Source: Prasinococcaceae sp. CCMP 1430 (Eukaryota > Prasinodermophyta > Palmophyllophyceae > Prasinococcales > Prasinococcaceae). From it: 58,912 bases of DNA. A program made the position numbers and the translations under genes. This document shows, in pieces, positions 1 through 58,912 of this stretch. Position 1 is the first letter of the stretch; each line of letters starts with the position of its first letter. The DNA lies in assembly GCA_013416795.1 (NCBI GenBank), contig RQSC01000998.1:2663-61574 (forward strand), in the 5' to 3' direction. The notes below the pieces were generated by a model. That model had not been told where the DNA came from. It was given only the letters and a program-made list of their open reading frames with translations, and searched no databases.

Positions 1-1
1 G

Positions 2-1997
2 GCGGCCGCGGGCGCGACCGAGGAGGCCCTCGCGGCCGGCGGCGCGCGCGCGGCGCGCACAATCCGGCGCGTGCGCTGCGAGGACCTGTCGCTGCGCGAG
101 TTCCGCGCTGGTGTCCAGGCGCGCTCGGAGCCGCTGGTCATCACCGGCCTCGGCGATGTCCTCACAGAGGACGGCGCTGACGGTGCGGAGCTGCGATGGC
201 TGCGGCGGCACGCCGCGTCGAAGACTGTCGCCGTGTCGCAGCGCCATGCGCACACGCGCAGCGAGCTGCGCGCGGCCGACTACGAGCTGAGCACCGTGGG
301 CGAGCTGCTCGACGCGGTGGACGCGGGCGAGGCGGACGGGCGCTACCTGTACGACTGCAGTCTGCCGCTGAAGCTGCCCTCGCTCCTGCAGGCCGTGCGC
401 GTGCCGCGCTATTTTGCGCACGACTTCCTCATGCGCACGATGCGCCTCCACGCGTTCAGCGCGAGCTGGCCGAGCCTCTTCGTGGCCGCAGCGGGCACGC
501 AGTCCAGCCTTCACGTCGATCAGTGGCAAGGACACTTCTGGATGGCCATGGTGCGCGGTACCAAGCGCTGGACGCTCTTCGACGCCGCCGACCTTCACTT
601 GCTGTCGCCCGACTGGGGGCGCAACACGCTCGATCCAGCAATGCCGCCGCTCGACGAGCTCGACGGGCTCGACGACAAAACCGGCAGCGAGCGGCGTCAC
701 GCGCTCGCGCGCCTCGCGCGGCGCTACGAGGTCGATCTGGGCCCCGGCGAGGTGCGGTCTGTAGCCGCGCGCGCGGCCTTGCCCGCCCGCGCATCCGCCA
801 CACGTCGGAAATGCCACGCTGCCGCTCCCGCTGACGCGCGCGCGCACACGCGCGCACGCACGCACACAGGTTCTCTACGTGCCGGGGGGGTGGCCGCACC
901 ACGTGCGCAACCTGGATAATACCGTGTCCTTCGCCGGCAACTACTGCGACGAGACCAACATCGAGCGCGCGCTCGCCGACATGCAGCTCATGGGCGCCCG
1001 TCAGGGCGACGCGATGGCCGATTCGTTCCGCGCGGTGGACGAGGTGGACTTCGAAGAGGCAGGAGCCACCAGCGAGGCGGACGACGCGGGCGCGTCGCCC
1101 TCCAAGCGCTCTCGGCACGAGGCCAAGCAGGTGGCGCTCGCGGGCGCCCGCGGCGAGCCGGGGCGGGACGGCGACGATCAGTCGACGCAGGTGGACGACG
1201 AGGACGACGGGGAGATCGACGTGGACGCGCTCACGCAGGCCGCCGCGCAGAACACGCAGCTCGCGCTCACGCAGGCCCCGCGCGACTGGTCGTCCTCCAA
1301 GGAGCTGCCGCACAAGGAGGCCGACGACCTCGTGGCGGTCGTCATGCGCAAGATGCTCTTCGCGCACCACAAGGGGGGTGGCGCGCCGGTGAAGCGCACA
1401 GACCTCGCCAAGGAGGTCAACTCGCGGTACTCCCAGCAGAAGCGCGGCCTCGCGGACTTCATCATCGCCGAGGCGCAGGTGACCTTCCCGCAGCTGCTCG
1501 GCTTCGAGATGCGGGGCGTCGAGCGCGTCGTCAAGCCCGCGGGCGGCGGCGCGGGCGCCAGGCGGCTGGCGGCCGACAGCGAGGAGCGCAAGGAGATGAC
1601 CTACGTGCTGAGGTCGTGCCTGGCGCCGCAGCTGCGCGCTAAGTACGCCGAGACGGACGAGGGCCGCGCGTGGGCCGGGCTGTGCGCGACGGTCGTGTCG
1701 CTCGTGTCGGTGGCGGGCGGGCAGCTGAACGAGTCGGGGCTGTGGGGCTACCTGGCCCAGCTGGGGGTGCAGCGCGACTCGATCCATCCGCAGTTCGGCG
1801 ACACGGCGCTCCTGCTCAAGGCCCTCGTGGACCGGCGTGTGCTGCGCGCGGAGAAGCCCACCAGCGAGGACGGCGAGACGCAGTACTCCGTCGCCGAGTA
1901 CGGCGCGGACGCGCTGCCGGAGGCCAAGCTCATCGGGCTCCTCAAGACCATACAGAGCGCCGAGCCCGAGGAGGAGGACGTGGAGGCGGCCTCCTGA
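2..1997 (+). CDS. JmjC (cupin) hydroxylase/demethylase fused to a MAGE/NSE3 domain (5' partial)
   Basis: The frame is open from the window edge with no ATG before the domain, so the 5' end is missing. Exon 1 ends at 751; an intron (752-869, gtgcgg...cacacag) joins in phase 0 to exon 2 (870-1997). The N-terminal half is a JmjC/cupin-8 fold: SSLHVDQWQGHFW supplies the H-x-D iron ligands, a G-x-x-R-W-T-L-F strand follows, and exon 2 opens with VLYVPGGWPHHVRN carrying the distal His. An acidic, basic-patch linker (about 1015-1310) leads to a full MAGE homology domain (about 1315-1965): DLVAVVMRKMLFAHH, a PVKRTDL motif, FGxEMR-like LLGFEMRGVER, then the second winged helix with GGQLNESGLWGYL and FGD. 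MAGE/NSE3 proteins work with RING E3 ligases and in SMC5/6. No stop separates the halves. An internal Met at 1014 could start a separate NSE3, so read-through of two genes is the alternative. Confidence 0.8.
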
Positions 1998-2201
1998 GCG
2001 ACGAGCGGCGCGCCGGACCCGCGAGGTCATAATACATACACACTTGTCGACAGGCAGGCCGCGCCGCTGAAGATCGCGAGGCGGCAAGACTGTCCAGCCG
2101 CGGCGCGTCACCAGGAGAGAAGGAGAGTCTCCGCGGGCGGCGCGCGCGCAGCGCTCGCCCGCGCAATCTGCGGGCGCGCGCGCCGCCCGCCCGCCGGGCT
2201 A

Positions 2202-2519
2202 TTAGTTGGGGGCCTCTCCCTTGGGCTCTTCGACGTCGTGCTCCTCCCACCGGTCCGCGGCGCTCGCCGCCTCTTCACCGCCCGCGATGTCCAGCACGCG
2301 CAGCTTCGTGAGCTGCTGTCGGTGTCCGTTCGTGCGCTGGTAGCCCTTCCTGCGCTTCTTCTTGTGCACGATGATGGTCGCGTCACGGAACTGCTCCTCG
2401 ACGCCGGCCGTCACTGTCACGCCGTCGACCGTCGGTCGCCCGATCAGCGTGTCCTGCGCGTTTCCCCACAGCAACACGTTCTCCAGGGATACCACGTCGC
2501 CCACGCCCGCGCCGATCAG
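2202..2519 (-). CDS. Organellar ribosomal protein bL21, 3' exon
   Basis: This 105-residue segment starts after a splice acceptor (ccccccaccag on the minus strand, ending at 2520) and runs to TAA. It matches the body of bacterial-type L21: VGDVVSLENVLLWG, then TLIGRPTVDGVTVTAGVEE, then the basic signature KKKRRKGYQRTNGHRQQ and LTKLRVLDI. L21 binds 23S-type rRNA in the large subunit; the KKRRKGYxRTxGHRQ form suggests the mitochondrial rather than the plastid copy, but that is inference. It has an acidic C-terminal tail. The N-terminal GGKQY-type exon was not found upstream on the minus strand, where the BTB gene lies on the opposite strand, so the model is incomplete or the assembly is wrong here. 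Confidence 0.8.
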   Translation of the reverse strand: MIGAGVGDVVSLENVLLWGNAQDTLIGRPTVDGVTVTAGVEEQFRDATIIVHKKKRRKGYQRTNGHRQQLTKLRVLDIAGGEEAASAADRWEEHDVEEPKGEAPN

Positions 2520-2624
2520 CTGGTGGGGGGGTGGGAGTGTGTGTGGGGGGGGGAGCGCGCGGTCGGCGGCACGCACGCGCGAGTCAGCAGCGGCGCGCAC
2601 GGCCGTCTGCCGCGACGGCGGGGC

Positions 2625-3110
2625 ATGGCTGCGCGGCGGGCGGGCGGCAGCGGCCGCGACGTGACGTTCATAGTGGGCGAGGAGCGCGAGCGCATCAGGG
2701 CACACAAGCTCATCCTCGGAGCGCGCTCGGACGTGTTTTTGACGATGTTCAACTCGCCCATGCGGCAAGGGCAGGAGGAAGGCATGGAGGTCGTGCAGGA
2801 CACGCAACCCGAAGTCTTCAGAGCGCTGCTCCATTTTGTCTACACGGGTGAGCTGCGCGCGCGCGACGACACACCGGAGATGAGCCAGCACCTTTTGCGC
2901 GCGGCGGATTTCTTCAGACTCGACAGGCTGCGCCTGATGTGCGAGAGGCGGCTCTGCGAGAAGGTCGACGCCTCCAACGTGTCGACTACTCTCGTGCTGG
3001 CGGACATGCACAACGCCCAGCAGCTCAAGCAAGTGTGCCTCGACTACGCCGCGGCCAACCTGCAGGGGGTGATGTCATCGGACGGTTTCGGGACCCTCAT
3101 GCAATACGAC
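2625..3110 (+). CDS. BTB/POZ domain protein, SPOP/RDM1-like, 3' truncated at an N
   Basis: The reading frame from ATG 2625 opens almost directly into a BTB domain (DVTFIVGEERERIRAHKLIL, then SDVFLTMF, then FRALLHFVYTGEL), followed by a BACK-like helical segment (LCEKVDASNVSTTLVLADMHNAQQLK split over two helices). This order resembles the C-terminal half of SPOP-type CUL3 substrate adaptors, in which BTB binds cullin-3 and a MATH domain binds substrate. No MATH domain is visible upstream, so the gene is either BTB-only or has an unseen 5' exon (a ggcag acceptor-like site precedes GRDVTF). Coding sense stops at the N at 3111, where an assembly join probably cuts the gene; the frame after the N is low-complexity. 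Confidence 0.7.
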
Positions 3111-3111
3111 N
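3111..3111. other. Single-N assembly join
   Basis: A lone N at the point where BTB protein coding sense ends. Similar single Ns lie at 14703, 39846, 46808, 54644 and 57879; each abuts a gene that loses one end. They look like scaffolder-made joins with no measured gap. Confidence 0.75.
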
Positions 3112-3813
3112 GCGCGTCCCCCCGCCCGCCCGAGGCTGCTCCGCGCGCCGAGCCACCGCGGCAGAGCAGGCAGGCGCGCGCCCGTTCCGACCGATGGTGT
3201 CCTCCGGCCTCGCCCCCCGGGGCTCCCGATCGACGATGCCCCGACCGATGCGCGCGCCAAAGCAGCGCGTCCGAAACGAACCGGAACGCGGGGCGGAAGC
3301 TGGAGCGGAACCGATGAAGCTCTGTTGAAGTCCCCCCCCTTCCCCTTCCCCCCGCGCGTTCACATCCCCCCCGCACACCCGCTCTCCCGCCCGGCGAGGC
3401 TCGCGTCGGCCTCGGCAACAAACTAACAAATATCCGCGCGCGGCGCGATCCTCCGAGGGCGCTTTTTTTTCCGAGCGCGCTCGCTGTCGGGCGGGTGCGG
3501 GGCGACAAGGGGCGCAGGGGGAGTAGGGCACGCCTTGGCACACGCGCGTCCGAGGGCGGGCGCCACAAGGCGCGTGCGCGGGACGCGCGGGGCGGCGGCG
3601 GGTGGGGGCCGCCGAGCGGAGAGCGCGAGAGACGCGCCCCCTCGGACAGGCCGGCGACGGCGCGGCGCGGGCGCGCCGAGTCTCGCCGGACACTGCTGCC
3701 GTCGCCATCCAGCGCTCGGACAGAAAAAGACGCGGGCATTGTTGGCGGCGGCGCGAGCGGGCAGGAAGCACGCGGCCGAGCCCGAACCCGGCGCCGTGAG
3801 CACAGCGCCGGCG
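3112..3813. other. Non-coding stretch, low complexity
   Basis: This is about 700 bases of C/G-rich low-complexity sequence. It has long frames on both strands but no domain-like protein, and nothing specific was recognised. It probably holds the 5' flank or UTR of the following gene. Confidence 0.4.
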
Positions 3814-5382
3814 ATGGCTGGCGCCGCGCTTGCACAGGGGGAGCCAAGGGTGGCGGCGGTGCGCGGCCCCTGCGCGCGCCGGCCGTATGCGGGCGCGCGG
3901 CTGCCGCGCCGGCCGCGGGCGGAGCCATCTCTCCGTCGCCCCGCGCGGGCTCGGGCAGAGGGAGGCGCACACGAAGAGGGCAGTCCCAGCTGCAATGCCG
4001 GCAGCGGCAGTGACCAGAGGTCGCTCGATCGGAGCCATCGCATGCGCCCCAGCGGAGCCACGGTCGCAGCCGGCGGCGCGGCGTCAACGGCAGCCGGCAC
4101 AGCAATATCAGCCGCGGCGTTCACATCCAGCGGCGGCGCGAGCAGCCCTGGCGTCTTTGAGTTTATTGCAAACCTTGGAAGAGGGGCCCTCGTGGCACTG
4201 TACGAGCTCACTTGGGGAGAGCTCACATTCCTTCTGGGCGGCGCGGTGGTTGGCCTCGCGTTGTGTCGCGCGGCCGATGTGATCGGTCAGAGGAGGGCGA
4301 ACGATGGCGAGGACGGTGTCGCTTCGGACAAAATTACGGTGAGGCTCGCCTCGGGCGGCGCCGCCGACGTCGCAGTTGAAAGCAGTACCAGCAGCGGCGG
4401 CGTCGACGGCAGCAGGGGTGGTGCGCAGCGGGGCTTCGGACGTGGCACCGAGTCGGTACCCGGGTCGGGTGCTGAGGGCGCCAGCGCCAGCACCGCGCCC
4501 GCCCGTACAGTCTTCGACACGAGCGAGCGCAGCGACTACCGGCAGCCCGAAGCGCGCACGCCGCTCGATGCGGCTGGCAGCTTTGCCGCGGCACTCACTC
4601 CGCCACCGGATGCGACGTCGTCGCTGAACGGCGACAAGGCGCTCGCCGCCGCTGCTGCTGCTGAGGATGGGGGCGCCAGTGATGAGTCGGAGCAGTCCAC
4701 GACGAGCACCAAGAAGCTGCTCGAGAGCATTAAGTCGATTCGCCACAGCGGGAACGGGGGGAGCAAAAATCGTGCAAAAGCGGCTGCCAGCGACGGCAAA
4801 GCCGGCGCCTCGCTGCTGCCGGCAACGGGCGCTGGCCCAAAGGCTGCGGATGGTAACGCCGCGCCTCGGCAGGGCATCTTTCGGTCCCTTGGACGCCGGC
4901 TGAAGAAGGTGATCGGCCGTCCGGCGGTCGAGGAGCAGGCCTTTCCGGAGCAGGAGAGCGCGTCCGACACAGTCGCGGATGGCAACGACGCTCCGAGCGA
5001 AGAACAGCAGCCATCCTCACAGACCGCAACGCGGACGAAAGTGCCGCTCTTTGACTCGTCGCTCTTGGAGGAGGCGGCGGGCCCGGCACCGTTCGGGGAA
5101 GCCGCCCGTGCCGACACCAAATGGAAACTACCAGAGTCATGGCGCCGCGAGGAGGCGCCAAAGGAGGCGCCCAAGGAGGCGCAGGAGCGCAGGGCCAGGG
5201 GCCGTGCCGAGTCGCCAGGCATCGCCATTGCGGCCGTTGTGATGACCATTGCTGTTCCGCTCGTCTACGTTGTGGTGGATTTGGTGAGCAGCCTATCCAG
5301 TGGCTCAGAGGCGGATCCGACTTCTGACGAGGAGGGGCTCCTTGGCGGCGACGTCGATACCGGCAGTTCGAGCGACGACTAG
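3814..5382 (+). CDS. Hypothetical protein with two hydrophobic segments
   Basis: Family not recognised. ATG 3814 gives 522 residues; a second ATG at 4042 gives 446 residues and a more convincing Ala/Ser/Thr-rich N terminus that could be a targeting peptide. A hydrophobic stretch follows (ELTFLLGGAVVGLALCRAAD, about 4219-4280). Then comes a long polar, low-complexity middle with Ser/Ala/Glu runs and a basic patch (GRRLKKVIGR). A second hydrophobic segment (IAIAAVVMTIAVPLVYVVVD, about 5221-5280) lies close to the end, with an acidic Ser/Asp-rich tail. The shape suggests a two-pass or tail-anchored membrane protein with a disordered loop. Codon use and composition agree with neighbouring genes, and the frame is open throughout. 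Confidence 0.55.
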   Translation: MAGAALAQGEPRVAAVRGPCARRPYAGARLPRRPRAEPSLRRPARARAEGGAHEEGSPSCNAGSGSDQRSLDRSHRMRPSGATVAAGGAASTAAGTAISAAAFTSSGGASSPGVFEFIANLGRGALVALYELTWGELTFLLGGAVVGLALCRAADVIGQRRANDGEDGVASDKITVRLASGGAADVAVESSTSSGGVDGSRGGAQRGFGRGTESVPGSGAEGASASTAPARTVFDTSERSDYRQPEARTPLDAAGSFAAALTPPPDATSSLNGDKALAAAAAAEDGGASDESEQSTTSTKKLLESIKSIRHSGNGGSKNRAKAAASDGKAGASLLPATGAGPKAADGNAAPRQGIFRSLGRRLKKVIGRPAVEEQAFPEQESASDTVADGNDAPSEEQQPSSQTATRTKVPLFDSSLLEEAAGPAPFGEAARADTKWKLPESWRREEAPKEAPKEAQERRARGRAESPGIAIAAVVMTIAVPLVYVVVDLVSSLSSGSEADPTSDEEGLLGGDVDTGSSSDD

Positions 5383-5797
5383 AACTGCAAGTCTGACCAT
5401 TGCGGCATGTAGTCCGAGCAGTCACAGCACCGATGGGCCCACCTCCTCGACAGATGACACCGACGCGGCAGCAGCGTGAGATGCGACCGCGAATATTCGC
5501 ACGCGCTCAGCAGCAGGCAGGACGGCGGGTCGAGGCCCCGCAAACGAGTGGTCCGGGCGCAGAGGGGCGGACTGCGTTGTGCACACGCACGCGAACACAC
5601 ACCGCCTGCTTTGTAAGGGAGAGCAGCCGGCCAGCAGGGCACGGCGAAGCAGGAGTAGACAGGTGTTCCGAGGCAGACTCTACTAGAGAGCGCTGCAGGG
5701 CTCGCCCTCGACATTTATACAGTATACCAAGCCACGAGCCGATCGACCCATGCTGCGCACATGGCCGTAGCGTGAGCACCGACTGCCCCGAGAGAGT
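5383..5797. other. Intergenic, convergent gene ends
   Basis: These 415 bases lie between convergent stop codons. I see no protein-like frame and no RNA gene; they should contain both 3' UTRs. Confidence 0.4.
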
Positions 5798-7801
5798 TCA
5801 CGAGCTCGCTGTCGCGGCAGCCTGTCCTAGCAGAAACTTGCGGTAGACCACGAGTGCCTCCTTATCAGTGGGCATGATGTGACCGCACCTGTGCCTGACG
5901 ACGACCCTCGAAGCTGCGTCGAAGCGGGCTGCCAGCGCTTCGGCCTCGCGCGCGACGCGCGCGCCGTCAGCGCCCCCGTACCCCACGTCGCCTTCTGCGC
6001 TTCCGTCACCGTAGATGTGCAGCGACGGCACGGCACTCACGGCGCCATCTGCGGAGTCAGCGACGACAGGCGCGGCGGGCGACTCGAAGCCGGACGCGAG
6101 CACGACGAAACTGAAGCTCTCCGGCCGCCGAGACGCCAGCGCGGCTGCGACCGCCGCGCCCTGGCTAAAGCCCAATACGCCATCAAAGGGCCCCGCCGCT
6201 GCCGTCACCTCGTCGAGGCGCGCCAGAGACTGCTCCCATCCGTACCTCTGGGCGGCCCACACCGTTGCCGCGGCTGCGGCATCCTCGGCGCCGCCCTCGG
6301 CGCCCGCGCCTGCATCTCTTTCCGGGCTTGCGCGGACCGGCCCGTAGAGCCGCTCGTGGTCCTCCCTGCCCACGAGCCACGCGCGCCTGGGCGCCGCAGG
6401 CGCGGGGGCGTTGTGACCCTCGTCCTTGGGACCGCCTTGCTCGTCTGCGCACTCAAGTCGGCGCCTCGCTCGCTGGCGTTCGTTCCACTCTCGCGGCGAG
6501 AGTAGCAGGTGAGGCGCGTCGGCGAACTTGAAGTCGACGAGGTCTCCGAGCTTGCCGCGTAGTTTGGCGAGCCGTCCGCGAAGCTGCTTGCCGGTCTGCC
6601 TGAAGCCGTGGAGGCAGAGCACCCTGAGCCTGCGCTGCGGCGGCGGCGGCGCGCGCGCGCGCTCCGCAGCGGCGGCGGCGCACAGCGCGCACTCCCACTG
6701 CCCCCCGGCTTGGTCCGCTGCGGCCGCACGCGCTCCGTTGCACGCCGCGCAGGCAACGACGAGCATGCGGCACTTTCCGCACCGCTGTCGGCCGCCGACG
6801 GCGTAGTCGCTGCACGGCGCGCCGCATCCGAGGCACTCGCCGACCGCCTCGCTCGTGCCCCCGCCGCTGCCGCGCCCGCAGTGCTCGCCTCCGCCGAGCG
6901 TCGTGCCGTAGTCCGTCGCCAGCCGGTCGTCGTACACGAAGAGTTTGCCCCTGAAGAGCCCCCGCGTGCCGTAGGCATCGAGATAGCGGTGCACGCCGCC
7001 GCTGAGCTGGTAGCAGTCGAGCACGCCCAGCTCCTTGCGCAGGTAGGCGCTGGCGCGCTCGCAGCGCACGCCGCCCGTGCAGTACATCAGGCAGCGCTTC
7101 CCGCGCAGTGCGCGCTCGTTGTCTTCCGCCCACTGTGCGAAGTCGGACATTTGGCGTATCTGCGGCGTGAGCGTCGGCGGAGGGCGCTCCACGGCGGCCG
7201 TCGGAGCGGGTGTGCCGCCCGGGCCCGCATCCCCACCCGCGCTCGCTCTCGCTTCGGCGGCAGGCACCTCGAATCGGCCAATCGCCGACTCGTACGCGTT
7301 GCGCGCGTCGATGAGCACTGTGTCCGCTGCGGTGCCAGCATTGGCCAGCGCGTGCCACTCCTGGGCGCTGAGGTGTACGCCCGCGTCCGCCACGGTTGCT
7401 CGCGCAGCGCGCGGCCCCAGCGTGACGAGCTCGCCCGTGACGCGCACGTGCAGCGCGTCGACGCCGCACTGGGCGGCGAGCGCCCCGTCCGCGCCGTCCG
7501 CTGCCTCTCCAGGCCCGTACTTGAAGTCGACGCCGGCCGCGGCGGTCCCGAGCGCCTCCGCGCACCCCAGCGCGCGCTGGTGCGCCCGCAGCTGGCGCTC
7601 GCTCCCGCGCAGCGTGGCGTTGGCCCCGTCGGCCGCCACCCGCACCCGCCCGACGAGGCCGCGCGCGCCGCAGTCGCGCTCGTACCAGCGTGCGACGTCG
7701 CGCTCGCGTCCGGCGAGCGGCGCGTAGCAGTAGTAGAGCAGCACCTGTCGCGTGGCGTCGACATCCCCAGGCGCGCCCTCCTCCGCGGCGTCCGAGGCCA
7801 T
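5798..7801 (-). CDS. Rhodanese (TSTD2/TrhO type) fused to an FSH serine hydrolase
   Basis: A single exon encodes 667 residues. The first part is the UPF0176/TrhO-like N-terminal domain (VLLYYCYAPL..., residues about 20-125). A rhodanese domain follows, with the active-site loop CTGGVRCE (catalytic Cys about 241). A TSTD2-type cysteine cluster comes next (CLGCGAPC, CGKC, CAAC, CALC, about residues 320-395). The C-terminal third is an FSH1/OVCA2-like alpha/beta hydrolase: RVLCLHGFRQTG, nucleophile motif GFSQGAA (Ser about 546), LHIYGD and a terminal GHIMP His. Bacterial TrhO hydroxylates tRNA wobble uridine; FSH proteins are small esterases. As I recall, Arabidopsis STR6 (At1g09280) has the same pairing, so this is probably its counterpart rather than a gene-model artefact. 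The start ATG lies upstream of the Sec14 gene on the opposite strand (divergent). Confidence 0.88.
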   Translation of the reverse strand: MASDAAEEGAPGDVDATRQVLLYYCYAPLAGRERDVARWYERDCGARGLVGRVRVAADGANATLRGSERQLRAHQRALGCAEALGTAAAGVDFKYGPGEAADGADGALAAQCGVDALHVRVTGELVTLGPRAARATVADAGVHLSAQEWHALANAGTAADTVLIDARNAYESAIGRFEVPAAEARASAGGDAGPGGTPAPTAAVERPPPTLTPQIRQMSDFAQWAEDNERALRGKRCLMYCTGGVRCERASAYLRKELGVLDCYQLSGGVHRYLDAYGTRGLFRGKLFVYDDRLATDYGTTLGGGEHCGRGSGGGTSEAVGECLGCGAPCSDYAVGGRQRCGKCRMLVVACAACNGARAAAADQAGGQWECALCAAAAAERARAPPPPQRRLRVLCLHGFRQTGKQLRGRLAKLRGKLGDLVDFKFADAPHLLLSPREWNERQRARRRLECADEQGGPKDEGHNAPAPAAPRRAWLVGREDHERLYGPVRASPERDAGAGAEGGAEDAAAAATVWAAQRYGWEQSLARLDEVTAAAGPFDGVLGFSQGAAVAAALASRRPESFSFVVLASGFESPAAPVVADSADGAVSAVPSLHIYGDGSAEGDVGYGGADGARVAREAEALAARFDAASRVVVRHRCGHIMPTDKEALVVYRKFLLGQAAATASS

Positions 7802-8153
7802 CGGCTGTGCGGGAGGGGGGAGGGAAGGGTGGGGATGCGCCCGCGGGGGCGCGCGCGCGCCCGCGCGCGCCTGCCCGCGACCGTTCGTTCAATGCAATTT
7901 GATGATGCCCTCGAAAAACGACCCCAGACCGCTCGATTCGGAGCGCCGCGCGGCGCGCCGCCGCCGCCGGACGCGCGCCCGGCGTCGATTCCCCATCAGA
8001 TGCTGGATGCGGGCCGCGCGCGGGACGACCAACGGAACGAACGAACGAACGAACGGAGGGAGCGCGGGGGCGGGATGCGCCGCAGCGCACCCACCCGCGA
8101 CCACACAAAGGGAAGGTGCGGCGACGGTCGGCGACAGTGCTTCGGGGCCGGGA
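7802..8153. promoter_or_regulatory. Divergent promoter interval
   Basis: About 350 bases separate the divergently transcribed rhodanese-FSH and Sec14 genes, so this must hold both promoters. It contains a short gaac tetranucleotide run near 8038-8056. No TATA box or other defined element could be assigned. Confidence 0.3.
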
Positions 8154-10665
8154 ATGGCGAGAGGCAAAGCACCTGCATGCCTCTCGGTGCTGCCGCCACC
8201 TCCCCACACACAGACGCGCACACGCACGCACCGCGGCAGGGGGGACGCGGCGGGAGCCGCCGCCTCGCCCGCGGCCGATACCGCTGGCGCGGACGGCGAG
8301 GGCGGCAAGAAGAAGGCCGCACGTGACGACGAGGGGGCGAGCGACGCCGATGCCCTCGCGGGCGGGTGGGATCGCTCCCCGCGGCGGCGGCGCACGGCCT
8401 CCTCGGCGAGCGCACGCGGCCAGCAGGAGGTGGACGGCGAGCTCTTCTACGACGCGCTCGCGGTGTCGCAGCGGTCCGGAAGTCTGATGGGCGTCGGCAG
8501 CAGCGGGAGCGTTGGCGCGTCTCTAAGCTCCTTCACACGCACCGTCAGCGCGGCGGGCGGCGCCATGGCGGGCACCGTCGCATCGGCGGCGCGAGCGGGC
8601 GGGTTGCTCTCGGTCAACGAGGAGACGGGCGCCCACAGCCTGCACGTGCCGGGCGAGGAGCAGGCGAAGCGCTTGGCCAAGATCGCCACGCGCGCCGTGC
8701 TCGGGCAGTCGGAGGCGAGCAAGCAGCGCGCGCGCGCGCGCATGGAGCTGCGGGAGGCCAAGGACGTCGAAGCACTTCGCGTCGAGGTCATCAAGCGTGG
8801 CGGTGCGGTTGCGCACGCTCGCTCGCGGTGTGCGCGCCGTCCCGTGGTGCCGTCCGCTGCGTGTGCCGTGACACTGACCGCGCCGTCGCGCGCGCGAACG
8901 GGCCAACGGGGCCTCGCGCGCTGAACGCCGCGCGTGCGCAGCCCTCGCTCCCGACGCGACCGAATGGCACTCCCATCCGCTGTGGCACTCTCTGCGGCGA
9001 TTCCTGCGAGCGCGCGACGGGGACGTGAACAGGGCGGCGGGCATGTTCTGCGATCACGCGCGCTGGCGCCGTGAGTACAGGGCAGACTCCATCCTCGAGG
9101 TGCGCCAAAATGAGCGGCGCCGGCTGCTTGCTTGGCTGTCTGCGCCGTGCCGCTCGCGGACTCGTCGGCGCTGGCTGACGCAGGCCGTGCGCTCTGCCCT
9201 CTGCGGACCGCGACGCTGTCCGCCCCCGTCGCGCGGCCTGCGCGCTGCCACTCCCCCCGCGCCTGTCCACTGTCGCTCGCGCGTCGCAGTGGTTCAACGA
9301 GGACTTCGCGGAGAAGGACGCCGTGCGCGCGGCGTACCCGTCGTTCTACCTGAGACAGGACAAGCTTGGGCGCCCAGTATATGTCGAGCGCATTGGCCTC
9401 CTCAACCTCAAGGAGCTCACCAAGGTGACGTCCATCGAGCGTCTCGTCACGTATCACGTTTTTGAATACGAGGCGCTCCTGAAGCACCACTTCCCGCACC
9501 TGCAGAGCCTCAAGCCGGAGGAGGAGCGCTGGGACGACAAGTCCGTCCAGTCCATGACGATTGTTGACCTCAAGGTACGTATGTTCTTGCGCATGCCATC
9601 GCAGAAGCCACGTACATTGCGTGTCGGTCTCGATGCCGTCTGTGCGGCTCACTCCGAGCGCCCGAGTCCAAACGCCTCGAAAGTTGCGCGCAAGCGCTGC
9701 GCGGAAAGAAGCGCGATCTGAGCAGCGGCACCGGCACTGACAAGGGCTAGCCCCAACGCTTCACACCTTCGCTGCCACTGCGTCCTTTGCAAAAGGGTGT
9801 GAACCTGGCATCCTTCCGCAGCGAGGTGCGCGATTTCATCGGTGCGATCACCAAGATCGACCAGGCCAACTACCCCGAGCTGCTCGGCAATCTGTACGTG
9901 ATCAACACGCCACTGCTCTTCCGCACTGTATGGGCAATCGTGCGTCCAATGATCGACGAAGACACGGTCAAGAAGATTCACATCTACGGCAAGGACTACA
10001 AGCGCCATCTCCATGCAATCATCGACAGAGCCGACCTTCCGCCGTTTCTCGGCGGCACGGACAAGAGCCTCGAGACAGGAGTGTGCATGACCGACAAGTA
10101 CTTGCCCAAGCCATCGTGGCGGATGACGCCCGAGGAGCGTGAGGCGCAAAAGGCGCTCGCCGCCGCCGCCGCTGGTGACGGCGGCCACAAGGTCGAGCAG
10201 GAGGAAGGGACGACGACGACGCAGTCGGTCGAAAAAGAAGAAGCGCAGGAGGACGAGGCGAAGGAGGAGGACAAAGAGAAGGAGGAGTGGTTCGATGTGC
10301 CACTCGATGAGGGCGTCGCGACGCCGCCTGGAAGTCCCGCTCGCAGGGCGCAGAGCACGGAGGGATCGGGTGGAGCGACCGGCGTGCGCCGCTGGGAAAC
10401 CTTCAAGGGGGTCATGAAATCACCTGTCAGTGCAGTGTACACCCTGGCGGACCTCGTCCGGAACGGGTCCGCCGTCGAAGAGGGGGCGTCGGGCACTGCT
10501 GGCGCTTCCGCGCAGCAGGGGAAACTTGAGGACGAGATTAAGGCGATCCAGGAAAAGGTCAGCGCGAGCGATCCTGCCCACAAGCCTCACCGCAACATCA
10601 TCGGACAGGTCAAGCTTGTCGAGGCGGTCATCAACCACGGGCTCCAGCAGACAGACAGAGTCTGA
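8154..10665 (+). CDS. SEC14-like CRAL-TRIO lipid-transfer protein
   Basis: I resolve four exons: 8154-8802, 8942-9099, 9290-9574 and 9796-10665. The junctions keep frame (phases 1, 0, 0; donors gtgcgg, gtgcgc, gtacgt) and give 653 residues. A Gly/Ser-rich N-terminal region is followed by the CRAL-TRIO N-terminal helices (FLRARDGDVNRAAGMF and HARWRREYRAD in exon 2). The lipid-binding CRAL-TRIO domain spans exons 3-4: YLRQDKLGRPVYVER, then SMTIVDLKGVNL across the third junction, NYPELLGNLYVINTPLLF and LPPFLGG. Such proteins exchange phosphatidylinositol and phosphatidylcholine and prime PI-kinase signalling. A 180-residue acidic tail contains Glu/Lys-rich coiled sequence. The start is the weakest part: the first exon before 8300 is low complexity and could hold another intron. 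Confidence 0.85.
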
Positions 10666-10993
10666 GAGGCTTTCGTACGACGCTTTGTAACAGACTCGCG
10701 CAGCACGACCCGGTCCTCGCAGGCTCACAGACAGGGCACGCGTCGCCAGCGAGCTTTCCCATTTCTTGAACGTGCGCGATGGACGTTGGTGGTCGTGCGT
10801 GAATGGACAAATACACACGCGTTGTGGCGACACTTCGCTTACTCGCACCTACGCAACGCCTAAACTTCATCCGGCGCCATTGCCTCGCTACGCGGACGTA
10901 CTTGCTCGCTCGCCGCCGAGTTATTGTGCCGTTGGCGTCGCTCCGCCCAGAGAAAGTGCGTCGCTCGCGTCTGCGTCGAGCGCCATCGCGTAT
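10666..10993. other. Intergenic, convergent gene ends
   Basis: These are 328 bases between the Sec14 stop and the LRR-gene stop. A TGTAA motif lies at 10686-10690, about 21 bases after the Sec14 stop, and may be its polyadenylation signal. Nothing else was recognised. Confidence 0.35.
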
Positions 10994-12861
10994 CTAGGGA
11001 CTGGTGATCTCGCACTGGAGTCCTGCAAACGTGAGCGAAATGTCGGCGCACAGCTGCAGACATGGCTCCGCGCAGAAGCAAGTGAGGCCTGACTGCTCTG
11101 GCGTCTTGTACTCGCCGACGAAGGCAGTGCCCGATGCGCCGATGCCCTCACATTGGCACGAGCACACGTACGCGCCTTCGTCCGGGCCCTTGACCGCGTC
11201 CACTGCACCTCCGGCGACTGCGCCGCCGGGCGGTGGCGGAGCACCCGCCGCCGCGCCCCCCGGCACGGCCGGCACGGCCGGCACGGCCGGCACGGCCGGC
11301 ACGGCCGGCACGGCCGGCACGGCCGGCACGGCTGCCTCCTCTGCGGGGCACAGCGGAGCGCCGAGCTCGCCCGCGTACGCATACTCTGGGTGCGTCTCGT
11401 CGTGCGGGTCGTGCGGGTACAGTCCGGCTATGAGAGCCTGAAAGTCCACTTGGCTCAACTCCTGCGGAAACTGCGGGGGCAGCGGCGGCACGCAGAAGCC
11501 CGGTGCCTGCACCGACAGGTCGAGCACCCGCAGCGACGTGAGGGGCTGGAAGATGGTGTTCGGCAGCGACTCAAGCTCTGCGTCGGGCATGTACAGCGCC
11601 TCGAGGTTGGTGGCGTTGGCGAAGAGCGCACCCGGCAGGGTTGGTCCGAGAGGGTTGCTCCCGACTTGCAGGATGCGCAGCGAGGGCAAGCCGTCGAGCA
11701 GGCTCGGCGTGAGGTCGCCTATCTGGTTGGAGCGGATGTCGAGGTGCTCCAGCTTGTCGAGGCCGGCGAAGGTGTTCGGATCAAGCACCTGGAGGCCGTT
11801 ATTGGGCATGCGCAGCACCCTGAGCGACGTCAGATTTTGGAAGATGTCGACTGGCAGCCTGTCGAAGAGGTTGCTCACGAGGTCGAGCTCCTCCAGCGCG
11901 CTCAGACCGTTGAAGAGCCCCGCCGGCACGAGCGACATGCCGTTGGCGCGGAGGCTGAGGAAGGCGAGCTTGGTCAAATTGCTGAAGATGCCCACGGGCA
12001 GCGTGGTGAGCGAGTTCTCTCGGAGGCCGAGGAACTCGAGCTTTGTGTTGTTCTTGAAGATGTCCACCGGCAGGGAGGTCAGTGCGAAGAAGTGCATCTC
12101 AAGCTGCCGAAGCTCGGACAGCGAGTCGAAAACGCCCGCCGGAAGCTCGCTGATGGGATGGCTCCCGAGGTCCATCACGCGCAGTGCGGCCATGCCATCG
12201 AAGATGCCTTCGGCGAGCCCGGTCATCAGACCCTCGCCGCCGTGCATATCGAGGGCGCCGCACGGCGGGATGCTGGGGACGCCCAGGGCGAAGCCGCAGT
12301 CGCCGGTCGGCGGCTCGCGCTGCAGCGTGCCGACCTCGTCCGTGAAGAAACGGCATATGCCGCACGTCTGACGAACCACGCGGGCGGCAGCAACGACGCG
12401 CGGCGACCGTGCCGCCCCACCGCGCGCGCGCGCGTCAGCGGCGAGTGCGCGAACGCATGCCGCTCTGCTGCAGAGATCGATCCGCTGCTGCGCCAACACG
12501 AACACGAGACCCCACCCACCACCAAAACCGCGGGGAGAAAGCCGGGGGCAGCAGTGGGACGTGGGAGGGAGCGAGCACCTACTGCACCTCCACATTTGGC
12601 GCGCTCTCCGCAAGCACGCGCACGCACCGCGACGACGCCAGAGCCTGGGGCACCCTCCACGCTGAAGCTAATCTCGGGCACCTCATCGGGCGCGTCGGAG
12701 GAATTGGTGGCGTTGGTGCCAAGGTTCAGGTTGCTGTTGATGTCCGGGGACTGCGCCGCTGCGCTGACCAGCGAAGGGATGCCCGTCCAGCGCGGCCCTT
12801 GCCGTTGGTTGCCGGCCAGGGCCAGTGCAGCGAGCGCGGCTAGCACCCAACTCGCGCGCAT
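10994..12861 (-). CDS. Secreted leucine-rich-repeat protein
   Basis: Two exons, 12861-12628 and 12367-10994, join in phase 0 across a 260-bp intron (donor gtgcgt, acceptor gttcgtcag), giving 535 residues. ATG 12861 was chosen because it opens a clean signal peptide (MRASWVLAALAALALAG). An N-terminal cysteine cap (TCGICRFF ... CGFA ... PPCGALD) precedes about nine 24-residue LRRs of the form LPxGIFxNLTxLxxLxLxxN. A proline/glycine linker follows, including a VPA tripeptide array. The protein ends in a cysteine-rich domain (YVCSCQCEG ... TCFCAEPCLQLC). The repeat type resembles the extracellular LPxGVFDxLT repeats of VLR and Toll-like proteins. The likely role is extracellular recognition or adhesion; the ligand is unknown. 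No transmembrane helix is evident. Confidence 0.85.
11261..11332. repeat. 9-bp tandem repeat (ggcacggcc) coding for a VPA array
   Basis: About eight near-perfect copies of ggcacggcc lie inside the LRR coding sequence and encode repeated Val-Pro-Ala on the minus strand. This is likely a length-variable linker between the LRR and cysteine-rich domains. Confidence 0.9.
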
Positions 12862-14043
12862 TGGTCTGGCCGGAGCCGCCGATGTGCGCGAACGGCGCGG
12901 GCGCTGCGCGGCGCCGGCGGGGGCAGCTCCACCACTAGTCGCAGCAGAAGCTGCCGCGGTGGCAGGCGGCTGATTGCCCCACGCCGTGCTGTCCTGATGC
13001 GCCAGCACCTCTGACTCAGCATGCCCTCGCCGCTCGCTCTCCCAACCGGGTGTCGGCCGGCGCTGCACCTGCTCGTGCGGACGCAGCCCCATATGCTGGC
13101 GCGTCTGCTGCCACGAGCGAATTTCTAAGAGGAGCGCGCGGCCGCGATGCGTCACCCGCTCCTTAGGCACGGCGACCATTTGGCGCGGCGGCGGACGGCT
13201 CTCCCGCGCGCCGCTGTGCGCGACTTCCCCGCTCTGGCCAGAGCACTGCCGTGTCGCGACGGGGTAGGCGCTGCGAGCTGCGCGGCTGCCGGTGCCCCCG
13301 AGTGTGAGCCTGCGTCGTTGCCCCCTCTCTCTGGCTCACCCACGCGCTTTTCTTTTTTTTTGGTTGGGCCGGCTCGAAGCAAAAGCGCACAAACAAACCC
13401 CGCTTCGTACTCCGCGCACTGTGCCCCCCTCCGCCCGCTCGGCCCGGCGCCTGCGCGCGGGCAGCGCTGGTGCGCGCCCCCCTCGCCGCGGCAGGGAGGG
13501 CCTCCTGGGACCCCCTTCTCCCCCTCCCGCGTGCTCTCCGTCCCTTCCCCCGCGCTGCGCCGCCGCGCCCGCCCCGCGCGCGCGCTGTGGCCTTCGCGCG
13601 CCGTCCTTCGCAGCTGACTGACTGATGATCACCGACCCGCCGGTCTGCGTTTTTTTCGGATCCGCTCCCCCCTCTTTCCGGGGCTGCCGGCGCGTGCCCC
13701 GCGCGGCGGCACCGCGAGCGCAAACGACGGCCGCACGATGCCGCGCCCGATTCCCGCCGGCCGTTTGGACTTTGCGCTCTGCGATTTGTGCGCGCGCCGC
13801 GCAAATCGCCCGCGCCCGCCGAGAGAGGCGCCCGCGACGCTCTGGGGCGCGCGTGCGGTGCCGCAACGCGGTCGCGCGCGTGGCGCCATCGGATCGGCGC
13901 GCCGCGTGACCGTCGGACCGCCGCCGATAGCACCGCAAACTGCTGCGAGCAAGAGAGCGAAAGCTTGTGCTCCGCGGACGCACCACGAGCCGCGTGCGTT
14001 TAGTCCTACACATACAGAAGAGATCACGAGAGCATCCATCGCG
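12862..14043. other. No gene recognised; CT/GC low complexity
   Basis: This is about 1.2 kb upstream of the LRR gene, so it should include its promoter. It has a T-run near 13350-13362, C-rich tracts at 13480-13560 and CG-rich sequence. Long frames exist on both strands but read as Arg/Ala/Pro-rich shadows. Confidence 0.35.
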
Positions 14044-14547
14044 ATGACTTTCGCGGCGCACCAACGTACTGGGCGCCGCAAGAAATTCGAATGGCTTGCC
14101 AATGGTGTGGGCGTCAGGAGCGCTGACGCGCTGACAAGCGTGCCTGTGGCGTGGCGGCCTCTTACAGTAGTGCTCTGGCACATCGTTGCCCTGTCAAACC
14201 TGACTTTGTTGTCTTCGTGCACACACGTTACGTGTGCGAGCGACCCTTCCCTCCTGCCATGTGGTGGCTCTCCGTTGGAGCGCGATGCTCAAGAGCCATC
14301 GCCGGATGCCTCTTCCTCCCACCCCGCATCGCGTCCCGATCCCGACAGCGAGCCGGGGCGATGGCCATCACACACGGCAAACGAGCGCAACTGCTCTGCG
14401 TCTCCACCTACTCGACTGATGGGAAAATCCATTTCCGACACGCATTTGATCTCTGTTTGCATGCTTGGCCATTGGGCATCGATTTTCGGCCTCTGCAACA
14501 CGAGCGAGCGGCCCGCGTCGCGGGCCGAGCGCCCTCGGGTGGGGTGA
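14044..14547 (+). CDS. Doubtful hypothetical protein
   Basis: An open frame of 167 residues from ATG 14044 has one hydrophobic stretch (LTVVLWHIVALSNLTLL) and a Ser/Pro/Asp-rich segment. GC content here is lower than in nearby coding DNA and no family is recognised. It is listed only because its composition is less biased than the surrounding shadows; it may be non-coding. Confidence 0.15.
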   Translation: MTFAAHQRTGRRKKFEWLANGVGVRSADALTSVPVAWRPLTVVLWHIVALSNLTLLSSCTHVTCASDPSLLPCGGSPLERDAQEPSPDASSSHPASRPDPDSEPGRWPSHTANERNCSASPPTRLMGKSISDTHLISVCMLGHWASIFGLCNTSERPASRAERPRVG

Positions 14548-14704
14548 GCGCGGGACCGCGGCCGCCCGCGCGCCCACACGCCGCGCGCCGGCCAGCCTAC
14601 TTCGCGTACGAGGATGCCATGCGCGTGCTCGAGTGCCTGCACGTCGATGTCGACAATCCGTGCGCCGCATCTGCCACGAATTATGGGGACGGCCACGGGC
14701 CANC

Positions 14705-16822
14705 GCCCCGGCGCTGCGCGGCGCGGCCGCAGATGCGGACGCGTGGGCGGCGGGTGAGGAGGCCAGGGCGCGCGCGCGCGCGGACACCCTCAAGGGCGCC
14801 GCGGCGTTCGCCTTCCCGGAGGCGTGCCCCGTGGACGAGGCGACGCGGCGCAGCACGAACAGCGTGTTCTACACGTTCGTGCTCACGGACTCGAGCGGGA
14901 AGCAGACGACGGGCTTCTGCAGGCGTGTGGCCGCGGCGACGGTCGGCTCGCAACTCGCTCCCGACGGCCTCCCGGTGGTGATGTGCATTCTGAGCCGGCG
15001 CCCCTGGCACGGCGCAATCGGGGCCGTGCTCGCCGCCTGCGAGGAGCTCGCGCGCGCCCAGCCGGCGCCGGGCGACGCGCCGCTCTCGCACGCCGCCGAG
15101 CAGCTCGCTGAGAATTGCGCGCTCTACCGGCTCATGGCGGAGCTGGGCGACATCGTCGAGCCCTCGCCGGGCCACGCAATACAGGTCGAGCTGAGCGCGA
15201 TTCCGCAGGGAGCAGACGGTGGGGGAACGCGGCCCGGGCTTCCAGCGCCTTTCTGCGTGAACGTCGACTGCCCGCGCAGCGACGACAATCCGGTCGTGGA
15301 CGTCAACCTCGCGTACCTCATCAAGCCGATGGGCGTGGGCTGCACCGTGCGTCTGCTCGCGGCGCTGCTGAACGAGAGGCGCGTGCTCATCCTGGGGTCG
15401 GACCTCACGTACGTGAGCTGCGCCGCGCAAGCGGCGCGCGCGATGCTCTACCCGCTCGAGTGGCACCACGCCTTCCACCCGCTGCTGCCCAGCCACTTCG
15501 CAGAGTATGTGACCGCGCCGATGCCCTTCATAGCTGGCATACACTCGAGCCTGCTGCCCGTGATTCAGAAGCTGCCCATCGACGAGGCCGTGGTCATCAA
15601 TCTGGATGAAGAGGTCGGGAACTTCCCACACGATAAGGACATCGGCACATTGCCCGCGCACGCCGCGTCCGCGCTGCAGTCGGACTTGGCTGCACTGCTG
15701 AAGAACAAGAGCAAGTGGGACAACCGGGCGTGCGCGGCGGCGTTCCGCCGCTTCTTCCTGCGTGCCCTGGGCAACTACAGGACGCACTTGCGGCGCTCCT
15801 TCGGGGAGATGGGCAGCGAGTGGGGCTCGTCCGAGCGCGCCGACCTGTGGTTCGACATCGACGCGATGGACCGCGCGCACCGCTCGCGCACGACGTCGCT
15901 CTTCCTCGAAAGGTGCCGAAACACGCAGGCCTTCGAGCAGTTCGTCATGCGCCGCCTCGCGATCGCGACGGGGGGTTACAGAGAGCAGGATCTGTGGGAG
16001 CGCGAGGTGAGCTCGCTGCCAGCCCCGGCTCGGAATGCCGACAAGGACGCCGGCAAGAAGATCGGCAAGCATGTCGATGAGGCGCAGCGGATCGTCGCCG
16101 AGCGCGACAGGGTGCGCTGGCAGCAGGAGGAGATGGAGCGACAGAGCGAGCGCAACCGGCATCTGCGCAGCCCGGGGCGCGCCGATGCCGCCCAGCCCGC
16201 CGTCGGCCAGGCGTTGCCGCGGCGAGAGGGCGGGCGCATCGGCAATTCGCCTCCGCCGGCGCATCAGACGAGCGCACGGTCGCCCCAAGGGCGCGCCGCA
16301 GTCGCGGACGCGCAGGCGAACGGCTCGGCAGGCGCAGGCGCGGGCGCGGGCCGGGTGGGGGGCGGAAGCAGCGACGGAAAGGGCGCATCCCATTCGAGGG
16401 ACGCGTCGGCGGCCGACACCGTTGGCGACCTGCTCAGCTTCGACGAATCCGGCGACGGCAGTGGCTTCGCCACGCCGTCGAGCAGCGTGGCTGGGGACGG
16501 CGGAAGCGCAGCGTTCATGACCCCCACCGGGGAGGGTGGCGCGGCCTCTTCCGACCGCGGGGGCGCGGGCGGGAGCCCCGTCGCGGCTGCACCCCGCGCG
16601 TCGGGCGCCCAGGACGACACAGATCCGTTCGGCGACCCTCCGCCGGACTGGGATCCGTTCGGCACCCGCGTCACTGTCGCAAACGCGGGCGACGCGCTCG
16701 CGGCGGCTCTGGGCATGATGGACGTGGGTCAGGCCAGCGCGGGGTCAGGGGCGACCAGAAATGGCGACATGGTCGCCCCTGGGAGGGCTGGGGACGGGAC
16801 GATGAACTTTCTCGGGCTGTGA
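14705..16822 (+). CDS. DENN-domain protein with clathrin/AP-2-type motifs (5' truncated)
   Basis: Coding sequence starts just after the N at 14703 and continues 705 residues to the stop, so the 5' end is lost. A uDENN-like region (SVFYTFVLTDSSGKQTTGFC) leads to a cDENN core (VDVNLAYLIKPMGV, LLNERRVLILGSDLTYVS, MLYPLEWHHAFHPLLP, FIAGIHSSLL) and a dDENN region ending around residue 430. DENN proteins are Rab guanine-nucleotide exchange factors. The disordered tail contains DLLSFDES (type-I clathrin box, LLSFD) and two DPF motifs (TDPFGDPP, WDPFGTR), as in the connecdenn/DENND1 subgroup that couples Rab35 activation to clathrin-coated vesicles. Rab specificity cannot be told from sequence alone. 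A TGTAA lies 12 bases after the stop. Confidence 0.85.
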   Translation, partial: APALRGAAADADAWAAGEEARARARADTLKGAAAFAFPEACPVDEATRRSTNSVFYTFVLTDSSGKQTTGFCRRVAAATVGSQLAPDGLPVVMCILSRRPWHGAIGAVLAACEELARAQPAPGDAPLSHAAEQLAENCALYRLMAELGDIVEPSPGHAIQVELSAIPQGADGGGTRPGLPAPFCVNVDCPRSDDNPVVDVNLAYLIKPMGVGCTVRLLAALLNERRVLILGSDLTYVSCAAQAARAMLYPLEWHHAFHPLLPSHFAEYVTAPMPFIAGIHSSLLPVIQKLPIDEAVVINLDEEVGNFPHDKDIGTLPAHAASALQSDLAALLKNKSKWDNRACAAAFRRFFLRALGNYRTHLRRSFGEMGSEWGSSERADLWFDIDAMDRAHRSRTTSLFLERCRNTQAFEQFVMRRLAIATGGYREQDLWEREVSSLPAPARNADKDAGKKIGKHVDEAQRIVAERDRVRWQQEEMERQSERNRHLRSPGRADAAQPAVGQALPRREGGRIGNSPPPAHQTSARSPQGRAAVADAQANGSAGAGAGAGRVGGGSSDGKGASHSRDASAADTVGDLLSFDESGDGSGFATPSSSVAGDGGSAAFMTPTGEGGAASSDRGGAGGSPVAAAPRASGAQDDTDPFGDPPPDWDPFGTRVTVANAGDALAAALGMMDVGQASAGSGATRNGDMVAPGRAGDGTMNFLGL

Positions 16823-16841
16823 CGAGGATGCGGTGTAATAG

Positions 16842-16971
16842 GCGTGGTTGGGCATTTTGGCTACACCGAGTTTGTAGATTAGCACCCAGCTGCGCACGCC
16901 CCCATGCGTTTTGATAGGGACGGTTCCCCCAGCGCGCGTGATCCGCGCGGGATCCGTTTTTGGGGGGCGTG
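16842..16971. repeat. 130-bp direct repeat, copy 1
   Basis: This is the first of two base-for-base identical 130-bp copies, beginning gcgtggttgggcattttgg and ending tttttggggggcgtg. The second copy starts 273 bp downstream. It begins 20 bp after the DENN stop. Confidence 0.95.
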
Positions 16972-17089
16972 CCACTCTTGCTGCTTTGCGCGCTGCGCGC
17001 GCAACCCGTGCGACGAACACGCCTTGTTTTTCTTTGGCTGGCTTCGGGACAACCCCACTCGGGGCACCCCGAATACCAGCGACTAGAAT

Positions 17090-17114
17090 GGCATCAAGGC
17101 AGGGTACACTACAA
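17090..17114. repeat. 25-bp direct repeat, copy 1
   Basis: A motif beginning ggcatcaaggcagggtac and ending acaa. It recurs at 17370-17394. Copy 1 directly abuts the second 130-bp repeat. Confidence 0.9.
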
Positions 17115-17244
17115 GCGTGGTTGGGCATTTTGGCTACACCGAGTTTGTAGATTAGCACCCAGCTGCGCACGCCCCCATGCGTTTTGATAGGGACGGTTCC
17201 CCCAGCGCGCGTGATCCGCGCGGGATCCGTTTTTGGGGGGCGTG
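17115..17244. repeat. 130-bp direct repeat, copy 2
   Basis: Identical to 16842-16971 over the full 130 bp. The flanking spacers differ, so this is a modular duplication rather than a simple tandem of one 273-bp unit. Confidence 0.95.
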
Positions 17245-18135
17245 GGTGAGAACGACGAAACGCGCGACGCGCGCGTTGGGTGGGTGGGTAGGGCCCGATA
17301 TTGCGGTGCGGCCTGACAGCAGCATTTTAGATCAAAAATTTTCAGTGTTTACCGTAAAAGTGACTTTCAGGCATCAAGGCAGGGTACACTACAATGTAAC
17401 ATACGTCAGCGGCGCAGGTGCCCGCCTCGTACCACTGCAAGCCCTTATCTCCGCGCGATCCGCCGCGCACGCGCAAACCCTAAAGAGCGCCCACAACCCG
17501 AATGTATGACCGAAACTCCATGCCTTTGCACCATTGCTGAGCCCTCCGAGGCACGCGCCTTGAAGGCTCTGGCAAACTGTTTTTTCCCCAAATGGCTGTG
17601 CCAGCTGGCGCGGAGCGGCTCTTTCCGTGCACGGACGTTGCTGGGACGCCCGTGGGAGGACTCGAAGAGGGGTTCGAGCGGCCGCCGCCGGCCGCCGCGG
17701 CGCTGCCATCGTGCGGCGACAAAGACGAGCTCCGAGCGGGAGAGCATCCACGTGCCGCAAGGTCTGATGGTGGCATTTCATCCAGTCCAAACAATTGCAT
17801 GCAGCGCACGCCCCCTCGCGAGGCGACGTCGAAAATTCCGTGGGACGGCGGCAATGCCTGCCGGATCGCGACCGCCCGACCGTTGCTTGCTCATCGGGCG
17901 TTCGCGTTTGGTGAGGGTCCTGAGCACCAGTTCCTACACACGTTGTGTGTGGGGTGGTGGCAGCGCGCTGGCGCGCGACGGGAGCGCGGCGGGCACACGG
18001 GGCGCGGCTGGCGCGCCCGGGCAGGGGACCGGCGCGGGCCGAGGCTGCCTGCATCTGGAAAGCGGGGCGGCCGTGCCTCCAGTCTCTGTCGCGGAGGCGG
18101 CGGGGGATGGGAGGTCCGCGTGCGTGGGGCCCGCC
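17245..18135. other. Upstream region of the inhibitor gene
   Basis: About 890 bp of partly AT-rich sequence (17315-17400), then a GC-rich 5' flank. The frame is open upstream of the inhibitor ATG from 17506, but the residues before the signal peptide are not protein-like. It probably holds the promoter and 5' UTR. Confidence 0.4.
17370..17394. repeat. 25-bp direct repeat, copy 2
   Basis: Second copy of the 25-bp motif. It follows an AT-richer patch (about 17315-17360, including atcaaaaattttcag) that contrasts with the surrounding GC-rich DNA. Confidence 0.9.
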
Positions 18136-20679
18136 ATGCCGTCGCCGCGCGCGCGCCCGCTCGGCGCGCCGCGTGGCTTTTTTCTGGGCGCGGCGGCTTG
18201 GACGCTGCTCGCCGGCGCACTCCTCCCCGAGGTGCTGGCAGGGCGCGCTCTGATGGAGGCGGAGAAGCCCGCGCCTGCCCCCGAGTTTGAGGAGGGCTGC
18301 ACCCTCACCGGCGGAGAGTTCGTCCCCGTCGGCTGGTCGGGCATGGACACCGGCTCGAACGCTTGCAATTCGTGTGTTTGCGGTGCTCCGGAGCTCATGG
18401 CGTGCACTCTCGCCTTGTGCGGCGGTCGCAGACTGAGCGAGGCTCATGCGACGGAGGCGGAGAAGCCCGCGCCTGCGCCCGCCATCGAGGAGGGCTGCAC
18501 CCTGACCGGCGGCGAGTTCGTCCCCGTCGGCTGGTCGGGCGAGGACACCGGCTCAAACTGGTGCAATGCCTGTACATGCGGTGCTTCAGAGCTCATGGCG
18601 TGCACTATCGCCTTCTGCGGGCCCCAGCCCGACGGCGAAGGCGACGACAACACAAACGCCGACGATGAGGGCTGCACGCTGACCGGCGGTGAGTTCGTCC
18701 CCGTCGGCTGGTCGGGCAAGGACACCGGCTCAAACTGGTGCAATTCGTGCATATGCTCCAAGCCAGATGTAATGGCGTGCACCCTCGCCTTCTGCTTCCC
18801 CCAGCCCGATGGCGATGGCGACGGCGACGCAAACGCCGACGATGAGGGCTGCACGCTGACCGGCGGCGAGTTCGTCCCCGTCGGCTGGTCGGGCGAGGAC
18901 ACCGGCTCGAACTCGTGCAATTCTTGCGGATGCGAAGGCCCGGAGCTCCTGGCGTGCACGGACGCCTTCTGCGGCCCCCAGCCCGATGGCGATGGCGGCG
19001 GCGACGCAAACGACGACGATGAGGGCTGCACGCTGACCGGCGGCGAGTTCGTTCCCGTCGGCTGGTCGGGTAAGGACACAGGCTCGAACTCGTGCAATTC
19101 TTGCGGATGCGAAGGCCCGGAGCTCCTGGCGTGCACGGAGGAATTCTGCGCCAGGCGCAGACTCCAGCAGGACGCAGAGAAGCCCGCCCCCGCCCCCGCC
19201 CTGGACGAGACAGGCGAGACAGAGTCGCTGGGGGCGGAAGAGGGCTCGTGTACCCTCGACGGTGGGGAGATCGTCCCAGATGGCTGGTTTGGAAAAGGCT
19301 CGAGCTTCAACTGGTGCAATGATTGCCGGTGCGTCAATGGCGTCCAACTTTGCACGAAGAAATTCTGCGGCGAGGAGGACGCTGGATCGAAACCTATGAA
19401 GAGGCGCGCGGCTGCTCGCCGGCACCTGCTTGACTCCGGAGCCCGCGGCGCCCGCAAGCTCTTGTCGCACGCATCCATCTGCCTCTGTCCCGAGGTAGCT
19501 GGGGATGCCAGGGTGTGTGGGAGCGACAACGTCACGTACCAGAACGCGTGCTGGCTCGTGTGCCTAGGACACAGCAACGACGTGACCCTTCAGAGCGCAG
19601 GGCCGTGCCCAGTGAATACGCCCGAACCCGAGCGCCCGACGCATCTTCTGCTGAACTTCACCGACCCGTTTCCAAACCCGACCGATGACTCAGCCCCTAC
19701 CGTCCAGCCCGCCCCTGGGCCCCTTCCTGCCCCGGCACCGCTGGCTGCCGCGGCTGTGGGGGAAGCCGAGGAAGCGCTCAGCGCTGTGTCCGTCAACGAG
19801 GACTTGGCATCGTCGTCCAACGAGCAGGCTTCCTCATCCGCCGGTGCAGGCGGTGCTCCCAAGTGCACCCTGGCCGATGGCTCCACCGTGGACGTAGGCT
19901 TCAAAGGCAATGACCAGCCCCCCAACGACTGCAACTTTTGCACATGTCAAATGGGGCCTGATGGCCCGGTCCTTGCGTGCACGGAGATCGCCTGCAGCGT
20001 CGGAGATCAAGGGGCGCCCGACCCCAACGGCGACGTGACAAACTCAAGCGGTGGATCCGACGATGCGGACTGCACCTGCATCCTGCTCTGGGACCCCGTG
20101 TGCGGTGACGACGGAAAGACGTACTCAAACGACTGCTTCGCCACCTGTGATGGCAAAACGTCCGTCGCATCACGCGGAGCGTGCCCGGACGACACGTCCG
20201 ACGACGCGGACAAGGACATTGACGAGTGCATATGCACCCTGCTTTATGACCCCGTATGCGGTGAGGATGGAAAGACGTACGGGAATGAGTGCTTCGCCAC
20301 CTGTGATGGCATTGCTGTCGCATCTCCCGGAGCGTGCCCGGACGACACGTCCGACGACGCGGACTGCGCGTGCATCGAGCTCTGGGACCCCGTATGTGGT
20401 GACGACGGAAAGACGTACTCAAACGACTGCTTCGCCACCTGTGATGGCAAAACGTCCGTCGCATCACGCGGAGCGTGCCCGGACGACACGTCCGACGACG
20501 CGGACAAGGACATTGACGAGTGCATATGCACCCTGCTTTATGACCCCGTATGCGGTGAGGATGGAAAGACGTACGGGAATGAGTGCTTCGCCACCTGTGA
20601 TGGCATTGCTGTCGCATCTCCCGGAGCGTGCCCGGGCGACACGTCGATCGCGGCGGCGGAGCCTGCCCCGGGAGACTAA
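18136..20679 (+). CDS. Secreted multi-domain serine-protease inhibitor: seven pacifastin-like and five Kazal modules
   Basis: A single exon encodes 847 residues; ATG 18136 opens a signal peptide (FFLGAAAWTLLAGALLPEVL core). Seven modules of the form C-x(n)-CN-x-C-x-C-x(n)-CT-x3-C lie at residues about 55-95, 121-161, 180-220, 239-279, 298-338, 372-411 and 577-620. This is the pacifastin light-chain cysteine pattern, with a longer first loop than in insects. Kazal modules (DPVCGDDGKTYSNDC pattern) lie at about 449-491 and as four tandem copies from 646 to the end. Acidic Asp/Asn linkers and EKPAPAPA spacers separate modules. By homology, P1 residues in the pacifastin units are L, I, L, D, E, K, E. 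In the Kazal units they are E, L, L, E, L. That suggests a multi-headed inhibitor of chymotrypsin/subtilisin-like, trypsin-like and Glu-specific proteases. The long loop leaves the pacifastin name provisional; VWC-like is the alternative. Confidence 0.88.
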   Translation: MPSPRARPLGAPRGFFLGAAAWTLLAGALLPEVLAGRALMEAEKPAPAPEFEEGCTLTGGEFVPVGWSGMDTGSNACNSCVCGAPELMACTLALCGGRRLSEAHATEAEKPAPAPAIEEGCTLTGGEFVPVGWSGEDTGSNWCNACTCGASELMACTIAFCGPQPDGEGDDNTNADDEGCTLTGGEFVPVGWSGKDTGSNWCNSCICSKPDVMACTLAFCFPQPDGDGDGDANADDEGCTLTGGEFVPVGWSGEDTGSNSCNSCGCEGPELLACTDAFCGPQPDGDGGGDANDDDEGCTLTGGEFVPVGWSGKDTGSNSCNSCGCEGPELLACTEEFCARRRLQQDAEKPAPAPALDETGETESLGAEEGSCTLDGGEIVPDGWFGKGSSFNWCNDCRCVNGVQLCTKKFCGEEDAGSKPMKRRAAARRHLLDSGARGARKLLSHASICLCPEVAGDARVCGSDNVTYQNACWLVCLGHSNDVTLQSAGPCPVNTPEPERPTHLLLNFTDPFPNPTDDSAPTVQPAPGPLPAPAPLAAAAVGEAEEALSAVSVNEDLASSSNEQASSSAGAGGAPKCTLADGSTVDVGFKGNDQPPNDCNFCTCQMGPDGPVLACTEIACSVGDQGAPDPNGDVTNSSGGSDDADCTCILLWDPVCGDDGKTYSNDCFATCDGKTSVASRGACPDDTSDDADKDIDECICTLLYDPVCGEDGKTYGNECFATCDGIAVASPGACPDDTSDDADCACIELWDPVCGDDGKTYSNDCFATCDGKTSVASRGACPDDTSDDADKDIDECICTLLYDPVCGEDGKTYGNECFATCDGIAVASPGACPGDTSIAAAEPAPGD
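20065..20652. repeat. 294-bp tandem duplication encoding a Kazal pair
   Basis: Two units (20065-20358 and 20359-20652) are nearly identical. The visible differences cluster at the start of the unit around the first Kazal reactive loop and at the very end. The duplication looks recent. Confidence 0.92.
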
Positions 20680-20795
20680 GCGAGCGAGAAAACACAACGC
20701 GCGGCGCGAAAGTAGGTCGCAGACACAGAGAGCGAAGTAACGGATGAGATAAATGGTAGGTGTACAACAATCGCGCGTCTCCCTACGCGCCCCCA

Positions 20796-23145
20796 TCACC
20801 GACGCGGCCCGACGGTGACTTTGGTGTCCTCTTGCACGGCGCGCTCGTAAGCAAATCTGTCCCTGTACGAGGCCGGCACGCGCGCAATGACAACGCCCTC
20901 GTTGCCGGGGTGCCCCCTCCACTCCACGCCAGCGCTCGACAGAAAGCGGCGCACGGCGTCCTATGGCGGACCGAGCGGCGAGCGGCAGCAAGCGGATGGC
21001 AGGAGCGTTAGGACGGGGCGGAACCAGAGCGCAGCGCAGGCGAGCACACGCGCACACGTCGCGCAGACGGCGCACCCTGAGTACCCCGAAGCCGCCGCGG
21101 CTGTGCAACCCTTTGCCGGTGATGAAGTGAATCTCGAAGCTCTGTCCGGCCGCCACCAGCATCGAGAGCACCTTAAGCTGAGCGTTGACGATGCGGAGCG
21201 CCTCGGTGCGCTCCTGGCCGTGCAGGTCCACCTCGGTCTTATTAATCGTGTGGGCGTTGACATCACGGAACGTCGCCCGGCTCGCCGGCGCCGCAGTCTC
21301 CTTGAGCCTCGCATCGATCGCGGCGAGGCGCGAGCGTTTCTCGTCCTCGCCGCCTCCCGCCAACCCCCAGAAAATGTCCCTCTGCAGCTCGGCCTTCTCG
21401 GCCTTGAGCGCTTGCCGCTCGTGCTGGTGGACCTTGTAAGGAGACTCCACGTGCGCCTTCGCCATGCGCTTCCCCCTGGCGGCCCTCGCCCGCCTGGCGT
21501 CGATCTCGCTGCGCGACTGCGGAGGCAGCATCGCCGCGCCGTTCTCAGCCATGTCGCCCCAGTCCTGCGAATTCACCGCTGCGCGCACGTTCGCGGGCAC
21601 TCGCGTGCCTGGCACGAGCTGTGGGCGCCCTCGCGCGTAGTCACTGGCGATGGCGGTCGCCGTGCGTCCGTCTCCTGTCTGCACCCTGTCCGCAGGCATC
21701 TCGCAAGCATCGTCGAGCGCGGTGCGGCTCGAGCTGCTCCCCGCGCGCTGAGGAGCAGGCACGCGCACCGGGGTGGGTCGGCTCTTCATGTTTCGAGCTC
21801 GAGCCTTGCCGCTGGCCGCACGCGTGCTGGCGCCCAAGGGGCGGTACTCGTCCGTGGCGTCGCCCAGCTGCTCCCCCAGCGCCTTCTGCGCCTCTTTCAG
21901 ACTAAACCCATAGTCCTCAAGCACGCACTGCAGCACCTCGTCGCTGACCATTGGAAATCGTGAGCGAAGGTGCTCCACCTTGCGGGCTGTCGACTTGCTG
22001 CCGTGGACGCCCTGCCTCTGGCCACCCGAACCGCCCCTGCCGGCCTCGAGCATGGTGGGCCACTCCGACGCGGGCTCGTCCGCGAGCATGATGTACGGAT
22101 TTGCTCGCATGCCCTCGTCTGCGTCTGCACCGGTGGCGGGGGGGTCGCCACTCGCCACTGCGTCATCATCCTCGTCGCCATCGTTTACGCCGAGGAGCTC
22201 AAGCGCTCCAAGGAGGTCGCCGCCCGCCGCCTGCAAATAGAAAGTCAACTCATCCCGATCCTTGCCAGGGACCATCTCAGCGAGCTGCTGCAGGGCGTTT
22301 CCCCCGCCGTCGCCAGCTGAAGTCGCGTTCTCCACACGCATGGGCGCCGTAGCGCCGCTCAACAAGTCGCCGGAGGTGCTCAGGAAGTCAGGCCGGTCGT
22401 CGGCTTCGTCGAGCACGCTGAAAGGGTCCTCATCCTCGTCCTCGCTCTGGTTACAGGCATCGACGGCCTCAGCATTCTCGAAGTACTCGTCGGGACCGTC
22501 GGAGTCATACCAGTCGTCCATCGGGCTGCTCAGCTGAATGAGCATGTCCAGCGTCTGCTGCACGTCGTTGCCGAATGCCATGAGCATGTCGGTCACCATG
22601 GCACTCTGTTCTGGGAACATTTCACGAAGCTTTTGCGCGTGCGCCACGGCCTCCTCCTCCTCGCTCGCGCGGATGGCTTCCTCCTCCTCCTTGCTCAGCT
22701 TGAGAGGCGAGCTACCGAGGCGAGTATCGCCGCCAAAGCGCACAGGATCACCATCGAGCATCAACTTAATTGCCGCTTCGGTGTGTTGGAAGTCGTATCC
22801 CTTGGCGGCCGCCACGTCTGCGATCATCACCGCCGCAGTTGGGTACAGCTCTTGCAACACACTGATGGTGGTCCGTTGGCTCTCTGTCAGGCCACCCACG
22901 ACGCCGCTCGCAATTCCTTTGGACTCCTCCGAGATCTCAGCACCCGGGCGAGGCACGTGATGGTCGCGTCCATCCTCTACGAAGACGTACGGGTCATCGG
23001 AGCGACCATGCCCGGGGTATGCCCGTGTCACACCTGGGAGCACGCTCAGGTCTGGCCCATGGTCATTCACAGGCAGCCGCGGTACGAATGTGAACGGCGG
23101 CGGCTCCGCTCGTGCGGACGCGGGCGGCGGCGCACCCGACCCCAT
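20796..23145 (-). CDS. CUE-domain and SMR-domain protein (N4BP2-like)
   Basis: Two exons, 23145-21076 and 20960-20796, join in phase 0 across a 115-bp intron (donor gtgcgc, acceptor ccgccatag), giving 744 residues from ATG 23145. The frame is open further upstream, so the start could be earlier. Four helical CUE/UBA-like units are visible: ISVLQELYPTAAVMIADV, LREMFPEQSAMVTDMLMAF, LAEMVPGKDRDELTFYLQAA and LRSRFPMVSDEVLQCVLEDY. A DUF1771-like basic helical stretch precedes the SMR domain, which has VDLHGQ (motif 1) and HFITGKGLHS (motif 2, TGxG). The splice joins GVLR to DAVRRFL, the usual last SMR helix. CUE domains bind ubiquitin and SMR domains are RNA/DNA endonucleases, so a role in ribosome- or RNA-linked quality control is likely but inferred. 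Confidence 0.85.
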
Positions 23146-23977
23146 TGCTGCCGCTGTGCGCGGCGACGGCGCCTGCAGCCGCTGTCTTGCAGACGCGTCA
23201 TCCTCGTGCGTTTGCTGTCGCGTCTGCTGTGGCTGCGAGCTCGGCGGTGGCAAACTCGCCCCTCCTGTGTGACCGTCCCGCCCGCACGCCGCCTCTACAC
23301 GCGCGTGCTCCGCGGTAGCGAGCTCCTGCTGCTTTCTCTCCACCGCCAGCGTCCAACACGGCCACCATCGCCTGTGCGGAGGCCTCGCGCCCACAGGCCT
23401 GGGCGGAACACTGACGCGGCGCATCTCCTCGAGGCGTTCGGCCGCCCCTTCTGAGAGCCGGCCGCGCAGGTTGCGCGACGGCGGCATCGGCGGTGCGCGG
23501 TGCGTGCGCTGCCAGGCGTACATGCCAAAGACGGGTGCGCTCCCTCTGTGCCCACGGCCGCGCGAGCGGCCCCCCCTGTCGCCTCCGCCTCGCGCCATTG
23601 CCGACCACCCCAAGCCCTCATCGCGCGAGCGTCTGTCCCGTGGCCCGCCCCCGCGCCCACCCCCGACGGCCTGCGCCATCGCCTCTGCACGCCGCCGCTA
23701 CCTGCGGCGGGCAGGGCTGGCGATTGCGGCGCTTCAGTCCCTCGCCGCCCGCGTGCTCGCGCCGCCTCGCCTCGTTGTGCCCCGCGGCGGCCGCGGCGGC
23801 AGCCGCGGGGGGCGTGCGGCGCGCCTCGTGTGGTGGCACGTGGGCGGGGATGAATTCAAAGGAAAGTCACATCGCTTCGGCACACGTGCACTCGTTGGCG
23901 CGCGCGGGCTGCCGCCACTTGACGCACGGCACGCCGGTGCGCGGCGCGGCACGGCGCTGCGGGGAGGCACGGCGTGC

Positions 23978-24324
23978 ATGCCGTCGTTGGGACTGCTCGC
24001 CAGTGCGGTCGGCGCGCTGGCGGCGTTCGCGCTGCAGGGCGCGCTGCAGCGCGCGGCGTGCGGCGCCAACGGCGGCTTCTGCGGGGCAGGCGCATGCAGC
24101 CGCGCGCGCGGAGCGCTCGAGGAGCAGCTCGTCGGGCAGGGCGCGGCGGTGGCGCAACTGGGCGATGCCGTGTGCGACCACCTCGACAGGGATGTGCCGC
24201 GGAGGAAGCCGCTCGTGCTCAGCCTGCATGGCCCGCCGGGAGTTGGCAAGTCGCTCACCCACGCGCTGCTCGCCCGCGCGCTGTACGACGCAGATGGCGC
24301 CGAGCGCACTCGCGCAGCGACTCG

Positions 24325-24371
<47 letters not shown>

Positions 24372-25423
24372 GAGGGCAGCAATCCTTGCCGTGTCCAGGG
24401 GTGGGGTGCCCCGCGTACCGAGTGGTGTTTGGAACGGACTATGCGGCTGCGGAGCGCGGTGCACAGCTGCGCGCGCTGCGCTCGGCGCTTGGCGCTCACC
24501 TCGCGAAATACCCGCAGTCGCTGGTCGTCGTTGAGGAGTACGACAAGATGGACTGTGCGAGCCGCGCGCTGGTGCGCACGATGCTTGACGGCGGGGGCGC
24601 GGCGCCCACTCTCGGCGGGGACGACAACGGTGAGAGCGTGAGCATCGATCTGTCAGCGCCGCAGCGGCAATTTGGTGAGTCTATATTCGTTCTCGAGAGC
24701 AACGTCGGCTACCTCGACATCTACCGGCACGCTGAGGACGCACGCGAGGGCGCTGGGGAGGAAGCTGAGAGCGAGACGCCCCTCTCGGACGAAGAGGCCG
24801 ACCGCACGCTGAAAGACGCCGTCTTTGACTCGTGGCTGGCACAGGAATGTGAGAGCCGCGTTGACACGCAGCGGCTGCTGGGCCTCATCGACGCGTTCGT
24901 GCCGTTTCAGCCTCTGCGCCGCACCGACCTCGCCGAACTTGCGCAGCGCCGGCTGGAGGTGCGGCGCCTGCTGGAGCTCGACAGGTTCGCACTGTCGTGG
25001 GAAGACTCCGTGCCCGACTGGCTCGCCGGGCGCGCCGAGTACGAGTACGTTGGGGGCTGGGCGATCGAGGGTGCGAAGGAGATTGACACCATCATCAGCA
25101 GGCACGTAACTCGCGCGCTTCGAGAGTGGGCGCGCTCGAAGGCGCTGCCCGAGCGCGAGAGGCATCCCCAGCACCGCGGCCTCTCGCTCGGTGCCACGCT
25201 GCGCGGTGCGGCTCTGGAGTACCTCCGAGGCGCTGGCGTGCTGCCAGAGGGTGAGGATGCCGTGAAGGCGGAGGAGCAGCACGAGGGTGAAAGCTCGGAT
25301 GTGCCATCGGCGCGCCTCGTGGTGTACGACGGCAAGGTTCGCGCTATCGATGGGCCAACGAGAAGCGAGCGGGGTTTCGATGCCGGCGCCGAGTGCGACG
25401 CGGCCGCCCGCACAGCTGCGTGA
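23978..25423 (+). CDS. Torsin-like AAA+ ATPase with polyglutamine insert
   Basis: ATG 23978 gives 481 residues with a hydrophobic N-terminal signal or anchor (LLASAVGALAAFALQGAL). A LEEQLVGQGAAVAQL helix leads to Walker A GPPGVGKS (residues about 85-92), Walker B SLVVVEEYDKMD and a sensor-1-like strand IFVLESNVGYLDI. The order and the short single AAA+ module with a signal peptide resemble torsins, the ER-lumen ATPases related to ClpB. The Walker A is closer to generic ClpB (GxPGVGKS) than to torsin GxTGTGKN, and the usual C-terminal GCK motif reads GAK here (IEGAKEID), so family membership is not certain. A 15-residue glutamine run (24326-24370) is inserted between Walker A and B. The frame is open upstream to 23471 but reads as shadow. 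Confidence 0.7.
24326..24370. repeat. CAG microsatellite coding for 15 glutamines
   Basis: Fourteen CAG codons and one CAA encode polyQ starting at residue about 117 of the torsin-like protein. A homopolymeric tract inside an AAA+ fold is unusual and probably length-polymorphic. Confidence 0.95.
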
Positions 25424-25515
25424 GCTGCAGTACCCTGAGGGGACGAGCGCGCCGCACACACTCCGTAAACAAAATCGATGTACTGTACACAGAGATTGTC
25501 AGGCTGCGCCCGCCG

Positions 25516-27060
25516 TCATCTCTTCACGCTCGCGCTGCCGGCGGCAACGCCGCGGACTGCCGCCGCTCCCAGCGCGCTCTCACCCCCGCCCGCACTGGCA
25601 CCCTCGCCGCCGCCGCCCTTCGCCACGCCGGCGCCTCCCTCCACGCCGCCGCGGCGCAGGCGCAAGGAGCGCTCGGGCAACATCGGCGGCGGCAGAAATG
25701 GGAACGGCGCAAGGCTGAGCTGCTCGAGCGCAAGCGCGGCAGGCATGTCCTCATCGGCGGCCGAGCGCGCACCAAGCACGTTGGTCGCCGGCCCAGCGAC
25801 TGCGGACGCGCCGGTGCCCTCTGCGTGCGCGCGCGCTCCGGCGGTCTCGCGCTCCGCCGCGTCCGCGTTGGGCAGCCTGTGCCAGCACATGGCCGCCATG
25901 GCCATGGGCAGATACCCCAGGGACGTGAGGAAGAGCGTGCGCGCCGTGGCGTTGCTGAGGCGGATGCGGAAAGCGGCAGAGCTCATGGTGAGCGCCAGGG
26001 CGAACGCCGCGCTCTCCCAGGCGAAAAGCTCGGTGGTGACGCCCAGCGCGTACGCGGCGTAGCTCAGCGGCAGCAGAGCGAGCGAATTGCGTAGCGCCAC
26101 GTTGGCCACGCGCCGCCCCGTGGCATCCATTATCGGCAGCATGCGGAAGCCGCCGCGAGCGTAATCCTCGCGGTGCATCCACGCGAGGCTCATGAAGTGC
26201 GGCAGCTGCCAGCAGTACAGCAGGCCGGCCAGCACGAGCGCGCCCGGCTGCAGGCCGTCCGCGGCCGCCGCCCAGCCCATTAGCGGCGGCACGCCGCCGA
26301 CCACGGCCCCTACCCATGTGTTGGCCACGGACATCTGCTTGAGCGGCGTGTACACGCCCGCGTACAGCGCGATGTTGCCGGCGCCGAGGACGGCCGCCTC
26401 CGTGCCGCTGAACGTCGCCAGCACGCCCACGCCGGTCACCGTGCACGCCGCGGCGAACGCGAGCGCCTGCGGCACGCTGCACGCGCCCGCCGGCAGCGGG
26501 CGCTTCATCGTCCGCGTCATGCGGCCGTCATTCATCCTCTCGTACACCTGGTTGAGCGTGTTCGCCGCCGAGGAGGCCAGCATGGTGCCCAGCGTCACGT
26601 AGCCGGCGCCCGCCCAATCGACACTCTCGCCGGAGCCGACGACGTAGCCCGCCGTCGCCGTGGACGCGACAAACGCGCTCAGCCTGAACTTGGACAGCTT
26701 CTCAAAGACGCGCAGCCACTCGCCCGGCGTCGAAGCGCGCCCGCCGGCGGCCGCCGCCGACGCGCCCGGTAGACCCGGGTTCGCTCGCGACCACGCCCGC
26801 GGCGCGACCGACCCAACCAAACCATACCACAACGGTAACCACAAACGCGCATGTTACCCCAAACGCCAACCCGAACCGTTCGAACGTGCGGCACGCGTGT
26901 TGCACGCGTGGCGAAAAGGAATCTCTTTTGGGGGGGCGGCGGCGAGAGCCGCACGCGCGGGCACTGTGAGAACCGCCGCCGCTGCTGCCGGGGCCTTGGC
27001 GGCGCCGCGTAGGCCCCTCGCCGCGGCTCGCGCGCGCGCGATCAAGAGCGCCGACATCAT
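25516..27060 (-). CDS. COX10: Protoheme IX farnesyltransferase (heme O synthase)
   Basis: The 3' exon encodes a UbiA-type polytopic prenyltransferase: NTLNQVYERMNDGRMTRTMK carries the prenyl-diphosphate/Mg site, followed by RPLPAG, YTPLKQMSVANTWVGAVVGG, the PHFMSLAW segment and HREDYARGGFRMLP. It makes heme O for cytochrome c oxidase in the inner mitochondrial membrane. There is no ATG in the 3' frame before a stop at 26856, so a 5' exon is needed. ATG 27060 opens a typical mitochondrial presequence (MMSALLIARARAAARGLRG). One frame-compatible solution is exon 1 27060-26895, intron 26894-26784 (donor gtgccg) and exon 2 26783-25516, for 477 residues; the junction is unproven. A long Ala/Gly/Pro C-terminal extension follows the last helix. 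The stop converges on the torsin-like gene with 92 bp between. Confidence 0.85.
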
Positions 27061-27573
27061 CCCCCCCCCTCCCTCCCCTGCGCGCTCTCCGCGCGCGCTA
27101 TGCCGCACACCCACCGCCCTCCCGCCAGCCGCCGCCCCGCTGGCCCCTGCGCCCCCCCACCCCCAATCGGCAAATCTCCGCCCCGCCGAGGGCCTCTCCC
27201 TCCCTCCCTCTGCCGCGCGGACGCGGGGGCGCGCCGCGCCGCCCGCGCGCAGAAATCCGCTGCTGTGCTGTGAGGCGCGCGCACCTCCCGGCTGTTGGCC
27301 CGCCAGACGAACGGCCGGTCGCACCGCACCCTCATTTGATAGAGGCGAGCCTCTTCTCCCCCCCCCCCCTTTCGTTGGCGTTGGCCGGTGCGCGTTCGCG
27401 TTCGCGAGAGCGGGCGAGGGCCGTTGGGAGAAATGATGCCGAAACGGATGGGGACTGGGGCGGGCCGGGCGCGCGGCCGCACTGCGGGCGGTGGCGCAGC
27501 AGGGCTGGCTCGCGGGTGCGCCGCGCACGACGCCGGCCGCGCGCGCGCGCGCGGGGGCGCGGCCGCGGCGACG

Positions 27574-29859
27574 ATGTCGATGTTCTCGTCGCTGAGCACG
27601 CTCTTCGGGAAGGAGTCTCCGCTCAAGTACGACGTCGGCGAGCGCTACGGCGGCTGGTCGCACTGCGGCTGGCAGCACCACAAAGGCGCGTCCAAGGATG
27701 AGCCGCCCGCGCCGGTGTCTGTCTTCGTCTACACCGCGTCGTCCGACAACGACCCGCAGCTGGCCGCCGCACGCGCGGCGCTCAAGCGCATGCGCACGCT
27801 GCGCCACCCGCACGTCCTCAAGTGCCTCGACGGCGTCGAGGTGCCCAACGGCATCTCAGGGCGCGACCCAGGCCCGGTGCTCTACATCGTCACCGAGCCG
27901 TGCGCGCCGCTCCCCTACGCGCTCGGCGATCTCGACGCCGACGGCCTGCGCGGCAACGAGCGCGAGGAGTACCTCGCGTTTGGCCTGCGGCAGCTCACCG
28001 AGGCGGTGGCCTTCCTGAACGTGGACTGCAAGATGGCGCACGGCTACGTATGCGCGTCGGCGGTCGCCGTGACGCCCGAGCTGGACTGGAAGTTGCACGC
28101 GTTCGACTTCCTCGACAGCTGGTGGGACGGGCCGGGCAGCACGATGATGCCCCCCTCCGAGGGGCTGCGCGCGGCATCGGCCGTGGCGCCCGCACACGCA
28201 GCGTGCCAGGAGCTCATCAAGGCGGACTGGGAGGGGCTGCGCAGGGCACCGCCCTGGTCCGTGGACGCGTGGGGCCTCGGCTGCACCATTCAGGAGATCT
28301 TCCGCGCGCCGAAGCCGTTCGACGCCGTCGAGCAGCTCCGCGAGATGCAGCACATCCCGCGCGCGCTCGCGCCTGCGTACCAGCGGATGCTCTCGTCCCA
28401 GCCGGGGCGGCGGCTCAACCCCAAGAAGCTGCTCGCGCAGTGCGAGTTCTTCAGCAACCCGCTCGTGGACTTCCTGGGCTTCCTGGACCAGCTGGCCCTC
28501 AAGGACAGCACAGACAAGGAGTCGTTCTTCCGGAAGATGCCCGCCGCGCTGGACAAGATCGCGCCAGTGATCGCCAAGCGCAAGGTGCTGCCGCTGCTGG
28601 CGAAGGCGCTGGAGTTCGGTGCCGCGCCCGCGAGTGGGCTCGGGTCCATGCTCAAGATTGGCAAGGAGCTCGAGGAAGACCGCTTCGCCGCCGACGTGCT
28701 GCCTGTCGTCGTACGGCTGTTCTCGTCGAACGACCGCGCGGTGAGAATCTCCCTTCTGCAAAACATGGACAGCATTGGCCCGCACCTGAGCGCCGAGCTG
28801 GTTGAAGGTCAGGTGTATCGCGACCTCGAGAAGGGCTTCGCCGACACGTCGGCCTACCTGCGCGAGCTTACGCTGAAGACGTTGCCCATGCTCGCGCCGA
28901 AGATGAAGGCGGCCACGCTCAACTCGAGCGCGCTGAAGCACCTCGCGAAGCTGCAGGTCGACGAGGAGCCCGCGATCCGCACCAACACCACCATTTGCCT
29001 GGGCAACATCGCGCGCTACCTGGGCGAAGCCAGCCGCAAGCGAGTGCTGATCAACGCGTTTAGCCGCGCGCTCAAGGACGTCTTTCCACCCGGCCGCGCC
29101 GCTGGCCTCATGGCGATGACCGCCACTGCGTGCTACTACAGCTGCGAGGAGCTGGCGCACCGCGTGCTGCCGGCGGCGACGCCGCTGCTGGTGGATGCCG
29201 ACGCGAGCGTTCGCGAGAAGGCGTTCGCCTGCGTAGACGCGGCGTTGGCGCGCCTGCGCGAGCGTGACGAGGACGTGCGAGCGGGGAGGGAGGAGAGCGA
29301 TGATGCGAAGGGCGCCCCGGCCGACGGCGGCAAGGGCATGTCCTCGCTGCTCGGCTGGGCTGCGAGCGCCGCGGCCGCCGTCGGCACCAGTACCGGCGCG
29401 TCGCCCATGAAGGCGCCGCCTGCCGGGGGCGCCATCGGAGCCGCCTCGAGCAGCGGCAACGCAGATGCCTACGGCGCGGCCGCGGGCGAGGCGAGCCGCC
29501 CGCAACAGCAGAGGCCACCATCGCATCAACCGCGGCGGGAGCAGGAGGTGCGCTCGAGTGGGCCAGCGGTGGTCGCTGCGGCGGCCTTGGAGGACGACGA
29601 CGACGGGTGGGGAGACAGCGAGGAGGACCTGGACCTAGACCCGATGAGCATGATGAGCGGCGCGTCGCAGTCCAAACATTCTGCGATGTCATTCACGGAC
29701 GATGGCGAGAACGATGGCTGGGACTCGATGAACTCACCTGCGCCCAAGGCGGCGCCCCGGCCCGTGGTCCCCAGGGCCGTGCCGCGCAAGGGTGCGCTCG
29801 CCGGCGGCAAGAAGGCGACGAAGAGCCTCAAGCTCGGCGCCAAGAAGCGCGCCGACTGA
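27574..29859 (+). CDS. SCY1-like pseudokinase (SCYL1 type)
   Basis: A single exon encodes 761 residues from ATG 27574. The N-terminal third is a degenerate kinase fold (VSVFVYTASS, LKRMRTLRHPHVLKCLDGVE, VLYIVTEPCAPL). No intact catalytic HRD or DFG is visible: the loop reads KMAHGYV and HAFDFLD. A run of alpha-helical HEAT repeats follows (about residues 300-600; for example LPVVVRLFSSNDRAVRISLL and AIRTNTTICLGNIARYLG). The disordered tail has WGDSEEDLDLDP acidic patches and ends KKRAD. SCYL1 scaffolds COPI coats at the Golgi-ER boundary. Human SCYL1 ends in a COPI-binding RKLD, and KRAD here keeps the basic-basic-x-Asp pattern. Upstream in-frame sequence is low complexity, so the conserved MSMFSSL start is preferred. 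TGTAA lies 53 bp after the stop. Confidence 0.9.
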   Translation: MSMFSSLSTLFGKESPLKYDVGERYGGWSHCGWQHHKGASKDEPPAPVSVFVYTASSDNDPQLAAARAALKRMRTLRHPHVLKCLDGVEVPNGISGRDPGPVLYIVTEPCAPLPYALGDLDADGLRGNEREEYLAFGLRQLTEAVAFLNVDCKMAHGYVCASAVAVTPELDWKLHAFDFLDSWWDGPGSTMMPPSEGLRAASAVAPAHAACQELIKADWEGLRRAPPWSVDAWGLGCTIQEIFRAPKPFDAVEQLREMQHIPRALAPAYQRMLSSQPGRRLNPKKLLAQCEFFSNPLVDFLGFLDQLALKDSTDKESFFRKMPAALDKIAPVIAKRKVLPLLAKALEFGAAPASGLGSMLKIGKELEEDRFAADVLPVVVRLFSSNDRAVRISLLQNMDSIGPHLSAELVEGQVYRDLEKGFADTSAYLRELTLKTLPMLAPKMKAATLNSSALKHLAKLQVDEEPAIRTNTTICLGNIARYLGEASRKRVLINAFSRALKDVFPPGRAAGLMAMTATACYYSCEELAHRVLPAATPLLVDADASVREKAFACVDAALARLRERDEDVRAGREESDDAKGAPADGGKGMSSLLGWAASAAAAVGTSTGASPMKAPPAGGAIGAASSSGNADAYGAAAGEASRPQQQRPPSHQPRREQEVRSSGPAVVAAAALEDDDDGWGDSEEDLDLDPMSMMSGASQSKHSAMSFTDDGENDGWDSMNSPAPKAAPRPVVPRAVPRKGALAGGKKATKSLKLGAKKRAD

Positions 29860-30249
29860 GAGCCGTGCCACCCTCGCCCCGCACGCACGAACGCCGCGCC
29901 CCCCCCCCTCCTGTAATATGCGACCAACCCTCGCAATGGATTGCATTCTGCCGATGCGGCGCGCGTGGGCGCGGGGCTTGCGCTCTGGACGGTGCGCCCC
30001 CTACCCCACCCACCCATCCCCCCTCCCTCCCTTCCCTCCCCCCAGGTGTACGCAACGCCGCTGGGAAGCACACATGGGCGCACGGTGCAAAGCTCGGAGC
30101 GCGCGGGCGCCCGCACCGCGCGCATGCGGGGTGGCGCGTCGCCCCATGGCGCCTACCGCCACGCCAACAGGGCACGTCTTGAGGGCACGATTAAGGCACA
30201 ACGCGCGCAAGTGGCGGGCGGCACGCCTAGGGGAGGCGCGGCGACAGGG
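29860..30249. other. Intergenic between tandem genes
   Basis: These 390 bases hold the SCYL1 3' flank, with TGTAA at 29912-29916, and the AKR promoter/5' UTR. There is a C/T-rich tract at about 30000-30045. No other gene was seen. Confidence 0.35.
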
Positions 30250-31434
30250 ATGACCTTCAACGATGGCGCAGGAGCTCGCGGCGCGGCCGCGCGCTCGGCG
30301 ATCGCTGCGGGCGCGCTCGCGCTCGGCGCGGCGGCAGTTGCGCAGGCCGCCGGTGGCTCGCAGCGCACCCCGCGCGCGGCGGCGACGCTCACGCCGCGCT
30401 CCGGGCCGCCGGCCGCGGCGGACCTTATCCTCGGCTGCTCGGCGCTCGCGGGCATGTATGAGCCCATCGGCGCTGCCGCAGCGAGTGCGGCGGTCGTGTA
30501 CGCCATCGAGAGGGGCATCAAAGACTTCGATACCGCGCCTCATTACGGCCTGGGGCTGAGCGAGGAGCGCTTGGGTGCTGGCCTTGTCGCCGCGAACGCC
30601 GCGAACGACCCCACGGTGCGCGTGTGGAGCAAGGTGGGCCGCCTGGTGCGCCCCCTGGCGGACCTGAAGCCGGGCGACGTCATCGAAACTGGAAACATGG
30701 CGGGCGAGCCGACGTGCATCTTTCCTGAGACGCGCAAGCAGATAGCGCCCGTCCTGGACTACACGGCCGCGGGAGTGCGTGCGTCGCGCGAGGACACGCG
30801 CGAGAGGCTCGGGCCTGCCGCTGACCGGCTGCACGGGCTGCGCGTGCATGACTGCGACGAGCCGGAGCGCTATGCGCAGGCCATGGCGCGCGGCGGCGGC
30901 GTAGACGGGCTCGTACAGCTCCGCAACGAGGGCCTCATCGACAGCGTGAGCGTCGGCCTGAATGACCCTGAGTGCGTGCTGCGCATGGTGCGCGCGCGGC
31001 CTGCTGGCACGTTTGACAGCGTCATGGTGGCAGGCGCATGGAACCTCATCGATCAGGACGCGCTGCCGCTCCTTCTAGAGTGTCAGCGGCGGGGAATCGC
31101 AGTGCACAATGCGGGTTGCTTCGCGAGCGGAATCCTGGTGGGCGGCAGCAGCTACAAGTACGGCGCCCCCCCCCCGGAGGTGCGCGCTAAGGTGGAGGCG
31201 TGGACGGCGCTGGCGGAGCAGCACGCTACGCCGCTACCCGTCCTTGCCATCGCGTTCGCCTTGCTGCCAGCAGTGGTCACGCGGCTTGCGGTGGGTGTCA
31301 AGAGTGCCGAGGAGATCAAGCAAAACCTGGAGTGGGTGCAGCAAGCGGGGAAAGTGCCGGCGGAGCTCTGGCACGAAGCCAAAGCGCAGGGGTTGCTTGC
31401 TCCGGAGGTCGACCTGCCGCCAATGCAGGCCTGA
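30250..31434 (+). CDS. Aldo/keto reductase
   Basis: ATG 30250 gives 394 residues; the frame is open further upstream. An Ala-rich N-terminal stretch may be an organelle-targeting sequence. The AKR catalytic tetrad is visible in order: Asp in DFDTAPHYG, Tyr in the same motif, Lys in VWSKVGRL, His in LHGLRVHDCDE. SVGLNDPECVLRM, AWNLIDQDALPLL and a C-terminal VGVKSAEEIKQNLEW match the (beta/alpha)8 NADPH-binding half. The sequence is closest to the D-threo-aldose/L-fucose dehydrogenase and pyridoxal reductase branch, enzymes that oxidise or reduce sugars and aldehydes with NAD(P). The substrate cannot be assigned. Confidence 0.85.
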   Translation: MTFNDGAGARGAAARSAIAAGALALGAAAVAQAAGGSQRTPRAAATLTPRSGPPAAADLILGCSALAGMYEPIGAAAASAAVVYAIERGIKDFDTAPHYGLGLSEERLGAGLVAANAANDPTVRVWSKVGRLVRPLADLKPGDVIETGNMAGEPTCIFPETRKQIAPVLDYTAAGVRASREDTRERLGPAADRLHGLRVHDCDEPERYAQAMARGGGVDGLVQLRNEGLIDSVSVGLNDPECVLRMVRARPAGTFDSVMVAGAWNLIDQDALPLLLECQRRGIAVHNAGCFASGILVGGSSYKYGAPPPEVRAKVEAWTALAEQHATPLPVLAIAFALLPAVVTRLAVGVKSAEEIKQNLEWVQQAGKVPAELWHEAKAQGLLAPEVDLPPMQA

Positions 31435-31687
31435 GACGCTGCTGTAGTGGCACTCTGCAGTTGACTGGTTACCAGTGGCCCACGCGCCCACGTGCGCGAG
31501 GCGCCTGTGTGCACGCGGGGGCGCACGCGCACGGGTGTACTCTCGGCTCACACACCAGCACCATCGCCGTCGCTGTGGGCGCATGTATAAACAATTAGTG
31601 TGACATTGACTACGCGTACTGCACGCAGCGGTGCGCGCCACGCAAGGATGCGACCGACCCAAAAGACGCTGCTACAGGAGCATGCCG

Positions 31688-33314
31688 TCAGGGCCTCTGC
31701 GCCTGCGCTCGCGCCAGCGCGTCCTGCGCCCGGGCGTAGCCCTCCGCCTGGCGCGCTTCCCTTGCCGACAGCGCTCGCGCCTCGCTCGCAGCACGCCCGC
31801 TGGGCCCCCTGTCGACTTTGCCGTATGCTGGCAGCGGCCGTCGGTCGCCGTGACCCCACTGCCGTCGCGCCAGGCGAGCATGCGCGTCGGGGAACAATTT
31901 CTCCCACGTTCGCGCCATGTGGGTTGGCAGCGGCGCCTCAGCCGACACGCGGGTGGCCCCCGAGGGGTCTGCCGGGTGCGGCACAGACAACGAACGGCAG
32001 TGGAGGTGGAGGCTCGCGGACTCACCCCCAGCGGCGTCCGGCCAGGTCAGCGGCTTGTATGCTCGCCTCCGCCGCACCGGGTAGCGCCAGTCGCCTACGA
32101 TGGGACACCCCAGATGTTCGGCCATGTGGCGGCGCAGCTGGTGCTTGCGACCGGTCTCGAGCACGAGCTCAACCCACGCAGCGCTCGTGTCGACGACGCC
32201 CACGCCACCGTCACTTTCATTGCTGTCGACGGCAGTCGCATCGTTGGAAGCGCGAGCCGGGCGGGCAATTCCAGCGCCTCGGTTGACGTTCCTGGCGCCT
32301 CCGGCCCCATCACCGCTGCAGCCGCTACCGCCGCTGCCGTCGCCCAGACGCTTGGTGTGCGCGACCTCCACCACCCTGAAGCGCGAGGCCTCGAGCGCGC
32401 CACTCTCGCGACAGCGCGTGACGATGCGACCCTCTGCACGCCGCGGCGGCGGCGCAACCAGTGCCCAGTACGTACACCGCGCCGCGCGTGCCGGCGCCGC
32501 ATTGGATTCACCACCCTCTGCCCGCGCGGCAGCGCCGAGCACGGCTGCCGCGCTCCCGCAGCTGTCGTCCTCGAAGTCCAACGAAGCCGTCTCTCCTGCC
32601 TCCTCGGCGTCGCTGTTGTCGGCGTCGGCAGGCACGCTCTGCGCGGGCTCGAACGCGCGGGCAAGCGAGCGCGCCGCGCCGGGCGTGCGCGCAAGTGCGA
32701 GCACGCCCGAGGCATCGCGGTCCAGGCGGTGCACAACGCGCGGCGCGGGCAGGCCGCGCACGCCGCTGCCCCCGCTGGCCGCCAGCACGTGCAGCATGCC
32801 GTCGAGGTGCGCGCGCACGCCCGTGCCGCCCTGCACGGCGAGGCCCGCAGGTTTGTTCAGCAGGATGAGGTCCTCGTCTTCGTATAACACTGACTCGAGC
32901 AGCTTTCGGCGCTCGCCGGGCTTGACTACGAGCGCGAGGACACGGGGAGATGCCGGACGAGAGTGGCGCGAGAGTGTCAGAGGCGATGTTCGCCATGGGC
33001 GGGGGTGCAGACACGCGCGCACGCACGCTCTGCTCACCTTCGAGCGCGCGAGCCCCCAGTGGCGCTGCCCAGCGCGGGAGCTTTCCTTCCTCGTACAGCC
33101 ACTCGGGCACCGTGATGACGTCTCCGGGGCTCACCGGTGCGCGCAGCGAGCGCACCCGCCGCCCACCGCCCGGCGCCGCGGCGACGGCAGCACGAGACAT
33201 CCGCGCGGCGAGAGCAGCCTCGGAGGTGTCGGCGGCGCCGCGCTCGCCGTCGCACGCGCGTGGTGCAAACCGCGGCAGCGACCGCACGCTGCCCGCACCC
33301 AAGGCACGCGGCAT
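31688..33314 (-). CDS. RluA-family pseudouridine synthase
   Basis: Two exons are resolved: up to 33038, then 32925-31688 after a 112-bp intron (donor gtgagc, acceptor gctcgtag), phase 1. ATG 33314 is the nearest in-frame start (504 residues), but coding-like sequence (RWARLREAIDANTVRV) lies upstream, so the true start may be earlier. Exon 1 ends with the S4-like VSPGDVITVPEWL. Exon 2 has LLESVLYEDEDLILLNKPAG and the catalytic motif VVHRLDRDASGVLALAR, where the second Asp attacks uridine. RKHQLRRHMAEHLGCPIVGD is the third conserved motif. The family isomerises uridine in rRNA, tRNA or mitochondrial RNA. A long low-complexity insertion sits between catalytic motifs. A basic tail follows the fold. 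Confidence 0.85.
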
Positions 33315-34084
33315 GGCGCGCCGCACCGCCGGGGCGACGCGCACCGTGTTGGCGTCGATGGCCTCGCGCAGCCGCGCCCAGCGCGCAGGCGACGCCTGCC
33401 GGCGGCCGCGGCGCCCCGCGCGGCAGCGGTCGAAGCCGCCTGCCGAATAGCCGCGTCGCCATCGGCGCCCCCGCCAGCCCCAGCTGTCGCCCCCACCTCT
33501 TCCCCCCGCACGCTTCCCTTTCACCGCACTACACCAATTTCTCTCGTCCTTCCCCCTCCCCGCTCGCTCGCCCCCCGCTCGCGCCCGCGCGCGCAGGCGC
33601 GAGCGTGTGCCTCCCACCGGGGGGCCGTCCCCTCCCCCCTCCTCTCCCAGCGCCGGCGTCGCGCGAGGCGGTGCACCGCAGCCCGCCGGCCAGGTGCTAG
33701 TGAGCCTAGAGGGTCAATCGAAACCCTTGTCTGTACAGTACACGTACCATCTGATGGTACAGTACGATGGTATGTGCACGGCACACCCAAAACATTGTGA
33801 GGGTTTGGGTTATGTTCGTCGTGGGTGGACCTGAAAGAGTGAGCGATCGAACGCGAAAGCTTGTGTGATGAGGTGTGACCGACCTACCTGGCGCACTGGG
33901 GCCCCTGCTCGCGGGCGCGCATGCTGGCCTCATGGGCGGCCACGCGAGCAAGGTGTGTGTCAAGTACAACCCGCCCTTATTATTTGATTCGCAGTCTACG
34001 TGTCTACTACCGGCGGCTGGGCTCGCGGCGTTGCATTCAAGCCCATGCCATGCCCCGGTCGACTGGCTGGTCGAGAAGCAGACC
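33315..34084. other. Intergenic with a 17-bp palindrome
   Basis: About 770 bp lie between the pseudouridine synthase 5' end and the NOP58 stop; the first part may still be 5' exon. The sequence from 33710 to 33860 is AT-richer. It contains the perfect interrupted palindrome GTACCATC-T-GATGGTAC at 33744-33760 and a nearby repeated gtacagtac. No protein is evident. Confidence 0.4.
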
Positions 34085-35449
34085 CTACTTCTTGTCCTTC
34101 TTCGCTTTTTTCTCCTTCTTCTCCTTCTTCTCCTTCTTGTCCTTCTTCGCCTTCTTCGCGCTCTTCTCTTCGGCCCCGTCGTCGGCCTTCCGCTTCCTGT
34201 CCTTCGGTGTCACTGTCACGTCCGCGTCCGCGTTGTACGCCGGCGCGGCGCCACCGTTCGGCGCGGCGCCACCATTCGCGGCGAGCGCGCCCTTGGCCGC
34301 CGCGCCGCCCGAGATGGCGGTGATGCCCTTGCCCTCCAGCTGCCTGAGGCGCGCCTCGACCTTTGCGCGCGACTCGATGCCCAGCGACGCGTCCGTCGAC
34401 TCGCCGAGCGCGTCCACGCGGATCGACAGCGAGCACTTGGCCGCCAGCACGCGCGAGATTTTGCCCTTGAGCTTGGGCGCGCTCTGGCCGATGAGCGACG
34501 CGTGGTAGATGAGGCCGTACTTGGGCGTCTCGTGCTTGGTCTTGAGCGCGCGGAAGAGGGCCTTCTCGGCGCCGAGGATCTGCACGGTCGACGCGGGCTG
34601 CTTGGCCAGGTTGAGCAGCGAGCCGGCGTGGGAGATGAGGCGCGCGCCCACGAGCTCGCCCACGAGCACTGTGAGGTTGGGCGCGATGGCGGCCATGCGG
34701 CTCTTCAGGTAGTCGTACAGCTGCGCGCGGTACTCGGAGAGCGAGATCACCTGCTCGGCGAGCGCCTTGACGTGGTCGACGTCCTGCACGGAGATCTCCG
34801 TGCCCATCGACACGATGGAGGCCTCCTTGAGGGACGCCTCGGCCTCCTCGGTGAGGATGCCCGAGAAGTCCAGCTCGGCGGCGCGCTCGCGCGTGGACAT
34901 GAACTGCACCGTCTTGGCGTACTCGATGTTGTCGGTGATGATCTTGCCCATCTCCGGGAAGTGCCAGCCGTACCACTCGCGCACGCGCATGGCGTACGTG
35001 TTGAGCTCCTTGTCGAGCTCATCGAGCAGGCCGATGGCCTGGATGATCATGGTATCCACCTTCTCGGGCGAGAACTTGAGCTTGTAGCGCGACAGCGAGT
35101 GCGACAGGCCGAGCGCCATCGGGTGCAGGTCCTTCGCGCTCAGGTTGTCGGCGAGCTCGCCAAGCATGGAGCGGACGCCGCGGAGCAGCTCGAGCACGCT
35201 CTGCGAGTACACGCAGTTGATGCCGAGCTTCTCCTTGATGACGCCGCCGAGTTTGGCGTCGAACACGCCGAGGGTGTCATCGTCGCCGACGTGCTTCTTC
35301 AGGAGCTTCTTCAAGCCCTTGGAGAGCTTGGAGTCGACGAGCGCGGCCGCCGACGCGAGCGCGTCGGTGGTGTCCTCGAACTTGGAGAACGCCTTGAGCT
35401 TGAGCAGCTTCTGCGCCTTTTCGGGCGACTCGAAGTCCTTGGCGAGGTC
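34085..35449 (-). CDS. NOP58: Box C/D snoRNP core protein NOP58 (5' exon missing)
   Basis: The segment aligns with NOP58 from DLAKDFESPEKAQKLLKLKA onward. Landmarks are DAKLGGVIKEKLGINC, LGLSHSLSRYKLKFSPEKVD, REWYGWHFPEMGKIITDN, the Nop-domain core VGELVGARLISHAGSLLNLA and ASTVQILGAEKALFRALK. It ends in a Lys/Glu-rich KKxK tail. NOP58 holds fibrillarin and box C/D guide RNAs for 2'-O-methylation of rRNA in the nucleolus. The usual N terminus (MLVLFET-like) is absent. A good acceptor (cgcgcccccgcag) precedes DLAKDF at 35449, so the first exon should lie upstream, probably in the 679-N gap. The open frame to 35503 offers an ATG, but it would replace conserved sequence with unrelated residues. 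Confidence 0.92.
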   Translation of the reverse strand, partial: DLAKDFESPEKAQKLLKLKAFSKFEDTTDALASAAALVDSKLSKGLKKLLKKHVGDDDTLGVFDAKLGGVIKEKLGINCVYSQSVLELLRGVRSMLGELADNLSAKDLHPMALGLSHSLSRYKLKFSPEKVDTMIIQAIGLLDELDKELNTYAMRVREWYGWHFPEMGKIITDNIEYAKTVQFMSTRERAAELDFSGILTEEAEASLKEASIVSMGTEISVQDVDHVKALAEQVISLSEYRAQLYDYLKSRMAAIAPNLTVLVGELVGARLISHAGSLLNLAKQPASTVQILGAEKALFRALKTKHETPKYGLIYHASLIGQSAPKLKGKISRVLAAKCSLSIRVDALGESTDASLGIESRAKVEARLRQLEGKGITAISGGAAAKGALAANGGAAPNGGAAPAYNADADVTVTPKDRKRKADDGAEEKSAKKAKKDKKEKKEKKEKKAKKDKK

Positions 35450-35659
35450 CTGCGGGGGCGCGGAGCGAGCGGGCACAGACGCCAGGGCCGCGATCGTCAG
35501 CATCGGCGCTCGGCGGTCGCATTCCCGCGCGCGCCCGCGCGGCGCGGCGCGACGGCCACGCCTCCCTACCCCCTACCCCACCGACCTACCCACCCACCCA
35601 CCCACCCACCCTAAGCGCGCCGTGCCAGCGCGCCCCGCGGCGGGCGGGCGCGCGCCACA

Positions 35660-36338
35660 NNNNNNNNNNNNNNNNNNNNNNNNNNNNNNNNNNNNNNNNN
35701 NNNNNNNNNNNNNNNNNNNNNNNNNNNNNNNNNNNNNNNNNNNNNNNNNNNNNNNNNNNNNNNNNNNNNNNNNNNNNNNNNNNNNNNNNNNNNNNNNNNN
35801 NNNNNNNNNNNNNNNNNNNNNNNNNNNNNNNNNNNNNNNNNNNNNNNNNNNNNNNNNNNNNNNNNNNNNNNNNNNNNNNNNNNNNNNNNNNNNNNNNNNN
35901 NNNNNNNNNNNNNNNNNNNNNNNNNNNNNNNNNNNNNNNNNNNNNNNNNNNNNNNNNNNNNNNNNNNNNNNNNNNNNNNNNNNNNNNNNNNNNNNNNNNN
36001 NNNNNNNNNNNNNNNNNNNNNNNNNNNNNNNNNNNNNNNNNNNNNNNNNNNNNNNNNNNNNNNNNNNNNNNNNNNNNNNNNNNNNNNNNNNNNNNNNNNN
36101 NNNNNNNNNNNNNNNNNNNNNNNNNNNNNNNNNNNNNNNNNNNNNNNNNNNNNNNNNNNNNNNNNNNNNNNNNNNNNNNNNNNNNNNNNNNNNNNNNNNN
36201 NNNNNNNNNNNNNNNNNNNNNNNNNNNNNNNNNNNNNNNNNNNNNNNNNNNNNNNNNNNNNNNNNNNNNNNNNNNNNNNNNNNNNNNNNNNNNNNNNNNN
36301 NNNNNNNNNNNNNNNNNNNNNNNNNNNNNNNNNNNNNN
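35660..36338. other. Assembly gap (679 N)
   Basis: Unsequenced stretch. It is flanked on the left by C/A-rich repeats (about 35565-35612) and on the right by a hexanucleotide array and telomere-like sequence, which explains the failed assembly. It probably hides the NOP58 first exon. Confidence 0.95.
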
Positions 36339-36424
36339 GACGCGCACGCGCCGCGCGGCGCCGCGCGGGCAGCTCGGTTGGGCCCGCTCGGGCCGAGCCA
36401 CAGCCGGCCGACCCGACCATAGCC

Positions 36425-36483
36425 GGCGGATGCGCATGCGGATGCGGATGCGGATGCGGACGCGGATGCGGACGCGGATGCGG
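36425..36483. repeat. GCGGAT/GCGGAC hexanucleotide minisatellite
   Basis: About nine to ten hexamer copies of gcggat, with variants gcgcat and gcggac, lie close to the assembly gap. Confidence 0.85.
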
Positions 36484-36488
36484 CCTCG

Positions 36489-36535
36489 GCGAGGGGTTGG
36501 GGTCGGGGTTGGGGTGTAGGGTTTAGGGTTTTGAG
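36489..36535. repeat. Degenerate telomere-like repeat
   Basis: A G/T-rich run of ggggttggggtcggggttgg type passes into gtagggtttagggtttt, which contains a TTTAGGG unit. It is internal to the scaffold, so it is interstitial or a mis-joined end. Confidence 0.6.
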
Positions 36536-38110
36536 CGCTGATGACAGAACGTGTGATGTCCGGAGAGTGCTGTGGCTGGCGGCCAACCTGTGCCTGGGCC
36601 CAACCACGCCAGCCGGCGCTGGAGGGGTCGATGCCGACATTGGGGTAAACCCTGATGGCACGCGGCGCACGGCTGGCGGGCGCGGCGGCGGCGGAGCGCG
36701 GGCGCGAGGGCAGCCGCCGACGCCGAGGCACGCCTGCTGCTTCGCGGCAGGCGCGGCCGACGCCGGCGACCGGCGGGCCAAGTACGCCGGCGCGAACGTC
36801 CTCGCGCCGATGGTGCGGTGCGGGACGCTGCCGCTGCGCCTCTTCGCGCTCGAGTCGGGCGCGCACCTGGCGTACGGTGAGGAGCTCGTCTCCATGCGCT
36901 TCGAGAAAGCCGCGCGCGTGAGCAACGAGCGGCTCGGCAGCGCCGACGTGGTGGGCCACGACGGGCGCGTGCTCTTCCGCACGCTCGAGCGCGAGCGCGG
37001 GCGCTGCATCTTCCAGCTCGGCACGGGGGACGGCGCCTCGGCGCTGCGCGCGGCGGAGCTGGTCGCTCGCGATGTCGCGGCGGTCGACCTGAACATGGGG
37101 TGCCCCAAGAAGTTCTCCACCTCGGGGGGCATGGGCGCCGCGCTGCTGCGCGAGCCCGAGCGCGCCGAGGACATCCTCAAGACGCTGCGCCGGAACCTGC
37201 CCGCCACCTGCGGCGTCAGCTGCAAGATACGCCTCCTGGACGGTGCGCCGCGCGACGCGCGACGCCCGCGCCGTGCGCCGGCCCCAGCCGCGGCAGCGCG
37301 CTGACCGCGGCACGCGCCGCGCTCCTGCCGCCGCCCGCCCCCCTTCCAGACGGCACCGGCGATAAGCGCACCTTCGACCCGCGCGCGAGCGTCGAGCTCG
37401 CGCGCCGGCTGGAGGCGTGCGGCATCGATGCGCTGGCGGTCCACTGCCGCATGCCCGACCAGCGCACGCGCGAGCCGGCGTTCTGGGAGCACCTCGCGCC
37501 CGTTCGGGACGCGATTAAGACGGCGGCGCTCGTCCTCAACGGCGACGTGTACAGGTACGAGGACTTCGACAGGGCGCGCGCGGCGACCGGCGCAGACGCG
37601 GCCATGGCGGCGAGATCCGCCATGTGGAATCCCACTGTCTTTTCGCCCCACGGCATGATGAGCAAGGAGGACGCCATGCGGCGCTTCGCAGAGCTCTGCC
37701 TGGAAACCGACAACATCCTCGCGAACACGAAATACACGCTCAAGGAGATGCAGCTGGGCGGCGGCGCAAAGTGGGGCAGACAGCCGACGGGCTCCCTCGA
37801 GGATGGGGTGGGCAAGGGCATCAATCGCGCGAAGACCTACCGAGAACTCTTCGTCGCGCTGGACCACGCCGCGTGGCATGACGACTTCGTCAAGGGACTT
37901 CGACCTCAACCCACGCGGTGTCCAAAGCACGCGGGGCAGCAGCAGCAGCACCAGCAGCAGGTGGACTCTGGTCCGGCAGACGCGGGCCATCAGCGGGTCG
38001 GCGAGAAGCGCTCCGGTCGGGATGAGTGCGCGAGTCTCGGTTGCGAGGCCAAGGTGTGCCGCACGCACATCTCCGCCGAGGTCGGCGCGGGCGCCGCGCG
38101 AGCTCGATGA
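36531..38110 (+). CDS. tRNA-dihydrouridine synthase (DUS2-like)
   Basis: Two exons are resolved, with a 107-bp intron (37243-37349, donor gtgcgc, acceptor cccccttccag, phase 1). Recognisable protein begins near 36765 (KYAGANVLAPMVRCGTLPLR). It includes YGEELVSMRF, IFQLGT, and the active-site loop VDLNMGCPKKFSTSGGMGAA, whose Cys is the catalytic acid. After the splice come RLEACGIDALAVHCRMPDQR, VLNGDVYRYED and ARSAMWNPTVF. This is the FMN-dependent reductase that makes dihydrouridine at position 20 of cytoplasmic tRNA in fungi and animals. There is no in-frame ATG upstream of the domain, so the true start exon is unresolved; the listed start is only the open-frame limit. A basic/His/Gln-rich C-terminal tail replaces the double-stranded-RNA-binding domain found in animal DUS2. 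Confidence 0.85.
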
Positions 38111-38326
38111 CGGCGCCGCTCGCCGCGCGCCCCGGGTCGTAAACACACGCACATTTTGGCGCACGAGCGAGCTTTCGCCTGCCTGCGCGGGAGGCAGAGC
38201 GAGGGCCCGTCCGATGCGGACGGAGTGAGAACCAGAGCGCCATCGCTTCGCGAAGTTCTTATATGCGCGTGAAATGTAGTGTAGACGGCGCGCTGTTGCT
38301 GCTGCGCGCCGGCATCGGTCCTCCGC

Positions 38327-39845
38327 TCAGCGTATGGAGGTGTGGCCCGCGCCCCACGAACTTGAGTCGTTCCCGGGGCCCGCCCGAGCCGCCGACGGGA
38401 ACACGCTCCAGAATCGCAGCGTTTCGTCGCCCGCTCCAGTCACTATGGTCTGCCCGTCAGGCGAGATGGCCAAGTACAGCACGCGCAGCGTGTGGCCCGT
38501 GAGCGTGGCGAGCTTGGACATGTTGGGGTAGCGCCAGACAATCACCTGGTTCTGCGAGTATCCGTGCGTCGACACGAGCTCGTTGACGTTCTTGCTCCAC
38601 ACGAGGTTGCACACCTGCGAGCCCGTGTCCACGCAGCTGAGAGCGCTGTTGGTGGTGGTGCTCCAGAAGCGGATGCAACGGTCGGCAGTGCCGCCGCCGC
38701 TCGCCAGCAGGCCGTGCGTGTGCGGGCTCCACGCGATCGCCTTGACCGCCGCGGTGTGCTCGCTGAACCTCAGCACGGGGTTGGTCGAGTGGTGGTTCCA
38801 GATGAAGAGCTGGTTGTCGTTGCCGCCCGACGCGAGCTCGCGGTCGTCGTAGCTCCACTTGAGGCCGCACACCTCGCTCGTGTGGCCCCTCAGACAGTGC
38901 ACGAAGTCGCGCTGATCGCGCATGTCCCTGTATCGAATGGTCCTATCCCTGCTGCCTGAGCACAGCACACTGCTCGACCACGCGAGCGTGCCCACGCGCA
39001 GCACGTGGCCGCCCATCACCCGCACGCGCTTGATGCGCACCGCGTCCCACACCTGCACCTCGCCCTTGTGCGTCCCGACGGCCAGCAGCGAGCCGCGCTG
39101 CGTCCAGCTCACCGAGCACACCGAGTCGCTCGGGCTCAAGTCGCACAGCTTTGTCACCTTGCTCGTGCACGCCGACCACAGATACACGCACGACCCGAGC
39201 CCGACCGCCAGCACGTTGTGGCTGCTCCAGTCGACGAGGTTGAGGTAGAAGTCGTCGTGCAGCTGTGGCGCGTCGAGGACCTTGAAGGGCGAGCGCGCGA
39301 TCTTGCGCGGCGCGCGCCGAATGGGCAGCGCCGACGAGGGGCTCGCGAACGGGTTCAGGCTCGACGGCGAGTCCGCCGGAGGCGGGCTGCTCTTGAAGCG
39401 AAACAGCTTCTTGCCCGAGCTCGGCGCGAGCGGCGAGCCGCCGCCGCCGCCGCCCCCCCCGCCGCCGCCGCCGCCGCACTCGCCCACGGCCACACCATCC
39501 TCACCGTCATCGATGCCGACTCCGGAGAACTCGCCGCCAACCCGCTCATTTCGCGGCACGGCACCGCCCCACACGTACATTCCCGCGCCCGCGCGATAGC
39601 AACGTAGCGCCTCCGCAGCGGCAGCTGCGCGCTCAGCGTCGGACACCAGCACTGGCACGGACGCACCGGCAATGGCTTCCGTCGGCGACGACGCGGCCGG
39701 TGCATGTGCGGTCGACGCACGTTCGAGCAGCACACGGGCATCGCGCGCGCGCGCGTAGCCTTCGTAGCGGTCATCTAGTAGAGTGACTCGTACAGCCACC
39801 GCGGTACTCGCATCAGCATGAGCACTTGCTTCGGAGCCGTTGCTG
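38327..39845 (-). CDS. APC/C co-activator, CDC20/CDH1(FZR1) family (5' truncated)
   Basis: Seven WD40 blades are clear: RSPFKVLDAPQLHDDFYLNL, VDWSSHNVLAVGLGSCVYLW, VGTHKGEVQVWD, CSGSRDRTIRYRD, EVCGLKWSYDDRELASGGND, GTADRCIRFW and TGAGDETLRFWSVF. RSPFKVLDAPxLxDDFYLNLVDWSS is diagnostic of FZR1/CDH1 rather than CDC20. The protein ends Ile-Arg, the IR tail that docks on APC3. These proteins select D-box and KEN substrates for the anaphase-promoting complex. The frame stays open to the N at 39846, so the N terminus is missing. No canonical C-box (DRYIPxR) is visible; the nearest thing is DDRYEGYARAR. A polyglycine run encoded at about 39433-39476 lies before the propeller. A GTG at 39799 is not a likely start. 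Confidence 0.9.
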
Positions 39846-39846
39846 N

Positions 39847-40950
39847 CTCGTGCGCCTTGAACTCCGCGTGCCCCCCTCCCTCCCCCCCGCTGCGCCCCGC
39901 GCGCTCGACTCCCGCCAAAACGCGCGCGGGTTCCCCTCCGGCGCCCGGCGCGCGCCCGCAGGACCGCCCGGATTCCGCACGAAGAGAATCACAGAAGATG
40001 TGCACATGGGATTCCGCACCCGCGCGGACAGGCGGAGAGCGCGCGGCATCCGCCCCGGGGCCGCTGCTGCGGTGGTCGGCACGCACACTACTCACTCGAG
40101 GTGCGATGTCGAGATCGACATACGTCGAGGGGAGGCGGGGGGGGGGGCGCGCGGTGGGACGCAGCGGATCACGAGGCGTGCGTCCCCGGGGTGTCCCGCC
40201 ACCCTCAGACCGGGGTGAGACGGGGCGTACCCGGGTGTGATTCTTCCCGACCCCGCCCACCCCGGCCCCGCCGGCCTGGCGGCGCCCCGGAACAGGCTGT
40301 CGGCCCCGTCGAGGGGCTAACACCGCCGCCGCTCGCGCCACCGCGCGCTCATCAAAAAAACCGCCCGGGGAGGGCTGGGGGGGGGGGACAAGCGGTCTGA
40401 CCCAGGTACATGCGGGGGAGATCCAGTATGATCCGAAGGGACCGGGGGTCGTACCCGGTCAGATGAGGCCTTGCCGTCTCGTGACCAGGGGTCGGGTGCA
40501 CGCGCGTGGGCGGGGCGGGGCGCCCAATCGAGCTGCGGGCGCCCTCCCTCCCCCCCCTCCCCTCCCCCGCCTCGACGGACGGGGCGTGGGCTCGGGGGGC
40601 GCGCAGACGCGGTAGGAGCGCGGGGTGGAGGGGACCGCCCACGCGGGTCGGCAGCATGGGGGGGCACGCTCAGGAGGCGGGGGTGAAGGGGAGAGGGACG
40701 AGGGACGAGGAGGGGCTGGGGGTCGCGGCGTCCGTGGGCGCCGGCGGTGCCACAAGTGCGCGCTGCGGCGCCGGGCGAGCGCGGGCCCCGAGCGGCGCAG
40801 GGCGCCGGCGCCAGCCTGGGCGGCGGGCGGGCCGCCGAGCTGGGGAGGGCGGATTCGGAGGGGGGCAGGGTTGGCACAGGTGTGTTGCGTGGGGACGGGG
40901 GCCTCGGGTTGTATTCCCACGGTCCGCCGCCTGCCGCGGCGCCGTGCGCC
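39847..40950. other. No gene recognised
   Basis: About 1.1 kb of G/C-rich sequence follows the N at 39846, with G-runs near 40139-40146 and 40377-40388 and C-runs around 40550. Only Arg/Pro/Ala-rich shadow frames are present. It should include the promoter of the coiled-coil gene at 40951. Confidence 0.35.
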
Positions 40951-41928
40951 ATGGAGGGCGCGTGCCGCGTGTACAAGTCCGACCTCCTGAACGACCTCGT
41001 GGCCGACGCGAAGGAGGCCGAGGCGCGAGACAGGCGCGCGGCGGCGCGCGCTCGGGGAAAGGGCAGCGAGAAGAGCGCGGGGACGCCGTTTGGGGCGAGC
41101 GAACACCCGCGTCTTTCGTCCGAGGCGCGGCTTCTGGCCCAGAAGGAGATGCGCGAGGCGCGCTACCGCGAAAAGACCGAGCAGTCCCTGCGCGACGCCG
41201 AGCGCCGGCGCGCGGAGAAGGCCAGGCGCCGCGAGGAGGCCTTCCAGCGCATGTACGCGAGCGTGTGCGAAGGGCTCGACGGCGGCGACGGGGTGGTGCG
41301 CGAAGTGAGCGAGAAGCTCGAGGAGCACGCGCGGCTGAGGCGCAAGAAGGCCGCCACGCTGCACAACGAATGGAAGGAGGCGGTTTTCGACACCATCCAG
41401 GGGCGCGTGCAGGAGCAGATTGACAACATGTCCACCAAAGACGCCGCGGCACGCCGTGCGGAAGCGTACGACACGTACATTCGCACCGTCAATGCCAAGG
41501 CGTTGGGCGGTGTCTTCCGCGACATCATCATTCCCTCCGACTACGACCCGCTCACGCTGCGCGAGCACACGCTCAAGTATGACGGGCGCGTGAAGGATCC
41601 CATCAAGCGCGATCTCACCAAGGCGATGAACGAGAGGCGCGACATGGGGCTGTCGGCGCAGAGCACGCAGGCGCGGCAGACGCTCGATGTACAGAAGTGG
41701 GCCACGGAGAACATCGGCTCCACGCCCTACGGCCACGACGCCCGGCTCTTCGACGACCAGGGCAACTTCGTCAAGAACAACACCGGCTTCACAGCGAGCA
41801 TGACAAAATCCAAGGTGAACATGGACCACTACAACGTGGAGACGGGCAAGGAGGCCATGCTGAAGGAGACCAAAAAAAGCAAGCGCATGTTCCCCGGCAT
41901 GAACTCGGCCAGCACGGTCGAAATCTGA
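40951..41928 (+). CDS. Charged coiled-coil protein of unknown function
   Basis: ATG 40951 gives 325 residues. The middle (about residues 55-180) is a strongly charged helical region rich in Glu/Arg/Lys/Ala (LAQKEMREARYREKTEQSLR and following), predicted coiled coil. The C-terminal part has distinctive, less biased sequence (NAKALGGVFRDIIIPSDYDP, LREHTLKYDGRVKDPIKRDL, WATENIGSTPYGHDARLFDD) that suggests a conserved eukaryotic family. The style recalls flagella-associated proteins of algae, but I cannot name a family, so that is a guess. It has no signal peptide or membrane segment. The upstream frame to 40747 is Arg/Ala/Gly-rich shadow. Confidence 0.75.
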   Translation: MEGACRVYKSDLLNDLVADAKEAEARDRRAAARARGKGSEKSAGTPFGASEHPRLSSEARLLAQKEMREARYREKTEQSLRDAERRRAEKARRREEAFQRMYASVCEGLDGGDGVVREVSEKLEEHARLRRKKAATLHNEWKEAVFDTIQGRVQEQIDNMSTKDAAARRAEAYDTYIRTVNAKALGGVFRDIIIPSDYDPLTLREHTLKYDGRVKDPIKRDLTKAMNERRDMGLSAQSTQARQTLDVQKWATENIGSTPYGHDARLFDDQGNFVKNNTGFTASMTKSKVNMDHYNVETGKEAMLKETKKSKRMFPGMNSASTVEI

Positions 41929-42136
41929 GAGGATGCGAACGGCGGCGCGGGGCGGCAGCGCCGCGTGGGGATCGTTCGGGCGCTGGGCGGCCGCGAGCAG
42001 CCCCGTCACTCCTGGCGGGGCGCCACTGCTCACTTGTACATAATCATCACGCATTATCACACACGAGGGCGCGATCGCGTCGATCGCGCTTGCGCAGGGA
42101 ACGGGGGTCGGGCCTCGCGACGCGGCGCTCGTGGCG

Positions 42137-45100
42137 CTAGGAGGCTTGCCTCATCGATGGCTGCTCCGCCTCCGCCGATCCTGCGGTCTCTGCGGGCACC
42201 AGCGGCGGCGGCGGCTGCAGCACCTGCTCGGTGGAGCCCGCAGCAGTCGCCTGCGCGTCCGCGCCACCTGAGGAGTCCTTGACTTTGCCACGACCGAACG
42301 TGCAGCAGCCCCTCTTAGGTTCGGGCGACACGGGCCCCTCCTGGGCCGGTGTTGGAGCGGCCTGCGCCGCCGCGTCCCCGCCGCTGGCCGCCTCGGCCGG
42401 TGCAGGCGCAATCCCGTCGCTCGAGTGATGGCTCCGCGCGTCGCTCCCATCGCGCTGCTGTGACTTGCGTTGCGTCGCGCTCCACGACTCGTCCGGCGCG
42501 TCGCCTGAGTCCGTCGATACCGGCAGCTCGGGCTCCTCGTGCACGTCACCGGCAGCGACGGCCTGCCGGAGTTGCGCTTCGAGCGAGCCCTGCATCTGCT
42601 CTTTCTGCGCTGCGAAGGCGTCGGGTGGGGGCACCTTGTGTCCGAGCGAAGCGTACCACTTGTCGAAGGCGTCTTGTTCGAAGTAGACCTTGGCGGCGTC
42701 GATGTTGTCGCTCTCAAGGAAGAAGTCGCCAACCTCGTGCGCGATGTCGTCGGAGGCAGCAAAGTCAACGCCGGTGAGGCCCTCCAGGCGCGCCATCATC
42801 TTCATGCCATCTCCGGCGGCAACGGACGAGCCGAGGAGATCAATGCGCCCGCCGGGGGCAACGAGCTGCGACAGGTCCTGCCAGAAAGCCCGGACGCCGG
42901 GCACGGCCTTGAGTGTGTCGATGTCCGTGCGAAATCCTTTGGTGAGCACGATCGTCGCCGCCTTGCTGTTCGTCACGAGAGCCAGAGACTCCACGGGCGA
43001 GTCGTTCAGCTTGGTGCGAATTGCGTGCAGCAGGCCAGCGGGCGTGGTCCTGTTGAACTCATAGGTGAAGCACCCGCACTCGTGGCTCTTGAGCGCAAAC
43101 GCCGGAACCTCGTCGTGTCCAACGCGCGATGAGATGACCATCAGGCGCTTCCAGCCTCCTGGCGGGGCGTCGTCGCCGTTCACCGCGGGAGTGCCCTTGG
43201 GCGCCTCCCCCAGAGGCGGCAGCTCGCGCTTCCAAGATGGCGCAGCCGCGGCGCTCGCCTTGATCGCGGGCGCGGCCGAAGCCGGGCCAGCGGGCAGCGG
43301 AAGTGTGGGGAATGGTACGGCCGCCGCGCCGCGTCCGAGGCCCGCGCCCGAAATGGCGCCATTCCCAGGCTGTGCGCCTCCAAGCACGCCGGGAGGGAGC
43401 TGCGGGGGCATCGCACCGAGGGGGGCGAGCGCAGGCAGGCGACTACCTTGAGCGACCAGTTGCCTCCGCGCACCCAGCGGGACCGCGCGCGACGTAATGA
43501 GCGCCTTCACATCCGCGTACGCCACGGCGCCTTGGTTGAGCTTGTCGCAGGCGGCCATGCGCACCAGCCAAAGCCGCACGTCCTTCTTGGTACAGTTGGG
43601 CCTCAGGGACCGGAAGACTGCGACCATCTGGGGATAGTCGCACATGCCATCCTTGTCCGCGTCGTAGTGGTCGAAGGCGCGCTTGAGCACTCCGCGAAAT
43701 TGCTCCAGGGTCTCAGATAGCCCACGCAATGTCACCTCGCCAGCTGAAAGGTCCTCGTCTTCCTGCACGGTCAGAGCGGGGTCGTGGACCTTGCGATGCA
43801 GCTCGGAGCAAGCTCGCAGAGCCTCCAGCACACCGCGCTGCGTCATGCCTGCTCGGACCGTGCCGGTCGGCGGGGGGCGGCCGTAGTCGTAGCCGGTGGT
43901 CCCAGCCTTGGCCAGGCGCTCGACGCCTTCCGCGTAGGCACCCTCGACGTCAAGCATCGCCTTGAAGTACGCCAGCTGCGCCGCGGAGATGTCCTGCACG
44001 GCGGTGCGCCCGAGTGTGCCGATCTCGGCATAGCCCAGCGTGCCGTCCTGATTAGTGTCGAATGTGCGCAGGAGGAAGAAGTCGTCTTTGGTGAGCTGGA
44101 TCTGGGCTTTCAGCCACGTGCGCGCTCGCTTGAAGACATTCTCGGACGCGGCCTTTTCGATCTTGGCCTTGGCGATCCTCAAGAGCTCCTCTGGGGACTC
44201 GCTTCGGCGCGCGCGCTCCACGGCGGCCTTGTCGCTCTCTGCAAATTGTTTCGCGATGCCGGCGCCCATGGGCCCAACGCGCTCGAAGTACTCGCGCAGC
44301 TCGGCAAGCGAGAGCGCGCCGTCGCCGTCGGTGTCGACCTCTGCGAGATTCGCGAGCAAGTATCGCATCTCGGTCGCATCGAGCGCGGGCAGCAGCGTGG
44401 AGAACAGGTCTCTGAGCTCCTTGGCGTCGAGCGTACCGTTCCCGTCTTTGTCAAATTGGTTGAAGACGGCTTGTGCCGTCGTGCTCTCCGCAGTGACGAA
44501 GTGCGCGAGCCGCGACATGAGATCAGACACGCGCACCACGTCCTCGTCGCCGTCGGCGAGCGCGTCAGCCGAGCGCAGCTTCTCCGACATTGCCTTGCCG
44601 CTCTTGAGGGCCGAGCTGAACTCGCTGGCGCTGATCTCGCCGTCCCCGTTTACGTCGCAGATGACGCAGAAGTAGCGCAGCTCTCTGTCGGTGATGGTTG
44701 GCTCGATTGCCTCCATCATGCGCTCTATCTCCGCCATCGACAGCTGGCCATCGGCGGACACCCCCCCTTTGTCAAAACGCTGGAAAAGGGCCTGCACCGT
44801 GGTGTCATTCTTCTCGATGTACTTGAGCACAATGGAGAAGATGTTGCGGTCACCAGGCCTTGCCGTAATGAGCGGCCGGTGCCTTTGCGTCAGCGTGGAG
44901 TCACCCTGAGCCAGCGCTGCTGGTGGTTGGGCTCCCGCTGGGGCCGACGCAGCAGCAGGCGGCGCGAGCTGTGTCGCTGGTAGGCCGCCAGCGTATGGCG
45001 GCGGCGGCGACTGCAGCGCCGCGAGCTGCTGCTGCTGCTTCTGCAGGGCCTCCTGCTGCTGCGCAAGGAGCATCTGCTGCTGTTGCGCCTGCTGCTGCGC

Positions 45101-46152
45101 TTGCGCTTGCGCCATCGCCATGGCGGCCGCCTGCGCCTGCATCTGCTGCTGCTGCACCTGCACCTGCACCTGCATCTGCATCTGTTGCTGTTGCTGTTGC
45201 TGTTGCTGCGCGGCGGCCTGCATCTGTGCCTGCGGCTGCTGCGCGGCGACTGGTGCCGCGGGCGACGATTGGGGAGCGCTCAGCGAGGACGCCCAGGCCC
45301 CGCCCTGCTGTTGCTGTTGCAGCTTCTGCTCGGATGCGGACGTCACCGTGGGAGAGCTCGGAGCGGAGCGTGCCACTTTCTGCTCTTTGATGTAGCTACG
45401 CAGCTCTGCAAGAGACACCTTTCCGTCCCCGTCGACATCCAGTTCGTGCACGCGCTGCATGAGGTATCGCAGCTCCATCTGATTGAGCCCCGGACACGCG
45501 TGCTTGAAGAACTTGACGATCTCCAGTCCCTCGAGCTGCCCGTTGCCGTCCGCGTCGAACTTCTTGAATATCTCCGCGACGCTTTGCCCTGTGCTCTCCA
45601 TGTTCTGTCGAAGGCGGCGGATGATGTCGTCCACACGCACGACGTCCGCGTCGCCCGCGGCGCTCGGGTCCGCCTTTCGGTCGCCGGCTTCGGCCATGAC
45701 TGCGCCACGCACGGCCCGCGTGAACTCTTCCAGGCTAACTTCGCCGCTGCCGTCGATGTCCACCATCAGCATGAAGTGCCGAAGCTCCCTGTCAGTGATG
45801 GTCGGCTCGATGAACTCCATCAGGCGCTCGAGCTCCTGGCAAGCATCAGGTGTGGGGCAGTAAGTAATGGTGGTCAGCGCCGGCGCGGATGGTGCGCCGC
45901 GCCTCTTGCACGCGACTAGGCATCGCAATCAGAGCCGCCCCTCTGTGCGCACGCGCTCGCTCGCTCGCTCACCTGGGTGCTGAGCTTGCCATCCGCGCGG
46001 CCCATCTTGTCGAACTGCGCGTACAGCTGGCTGGCCGAGCGGTCGGTGCTATCAAGGTGATCTTGCACGCGCTTGAAGATGTTGCGGTCCCGCACGCCGC
46101 TGCTGTCACCGCCGGACACTCCCGGCGCGGCGGCCATCCTTGGCGACTGCAT
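42137..46152 (-). CDS. Multi-EF-hand protein with C-terminal DUF4347-like domain
   Basis: Two exons, 46152-45973 and 45835-42137, join in phase 0 (donor gtgagc, acceptor gatgcttgccag), giving 1292 residues. About ten EF-hand loops are visible. Canonical ones include DIDGSGEVSLEE, DADGNGQLEGLE, DVDGDGKVSLAE, DVNGDGEISASE, DKDGNGTLDAKE and DTDGDGALSLAE. The first four form a module (from RDRNIFKRV) that is repeated once (from GDRNIFSIV) after a long Gln/Met/Ala linker; further EF loops lie at FDTNQDGTLGYAE and YDADKDGMCDYPQ. After a Pro/Ala linker, 43160-42700 matches DUF4347 (SRVGHDEVPAFALKS, then IDLLGSSVAAGDGMKMMARL and EGLTGVDFAASDDI), a domain mostly known from bacterial surface proteins. 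No signal peptide is seen at the chosen start. A Ca2+-responsive role is inferred from the EF-hands only. Confidence 0.85.
45020..45320. repeat. Trinucleotide-rich region coding for a Gln-rich linker
   Basis: Imperfect ctg/ttg (CAG/CAA on the coding strand) runs encode Gln/Met/Ala/Val-rich linker sequence between the two EF-hand modules. It is probably length-variable. Confidence 0.8.
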
Positions 46153-46807
46153 GGGCCGCCGCGAGCCCCCGCCGGTGGGCGCTGGCTGCGGCGTCGCCCG
46201 GCCCACAAACCGCCTCTGCTGGTGCCGCGCCGGGGACGACGGCGCCCGCTCCTCCCCCGCGCCGCGACCGCGCCCGCCCCGCGCCCCTCCCGCGCCGCGC
46301 CGCGCCGCGCGCAGGGTCTCCCTCGCGGGAACACCGTCATTCGATGTTTCCAACCACTCGCTCGGAGCAACCGCCCACAAGCTCGAACAGACCCCAAACA
46401 AGTCCCCGACCCGTCGCTCCCGGCCCGGGCGAGCTCGCGGGCGGACCCGGCACCCGTTCCCCGGCCGGCGCGGCGGTGCGGTTCAAACCGAAACGATGGG
46501 TGGGGTCCCCAACAGTCGCCTCGGCCGGCGGCGAGGCGCACACGCTCGGCCGGCCGGCCCGGGCGGGCGCCTTCTGTTCCCGCGCTGCCCTGCGTGGCGC
46601 TGGCTGGATGGCTGGCTGGCTGGTGGGGGACACCCACCCTCTGCCGGCGGGGAACAGACAGGCAGGGGGGGGATCGACAGGAGGGGGGAGAGCGGCGTTG
46701 GTTGGCGTTGGGTGGATGGGCGGCGAAGCGGCGGCGGGCTCCCGGCCGGCGGGGGGCGGCGTCGGCGACCGGATCCGCGGCGGGGTGGTGGGTTGTGGTG
46801 TGTGTGT
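46153..46807. other. Upstream region, low complexity
   Basis: About 650 bp lie between the EF-hand gene start and the N at 46808. It contains ggct tetranucleotide runs near 46602-46622 and G-rich repeats. It is the probable EF-hand promoter; no other gene was seen. Confidence 0.35.
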
Positions 46808-46808
46808 N

Positions 46809-48179
46809 GCAGCGCGTGCGCTCGTCGTCGAGCTCGGGGCGCCCGCGGCGGCGGCCACCGACGGGGTCGCACTCTGCGCGCCGGCCGGCGGCGAGGACGG
46901 CGCGCTGCGGCTCGCGCCGGGCGCGGGGTGGGAGCTCGCGAGGGTAGAGGAGGGCGGCACGCAATTCGACGCGAGCGCGCTGGCCTCCGCGGGAGTCGCC
47001 TTCCTCGCCGCCGAGGCGGAGGCCGCGAGCGTCGCGCCGCTCGAGGGCGCGAGCGTGTACGACCTGCTCGCGACGGACCCGTACTACGCGAGCAGCTATC
47101 ACAGCGCGCGGTACGACGACCTGCGCGCGGACGCGCAGGGGCGCGGGCTTAGAGGATTCTTCGGGGACGCAGGGGATGCGGATGCCGCCTCGCCCGCCGC
47201 ACCCGCAGGCAGCGCGGCCGAGGACACACGGGTGGCCAATGGCAGCTGCGTGCTCGTCACCGGGCCGTTCAGGGCAGGCGAGCGCTACGCGCTCACCTTC
47301 GTGGCGGACGCGTCGGACGTCGCCGTGGATCCTGGAGCGCTCCCAGAGCTGTGGTACCTCCCCATGAGCTACGACGACGACGGGGCGGGCGGACTCCGCC
47401 TGGACGTGCGCGGGGACAAGCGCGGGACGGTGTGCGAGGCGCGCAGCGGGGTGGCGACCGAGCAGGTCCCGCCCGCCGCGACGCCGACGCTGTCCCTCGG
47501 CCTCGAGGGGGAGGCTTGCGCAGCGGGGCAGGCACGCGCGTCGCTACGCTACGGCGGCGAGTGCGTCGAGTGCGAGAGCGTGTCCGGTGTGGTGTCCTTG
47601 GCGGAGGGGACGCAGCGTTGCGACTGCCCCGCGGACGTCCACGTTGTGCCCGTGGGTGGCGCAGCGTGCGGAGCGCAATGGGTGGAGGGAGACGCCGACG
47701 GCGACGCGCCGGTGACAAACGCCGCACAGCTCGCTGCGAACCTGTGCGCGCGGCTAGCTGCCGAGCTCGCCGCAATCGAGGCCGGCACCGGATCGGACGC
47801 GGTGGCGGCGTCCGGCGCGGCACTCAACTTGCTGCGCGACGACGGCACCGCGCTGCTCGATGAGACGACCATCGCGGCGGCAGAGGCCGCAGTGGACGCG
47901 GAGATGGCGCCGGACCCGCGACAGCGGGGCGATCCGATTCGCCGGACGGGCCTGCGCGCCAACTGCGAGGGCTGCGGGACACAGGACGGCTCATTCACGG
48001 ACGCGTCCTCCGGCCAGTCCTCCCACTACGTTGACACGCGCTATGAGGCGGCACGCGCCATGCGCATCGCAGGGGTGGCCATGGAGCTCGCGGGCTATCC
48101 GTGCGCAGACGACGCGCTGAGCAGGGGGGACGTAGATGACGCCGTGCGCCACGGTGATGGGCTGTGCAGCATCGAGTAA
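46809..48179 (+). CDS. Hypothetical cysteine-containing protein (5' truncated)
   Basis: The frame is open directly from the N at 46808 and runs 456 residues to the stop. No family was recognised. A first half of acidic and Ala-rich sequence (DLLATDPYYASSYHSARYDD and neighbours) is followed by a short Cys cluster (YGGECVECESVSG ... RCDCPADV ... GAAC) that looks extracellular or EGF-like. A further Cys pair lies in ANCEGCGTQDG and the C-terminal part has SHYVDTRYEAARAMRIAGVA. The cysteine spacing suggests a secreted or lumenal protein, but the signal peptide, if any, lies beyond the gap. Confidence 0.6.
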   Translation, partial: AARALVVELGAPAAAATDGVALCAPAGGEDGALRLAPGAGWELARVEEGGTQFDASALASAGVAFLAAEAEAASVAPLEGASVYDLLATDPYYASSYHSARYDDLRADAQGRGLRGFFGDAGDADAASPAAPAGSAAEDTRVANGSCVLVTGPFRAGERYALTFVADASDVAVDPGALPELWYLPMSYDDDGAGGLRLDVRGDKRGTVCEARSGVATEQVPPAATPTLSLGLEGEACAAGQARASLRYGGECVECESVSGVVSLAEGTQRCDCPADVHVVPVGGAACGAQWVEGDADGDAPVTNAAQLAANLCARLAAELAAIEAGTGSDAVAASGAALNLLRDDGTALLDETTIAAAEAAVDAEMAPDPRQRGDPIRRTGLRANCEGCGTQDGSFTDASSGQSSHYVDTRYEAARAMRIAGVAMELAGYPCADDALSRGDVDDAVRHGDGLCSIE

Positions 48180-48315
48180 GATGTCCGCCGAGGGCCTGCG
48201 AGCCGTCCAGTCCTTTACACGTGCGTGCGCACGCGTGCGCTTTTTTGCGCCCACGCACACTTGTGGTTTGAGGGTTGGGCGGATGGGGCGCGTGGGCGGG
48301 AGAGACGCGGGGCGC

Positions 48316-50254
48316 TCACGACTCCATCGCCTTGGGGGCGCTCTCACCCTCCTCTCCAGCAGCGGGAGCAGCGCCCGGCGTGAACGTGCGCTCTGCGTAC
48401 AGCTTGATGTAGCCCATGTGCCAGTCGCCGCCTGGTATCGCGCGCGCCGACAGAGCGAAACGGAGCGAGGTGAGGCGCGCCCGCCCCCGTCAGCGTTCGT
48501 GTCTTCGACAACGCCTGCGCAGATCTGCGACCAGCGCGCGCAGGCCAGCGAGATGGCGCATCGCGCGTGGAACAAATGCGCATGCCGAGCAGCGCACCGC
48601 GCGCGGAGCGCACCTCCGTTTAGCTTGAGGATGTCCTCTTCCTTCTGGGGCTCGACGTCGTCGTCGTCGAAGCGTAGCCACTGCCCATCCTTCTGTTTCG
48701 TCCAGCCTATGTAGTGGCCGCCGTCGGCCGAGCGCCCCTTGTGTGTAAGCACGGCCACCAGGTCATACTTGCCCGTAGGCAGCGGCTTGCCCACCTCCGG
48801 CGCTGGCGCGTCGCCTTCGTCCGCCATCGCCGAGTCGCCATCGGTGTCCTTGTTGGCCGCCTCGGTCGGCACGTCGGAGCCGCCCGCGGCCCCTCCGGCC
48901 GCGTCGGTCGCGCCGTTCAGCGCGCGCTTGCGCGCGGCAACCGCGTCGGCGGCCTCGCGCTCTGCCCTGCGCCCCACATCCAGCTGCTTCTTCAGCTCGG
49001 GCGTGCACAGGTCGTACACGTCGAGCGTGAGCGGAAAGGTAACGGCCTTCATGATCTTGCACTTGGTCTGCGTCTCCACCTTGTAATAGAATCTCACAGT
49101 CTCGACAGGGAAATACCTGGGAAGCTTGGAGAGCTTGGTCTCCTTGGTCCAGACCGCCGAGCGGCCGAGCTGCTCCGAGTTCTTCTCCACGGTTCCGTTG
49201 AGGCACTCCTGCATGGCCAGGTTGAGGTGGTTCACCGACTGCGTGACGTTGCACTTGAACATGAAGTCGGAGGACTCCTCCTTGGAGGTCTCGCCGCTCT
49301 CTGCGCAAGTGAGCGTGCTCTCGTAGCCGATGGAGAACAGGTCGCGCACCGAACTGCGCGCCTTCTCATCAGCGCCCGCGGCGTTGATGCGCATGTCGAG
49401 CGCGTTCACCAGCCCCGTCCAGCACTCTTCCGCGTCCTGCTGGGAGTACACGCCGCCCTGGCCCTGCTCGTTGAACTGCGGAAAGCGCTGGCGCAGCGTC
49501 GTCAAGAACTTGAACGGCACAACCGCCTGACGGCTCGTCCTCATCTCCTTAATGAGGTCCCGCGTCGCGAGCACCAAATTGTGGCTCGCGTCGGCCTCGA
49601 TGCCGGAGCCCGAGTCGTACGCGTTCAGCGCGTCGCCGAGCTCGGGCACGTTGGCCAGGCACTGCATGGTCGCCGCCATGTAGCATGTGTTCCCGAGGTT
49701 CACCAGGCCCGCACCGTAGTCCTTGGGCATCATCGCCGCCTCCTGCTCCTCCTCGGGCAGGTCCTCCACGAAGGTGATGGCCTTCTCCGGCGCGACCGGG
49801 ATCGCCTCGGCGGAGCCCATCATCATGAGCTTCTGGCCCTCCTTCAGCTTGACCTTGCCCCACTCGTCCTTCAGCATGCCGCCCTTGACCATGATCTTCT
49901 GGCGGTCCACGGGCACCCCCGTCAGCGAGAACACCTGCGACTTGAACACCGCAGGCGGCTCATCGAGGTCGATCTCGACAGGGTACGTGCCGCGATTCCA
50001 TGACACGACCACTGCGGTGGGACGCAAGCAGGAGAGGCGTTCGTTGGCGCGCCCGGGCGCCGCGCGGCGGTGTGAGTGGGTGCATGGAGCAGATGGGCGC
50101 GGGTGCGCTGCATTCGTACTCGCGCGGGCGCGCGCGCGCGCCGAAGATCTCCGCGCTGCGCCAAGCTCTGCCCCCCTCCGCGCGCGCGCGCGGCGCCTTT
50201 TCCCCCGTGCGGCGCGCCAGGGCCCGAGCCGATTCGCAAGCACGCACCCTTCAT
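48316..50254 (-). CDS. Proteasome-associated deubiquitinase USP14/UBP6
   Basis: I resolve three exons: 50254-50248 (7 coding bases, ATG AAG G), 50011-48614 and 48431-48316. All junctions keep frame (phase 1 each; donors gtgcgt and gtgcgc; acceptors ccaccgcag and gcgataccag), giving 506 residues. The tiny first exon restores a standard start, MKVVVSWNRGTYPVEIDLDE. A ubiquitin-like domain follows (GVPVDRQKIMVKGGMLKDEW). The USP domain has the Cys box GLVNLGNTCYMAATMQCLAN, QQDAEECW and the His box RSADGGHYIGW; the last exon supplies GDWHMGYIKLYAER, the usual end of the fold. USP14/UBP6 binds the proteasome base through its UBL and trims ubiquitin from substrates. An acidic insert lies between the boxes. 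Confidence 0.92.
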
Positions 50255-50785
50255 CGCTCCCGGGCCTTCCCCTCCCCCTCGGCGCCGTGCTCACAGGGCG
50301 TGCGCAGCGCCCAGCAGCTGCGATGTGGCGCGCGCGCGCGCGCGCGCGCTGCCTGCTCGGTGCACGCGCGGCGGCGGCGAGGTCAAAAAGCAACGGGCGG
50401 ATCGATCGCCATGCAGCGCATGCCACACGCCGGCACGACCCAGCCATCATCCCGACATCGTCGATAATATGCCTTGCTTACCAAAAAAAAAAAGGCCAAA
50501 GAAAAAGGAACCGGCGCGAAAGGCGGTGCCGCTGCAGCTGTTGACGATGCTGATGCGCTGTTCCTGCTTCGGACGGAAAATATTTGGCGGTGGTCTGTCC
50601 GCGGATTCTGCTCGGCACAGGCCCGAGGCGCTTGCCGGAGCGCTCGCCCCGCCGGGCGCGGCGCGGATTTCGCCGGTGCCTCCAGTCTTTTTTCCTGCAT
50701 GGGCGCTGGGTGTGGGGGGGGGGGCAGCGTCGCACCAGTCAGCGCGCACGGGGCGGGGCGCCCCCCCGGGCAGCGCAGCAGAGCC
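50255..50785. promoter_or_regulatory. Divergent promoter interval
   Basis: About 530 bases lie between the divergent USP14-like and gamma-CA-like genes. They include a GC dinucleotide run near 50330-50350 and an A-run at about 50482-50492. No defined element can be assigned. Confidence 0.3.
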
Positions 50786-51816
50786 ATGCTGCGACGCGCG
50801 CTGTCACGCGCCGCGAGCCCGGCAGCGCAGGCGGTGCGCCAGGCGCAGGCGGCAGGCTTCGCCTCTGCTGCTGGCGAGCTGCACCAGGCGCAGCGCGAGC
50901 TGTACAGCAGGTGCGGAGCGCTGGCGGCGCCCGAGATTGAAAAAGGGGGGGAAAGAGGAGTCGCTTTAGGGTTGGCAACCGTGCCGGCCCAGGCGCTGCG
51001 CCGCCGCCGCGCGTCGCGGACGGCGTGTTGCTCCGCCGCAACACCACGAGCGCCGCTTAATGATGCCCCCCTCCCCCCCCCTGCCCCCCGGCGAAGTGCG
51101 TCCTAACGCGCTGACACGTCCTCGCCCGTTTGGGCCCCCCTGCCGCTCCGACGCTGCTGCGCTGCTCACCGCGCCCCGTGCTCTGCAGGGCGCGGACAGA
51201 GATCCCCATCGGCGACACGTTCCCGGCGGTGACGAACACCACGTACGTGGCGCCCAGTGCGTCGCTCGTGGGCGACGTAAACGTGGGTGACGCCTGCTAC
51301 ATCGGCTACGGCGCTGTCCTCCGCGGCGATGAGGCAGCCGTCAACGTGCACCTGAAGTCGCGCATCGGCGACGGTGCGGTGCTTGCGACCGCCAAGTCGG
51401 TGGCGACGGGGTTGAACGCTGAGACGTTTGTGGGCAATTACTCGACCGTGGGCGCTGGGTGCGTGCTGCGTTCGGCCACGCTAGACGGCTTCTGCGTGGT
51501 GGGGGATAACTCTGTGCTGGGCGAGGGCTCGATCATGGAGGAGTGCAGCGAGCTGGAGGCCGGCTCGGTGCTTCCTGCCGGCCACCGAGTGCCGGCGGGC
51601 GAGGTGTACGGCGGCAACCCCGCGACGTTCGTGCGCATGCTCTCGAAGACCGAGGCCTTCGAGCGCCGCACCGCTGCCCAAGAGGCCTACACCATGATCA
51701 CCACTGCGCACCGCGACGAGTTCCTGCCCGTCGGCAGCGAATGGAAGGATGCTGAGGCGCGCCGCGAGGCCCTCGCCAAGCTGCTCGCGTCCAAGGACCC
51801 CGCTCTCGCGGCCTGA
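50786..51816 (+). CDS. Gamma-carbonic-anhydrase-like protein, mitochondrial
   Basis: Two exons, 50786-50910 and 51189-51816, join in phase 2 across a 278-bp intron (donor gtgcgg, acceptor gtgctctgcag), giving 250 residues. Exon 1 encodes an Arg/Ala-rich mitochondrial presequence (MLRRALSRAASPAAQAVRQ). Exon 2 is a left-handed beta-helix of hexapeptide repeats: YVAPSASLVGDVNVGDACYI, GYGAVLRGDEAAVNV, TVGAGCVLRSATL and VPAGEVYGGNPATFVRML. In plants and algae such subunits form the carbonic-anhydrase domain of mitochondrial complex I. The zinc-binding His positions of active gamma-CAs are not His here (TVGAGCVLRS where VGHxxxxH is expected), so this is a CA-like, probably structural, subunit. TGTAA lies 87 bp after the stop. 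Confidence 0.88.
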
Positions 51817-52001
51817 ATGGCTCGGCATCGCCGGTTCCTAAGCAAGCACACAGCAAGCGGAGAGGTGCCCGGCGCGCTGCGCGCACTGGCCACTGTCCTT
51901 GTTGTAATCTACATTTTTGACGTACGCTACAGATTGGTTCGGTGTGGATCGCTGGGCCTGATCGCTGGGAGCAGCGACGCGTGCTCCGGCGAGCAAACAC
52001 G

Positions 52002-52919
52002 CTAGGCCTTCCGCACGAAGTCCAGTATCGCCCTCTGGAGCGCCTCTGGCTGCTCGATCATGGGGAGGTGCGCCACCCCCTCCATTGACTCGTGGAGCAC
52101 ATCCGCGCCCATCTCCCTCAGCCGGCTCACCAGCGCTCGAGCGCTCGACGGGGGAATGACCTTGTCCTCCTCGCCGCTCACCACCAGGATGCGCCCGCAG
52201 GCTGCGACGGCGTCAGCCGCGTGCGCCTCGGTAATCGGTTTGTAGTGGCCATAGAACCCCTGACACACTCGAAGGTCGTCGCGCCTGTTGTGAGCGAGAC
52301 AGAGCTTGCGCAGAGAGCCATCTTTGTCTCCCTCGTTGAAGATGGCGGCGTCGGCGAAGCCGTTGCTGAGGGAGCTACGCAGCATTCTCAGCGCAAAGAG
52401 GGGCAACCACCGAAACAGAGCACGAGCGCTGGACACCGCCGCCCCGGGCAGATCGTCTGGGCACACGAGCACTGCAGAGGCGGGCTTGAGTTGCGCCGCC
52501 GTGGCGAGAGCAACCTGGCAGCCGAAGCTGTGCCCCACGACGACGACCTGTCGCGCCGCGCCTCGCCGCTGTTCCACGACGCGCACTGCGTCCTCGTACA
52601 ACTCCTGGCTGGCGTACGCAGCTCCACCTCGCGGTCTGCTGGACTCACCGCATCCAAGCGTGTCGAATGCGACCACGCGCATGCCCGCCGCCTTTGCAGC
52701 GGCGAGGAGCGCCGAAGATTGCCGCCAGGTAGCCATGCTCCCGTGGAAGAGCGCCAGCAGCGTGTGCGCGTCCGCGTCGCCGCACTCGATGACGCTGAGC
52801 TCCCTCCCCGCTCGGACCACGCTGCGCTCAACGCGCGCACCCAGCGTGCTCAGCGCGGCGCCGAGGACTGCATGGCGGGCGTAGAGCGCATCGTACGAAT
52901 CTGCGCCGGCGGCGGCCAT
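52002..52919 (-). CDS. Alpha/beta hydrolase (ABHD8-like)
   Basis: A single exon encodes 305 residues. The fold shows LLALFHGSMATWRQS (oxyanion loop), VVAFDTLGCGESSRP, the nucleophile elbow VVGHSFGCQVAL (Ser about 131), an acid in LVVSGEEDKVIPP and the His in MEGVAHLPMIEQP. The catalytic triad is therefore complete. The arrangement is close to ABHD8-type and MhpC-like hydrolases; the substrate is unknown. No signal peptide or membrane anchor is visible. It converges on the gamma-CA gene with 185 bp between stops. Confidence 0.88.
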   Translation of the reverse strand: MAAAGADSYDALYARHAVLGAALSTLGARVERSVVRAGRELSVIECGDADAHTLLALFHGSMATWRQSSALLAAAKAAGMRVVAFDTLGCGESSRPRGGAAYASQELYEDAVRVVEQRRGAARQVVVVGHSFGCQVALATAAQLKPASAVLVCPDDLPGAAVSSARALFRWLPLFALRMLRSSLSNGFADAAIFNEGDKDGSLRKLCLAHNRRDDLRVCQGFYGHYKPITEAHAADAVAACGRILVVSGEEDKVIPPSSARALVSRLREMGADVLHESMEGVAHLPMIEQPEALQRAILDFVRKA

Positions 52920-53342
52920 GCCGGCGCGCCGCGCCTCACATCGGCGCCGAGTGGCGTGATGGTCGTGTCAGTGCCTCCAGGGGCGGCTGGGCATCGCACC
53001 CGCTGGTCCGTGAGCGCTGCCACGCCCCTCTGCAGCGAGCGTCGGGTTTCACACGTGTCGATCTGGAAGAGATCTCCCGTGGGGAATCCAAAAGAATTTA
53101 GACTACTTGCTATGCCTATGATCTAGATTTGGTGTGTGTGTGTGTGTGTGTGCTGCGCGCGTGCGCGCACGTTCGAGCCTGTGCGTGTTTGCGTGTTTGC
53201 GTGCATGGGGGCGCGCACGCGCGATGGCGCTGCTGGTCGTGCTCGCCGGCCCATGCGCGTGAGGCTGCGCCCCTGAGTGGTCTCACGCTGCAGTGCTGCT
53301 GTCCCCGTCAGGGCGGGCTCCCGCTGCGCGTGGCGGCGACGG
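52920..53342. other. Intergenic with GT microsatellite
   Basis: These 423 bases lie between two minus-strand genes. A (GT)n run of about 10 units lies at 53131-53151, followed by alternating purine-pyrimidine GC/GT sequence to about 53220 (possible Z-DNA-forming). No gene was seen. Confidence 0.5.
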
Positions 53343-54047
53343 TCACGGCGCAGACTTCTTCTGTTCCGCCTGCCTCGCGTCGCACCTGTCTTCCCGCGTC
53401 GAAGGCGCGGCCGGGAGCGCCAGCGCCTGCGGCTGTACTGGGAGGCTGGCGGGCGCCTCGCCCGCTTCCCCTCGAGCGTTAACGTAGAGCGAGAGGGCGA
53501 TCGTCCAGCCGAACGAGCACGAATTCGCAAACACCACCCTCAAGGGGGGCGGCACGTATAGGAAATTCACGTACATGGCGGGCACCATGACGGACCACGC
53601 TCCGAGCGTGGAGTCGCGCCACTTCTCTCGGAATCGCTGCGTGATGGTGTCGAGGTCGTCGCCCCGCCACAGCCCAGTCGAGTAGTAGAACACTGGCATG
53701 TAGCTGAACGGCGCCTGGAGGCCCATGTCAACCGCCACCTTGGCGGCGGCTTGCACGGCCCTCGGCCGCCCCGCAAGGGTCCTGTGCACCCCGGATGACA
53801 CCGCGGCGAACCAGCGCGGAATGAACATGCCGCTATAGAAGCAGCCGAACACGCTGAAGGCGGATGTCCTGCGCCAGTCCACGTCCTTCAGCTCGCACCC
53901 CTCGCCGACCGTCTGCGCGACGAGATCCGCGCTGGTCGCCAGCCCCGCGCTCACCGCGGGCTGGAGCAGCACGTAGCGCGAGAGTGCGCTCGTGTAGGCC
54001 GCCAGCAGCCTGCCCACCACTGTGGGATTGCTCCCGGGGGGCACCAT
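53343..54047 (-). CDS. Mpv17/PMP22 family membrane protein
   Basis: ATG 54047 gives 234 residues, a usual size for this family. Landmarks are YTSALSRYVLLQPAVSAGLA, the DLVAQ signature after it, VFGCFYSGMFIPRWFA, QAPFSYMPVFYYSTGLW, FREKWRDSTLGAWSVMVPAM and the terminal NFLYVPPPLRVVFANSCSFG followed by a last helix. Members are four-helix proteins of the mitochondrial inner membrane or peroxisome, thought to form small channels. A Pro/Ala/Arg-rich C-terminal tail of about 40 residues is extra to the family. The upstream frame to 54161 is Arg-rich shadow. Confidence 0.9.
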   Translation of the reverse strand: MVPPGSNPTVVGRLLAAYTSALSRYVLLQPAVSAGLATSADLVAQTVGEGCELKDVDWRRTSAFSVFGCFYSGMFIPRWFAAVSSGVHRTLAGRPRAVQAAAKVAVDMGLQAPFSYMPVFYYSTGLWRGDDLDTITQRFREKWRDSTLGAWSVMVPAMYVNFLYVPPPLRVVFANSCSFGWTIALSLYVNARGEAGEAPASLPVQPQALALPAAPSTREDRCDARQAEQKKSAP

Positions 54048-54394
54048 AGCGTGCCGGCGAGCGGCAGCACTTCGGCCGCCCTCCACCTGGAGCGCGCGCC
54101 CGCGCTCACGCCCGCGCCCACGCGCCTCCTCCCTCTGCCTGGCACCTGCCCCTCTCCTCACTCACCCGCCCGGCTCAAACCCCTCATCCACCCCCCGCGC
54201 CAATACCCCCCACCCCTTCCCCCCCACTCACTCACACACCCGCTACCGCCGCGGCCGCCGCTCGCCCGCGGTGTGCCGCGCGCACGAGCGCAGGCGTGCG
54301 CGAGCGAGCGCGCCACGCAAACATCAGCGTGTCAGTTGAAGAGGAAGACACGCGTGCAGCCGCGTGCGCCGAGCCTCGAGCGCATCCCGCGCAC
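54048..54394. other. No gene recognised
   Basis: About 350 bp, C/A-rich (runs near 54190-54240), between the Mpv17 start and the POT fragment. It should be the Mpv17 promoter. The expected next exon of the POT gene is not visible here. Confidence 0.35.
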
Positions 54395-54641
54395 CTGGAT
54401 TTATCTGCAGCTCGCCCAATGTGAGCGTGGCGATGGAGGCCACCAGCCACATCATGTTCGCCTTGCGCTCGAACACGCAGCTGTCGTCGGTGCACGTCAC
54501 CCGCGTAGTAGCCGAGCCCGCCGCAATAATCACTTGAGACAAGAACAGCGTGGCAGCGCCAAATGCCATCTTCCTGATCGTGTGGGGCTCGCGGCCGCGC
54601 GCGTCAAGCCGCGAGTACGTGCCCTGCACGAGCGGTGTGAA
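54395..54641 (-). CDS. POT/PTR peptide-transporter fragment (internal exon)
   Basis: An 82-residue coding segment lies between the N at 54644 and a gtgcgc donor at 54394. TPLVQGTYSRLDARGREPHT matches the loop of proton-dependent oligopeptide transporters (FNPLFxWLxxRLxxRGREPS), and IRKMAFGAATLFLSQVIIAA is the following helix. WLVASIATLTLGELQINP matches the next helix (SPLWLVxAYLxxTLGELCLSP). Both the upstream part and downstream exons are missing, so the gene is broken at the scaffold join or its intron is long. It is probably a plasma-membrane H+-coupled peptide or nitrate transporter, but substrate cannot be told. Confidence 0.6.
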
Positions 54642-54644
54642 CGN

Positions 54645-55412
54645 GGGCCGGCGCGGCGCGCGGCGGCGCGCGCAGCCGCGGGGGGCAGGAGCCCCTATGA
54701 GGTGCTCGGCGTGTCGCGCCAGGCGAGTGCAAAGGAGATCAAGAGCGCCTTTCGCAAGCTCGCGCTCAAGATTCACCCAGACGTGAGCAAAGCGCCCGAT
54801 GCCGCGGAGCGCTTCGCGGAGGCCAAGGAGGCGTACAACGTGCTCTCGAACGACGAGCGGCGCCGGCAGTACGACATCGGGGCGGGAGGATTCGGCTTCG
54901 GCTTCGCCGAGGACGGCGGCGGTAGCGGGAGTGGGTACACCAGCGGCAGCTACGGCGGCGTAGGTGGCAGGCGGTATTCCCGCAGGCCGAAGCAGCGCAA
55001 GGCAGAGCCCAAAGAGGACTTCTACGGCCTGGGCGACTTCTTCAAGGATCTCGGCGACGACCTCGACCGCATGGCCGAGAAGCGAGAGAAGCGCACCGGC
55101 CGTCGCGAGCCCGCGTCGCTTTGGGAGGAGCTCGCCGACCTGGGGGAGGAGTTCGTGGAGTTCCTAGAGGAGGGCGCGAGCGAGAAGGAGAAACAAGCCG
55201 CGGCCAGGAGGGCGGCCGCGCAAGCCGAAATGGACGACGTCGACAGGGCCGCGCGCGCGGCGACCAGCGCGCGAGGCGGCGGCGCCTCGGGCGGAGCTGG
55301 CAGCGCGTCGCAGGGCGCGAGTGCAGGCTCCGGCGCACGCAGGGCAGGCGCTGGCGACGATGCGAGCGTCGACGAGATGCTCGCCAAGCTCAAGCGCGAG
55401 ATGGGGCTCTGA
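54645..55412 (+). CDS. Plastid-type DnaJ protein (5' truncated)
   Basis: Coding sequence opens right after the N at 54644 and gives 255 residues. A J domain ([20 protein letters not shown] ... [11 protein letters not shown]) contains the HPD motif that stimulates Hsp70. A Gly-rich stretch follows. Next come [20 protein letters not shown] and [20 protein letters not shown], a C-terminal motif characteristic of a group of plant chloroplast J-proteins (DJC76/77/78 type). The transit peptide would be upstream of the gap; only an Arg/Ala-rich remnant is visible. There is no zinc-finger region, so it is a type-III J-protein. The tail is Ala/Gly/Ser-rich with a final helix. Confidence 0.82.
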
Positions 55413-55512
55413 CGGCGCAGGCTTTGCGACGCCCCTCCCGTCGCTCGCGTCACGCCCGCGCGCCCGCGCGGCGTCATGCCATGTACCAATACACACATTT
55501 AAAGAATGACAT

Positions 55513-56529
55513 TCAGTACGATGCGAGCGCCTTGTCGCTCATGGGCGGCGGCTGGTTCCACCTGTCCTGTCTGGCTGTCGCGTAGAGGTCGTGGTCGGTG
55601 TGCAGCCACTCGTGGTAGGCCTCGAGCGTGGTGTAGCGGCGCGCCTTCTCGGCAGCATCGGCCGTCGAGGCGGCCTCGCGCTCGCGTCGCGCCTCAAGCA
55701 CGTCCTCAGCCAGCCCCGCATCGGGCGTTGCCTCGTACGTCAGCGCCACCTGCGCGTCGGGCGCGCACATGCCCTCAAGGCCGTACACCCACTCGTGCAG
55801 CACTCGCGAGCGCGGCATGTGGAACTCGGACGTGACGACTGTGACGTTGCGCCATCGCCGCGGTACGGCGTGCTGCGCGGCGACGTAGTAGGCGTTGCCC
55901 ACCGTGTCGTGCGAGCTCCACTCCTTCAGGATCCTGTCGGGAGCCACGCCGCACTTCTCGACGAGGTACTCGGCGCATATCAAAGACTCCCAACGCACGT
56001 AGCCCGTCTCGGATAGCGGCGGCGGCTTGTGCGGCGTTCCGCCACCAGAGCACACCACGTAGCCCCTGCCACCCTGCGACGCATGGAGCTCGGCGGCACG
56101 GTCCAGGCGATTGACTACCCATGGTGGGAGGCCGCCCTCGGCGGTCAGCCCTCCCGCCAGGATGATGATCGCGTCGGCCTCACCTGCGTCGGCCGGGACC
56201 CACTGCGCCGCCGCACGTCGCGGCCCAGTTGCCGACGGAGAGGCGCAATCGTAGGAGTATTGCATCGGTGGGTCAGCGGAGCGTCAGAAGGAGCGGCGCA
56301 CGAGCGCGCACGGCACGCGCACCGGTGATGCACTTGGCTCGCGCTGCGCGCTCACCTGCTCGGCCGCCGCACACACGCCACGCAGCTGTCCTCCGTGGCT
56401 AGGGCGCGATCCCCGCGCTGGTCCCCGCGCCGGCGCCCGCGTCGCAGAATGCAGCGGCCGCGCGCCACCGGCCCTCGCGCGCGACGCTGCTGCCGCGGCG
56501 CCGCGCATCATTGCGGTCACCGCGGCCAT
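55513..56529 (-). CDS. DUF218 (YdcF/SanA/ElyC-like) protein
   Basis: Two exons, 56529-56356 and 56202-55513, join in phase 0 across a 153-bp intron (donor gtgagc, acceptor gcggcgcag), giving 287 residues. Exon 1 is an Ala/Arg/Ser-rich targeting peptide (MAAVTAMMRGAAAAASRARA). Exon 2 is a DUF218 domain: ADAIIILAGGLTAEG, NRLDRAAEL, GRGYVVCSGGGTP, ICAEYLVEKCGVAPDRILKE, SSHDTVGNAYYV and VTVVTSEFHMPRSRVLHE. Bacterial members are linked to envelope homeostasis; the biochemical function is not settled. An alternative start at ATG 56265 in exon 2 would omit the targeting peptide. The C-terminal tail (TDHDLYATARQDRW) is extra to the core. Confidence 0.85.
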
Positions 56530-56639
56530 CGCGCCGCCGACGCCACGTGCTGCTGCCGCGCGCGCACCGCGCAGTGTGGCCGCGCACGGACAAGCCGACG
56601 GCTCGCGTGGTCGCGAGAATTCACTGGACCCTCAACCGC

Positions 56640-56697
56640 AACCATACCAAAAAAAGCGGTTTAGGGTCACCTTGACCTAAAGTTCTAATTAACGCTA
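56640..56697. other. AT-rich inverted-repeat patch between genes
   Basis: A short AT-rich island in GC-rich DNA. It holds an imperfect inverted repeat centred near 56673 (agggtca-cc-ttgacct) next to tttaggg. It lies immediately 3' of the BtuF-like gene. Confidence 0.5.
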
Positions 56698-57852
56698 TCA
56701 CGAGCAGTCCTCAGCCACGCCGGCGGTGCGCCACCCGCCACCCGCTGCAGCGTCGCGCTCGAGCGTCCAGAGCAGGCTATGCCGGTCGCCATCGCCCACC
56801 TCGAGCAGCACGGACACTTCTGAGCAGCCGGCGGTGATGGTAGCTCCAAGCACCTCTGCCTCCCCCGCCTCTGGGCCGAGCAGAGCAGCGAAGGTGGAGT
56901 GCCCACGCAGGACGGCGCCGAATTGCGCAGGGCCACCCAGGCGCTCCTGGTTCCCCGCGCTGCAAAGCGCGAACGCTGCCTCCACACCGGCGTCGCCACC
57001 CACCCGCAGGCACGCGAGCTGTGCTCGCACAACTTCCAGCGCAGCCTCTTTCCCCTTTGGCGGCGATGGCGCCTTCTCTCTCTCGACGCCGACGGCCGAG
57101 CCAGCGACGGCGGCAGCGCGGGCGGGGGTGGGGTCAGCAGCAGCGGCTGCGCTAGGGACGTCCGTGCCGTCCTCCGGCGGATACAGCGCGAGCGTCTCCT
57201 CGAGCGAGAGGAGGTAGGGTGTGCCGGCGTGGCCGTAGTGCCCGAGCAGCCCGTTGTGGAGTGCCTCCGCGAGCACCTCCGCGGACTCCACCACCCGCGG
57301 CCCGCTGCGGTTGAAGAGGCTGCTACCGTCCGTCACCCACACGCCAGTGTCGCCGCTAGCTTCGAGGCCGCGCAGCGCTGCGAGCAGCTCTGGGCAGCGG
57401 CGCAGCTCCCTTGCCACGCGCGATGCGTCGAAGCCACAGAGCGCAAGTACAATCGCGTCCAGAGGCGTGGACAGCAGCTCCTCCACGCCGCCCCACAGCG
57501 TTGGCGTCTTGCCGTCAACCGCAGCGTGCACGGGCACGCCCCCGGCCAGCTCCACGATCTCGGGAAGCCAGTCGGCGCAGCCCATGATCGGCGCGCACCA
57601 CTCAAGGAGCGCGACCCTCGGTTTCATCGCCACGCCCCGCGCCACCTCTGCCACGTCCGCGCGCACCTCTGCCAGCCGACGGTCAAGTCGCTTGCGCAGC
57701 TTTGCCCCGCGCGCTGGGGCGCCCACTGCTGCCGCCACGCGCTCCACGTCGTCCAGCACGCCCTCCAAGGTCTTCGGCCTGAGCACGAGCATTGGCGCGT
57801 CGGTATCGACAATGCCGGGCGTGACAGCGCACACACTGCATTGGTTCTGCAT
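56698..57852 (-). CDS. BtuF/TroA-type cobalamin-binding-like protein fused to DUF4864 (5' truncated)
   Basis: A frame of 384 residues, probably incomplete: the family start is upstream and the frame is open to the N at 57879; ATG 57852 is the first Met. The N-terminal two-thirds is a periplasmic-binding fold: QNQCSVCAVTPGIV, KTLEGVLDDVERVAAAVG, VALLEWCAPIMGCADWLPEI, VELAGGV, LDAIVLALCGFD and SSLFNRSGPRVVESAEVLAE. This matches BtuF-like binding proteins for cobalamin/heme ABC uptake in bacteria. After a Pro/Ala linker a DUF4864 domain closes the protein (ALEVVRAQLACLRVGGDAGV, AFALCSAGNQERLGG, then SLLWTLERDAAAGGGWRTAG). Acquisition from a bacterium or the plastid ancestor is possible. The ligand is unknown; vitamin B12 is a guess from the fold. 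Confidence 0.78.
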   Translation of the reverse strand: MQNQCSVCAVTPGIVDTDAPMLVLRPKTLEGVLDDVERVAAAVGAPARGAKLRKRLDRRLAEVRADVAEVARGVAMKPRVALLEWCAPIMGCADWLPEIVELAGGVPVHAAVDGKTPTLWGGVEELLSTPLDAIVLALCGFDASRVARELRRCPELLAALRGLEASGDTGVWVTDGSSLFNRSGPRVVESAEVLAEALHNGLLGHYGHAGTPYLLSLEETLALYPPEDGTDVPSAAAAADPTPARAAAVAGSAVGVEREKAPSPPKGKEAALEVVRAQLACLRVGGDAGVEAAFALCSAGNQERLGGPAQFGAVLRGHSTFAALLGPEAGEAEVLGATITAGCSEVSVLLEVGDGDRHSLLWTLERDAAAGGGWRTAGVAEDCS

Positions 57853-58912
57853 GGATTGGTTGCGGAGAAGACGGAGGTNGGATGGAGCGAAAACTCTGGC
57901 GGGGCGAAGGGGAGGGGGCGCCCGGGCGCAGGCGGGAGAGTGTCCACGGATGAGGGCGGCGGACGCACCGTCGTGGCGCGCGCGCGTGCGCGCCTCGCCT
58001 CTGCCCTTGTGCGCCGCGCGTGCGCTGTGGCGGCGAGCCCATGAACGCCGAGGGGTGTTGACGCTCGCGCTGGCGAAGGGCGAAGGCCATAAACCTCAAA
58101 CAATCTAACCCAAAGGGGGTGCTCAGAGCGTTTTCTTGCAGGGGGTCGTGCTGGAACGAATGTTACTCGAGGCCGCGGGGGGGGGGGGATGCCCACGGCG
58201 TATGAGCCCAGGGGGCACTCATCTGCGTTTGCGGCTCCGAGGGCTTTAAAATTTTGCTTGGATGAGCAGGCGAAGGGGCGCGCGCCTGCGCGGTCCGCCG
58301 AGGCGCGAAAGCGCGGGCCGGCTGCGCTTCCGGCGCCCGCGCGTGGCGCTAAGGCGAGGGCGCGTCCGCGGCGGCTGGGCGCCGCCGCTCGCCCGCCCAA
58401 TTCGCCCGAATCCGCCGCGGCGCAGCGGAACATGCGGCCCACGGCGGCGCTGAAGCCGCGCGCCATCCGAAACGTGTGCGCGCTCGGCGCGCCGCTTCGA
58501 CGTACTGCAGCAACCCTACCATCTGCCCTCAAACCGAAACCCAAACTAAGAGGGCGCGCCCGCGCCGCCGGCCAGCCAGCGCGCGCGAGCCCCGCTCGGG
58601 CCCCGCCGGCCGGGCCGACGCCGGGGCCGCATGCACGTCCGAATCGACGAAATCATCCGTATCGCGCGCGCGAGCCCTTCGAAGGGGCGAAGAGTCCCGC
58701 AGTCGCCCCGAGGGTTTTTGGCTCTGACTGACGTGCTGGGCACACCCCTGCCTGTCGTCGATCGAGCCAGCCAGAGTCCAGCGCACGAGCCCCCCCGGTG
58801 CGGGGCCCAGGTGGGGGGCGCCACAGCGCGGCGGGGCGCTGAGGCTGTGGCCGGCGGGCGTGGCCTTTGAACGCGGCATAATACAAGGGCGTCGTTCCCT
58901 CGTCATCGGCTC
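57853..58912. other. No gene recognised at the window end
   Basis: About 1 kb contains the N at 57879, a G-run at about 58179-58188 and GC-rich Arg/Ala/Pro shadow frames on both strands. Nothing was assignable. Confidence 0.35.

Follow-up and report, generated by a model that had tools for sequence, protein, structure and literature searches.

A probable secreted protein of seven pacifastin-like and five Kazal units with differing reactive loops in a photosynthetic alga

The gene and its twelve modules

The window, by which we mean the whole stretch of 58,912 nucleotides that was analysed, lies on contig 4 of the 24.5-Mb, 145-contig genome of Prasinococcaceae sp. CCMP 1430, has a GC content of 68.5% and contains 685 N bases, none of them within the gene described here. 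Translation of the window revealed a single uninterrupted coding frame of 847 amino acids plus stop at 18136..20679 on the forward strand. The frame is open further 5' as far as an ATG at 17506, and position 18136 is the ATG directly ahead of a hydrophobic leader. Residues 1-36 (18136..18243, forward strand) form a probable secretion signal with the hydrophobic core FLGAAAWTLLAGALL followed by V-L-A ahead of the likely cut, as found after the N-terminal hydrophobic stretch of secretion signals, and the hydropathy maximum of the whole protein falls at residue 16 (1.89 versus 1.61 for the best stretch elsewhere). The signal peptide predicted by an earlier, sequence-only reading of this DNA was borne out by hydropathy, and the protein is probably secreted.

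Analysis of the whole protein with hmmscan against Pfam-A revealed seven stretches of Pacifastin_I (PF05375; E=3.9e-18, 65.3 bits, cut-off 27.9) and five stretches each of Kazal_2 (PF07648; E=1.9e-31, 108.3 bits, cut-off 22.8) and Kazal_1 (PF00050; E=1.5e-27, 95.8 bits, cut-off 21), in agreement with the sequence-only reading, which had counted seven pacifastin-like and five Kazal modules in one protein. The modules are arranged as pacifastin units 1 to 6, Kazal 1, a proline/alanine-rich stretch, pacifastin 7 and Kazal 2 to 5, and all 72 cysteines of the protein lie inside them (7x6 + 5x6). Motif reading of the linker at 19369..19479 on the forward strand showed basic pairs (KRR, RR, RK) that are candidate processing sites; dibasic pairs are located after pacifastin units 1 and 5 and ahead of Kazal 1.

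The pacifastin-like units, of the inhibitor class MEROPS I19, all lie on the forward strand: unit 1 at 18298..18420 (P1-P1' L-A), unit 2 at 18496..18618 (I-A), unit 3 at 18673..18795 (L-A), unit 4 at 18850..18972 (D-A), unit 5 at 19027..19149 (E-E), unit 6 at 19249..19368 (K-K) and unit 7 at 19864..19995 (E-I). In a six-frame scan of single units, unit 6 was the best match and the only one above the Pacifastin_I cut-off (32.1 bits); units 1, 2, 3 and 5 scored 21.9-26.3 bits, and units 4 and 7 were absent from the list. All seven units carry the six-cysteine scaffold with Asn directly after Cys2 and a four-residue loop of the form Cys5-x-P1-P1'-x-Cys6, its first x being Thr in every case. This P1 rule is stated in a 2026 survey of pacifastins (PMC13388995; here and below, papers are cited for the parts of their text consulted). 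Identity to the nearest unit in the window is 0.80-0.93 for units 1-5, 0.56 for unit 6 and 0.45 for unit 7.

The five Kazal units, likewise on the forward strand, each pass the PF07648 cut-off singly; their sequence matches in the PDB are to leech tryptase inhibitor, ovomucoid and rhodniin. Kazal 1 (19480..19608) has P1 E, Kazal 2 (20071..20184) and Kazal 3 (20227..20337) have P1 L, Kazal 4 (20365..20478; P1 E) is a copy of Kazal 2 that differs from it in just four codons at its start, at and beside the reactive loop, and Kazal 5 (20521..20631; P1 L) equals Kazal 3 exactly. The second cysteine is P3 and an Asn at P15' is a Kazal feature according to PMC1236909; in Kazal 2-5 (four of five units) the two have the standard spacing. 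In Kazal 1 the Cys2-Cys3 interval is two residues longer than in the remaining Kazal units, the P15' Asn lies two residues further, matching this loop insertion, and the P1 is less certain because of the two extra residues. By the rules of the two families, the P1 series of the sequence-only reading (L, I, L, D, E, K, E for pacifastin and E, L, L, E, L for Kazal) is correct. Its statement that near-identical modules differ at P1 stands as far as the P1 differences are concerned, with near-identity confined to pacifastin units 1-5.

A match of the cysteine modules to VWC had been named as what would speak against inhibitor units; at the sequence level this did not occur, as no VWC model was among the five families that hmmscan against Pfam-A reported at E<=10 for the 847-aa protein. 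An environmental variant of the protein, P0001, comes with PF23334 (VWC2L_2nd) as a precomputed label, and a fresh scan of it at E<=10 showed no VWC; a Pfam scan did give VWC matches for two relatives, P0003 and P0057. A structural model of unit 5 (mean pLDDT 89.4) fits the best three pacifastin structures over 31 residues, reactive loop included (4djz_I at 1.3 A, PMP-C on chymotrypsin, 1gl1_J, at 1.4 A and 7sap_B at 1.5 A), and fibronectin-I/VWF modules reach equal Z. Pacifastins conserve a glycine between Cys4 and Cys5 that serves as a hinge. Among the relatives matched by cysteine pattern, 112 of 120 units in the matches listed have Gly within the last four residues before Cys5; in the window protein six of the seven units have Gly somewhere between Cys4 and Cys5 (unit 3 has none), only unit 6 has it in the last four residues and unit 7 joins when the last five are taken. 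Units 1-5 carry Glu or Asp four residues before Cys5. Since these five units are without the near-universal pre-loop glycine, inhibition by them is plausible, not secure. The loop insertion of Kazal 1 likewise speaks against all twelve units being inhibitory.

Tandem duplication and loop divergence

Tandem Repeats Finder revealed two arrays within the gene, both on the forward strand: pacifastin units 2-5 at 18486..19150 (177-bp period, 3.8 copies, 87% matches) and a duplicated Kazal pair at 20056..20645 (294 bp, 2 copies, 97% matches). The DNA of the two Kazal pairs is identical across codons 657-735. Before codon 657 they differ at codon 647 (P4), at codon 650 (P1), where two base changes turn Leu to Glu, and silently at codons 655 and 656, and they differ again at codon 736 and codons 739-741, in the linker that ends each pair. 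Only one such loop difference, that of Kazal 2 versus Kazal 4, is seen, and it could equally have arisen by exchange with a further Kazal unit. In pacifastin units 1-5, the variable columns of the N-terminal arm comprise one that changes the amino acid and seven that are silent, versus nine and one in the Cys4-Cys6 part (Fisher p=0.003, middle columns 21-28, with three and one, left out of the contrast). The corresponding pN/pS values are 0.10 for the arm, 0.29 for the middle and 0.71 for the Cys4-Cys6 part; the contrast in substitution between arm and loop part is real, and with pN/pS never above 1 (maximum 0.71) it does not amount to selection for change. As read from the sequence, the gene is built of modules of two identified families that have kept their loop motifs and were duplicated in tandem with differing loops.

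P0001 (690 aa) is the same gene on an environmental ENA contig of 5827 bases. It shares the family order and the leader, shows six Pacifastin_I and three Kazal stretches in a Pfam scan, and differs by ten substitutions outside two gaps, one of which removes a pacifastin unit (59 residues; unit 4 in the alignment) and the other a Kazal pair (98 residues). One of the ten substitutions, I158V, hits P1 of unit 2, which thereby reads V-A; chance can give this. Either the number of units varies in nature, or repeats were collapsed when the contig was assembled.

Host genome and distribution of relatives

The chlorophyll a/b-binding family is matched 22 times in the genome, indicating that the host is photosynthetic. 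An exon-by-exon search, which may miss split genes, found five Pacifastin_I matches in the genome, all within this gene, and seven Kazal matches, five of them within this gene and the other two below the cut-off. Pfam families were matched by eight of the 14 neighbouring frames scanned, including DENN, Torsin, ubiquitin hydrolase, UbiA and a frame with multiple EF-hands; the latter (42137-45928, reverse strand, 1263 aa) has strong EF-hand matches and is a large calcium-binding protein. Just upstream of the inhibitor gene, an identical 25-base word occurs at 17090-17114 and 17370-17394, 280 bases apart. It has 13 copies in the genome (eight forward, five reverse; none for the reversed control) and is an uncharacterised interspersed repeat.

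Another frame (L016; 1108-3381, reverse strand, 757 aa) belongs to the 3-hydroxyanthranilate dioxygenase (HAAO/3-HAO) family and has an N-terminal part that, from reading the translation, is kynureninase-like. A kynureninase-HAAO fusion has been reported in the green alga Prasinoderma coloniale, together with the NadA pathway as a second pathway and an assembly of 25.3 Mb with 69.8% GC (PMC7455551). The fusion points to the Prasinoderma lineage, the host being likely a member of that genus or closely related to it. A counter-indication is that no NadA candidate was found in the present genome, an absence for which split exons or incomplete assembly could account. Contig 32 (genome G000; around 104715-110780, reverse strand) has neighbouring matches to the trypsin and subtilisin (S8) families, and those at 104715-105059 and 105729-105914 fall in frames of equal reported length (736 aa), possibly reflecting a fusion of trypsin with S8 or a cluster of both protease types.

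In protein searches, 192 distinct proteins were retrieved (for one search, 120 of 858 matches), and all counts that follow refer to the matches listed. Units were counted by our own cysteine patterns, which miss units of other spacing, so that P0002 (1383 aa) yields only six. The pacifastin pattern was matched by 72 of the 192 proteins, and many of these have no PF05375 label. With P0001 left out of the counts of P1, spacing and glycine, P1 is K or R in 42 of 53 single-unit relatives (K 38, E 9, R 4, Q 1, L 1) and mixed across the 67 units of the 18 multi-unit relatives (K 14, L 14, R 11, E 9, M 9, and other residues in ten). Labels for PF05375 and Kazal occur together in five of the 192 (P0001, P0093, P0133, P0134 and P0147), and cysteine patterns of both families in seven, adding P0057 and P0168. 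These two were rejected as pacifastin-Kazal proteins: in Pfam scans P0057 falls short of the Pacifastin_I cut-off (23.7 bits) and matches VWC better, and P0168 has no Pacifastin_I match. The mixture of the two families, which the sequence-only reading had expected to be new in an alga, is as such already known, since other chains combine them; a figure legend of PMC13388995 likewise names Kazal and Kunitz among the partners of ancestral pacifastins.

Among the relatives, P0142 and P0191 come from MMETSP and P0152 and P0189 from EukProt; P0142, P0189 and P0191 match the pacifastin pattern. Genome contigs gave 29 pattern stretches, of which four (L017-L020) were confirmed, all in bacterial metagenome-assembled genomes, three labelled Dehalococcoidia/Chloroflexi and one Rhodospirillaceae; they are 59-66% identical over one unit to the algal units. 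A viral origin or viral relatives were also considered and rejected, as none of the 30 pattern matches in viral contigs (alignment A3) was confirmed by tblastn. Kazal proteins from Edaphochlamys, Gonium, Volvox, Chlamydomonas and Tetradesmus were named among the matches listed, six of these green algal proteins having three to five Kazal pattern matches, and up to ten Kazal units are known from one V. carteri protein (PMC4189545). The Kazal half is accordingly ordinary for green algae.

PMC13388995 reports that plant and archaeal proteomes were searched for pacifastins and gave no validated candidate, and its main text has no word beginning with alga, Viridiplantae, Chlorophyta or protist; pacifastin goes unmentioned in the main text of PMC4189545. 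The literature on pacifastins with algae, dinoflagellates or phytoplankton, as searched mostly outside subscription journals and by titles and the openings of abstracts, gave no report of an algal pacifastin. In the literature searched, pacifastins from a photosynthetic and probably green-lineage eukaryote therefore appear to be unreported. An intact seven-unit pacifastin in such an organism, together with single- and multi-unit relatives from transcriptomes and metagenomes, changes the distribution of the family.

Proposed function and comparison with known inhibitors

We consider it fairly probable that the gene product is a secreted, multi-headed serine protease inhibitor of the canonical ('standard mechanism') type. 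Once the leader has been cut off, every unit, pinned by its disulphides, would offer a rigid reactive loop, Cys5-Thr-P1-P1'-x-Cys6 in the pacifastin units or Cys-x-Cys-P2-P1-P1' in the Kazal units, that enters the active site of a protease as a slow substrate. The six units with hydrophobic P1 (L, I) would be directed at chymotrypsin- or subtilisin-like targets, the single unit with K at trypsin-like targets and the five with acidic P1 (E, D) at Glu-specific or permissive subtilisin-like enzymes. Acidic P1 may have targets beyond Glu-specific proteases; Glu pairs are among those dominant in molluscs and non-metazoans in PMC13388995. The chain may also be cut at its dibasic linkers into smaller inhibitors. 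External proteases would be the main targets, for example subtilisin-family algicidal enzymes; the broad shield suggested by the sequence-only reading, against bacteria, viruses or grazers, is a conjecture. An algicidal factor of the marine bacterium Kordia algicida is a subtilisin-like protease, AlpA1 (PMC10565126), and bacterial proteases of this type are candidate targets outside the cell, the alga's own trypsin and subtilisin families being candidates inside.

These own enzymes form the basis of a different explanation, in which the inhibitor has no part in defence and brakes the alga's secreted or vacuolar trypsin- or subtilisin-family proteases, for instance in matrix remodelling. The genome does contain 16 Trypsin and 10 Peptidase_S8 matches (E<=0.001; counted exon by exon and so representing fewer genes), and PMC13388995 ties long-arm pacifastins to matrix-associated proteins, but acidic and mixed P1 residues would suit many targets better than one, and we regard this explanation as unlikely, though it deserves serious weight. 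Somewhat less probable still is that only the Kazal units, perhaps with pacifastin 6 and 7, inhibit and that units 1-5 are structural or binding modules which kept the fold and lost the inhibitory loop. The lost hinge glycine, the very conserved arm beside a less constrained loop half and a fold common to fibronectin-I/VWF modules all agree with such a role; the retention of P2 Thr and of Asn after Cys2 in all seven units, and the closeness of the model of the Glu-bearing unit to inhibitor structures, argue for inhibition instead.

That the locus is an artefact, be it a frame open by chance, an array of repeats put together wrongly or DNA from a contaminant, is very improbable. The shorter P0001 does suggest that the length of the array could be a matter of assembly; the existence of the gene itself is supported by two curated families far over their cut-offs, silent changes at conserved columns, a near-identical protein from a separate data set and the family matches of the neighbouring frames.

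Returning to the canonical inhibitor, we tentatively propose, as a speculation that goes well beyond it, a pacifastin repertoire in the green plant lineage in which unequal exchange adds and removes whole units, the unit frames stay uniform and the loops are renewed, yielding strain-specific protease 'keys' against the extracellular proteases of algicidal bacteria. If true, this would overturn the view that the plant lineage lacks pacifastins, and would add an inhibitor mixing pacifastin and Kazal units to that lineage. An active protein would provide a natural inhibitor panel whose twelve loops are already varied, and a means of asking if microalgae are resistant to algicidal proteases.

Several known systems resemble parts of this protein. 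The oomycete EPI1 (PMC1236909) and EPI10 (PMC5411025) are microbial Kazal proteins which inhibit proteases of the subtilisin family or are described as countering them; EPI1 contains two Kazal domains, one with two disulphides, and pacifastin units are not mentioned in the consulted text on it. The Kazal proteins of Volvox, Edaphochlamys, Gonium and Tetradesmus are likewise chains of several Kazal units, and those listed have no PF05375 label, whereas the window protein adds seven pacifastin units. The metagenomic P0133, P0134 and P0147 combine pacifastin and Kazal in one chain by Pfam label, with two to four pacifastin and one or two Kazal units by pattern; they also carry Kunitz labels (PF00014), units that the pattern misses and that were taken from Pfam. 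The same arrangement as in the window protein is found in P0001 alone among the 192 proteins listed. Closest to the pacifastin half are the 'ancestral' long-N-arm pacifastins of PMC13388995, which share six cysteines, Cys2-Asn, the Cys5-x-P1-P1'-x-Cys6 loop, a long Gly-containing N-arm, tandem units and variable P1; the algal protein differs from them in the loss of the hinge Gly from units 1-5 and in the addition of five Kazal units. Its Cys1-Cys2 spacing is 21, where that survey gives an extension of 13-20, and the same spacing of 21 is found by cysteine pattern in 102 of the 120 pacifastin units of the relatives listed.
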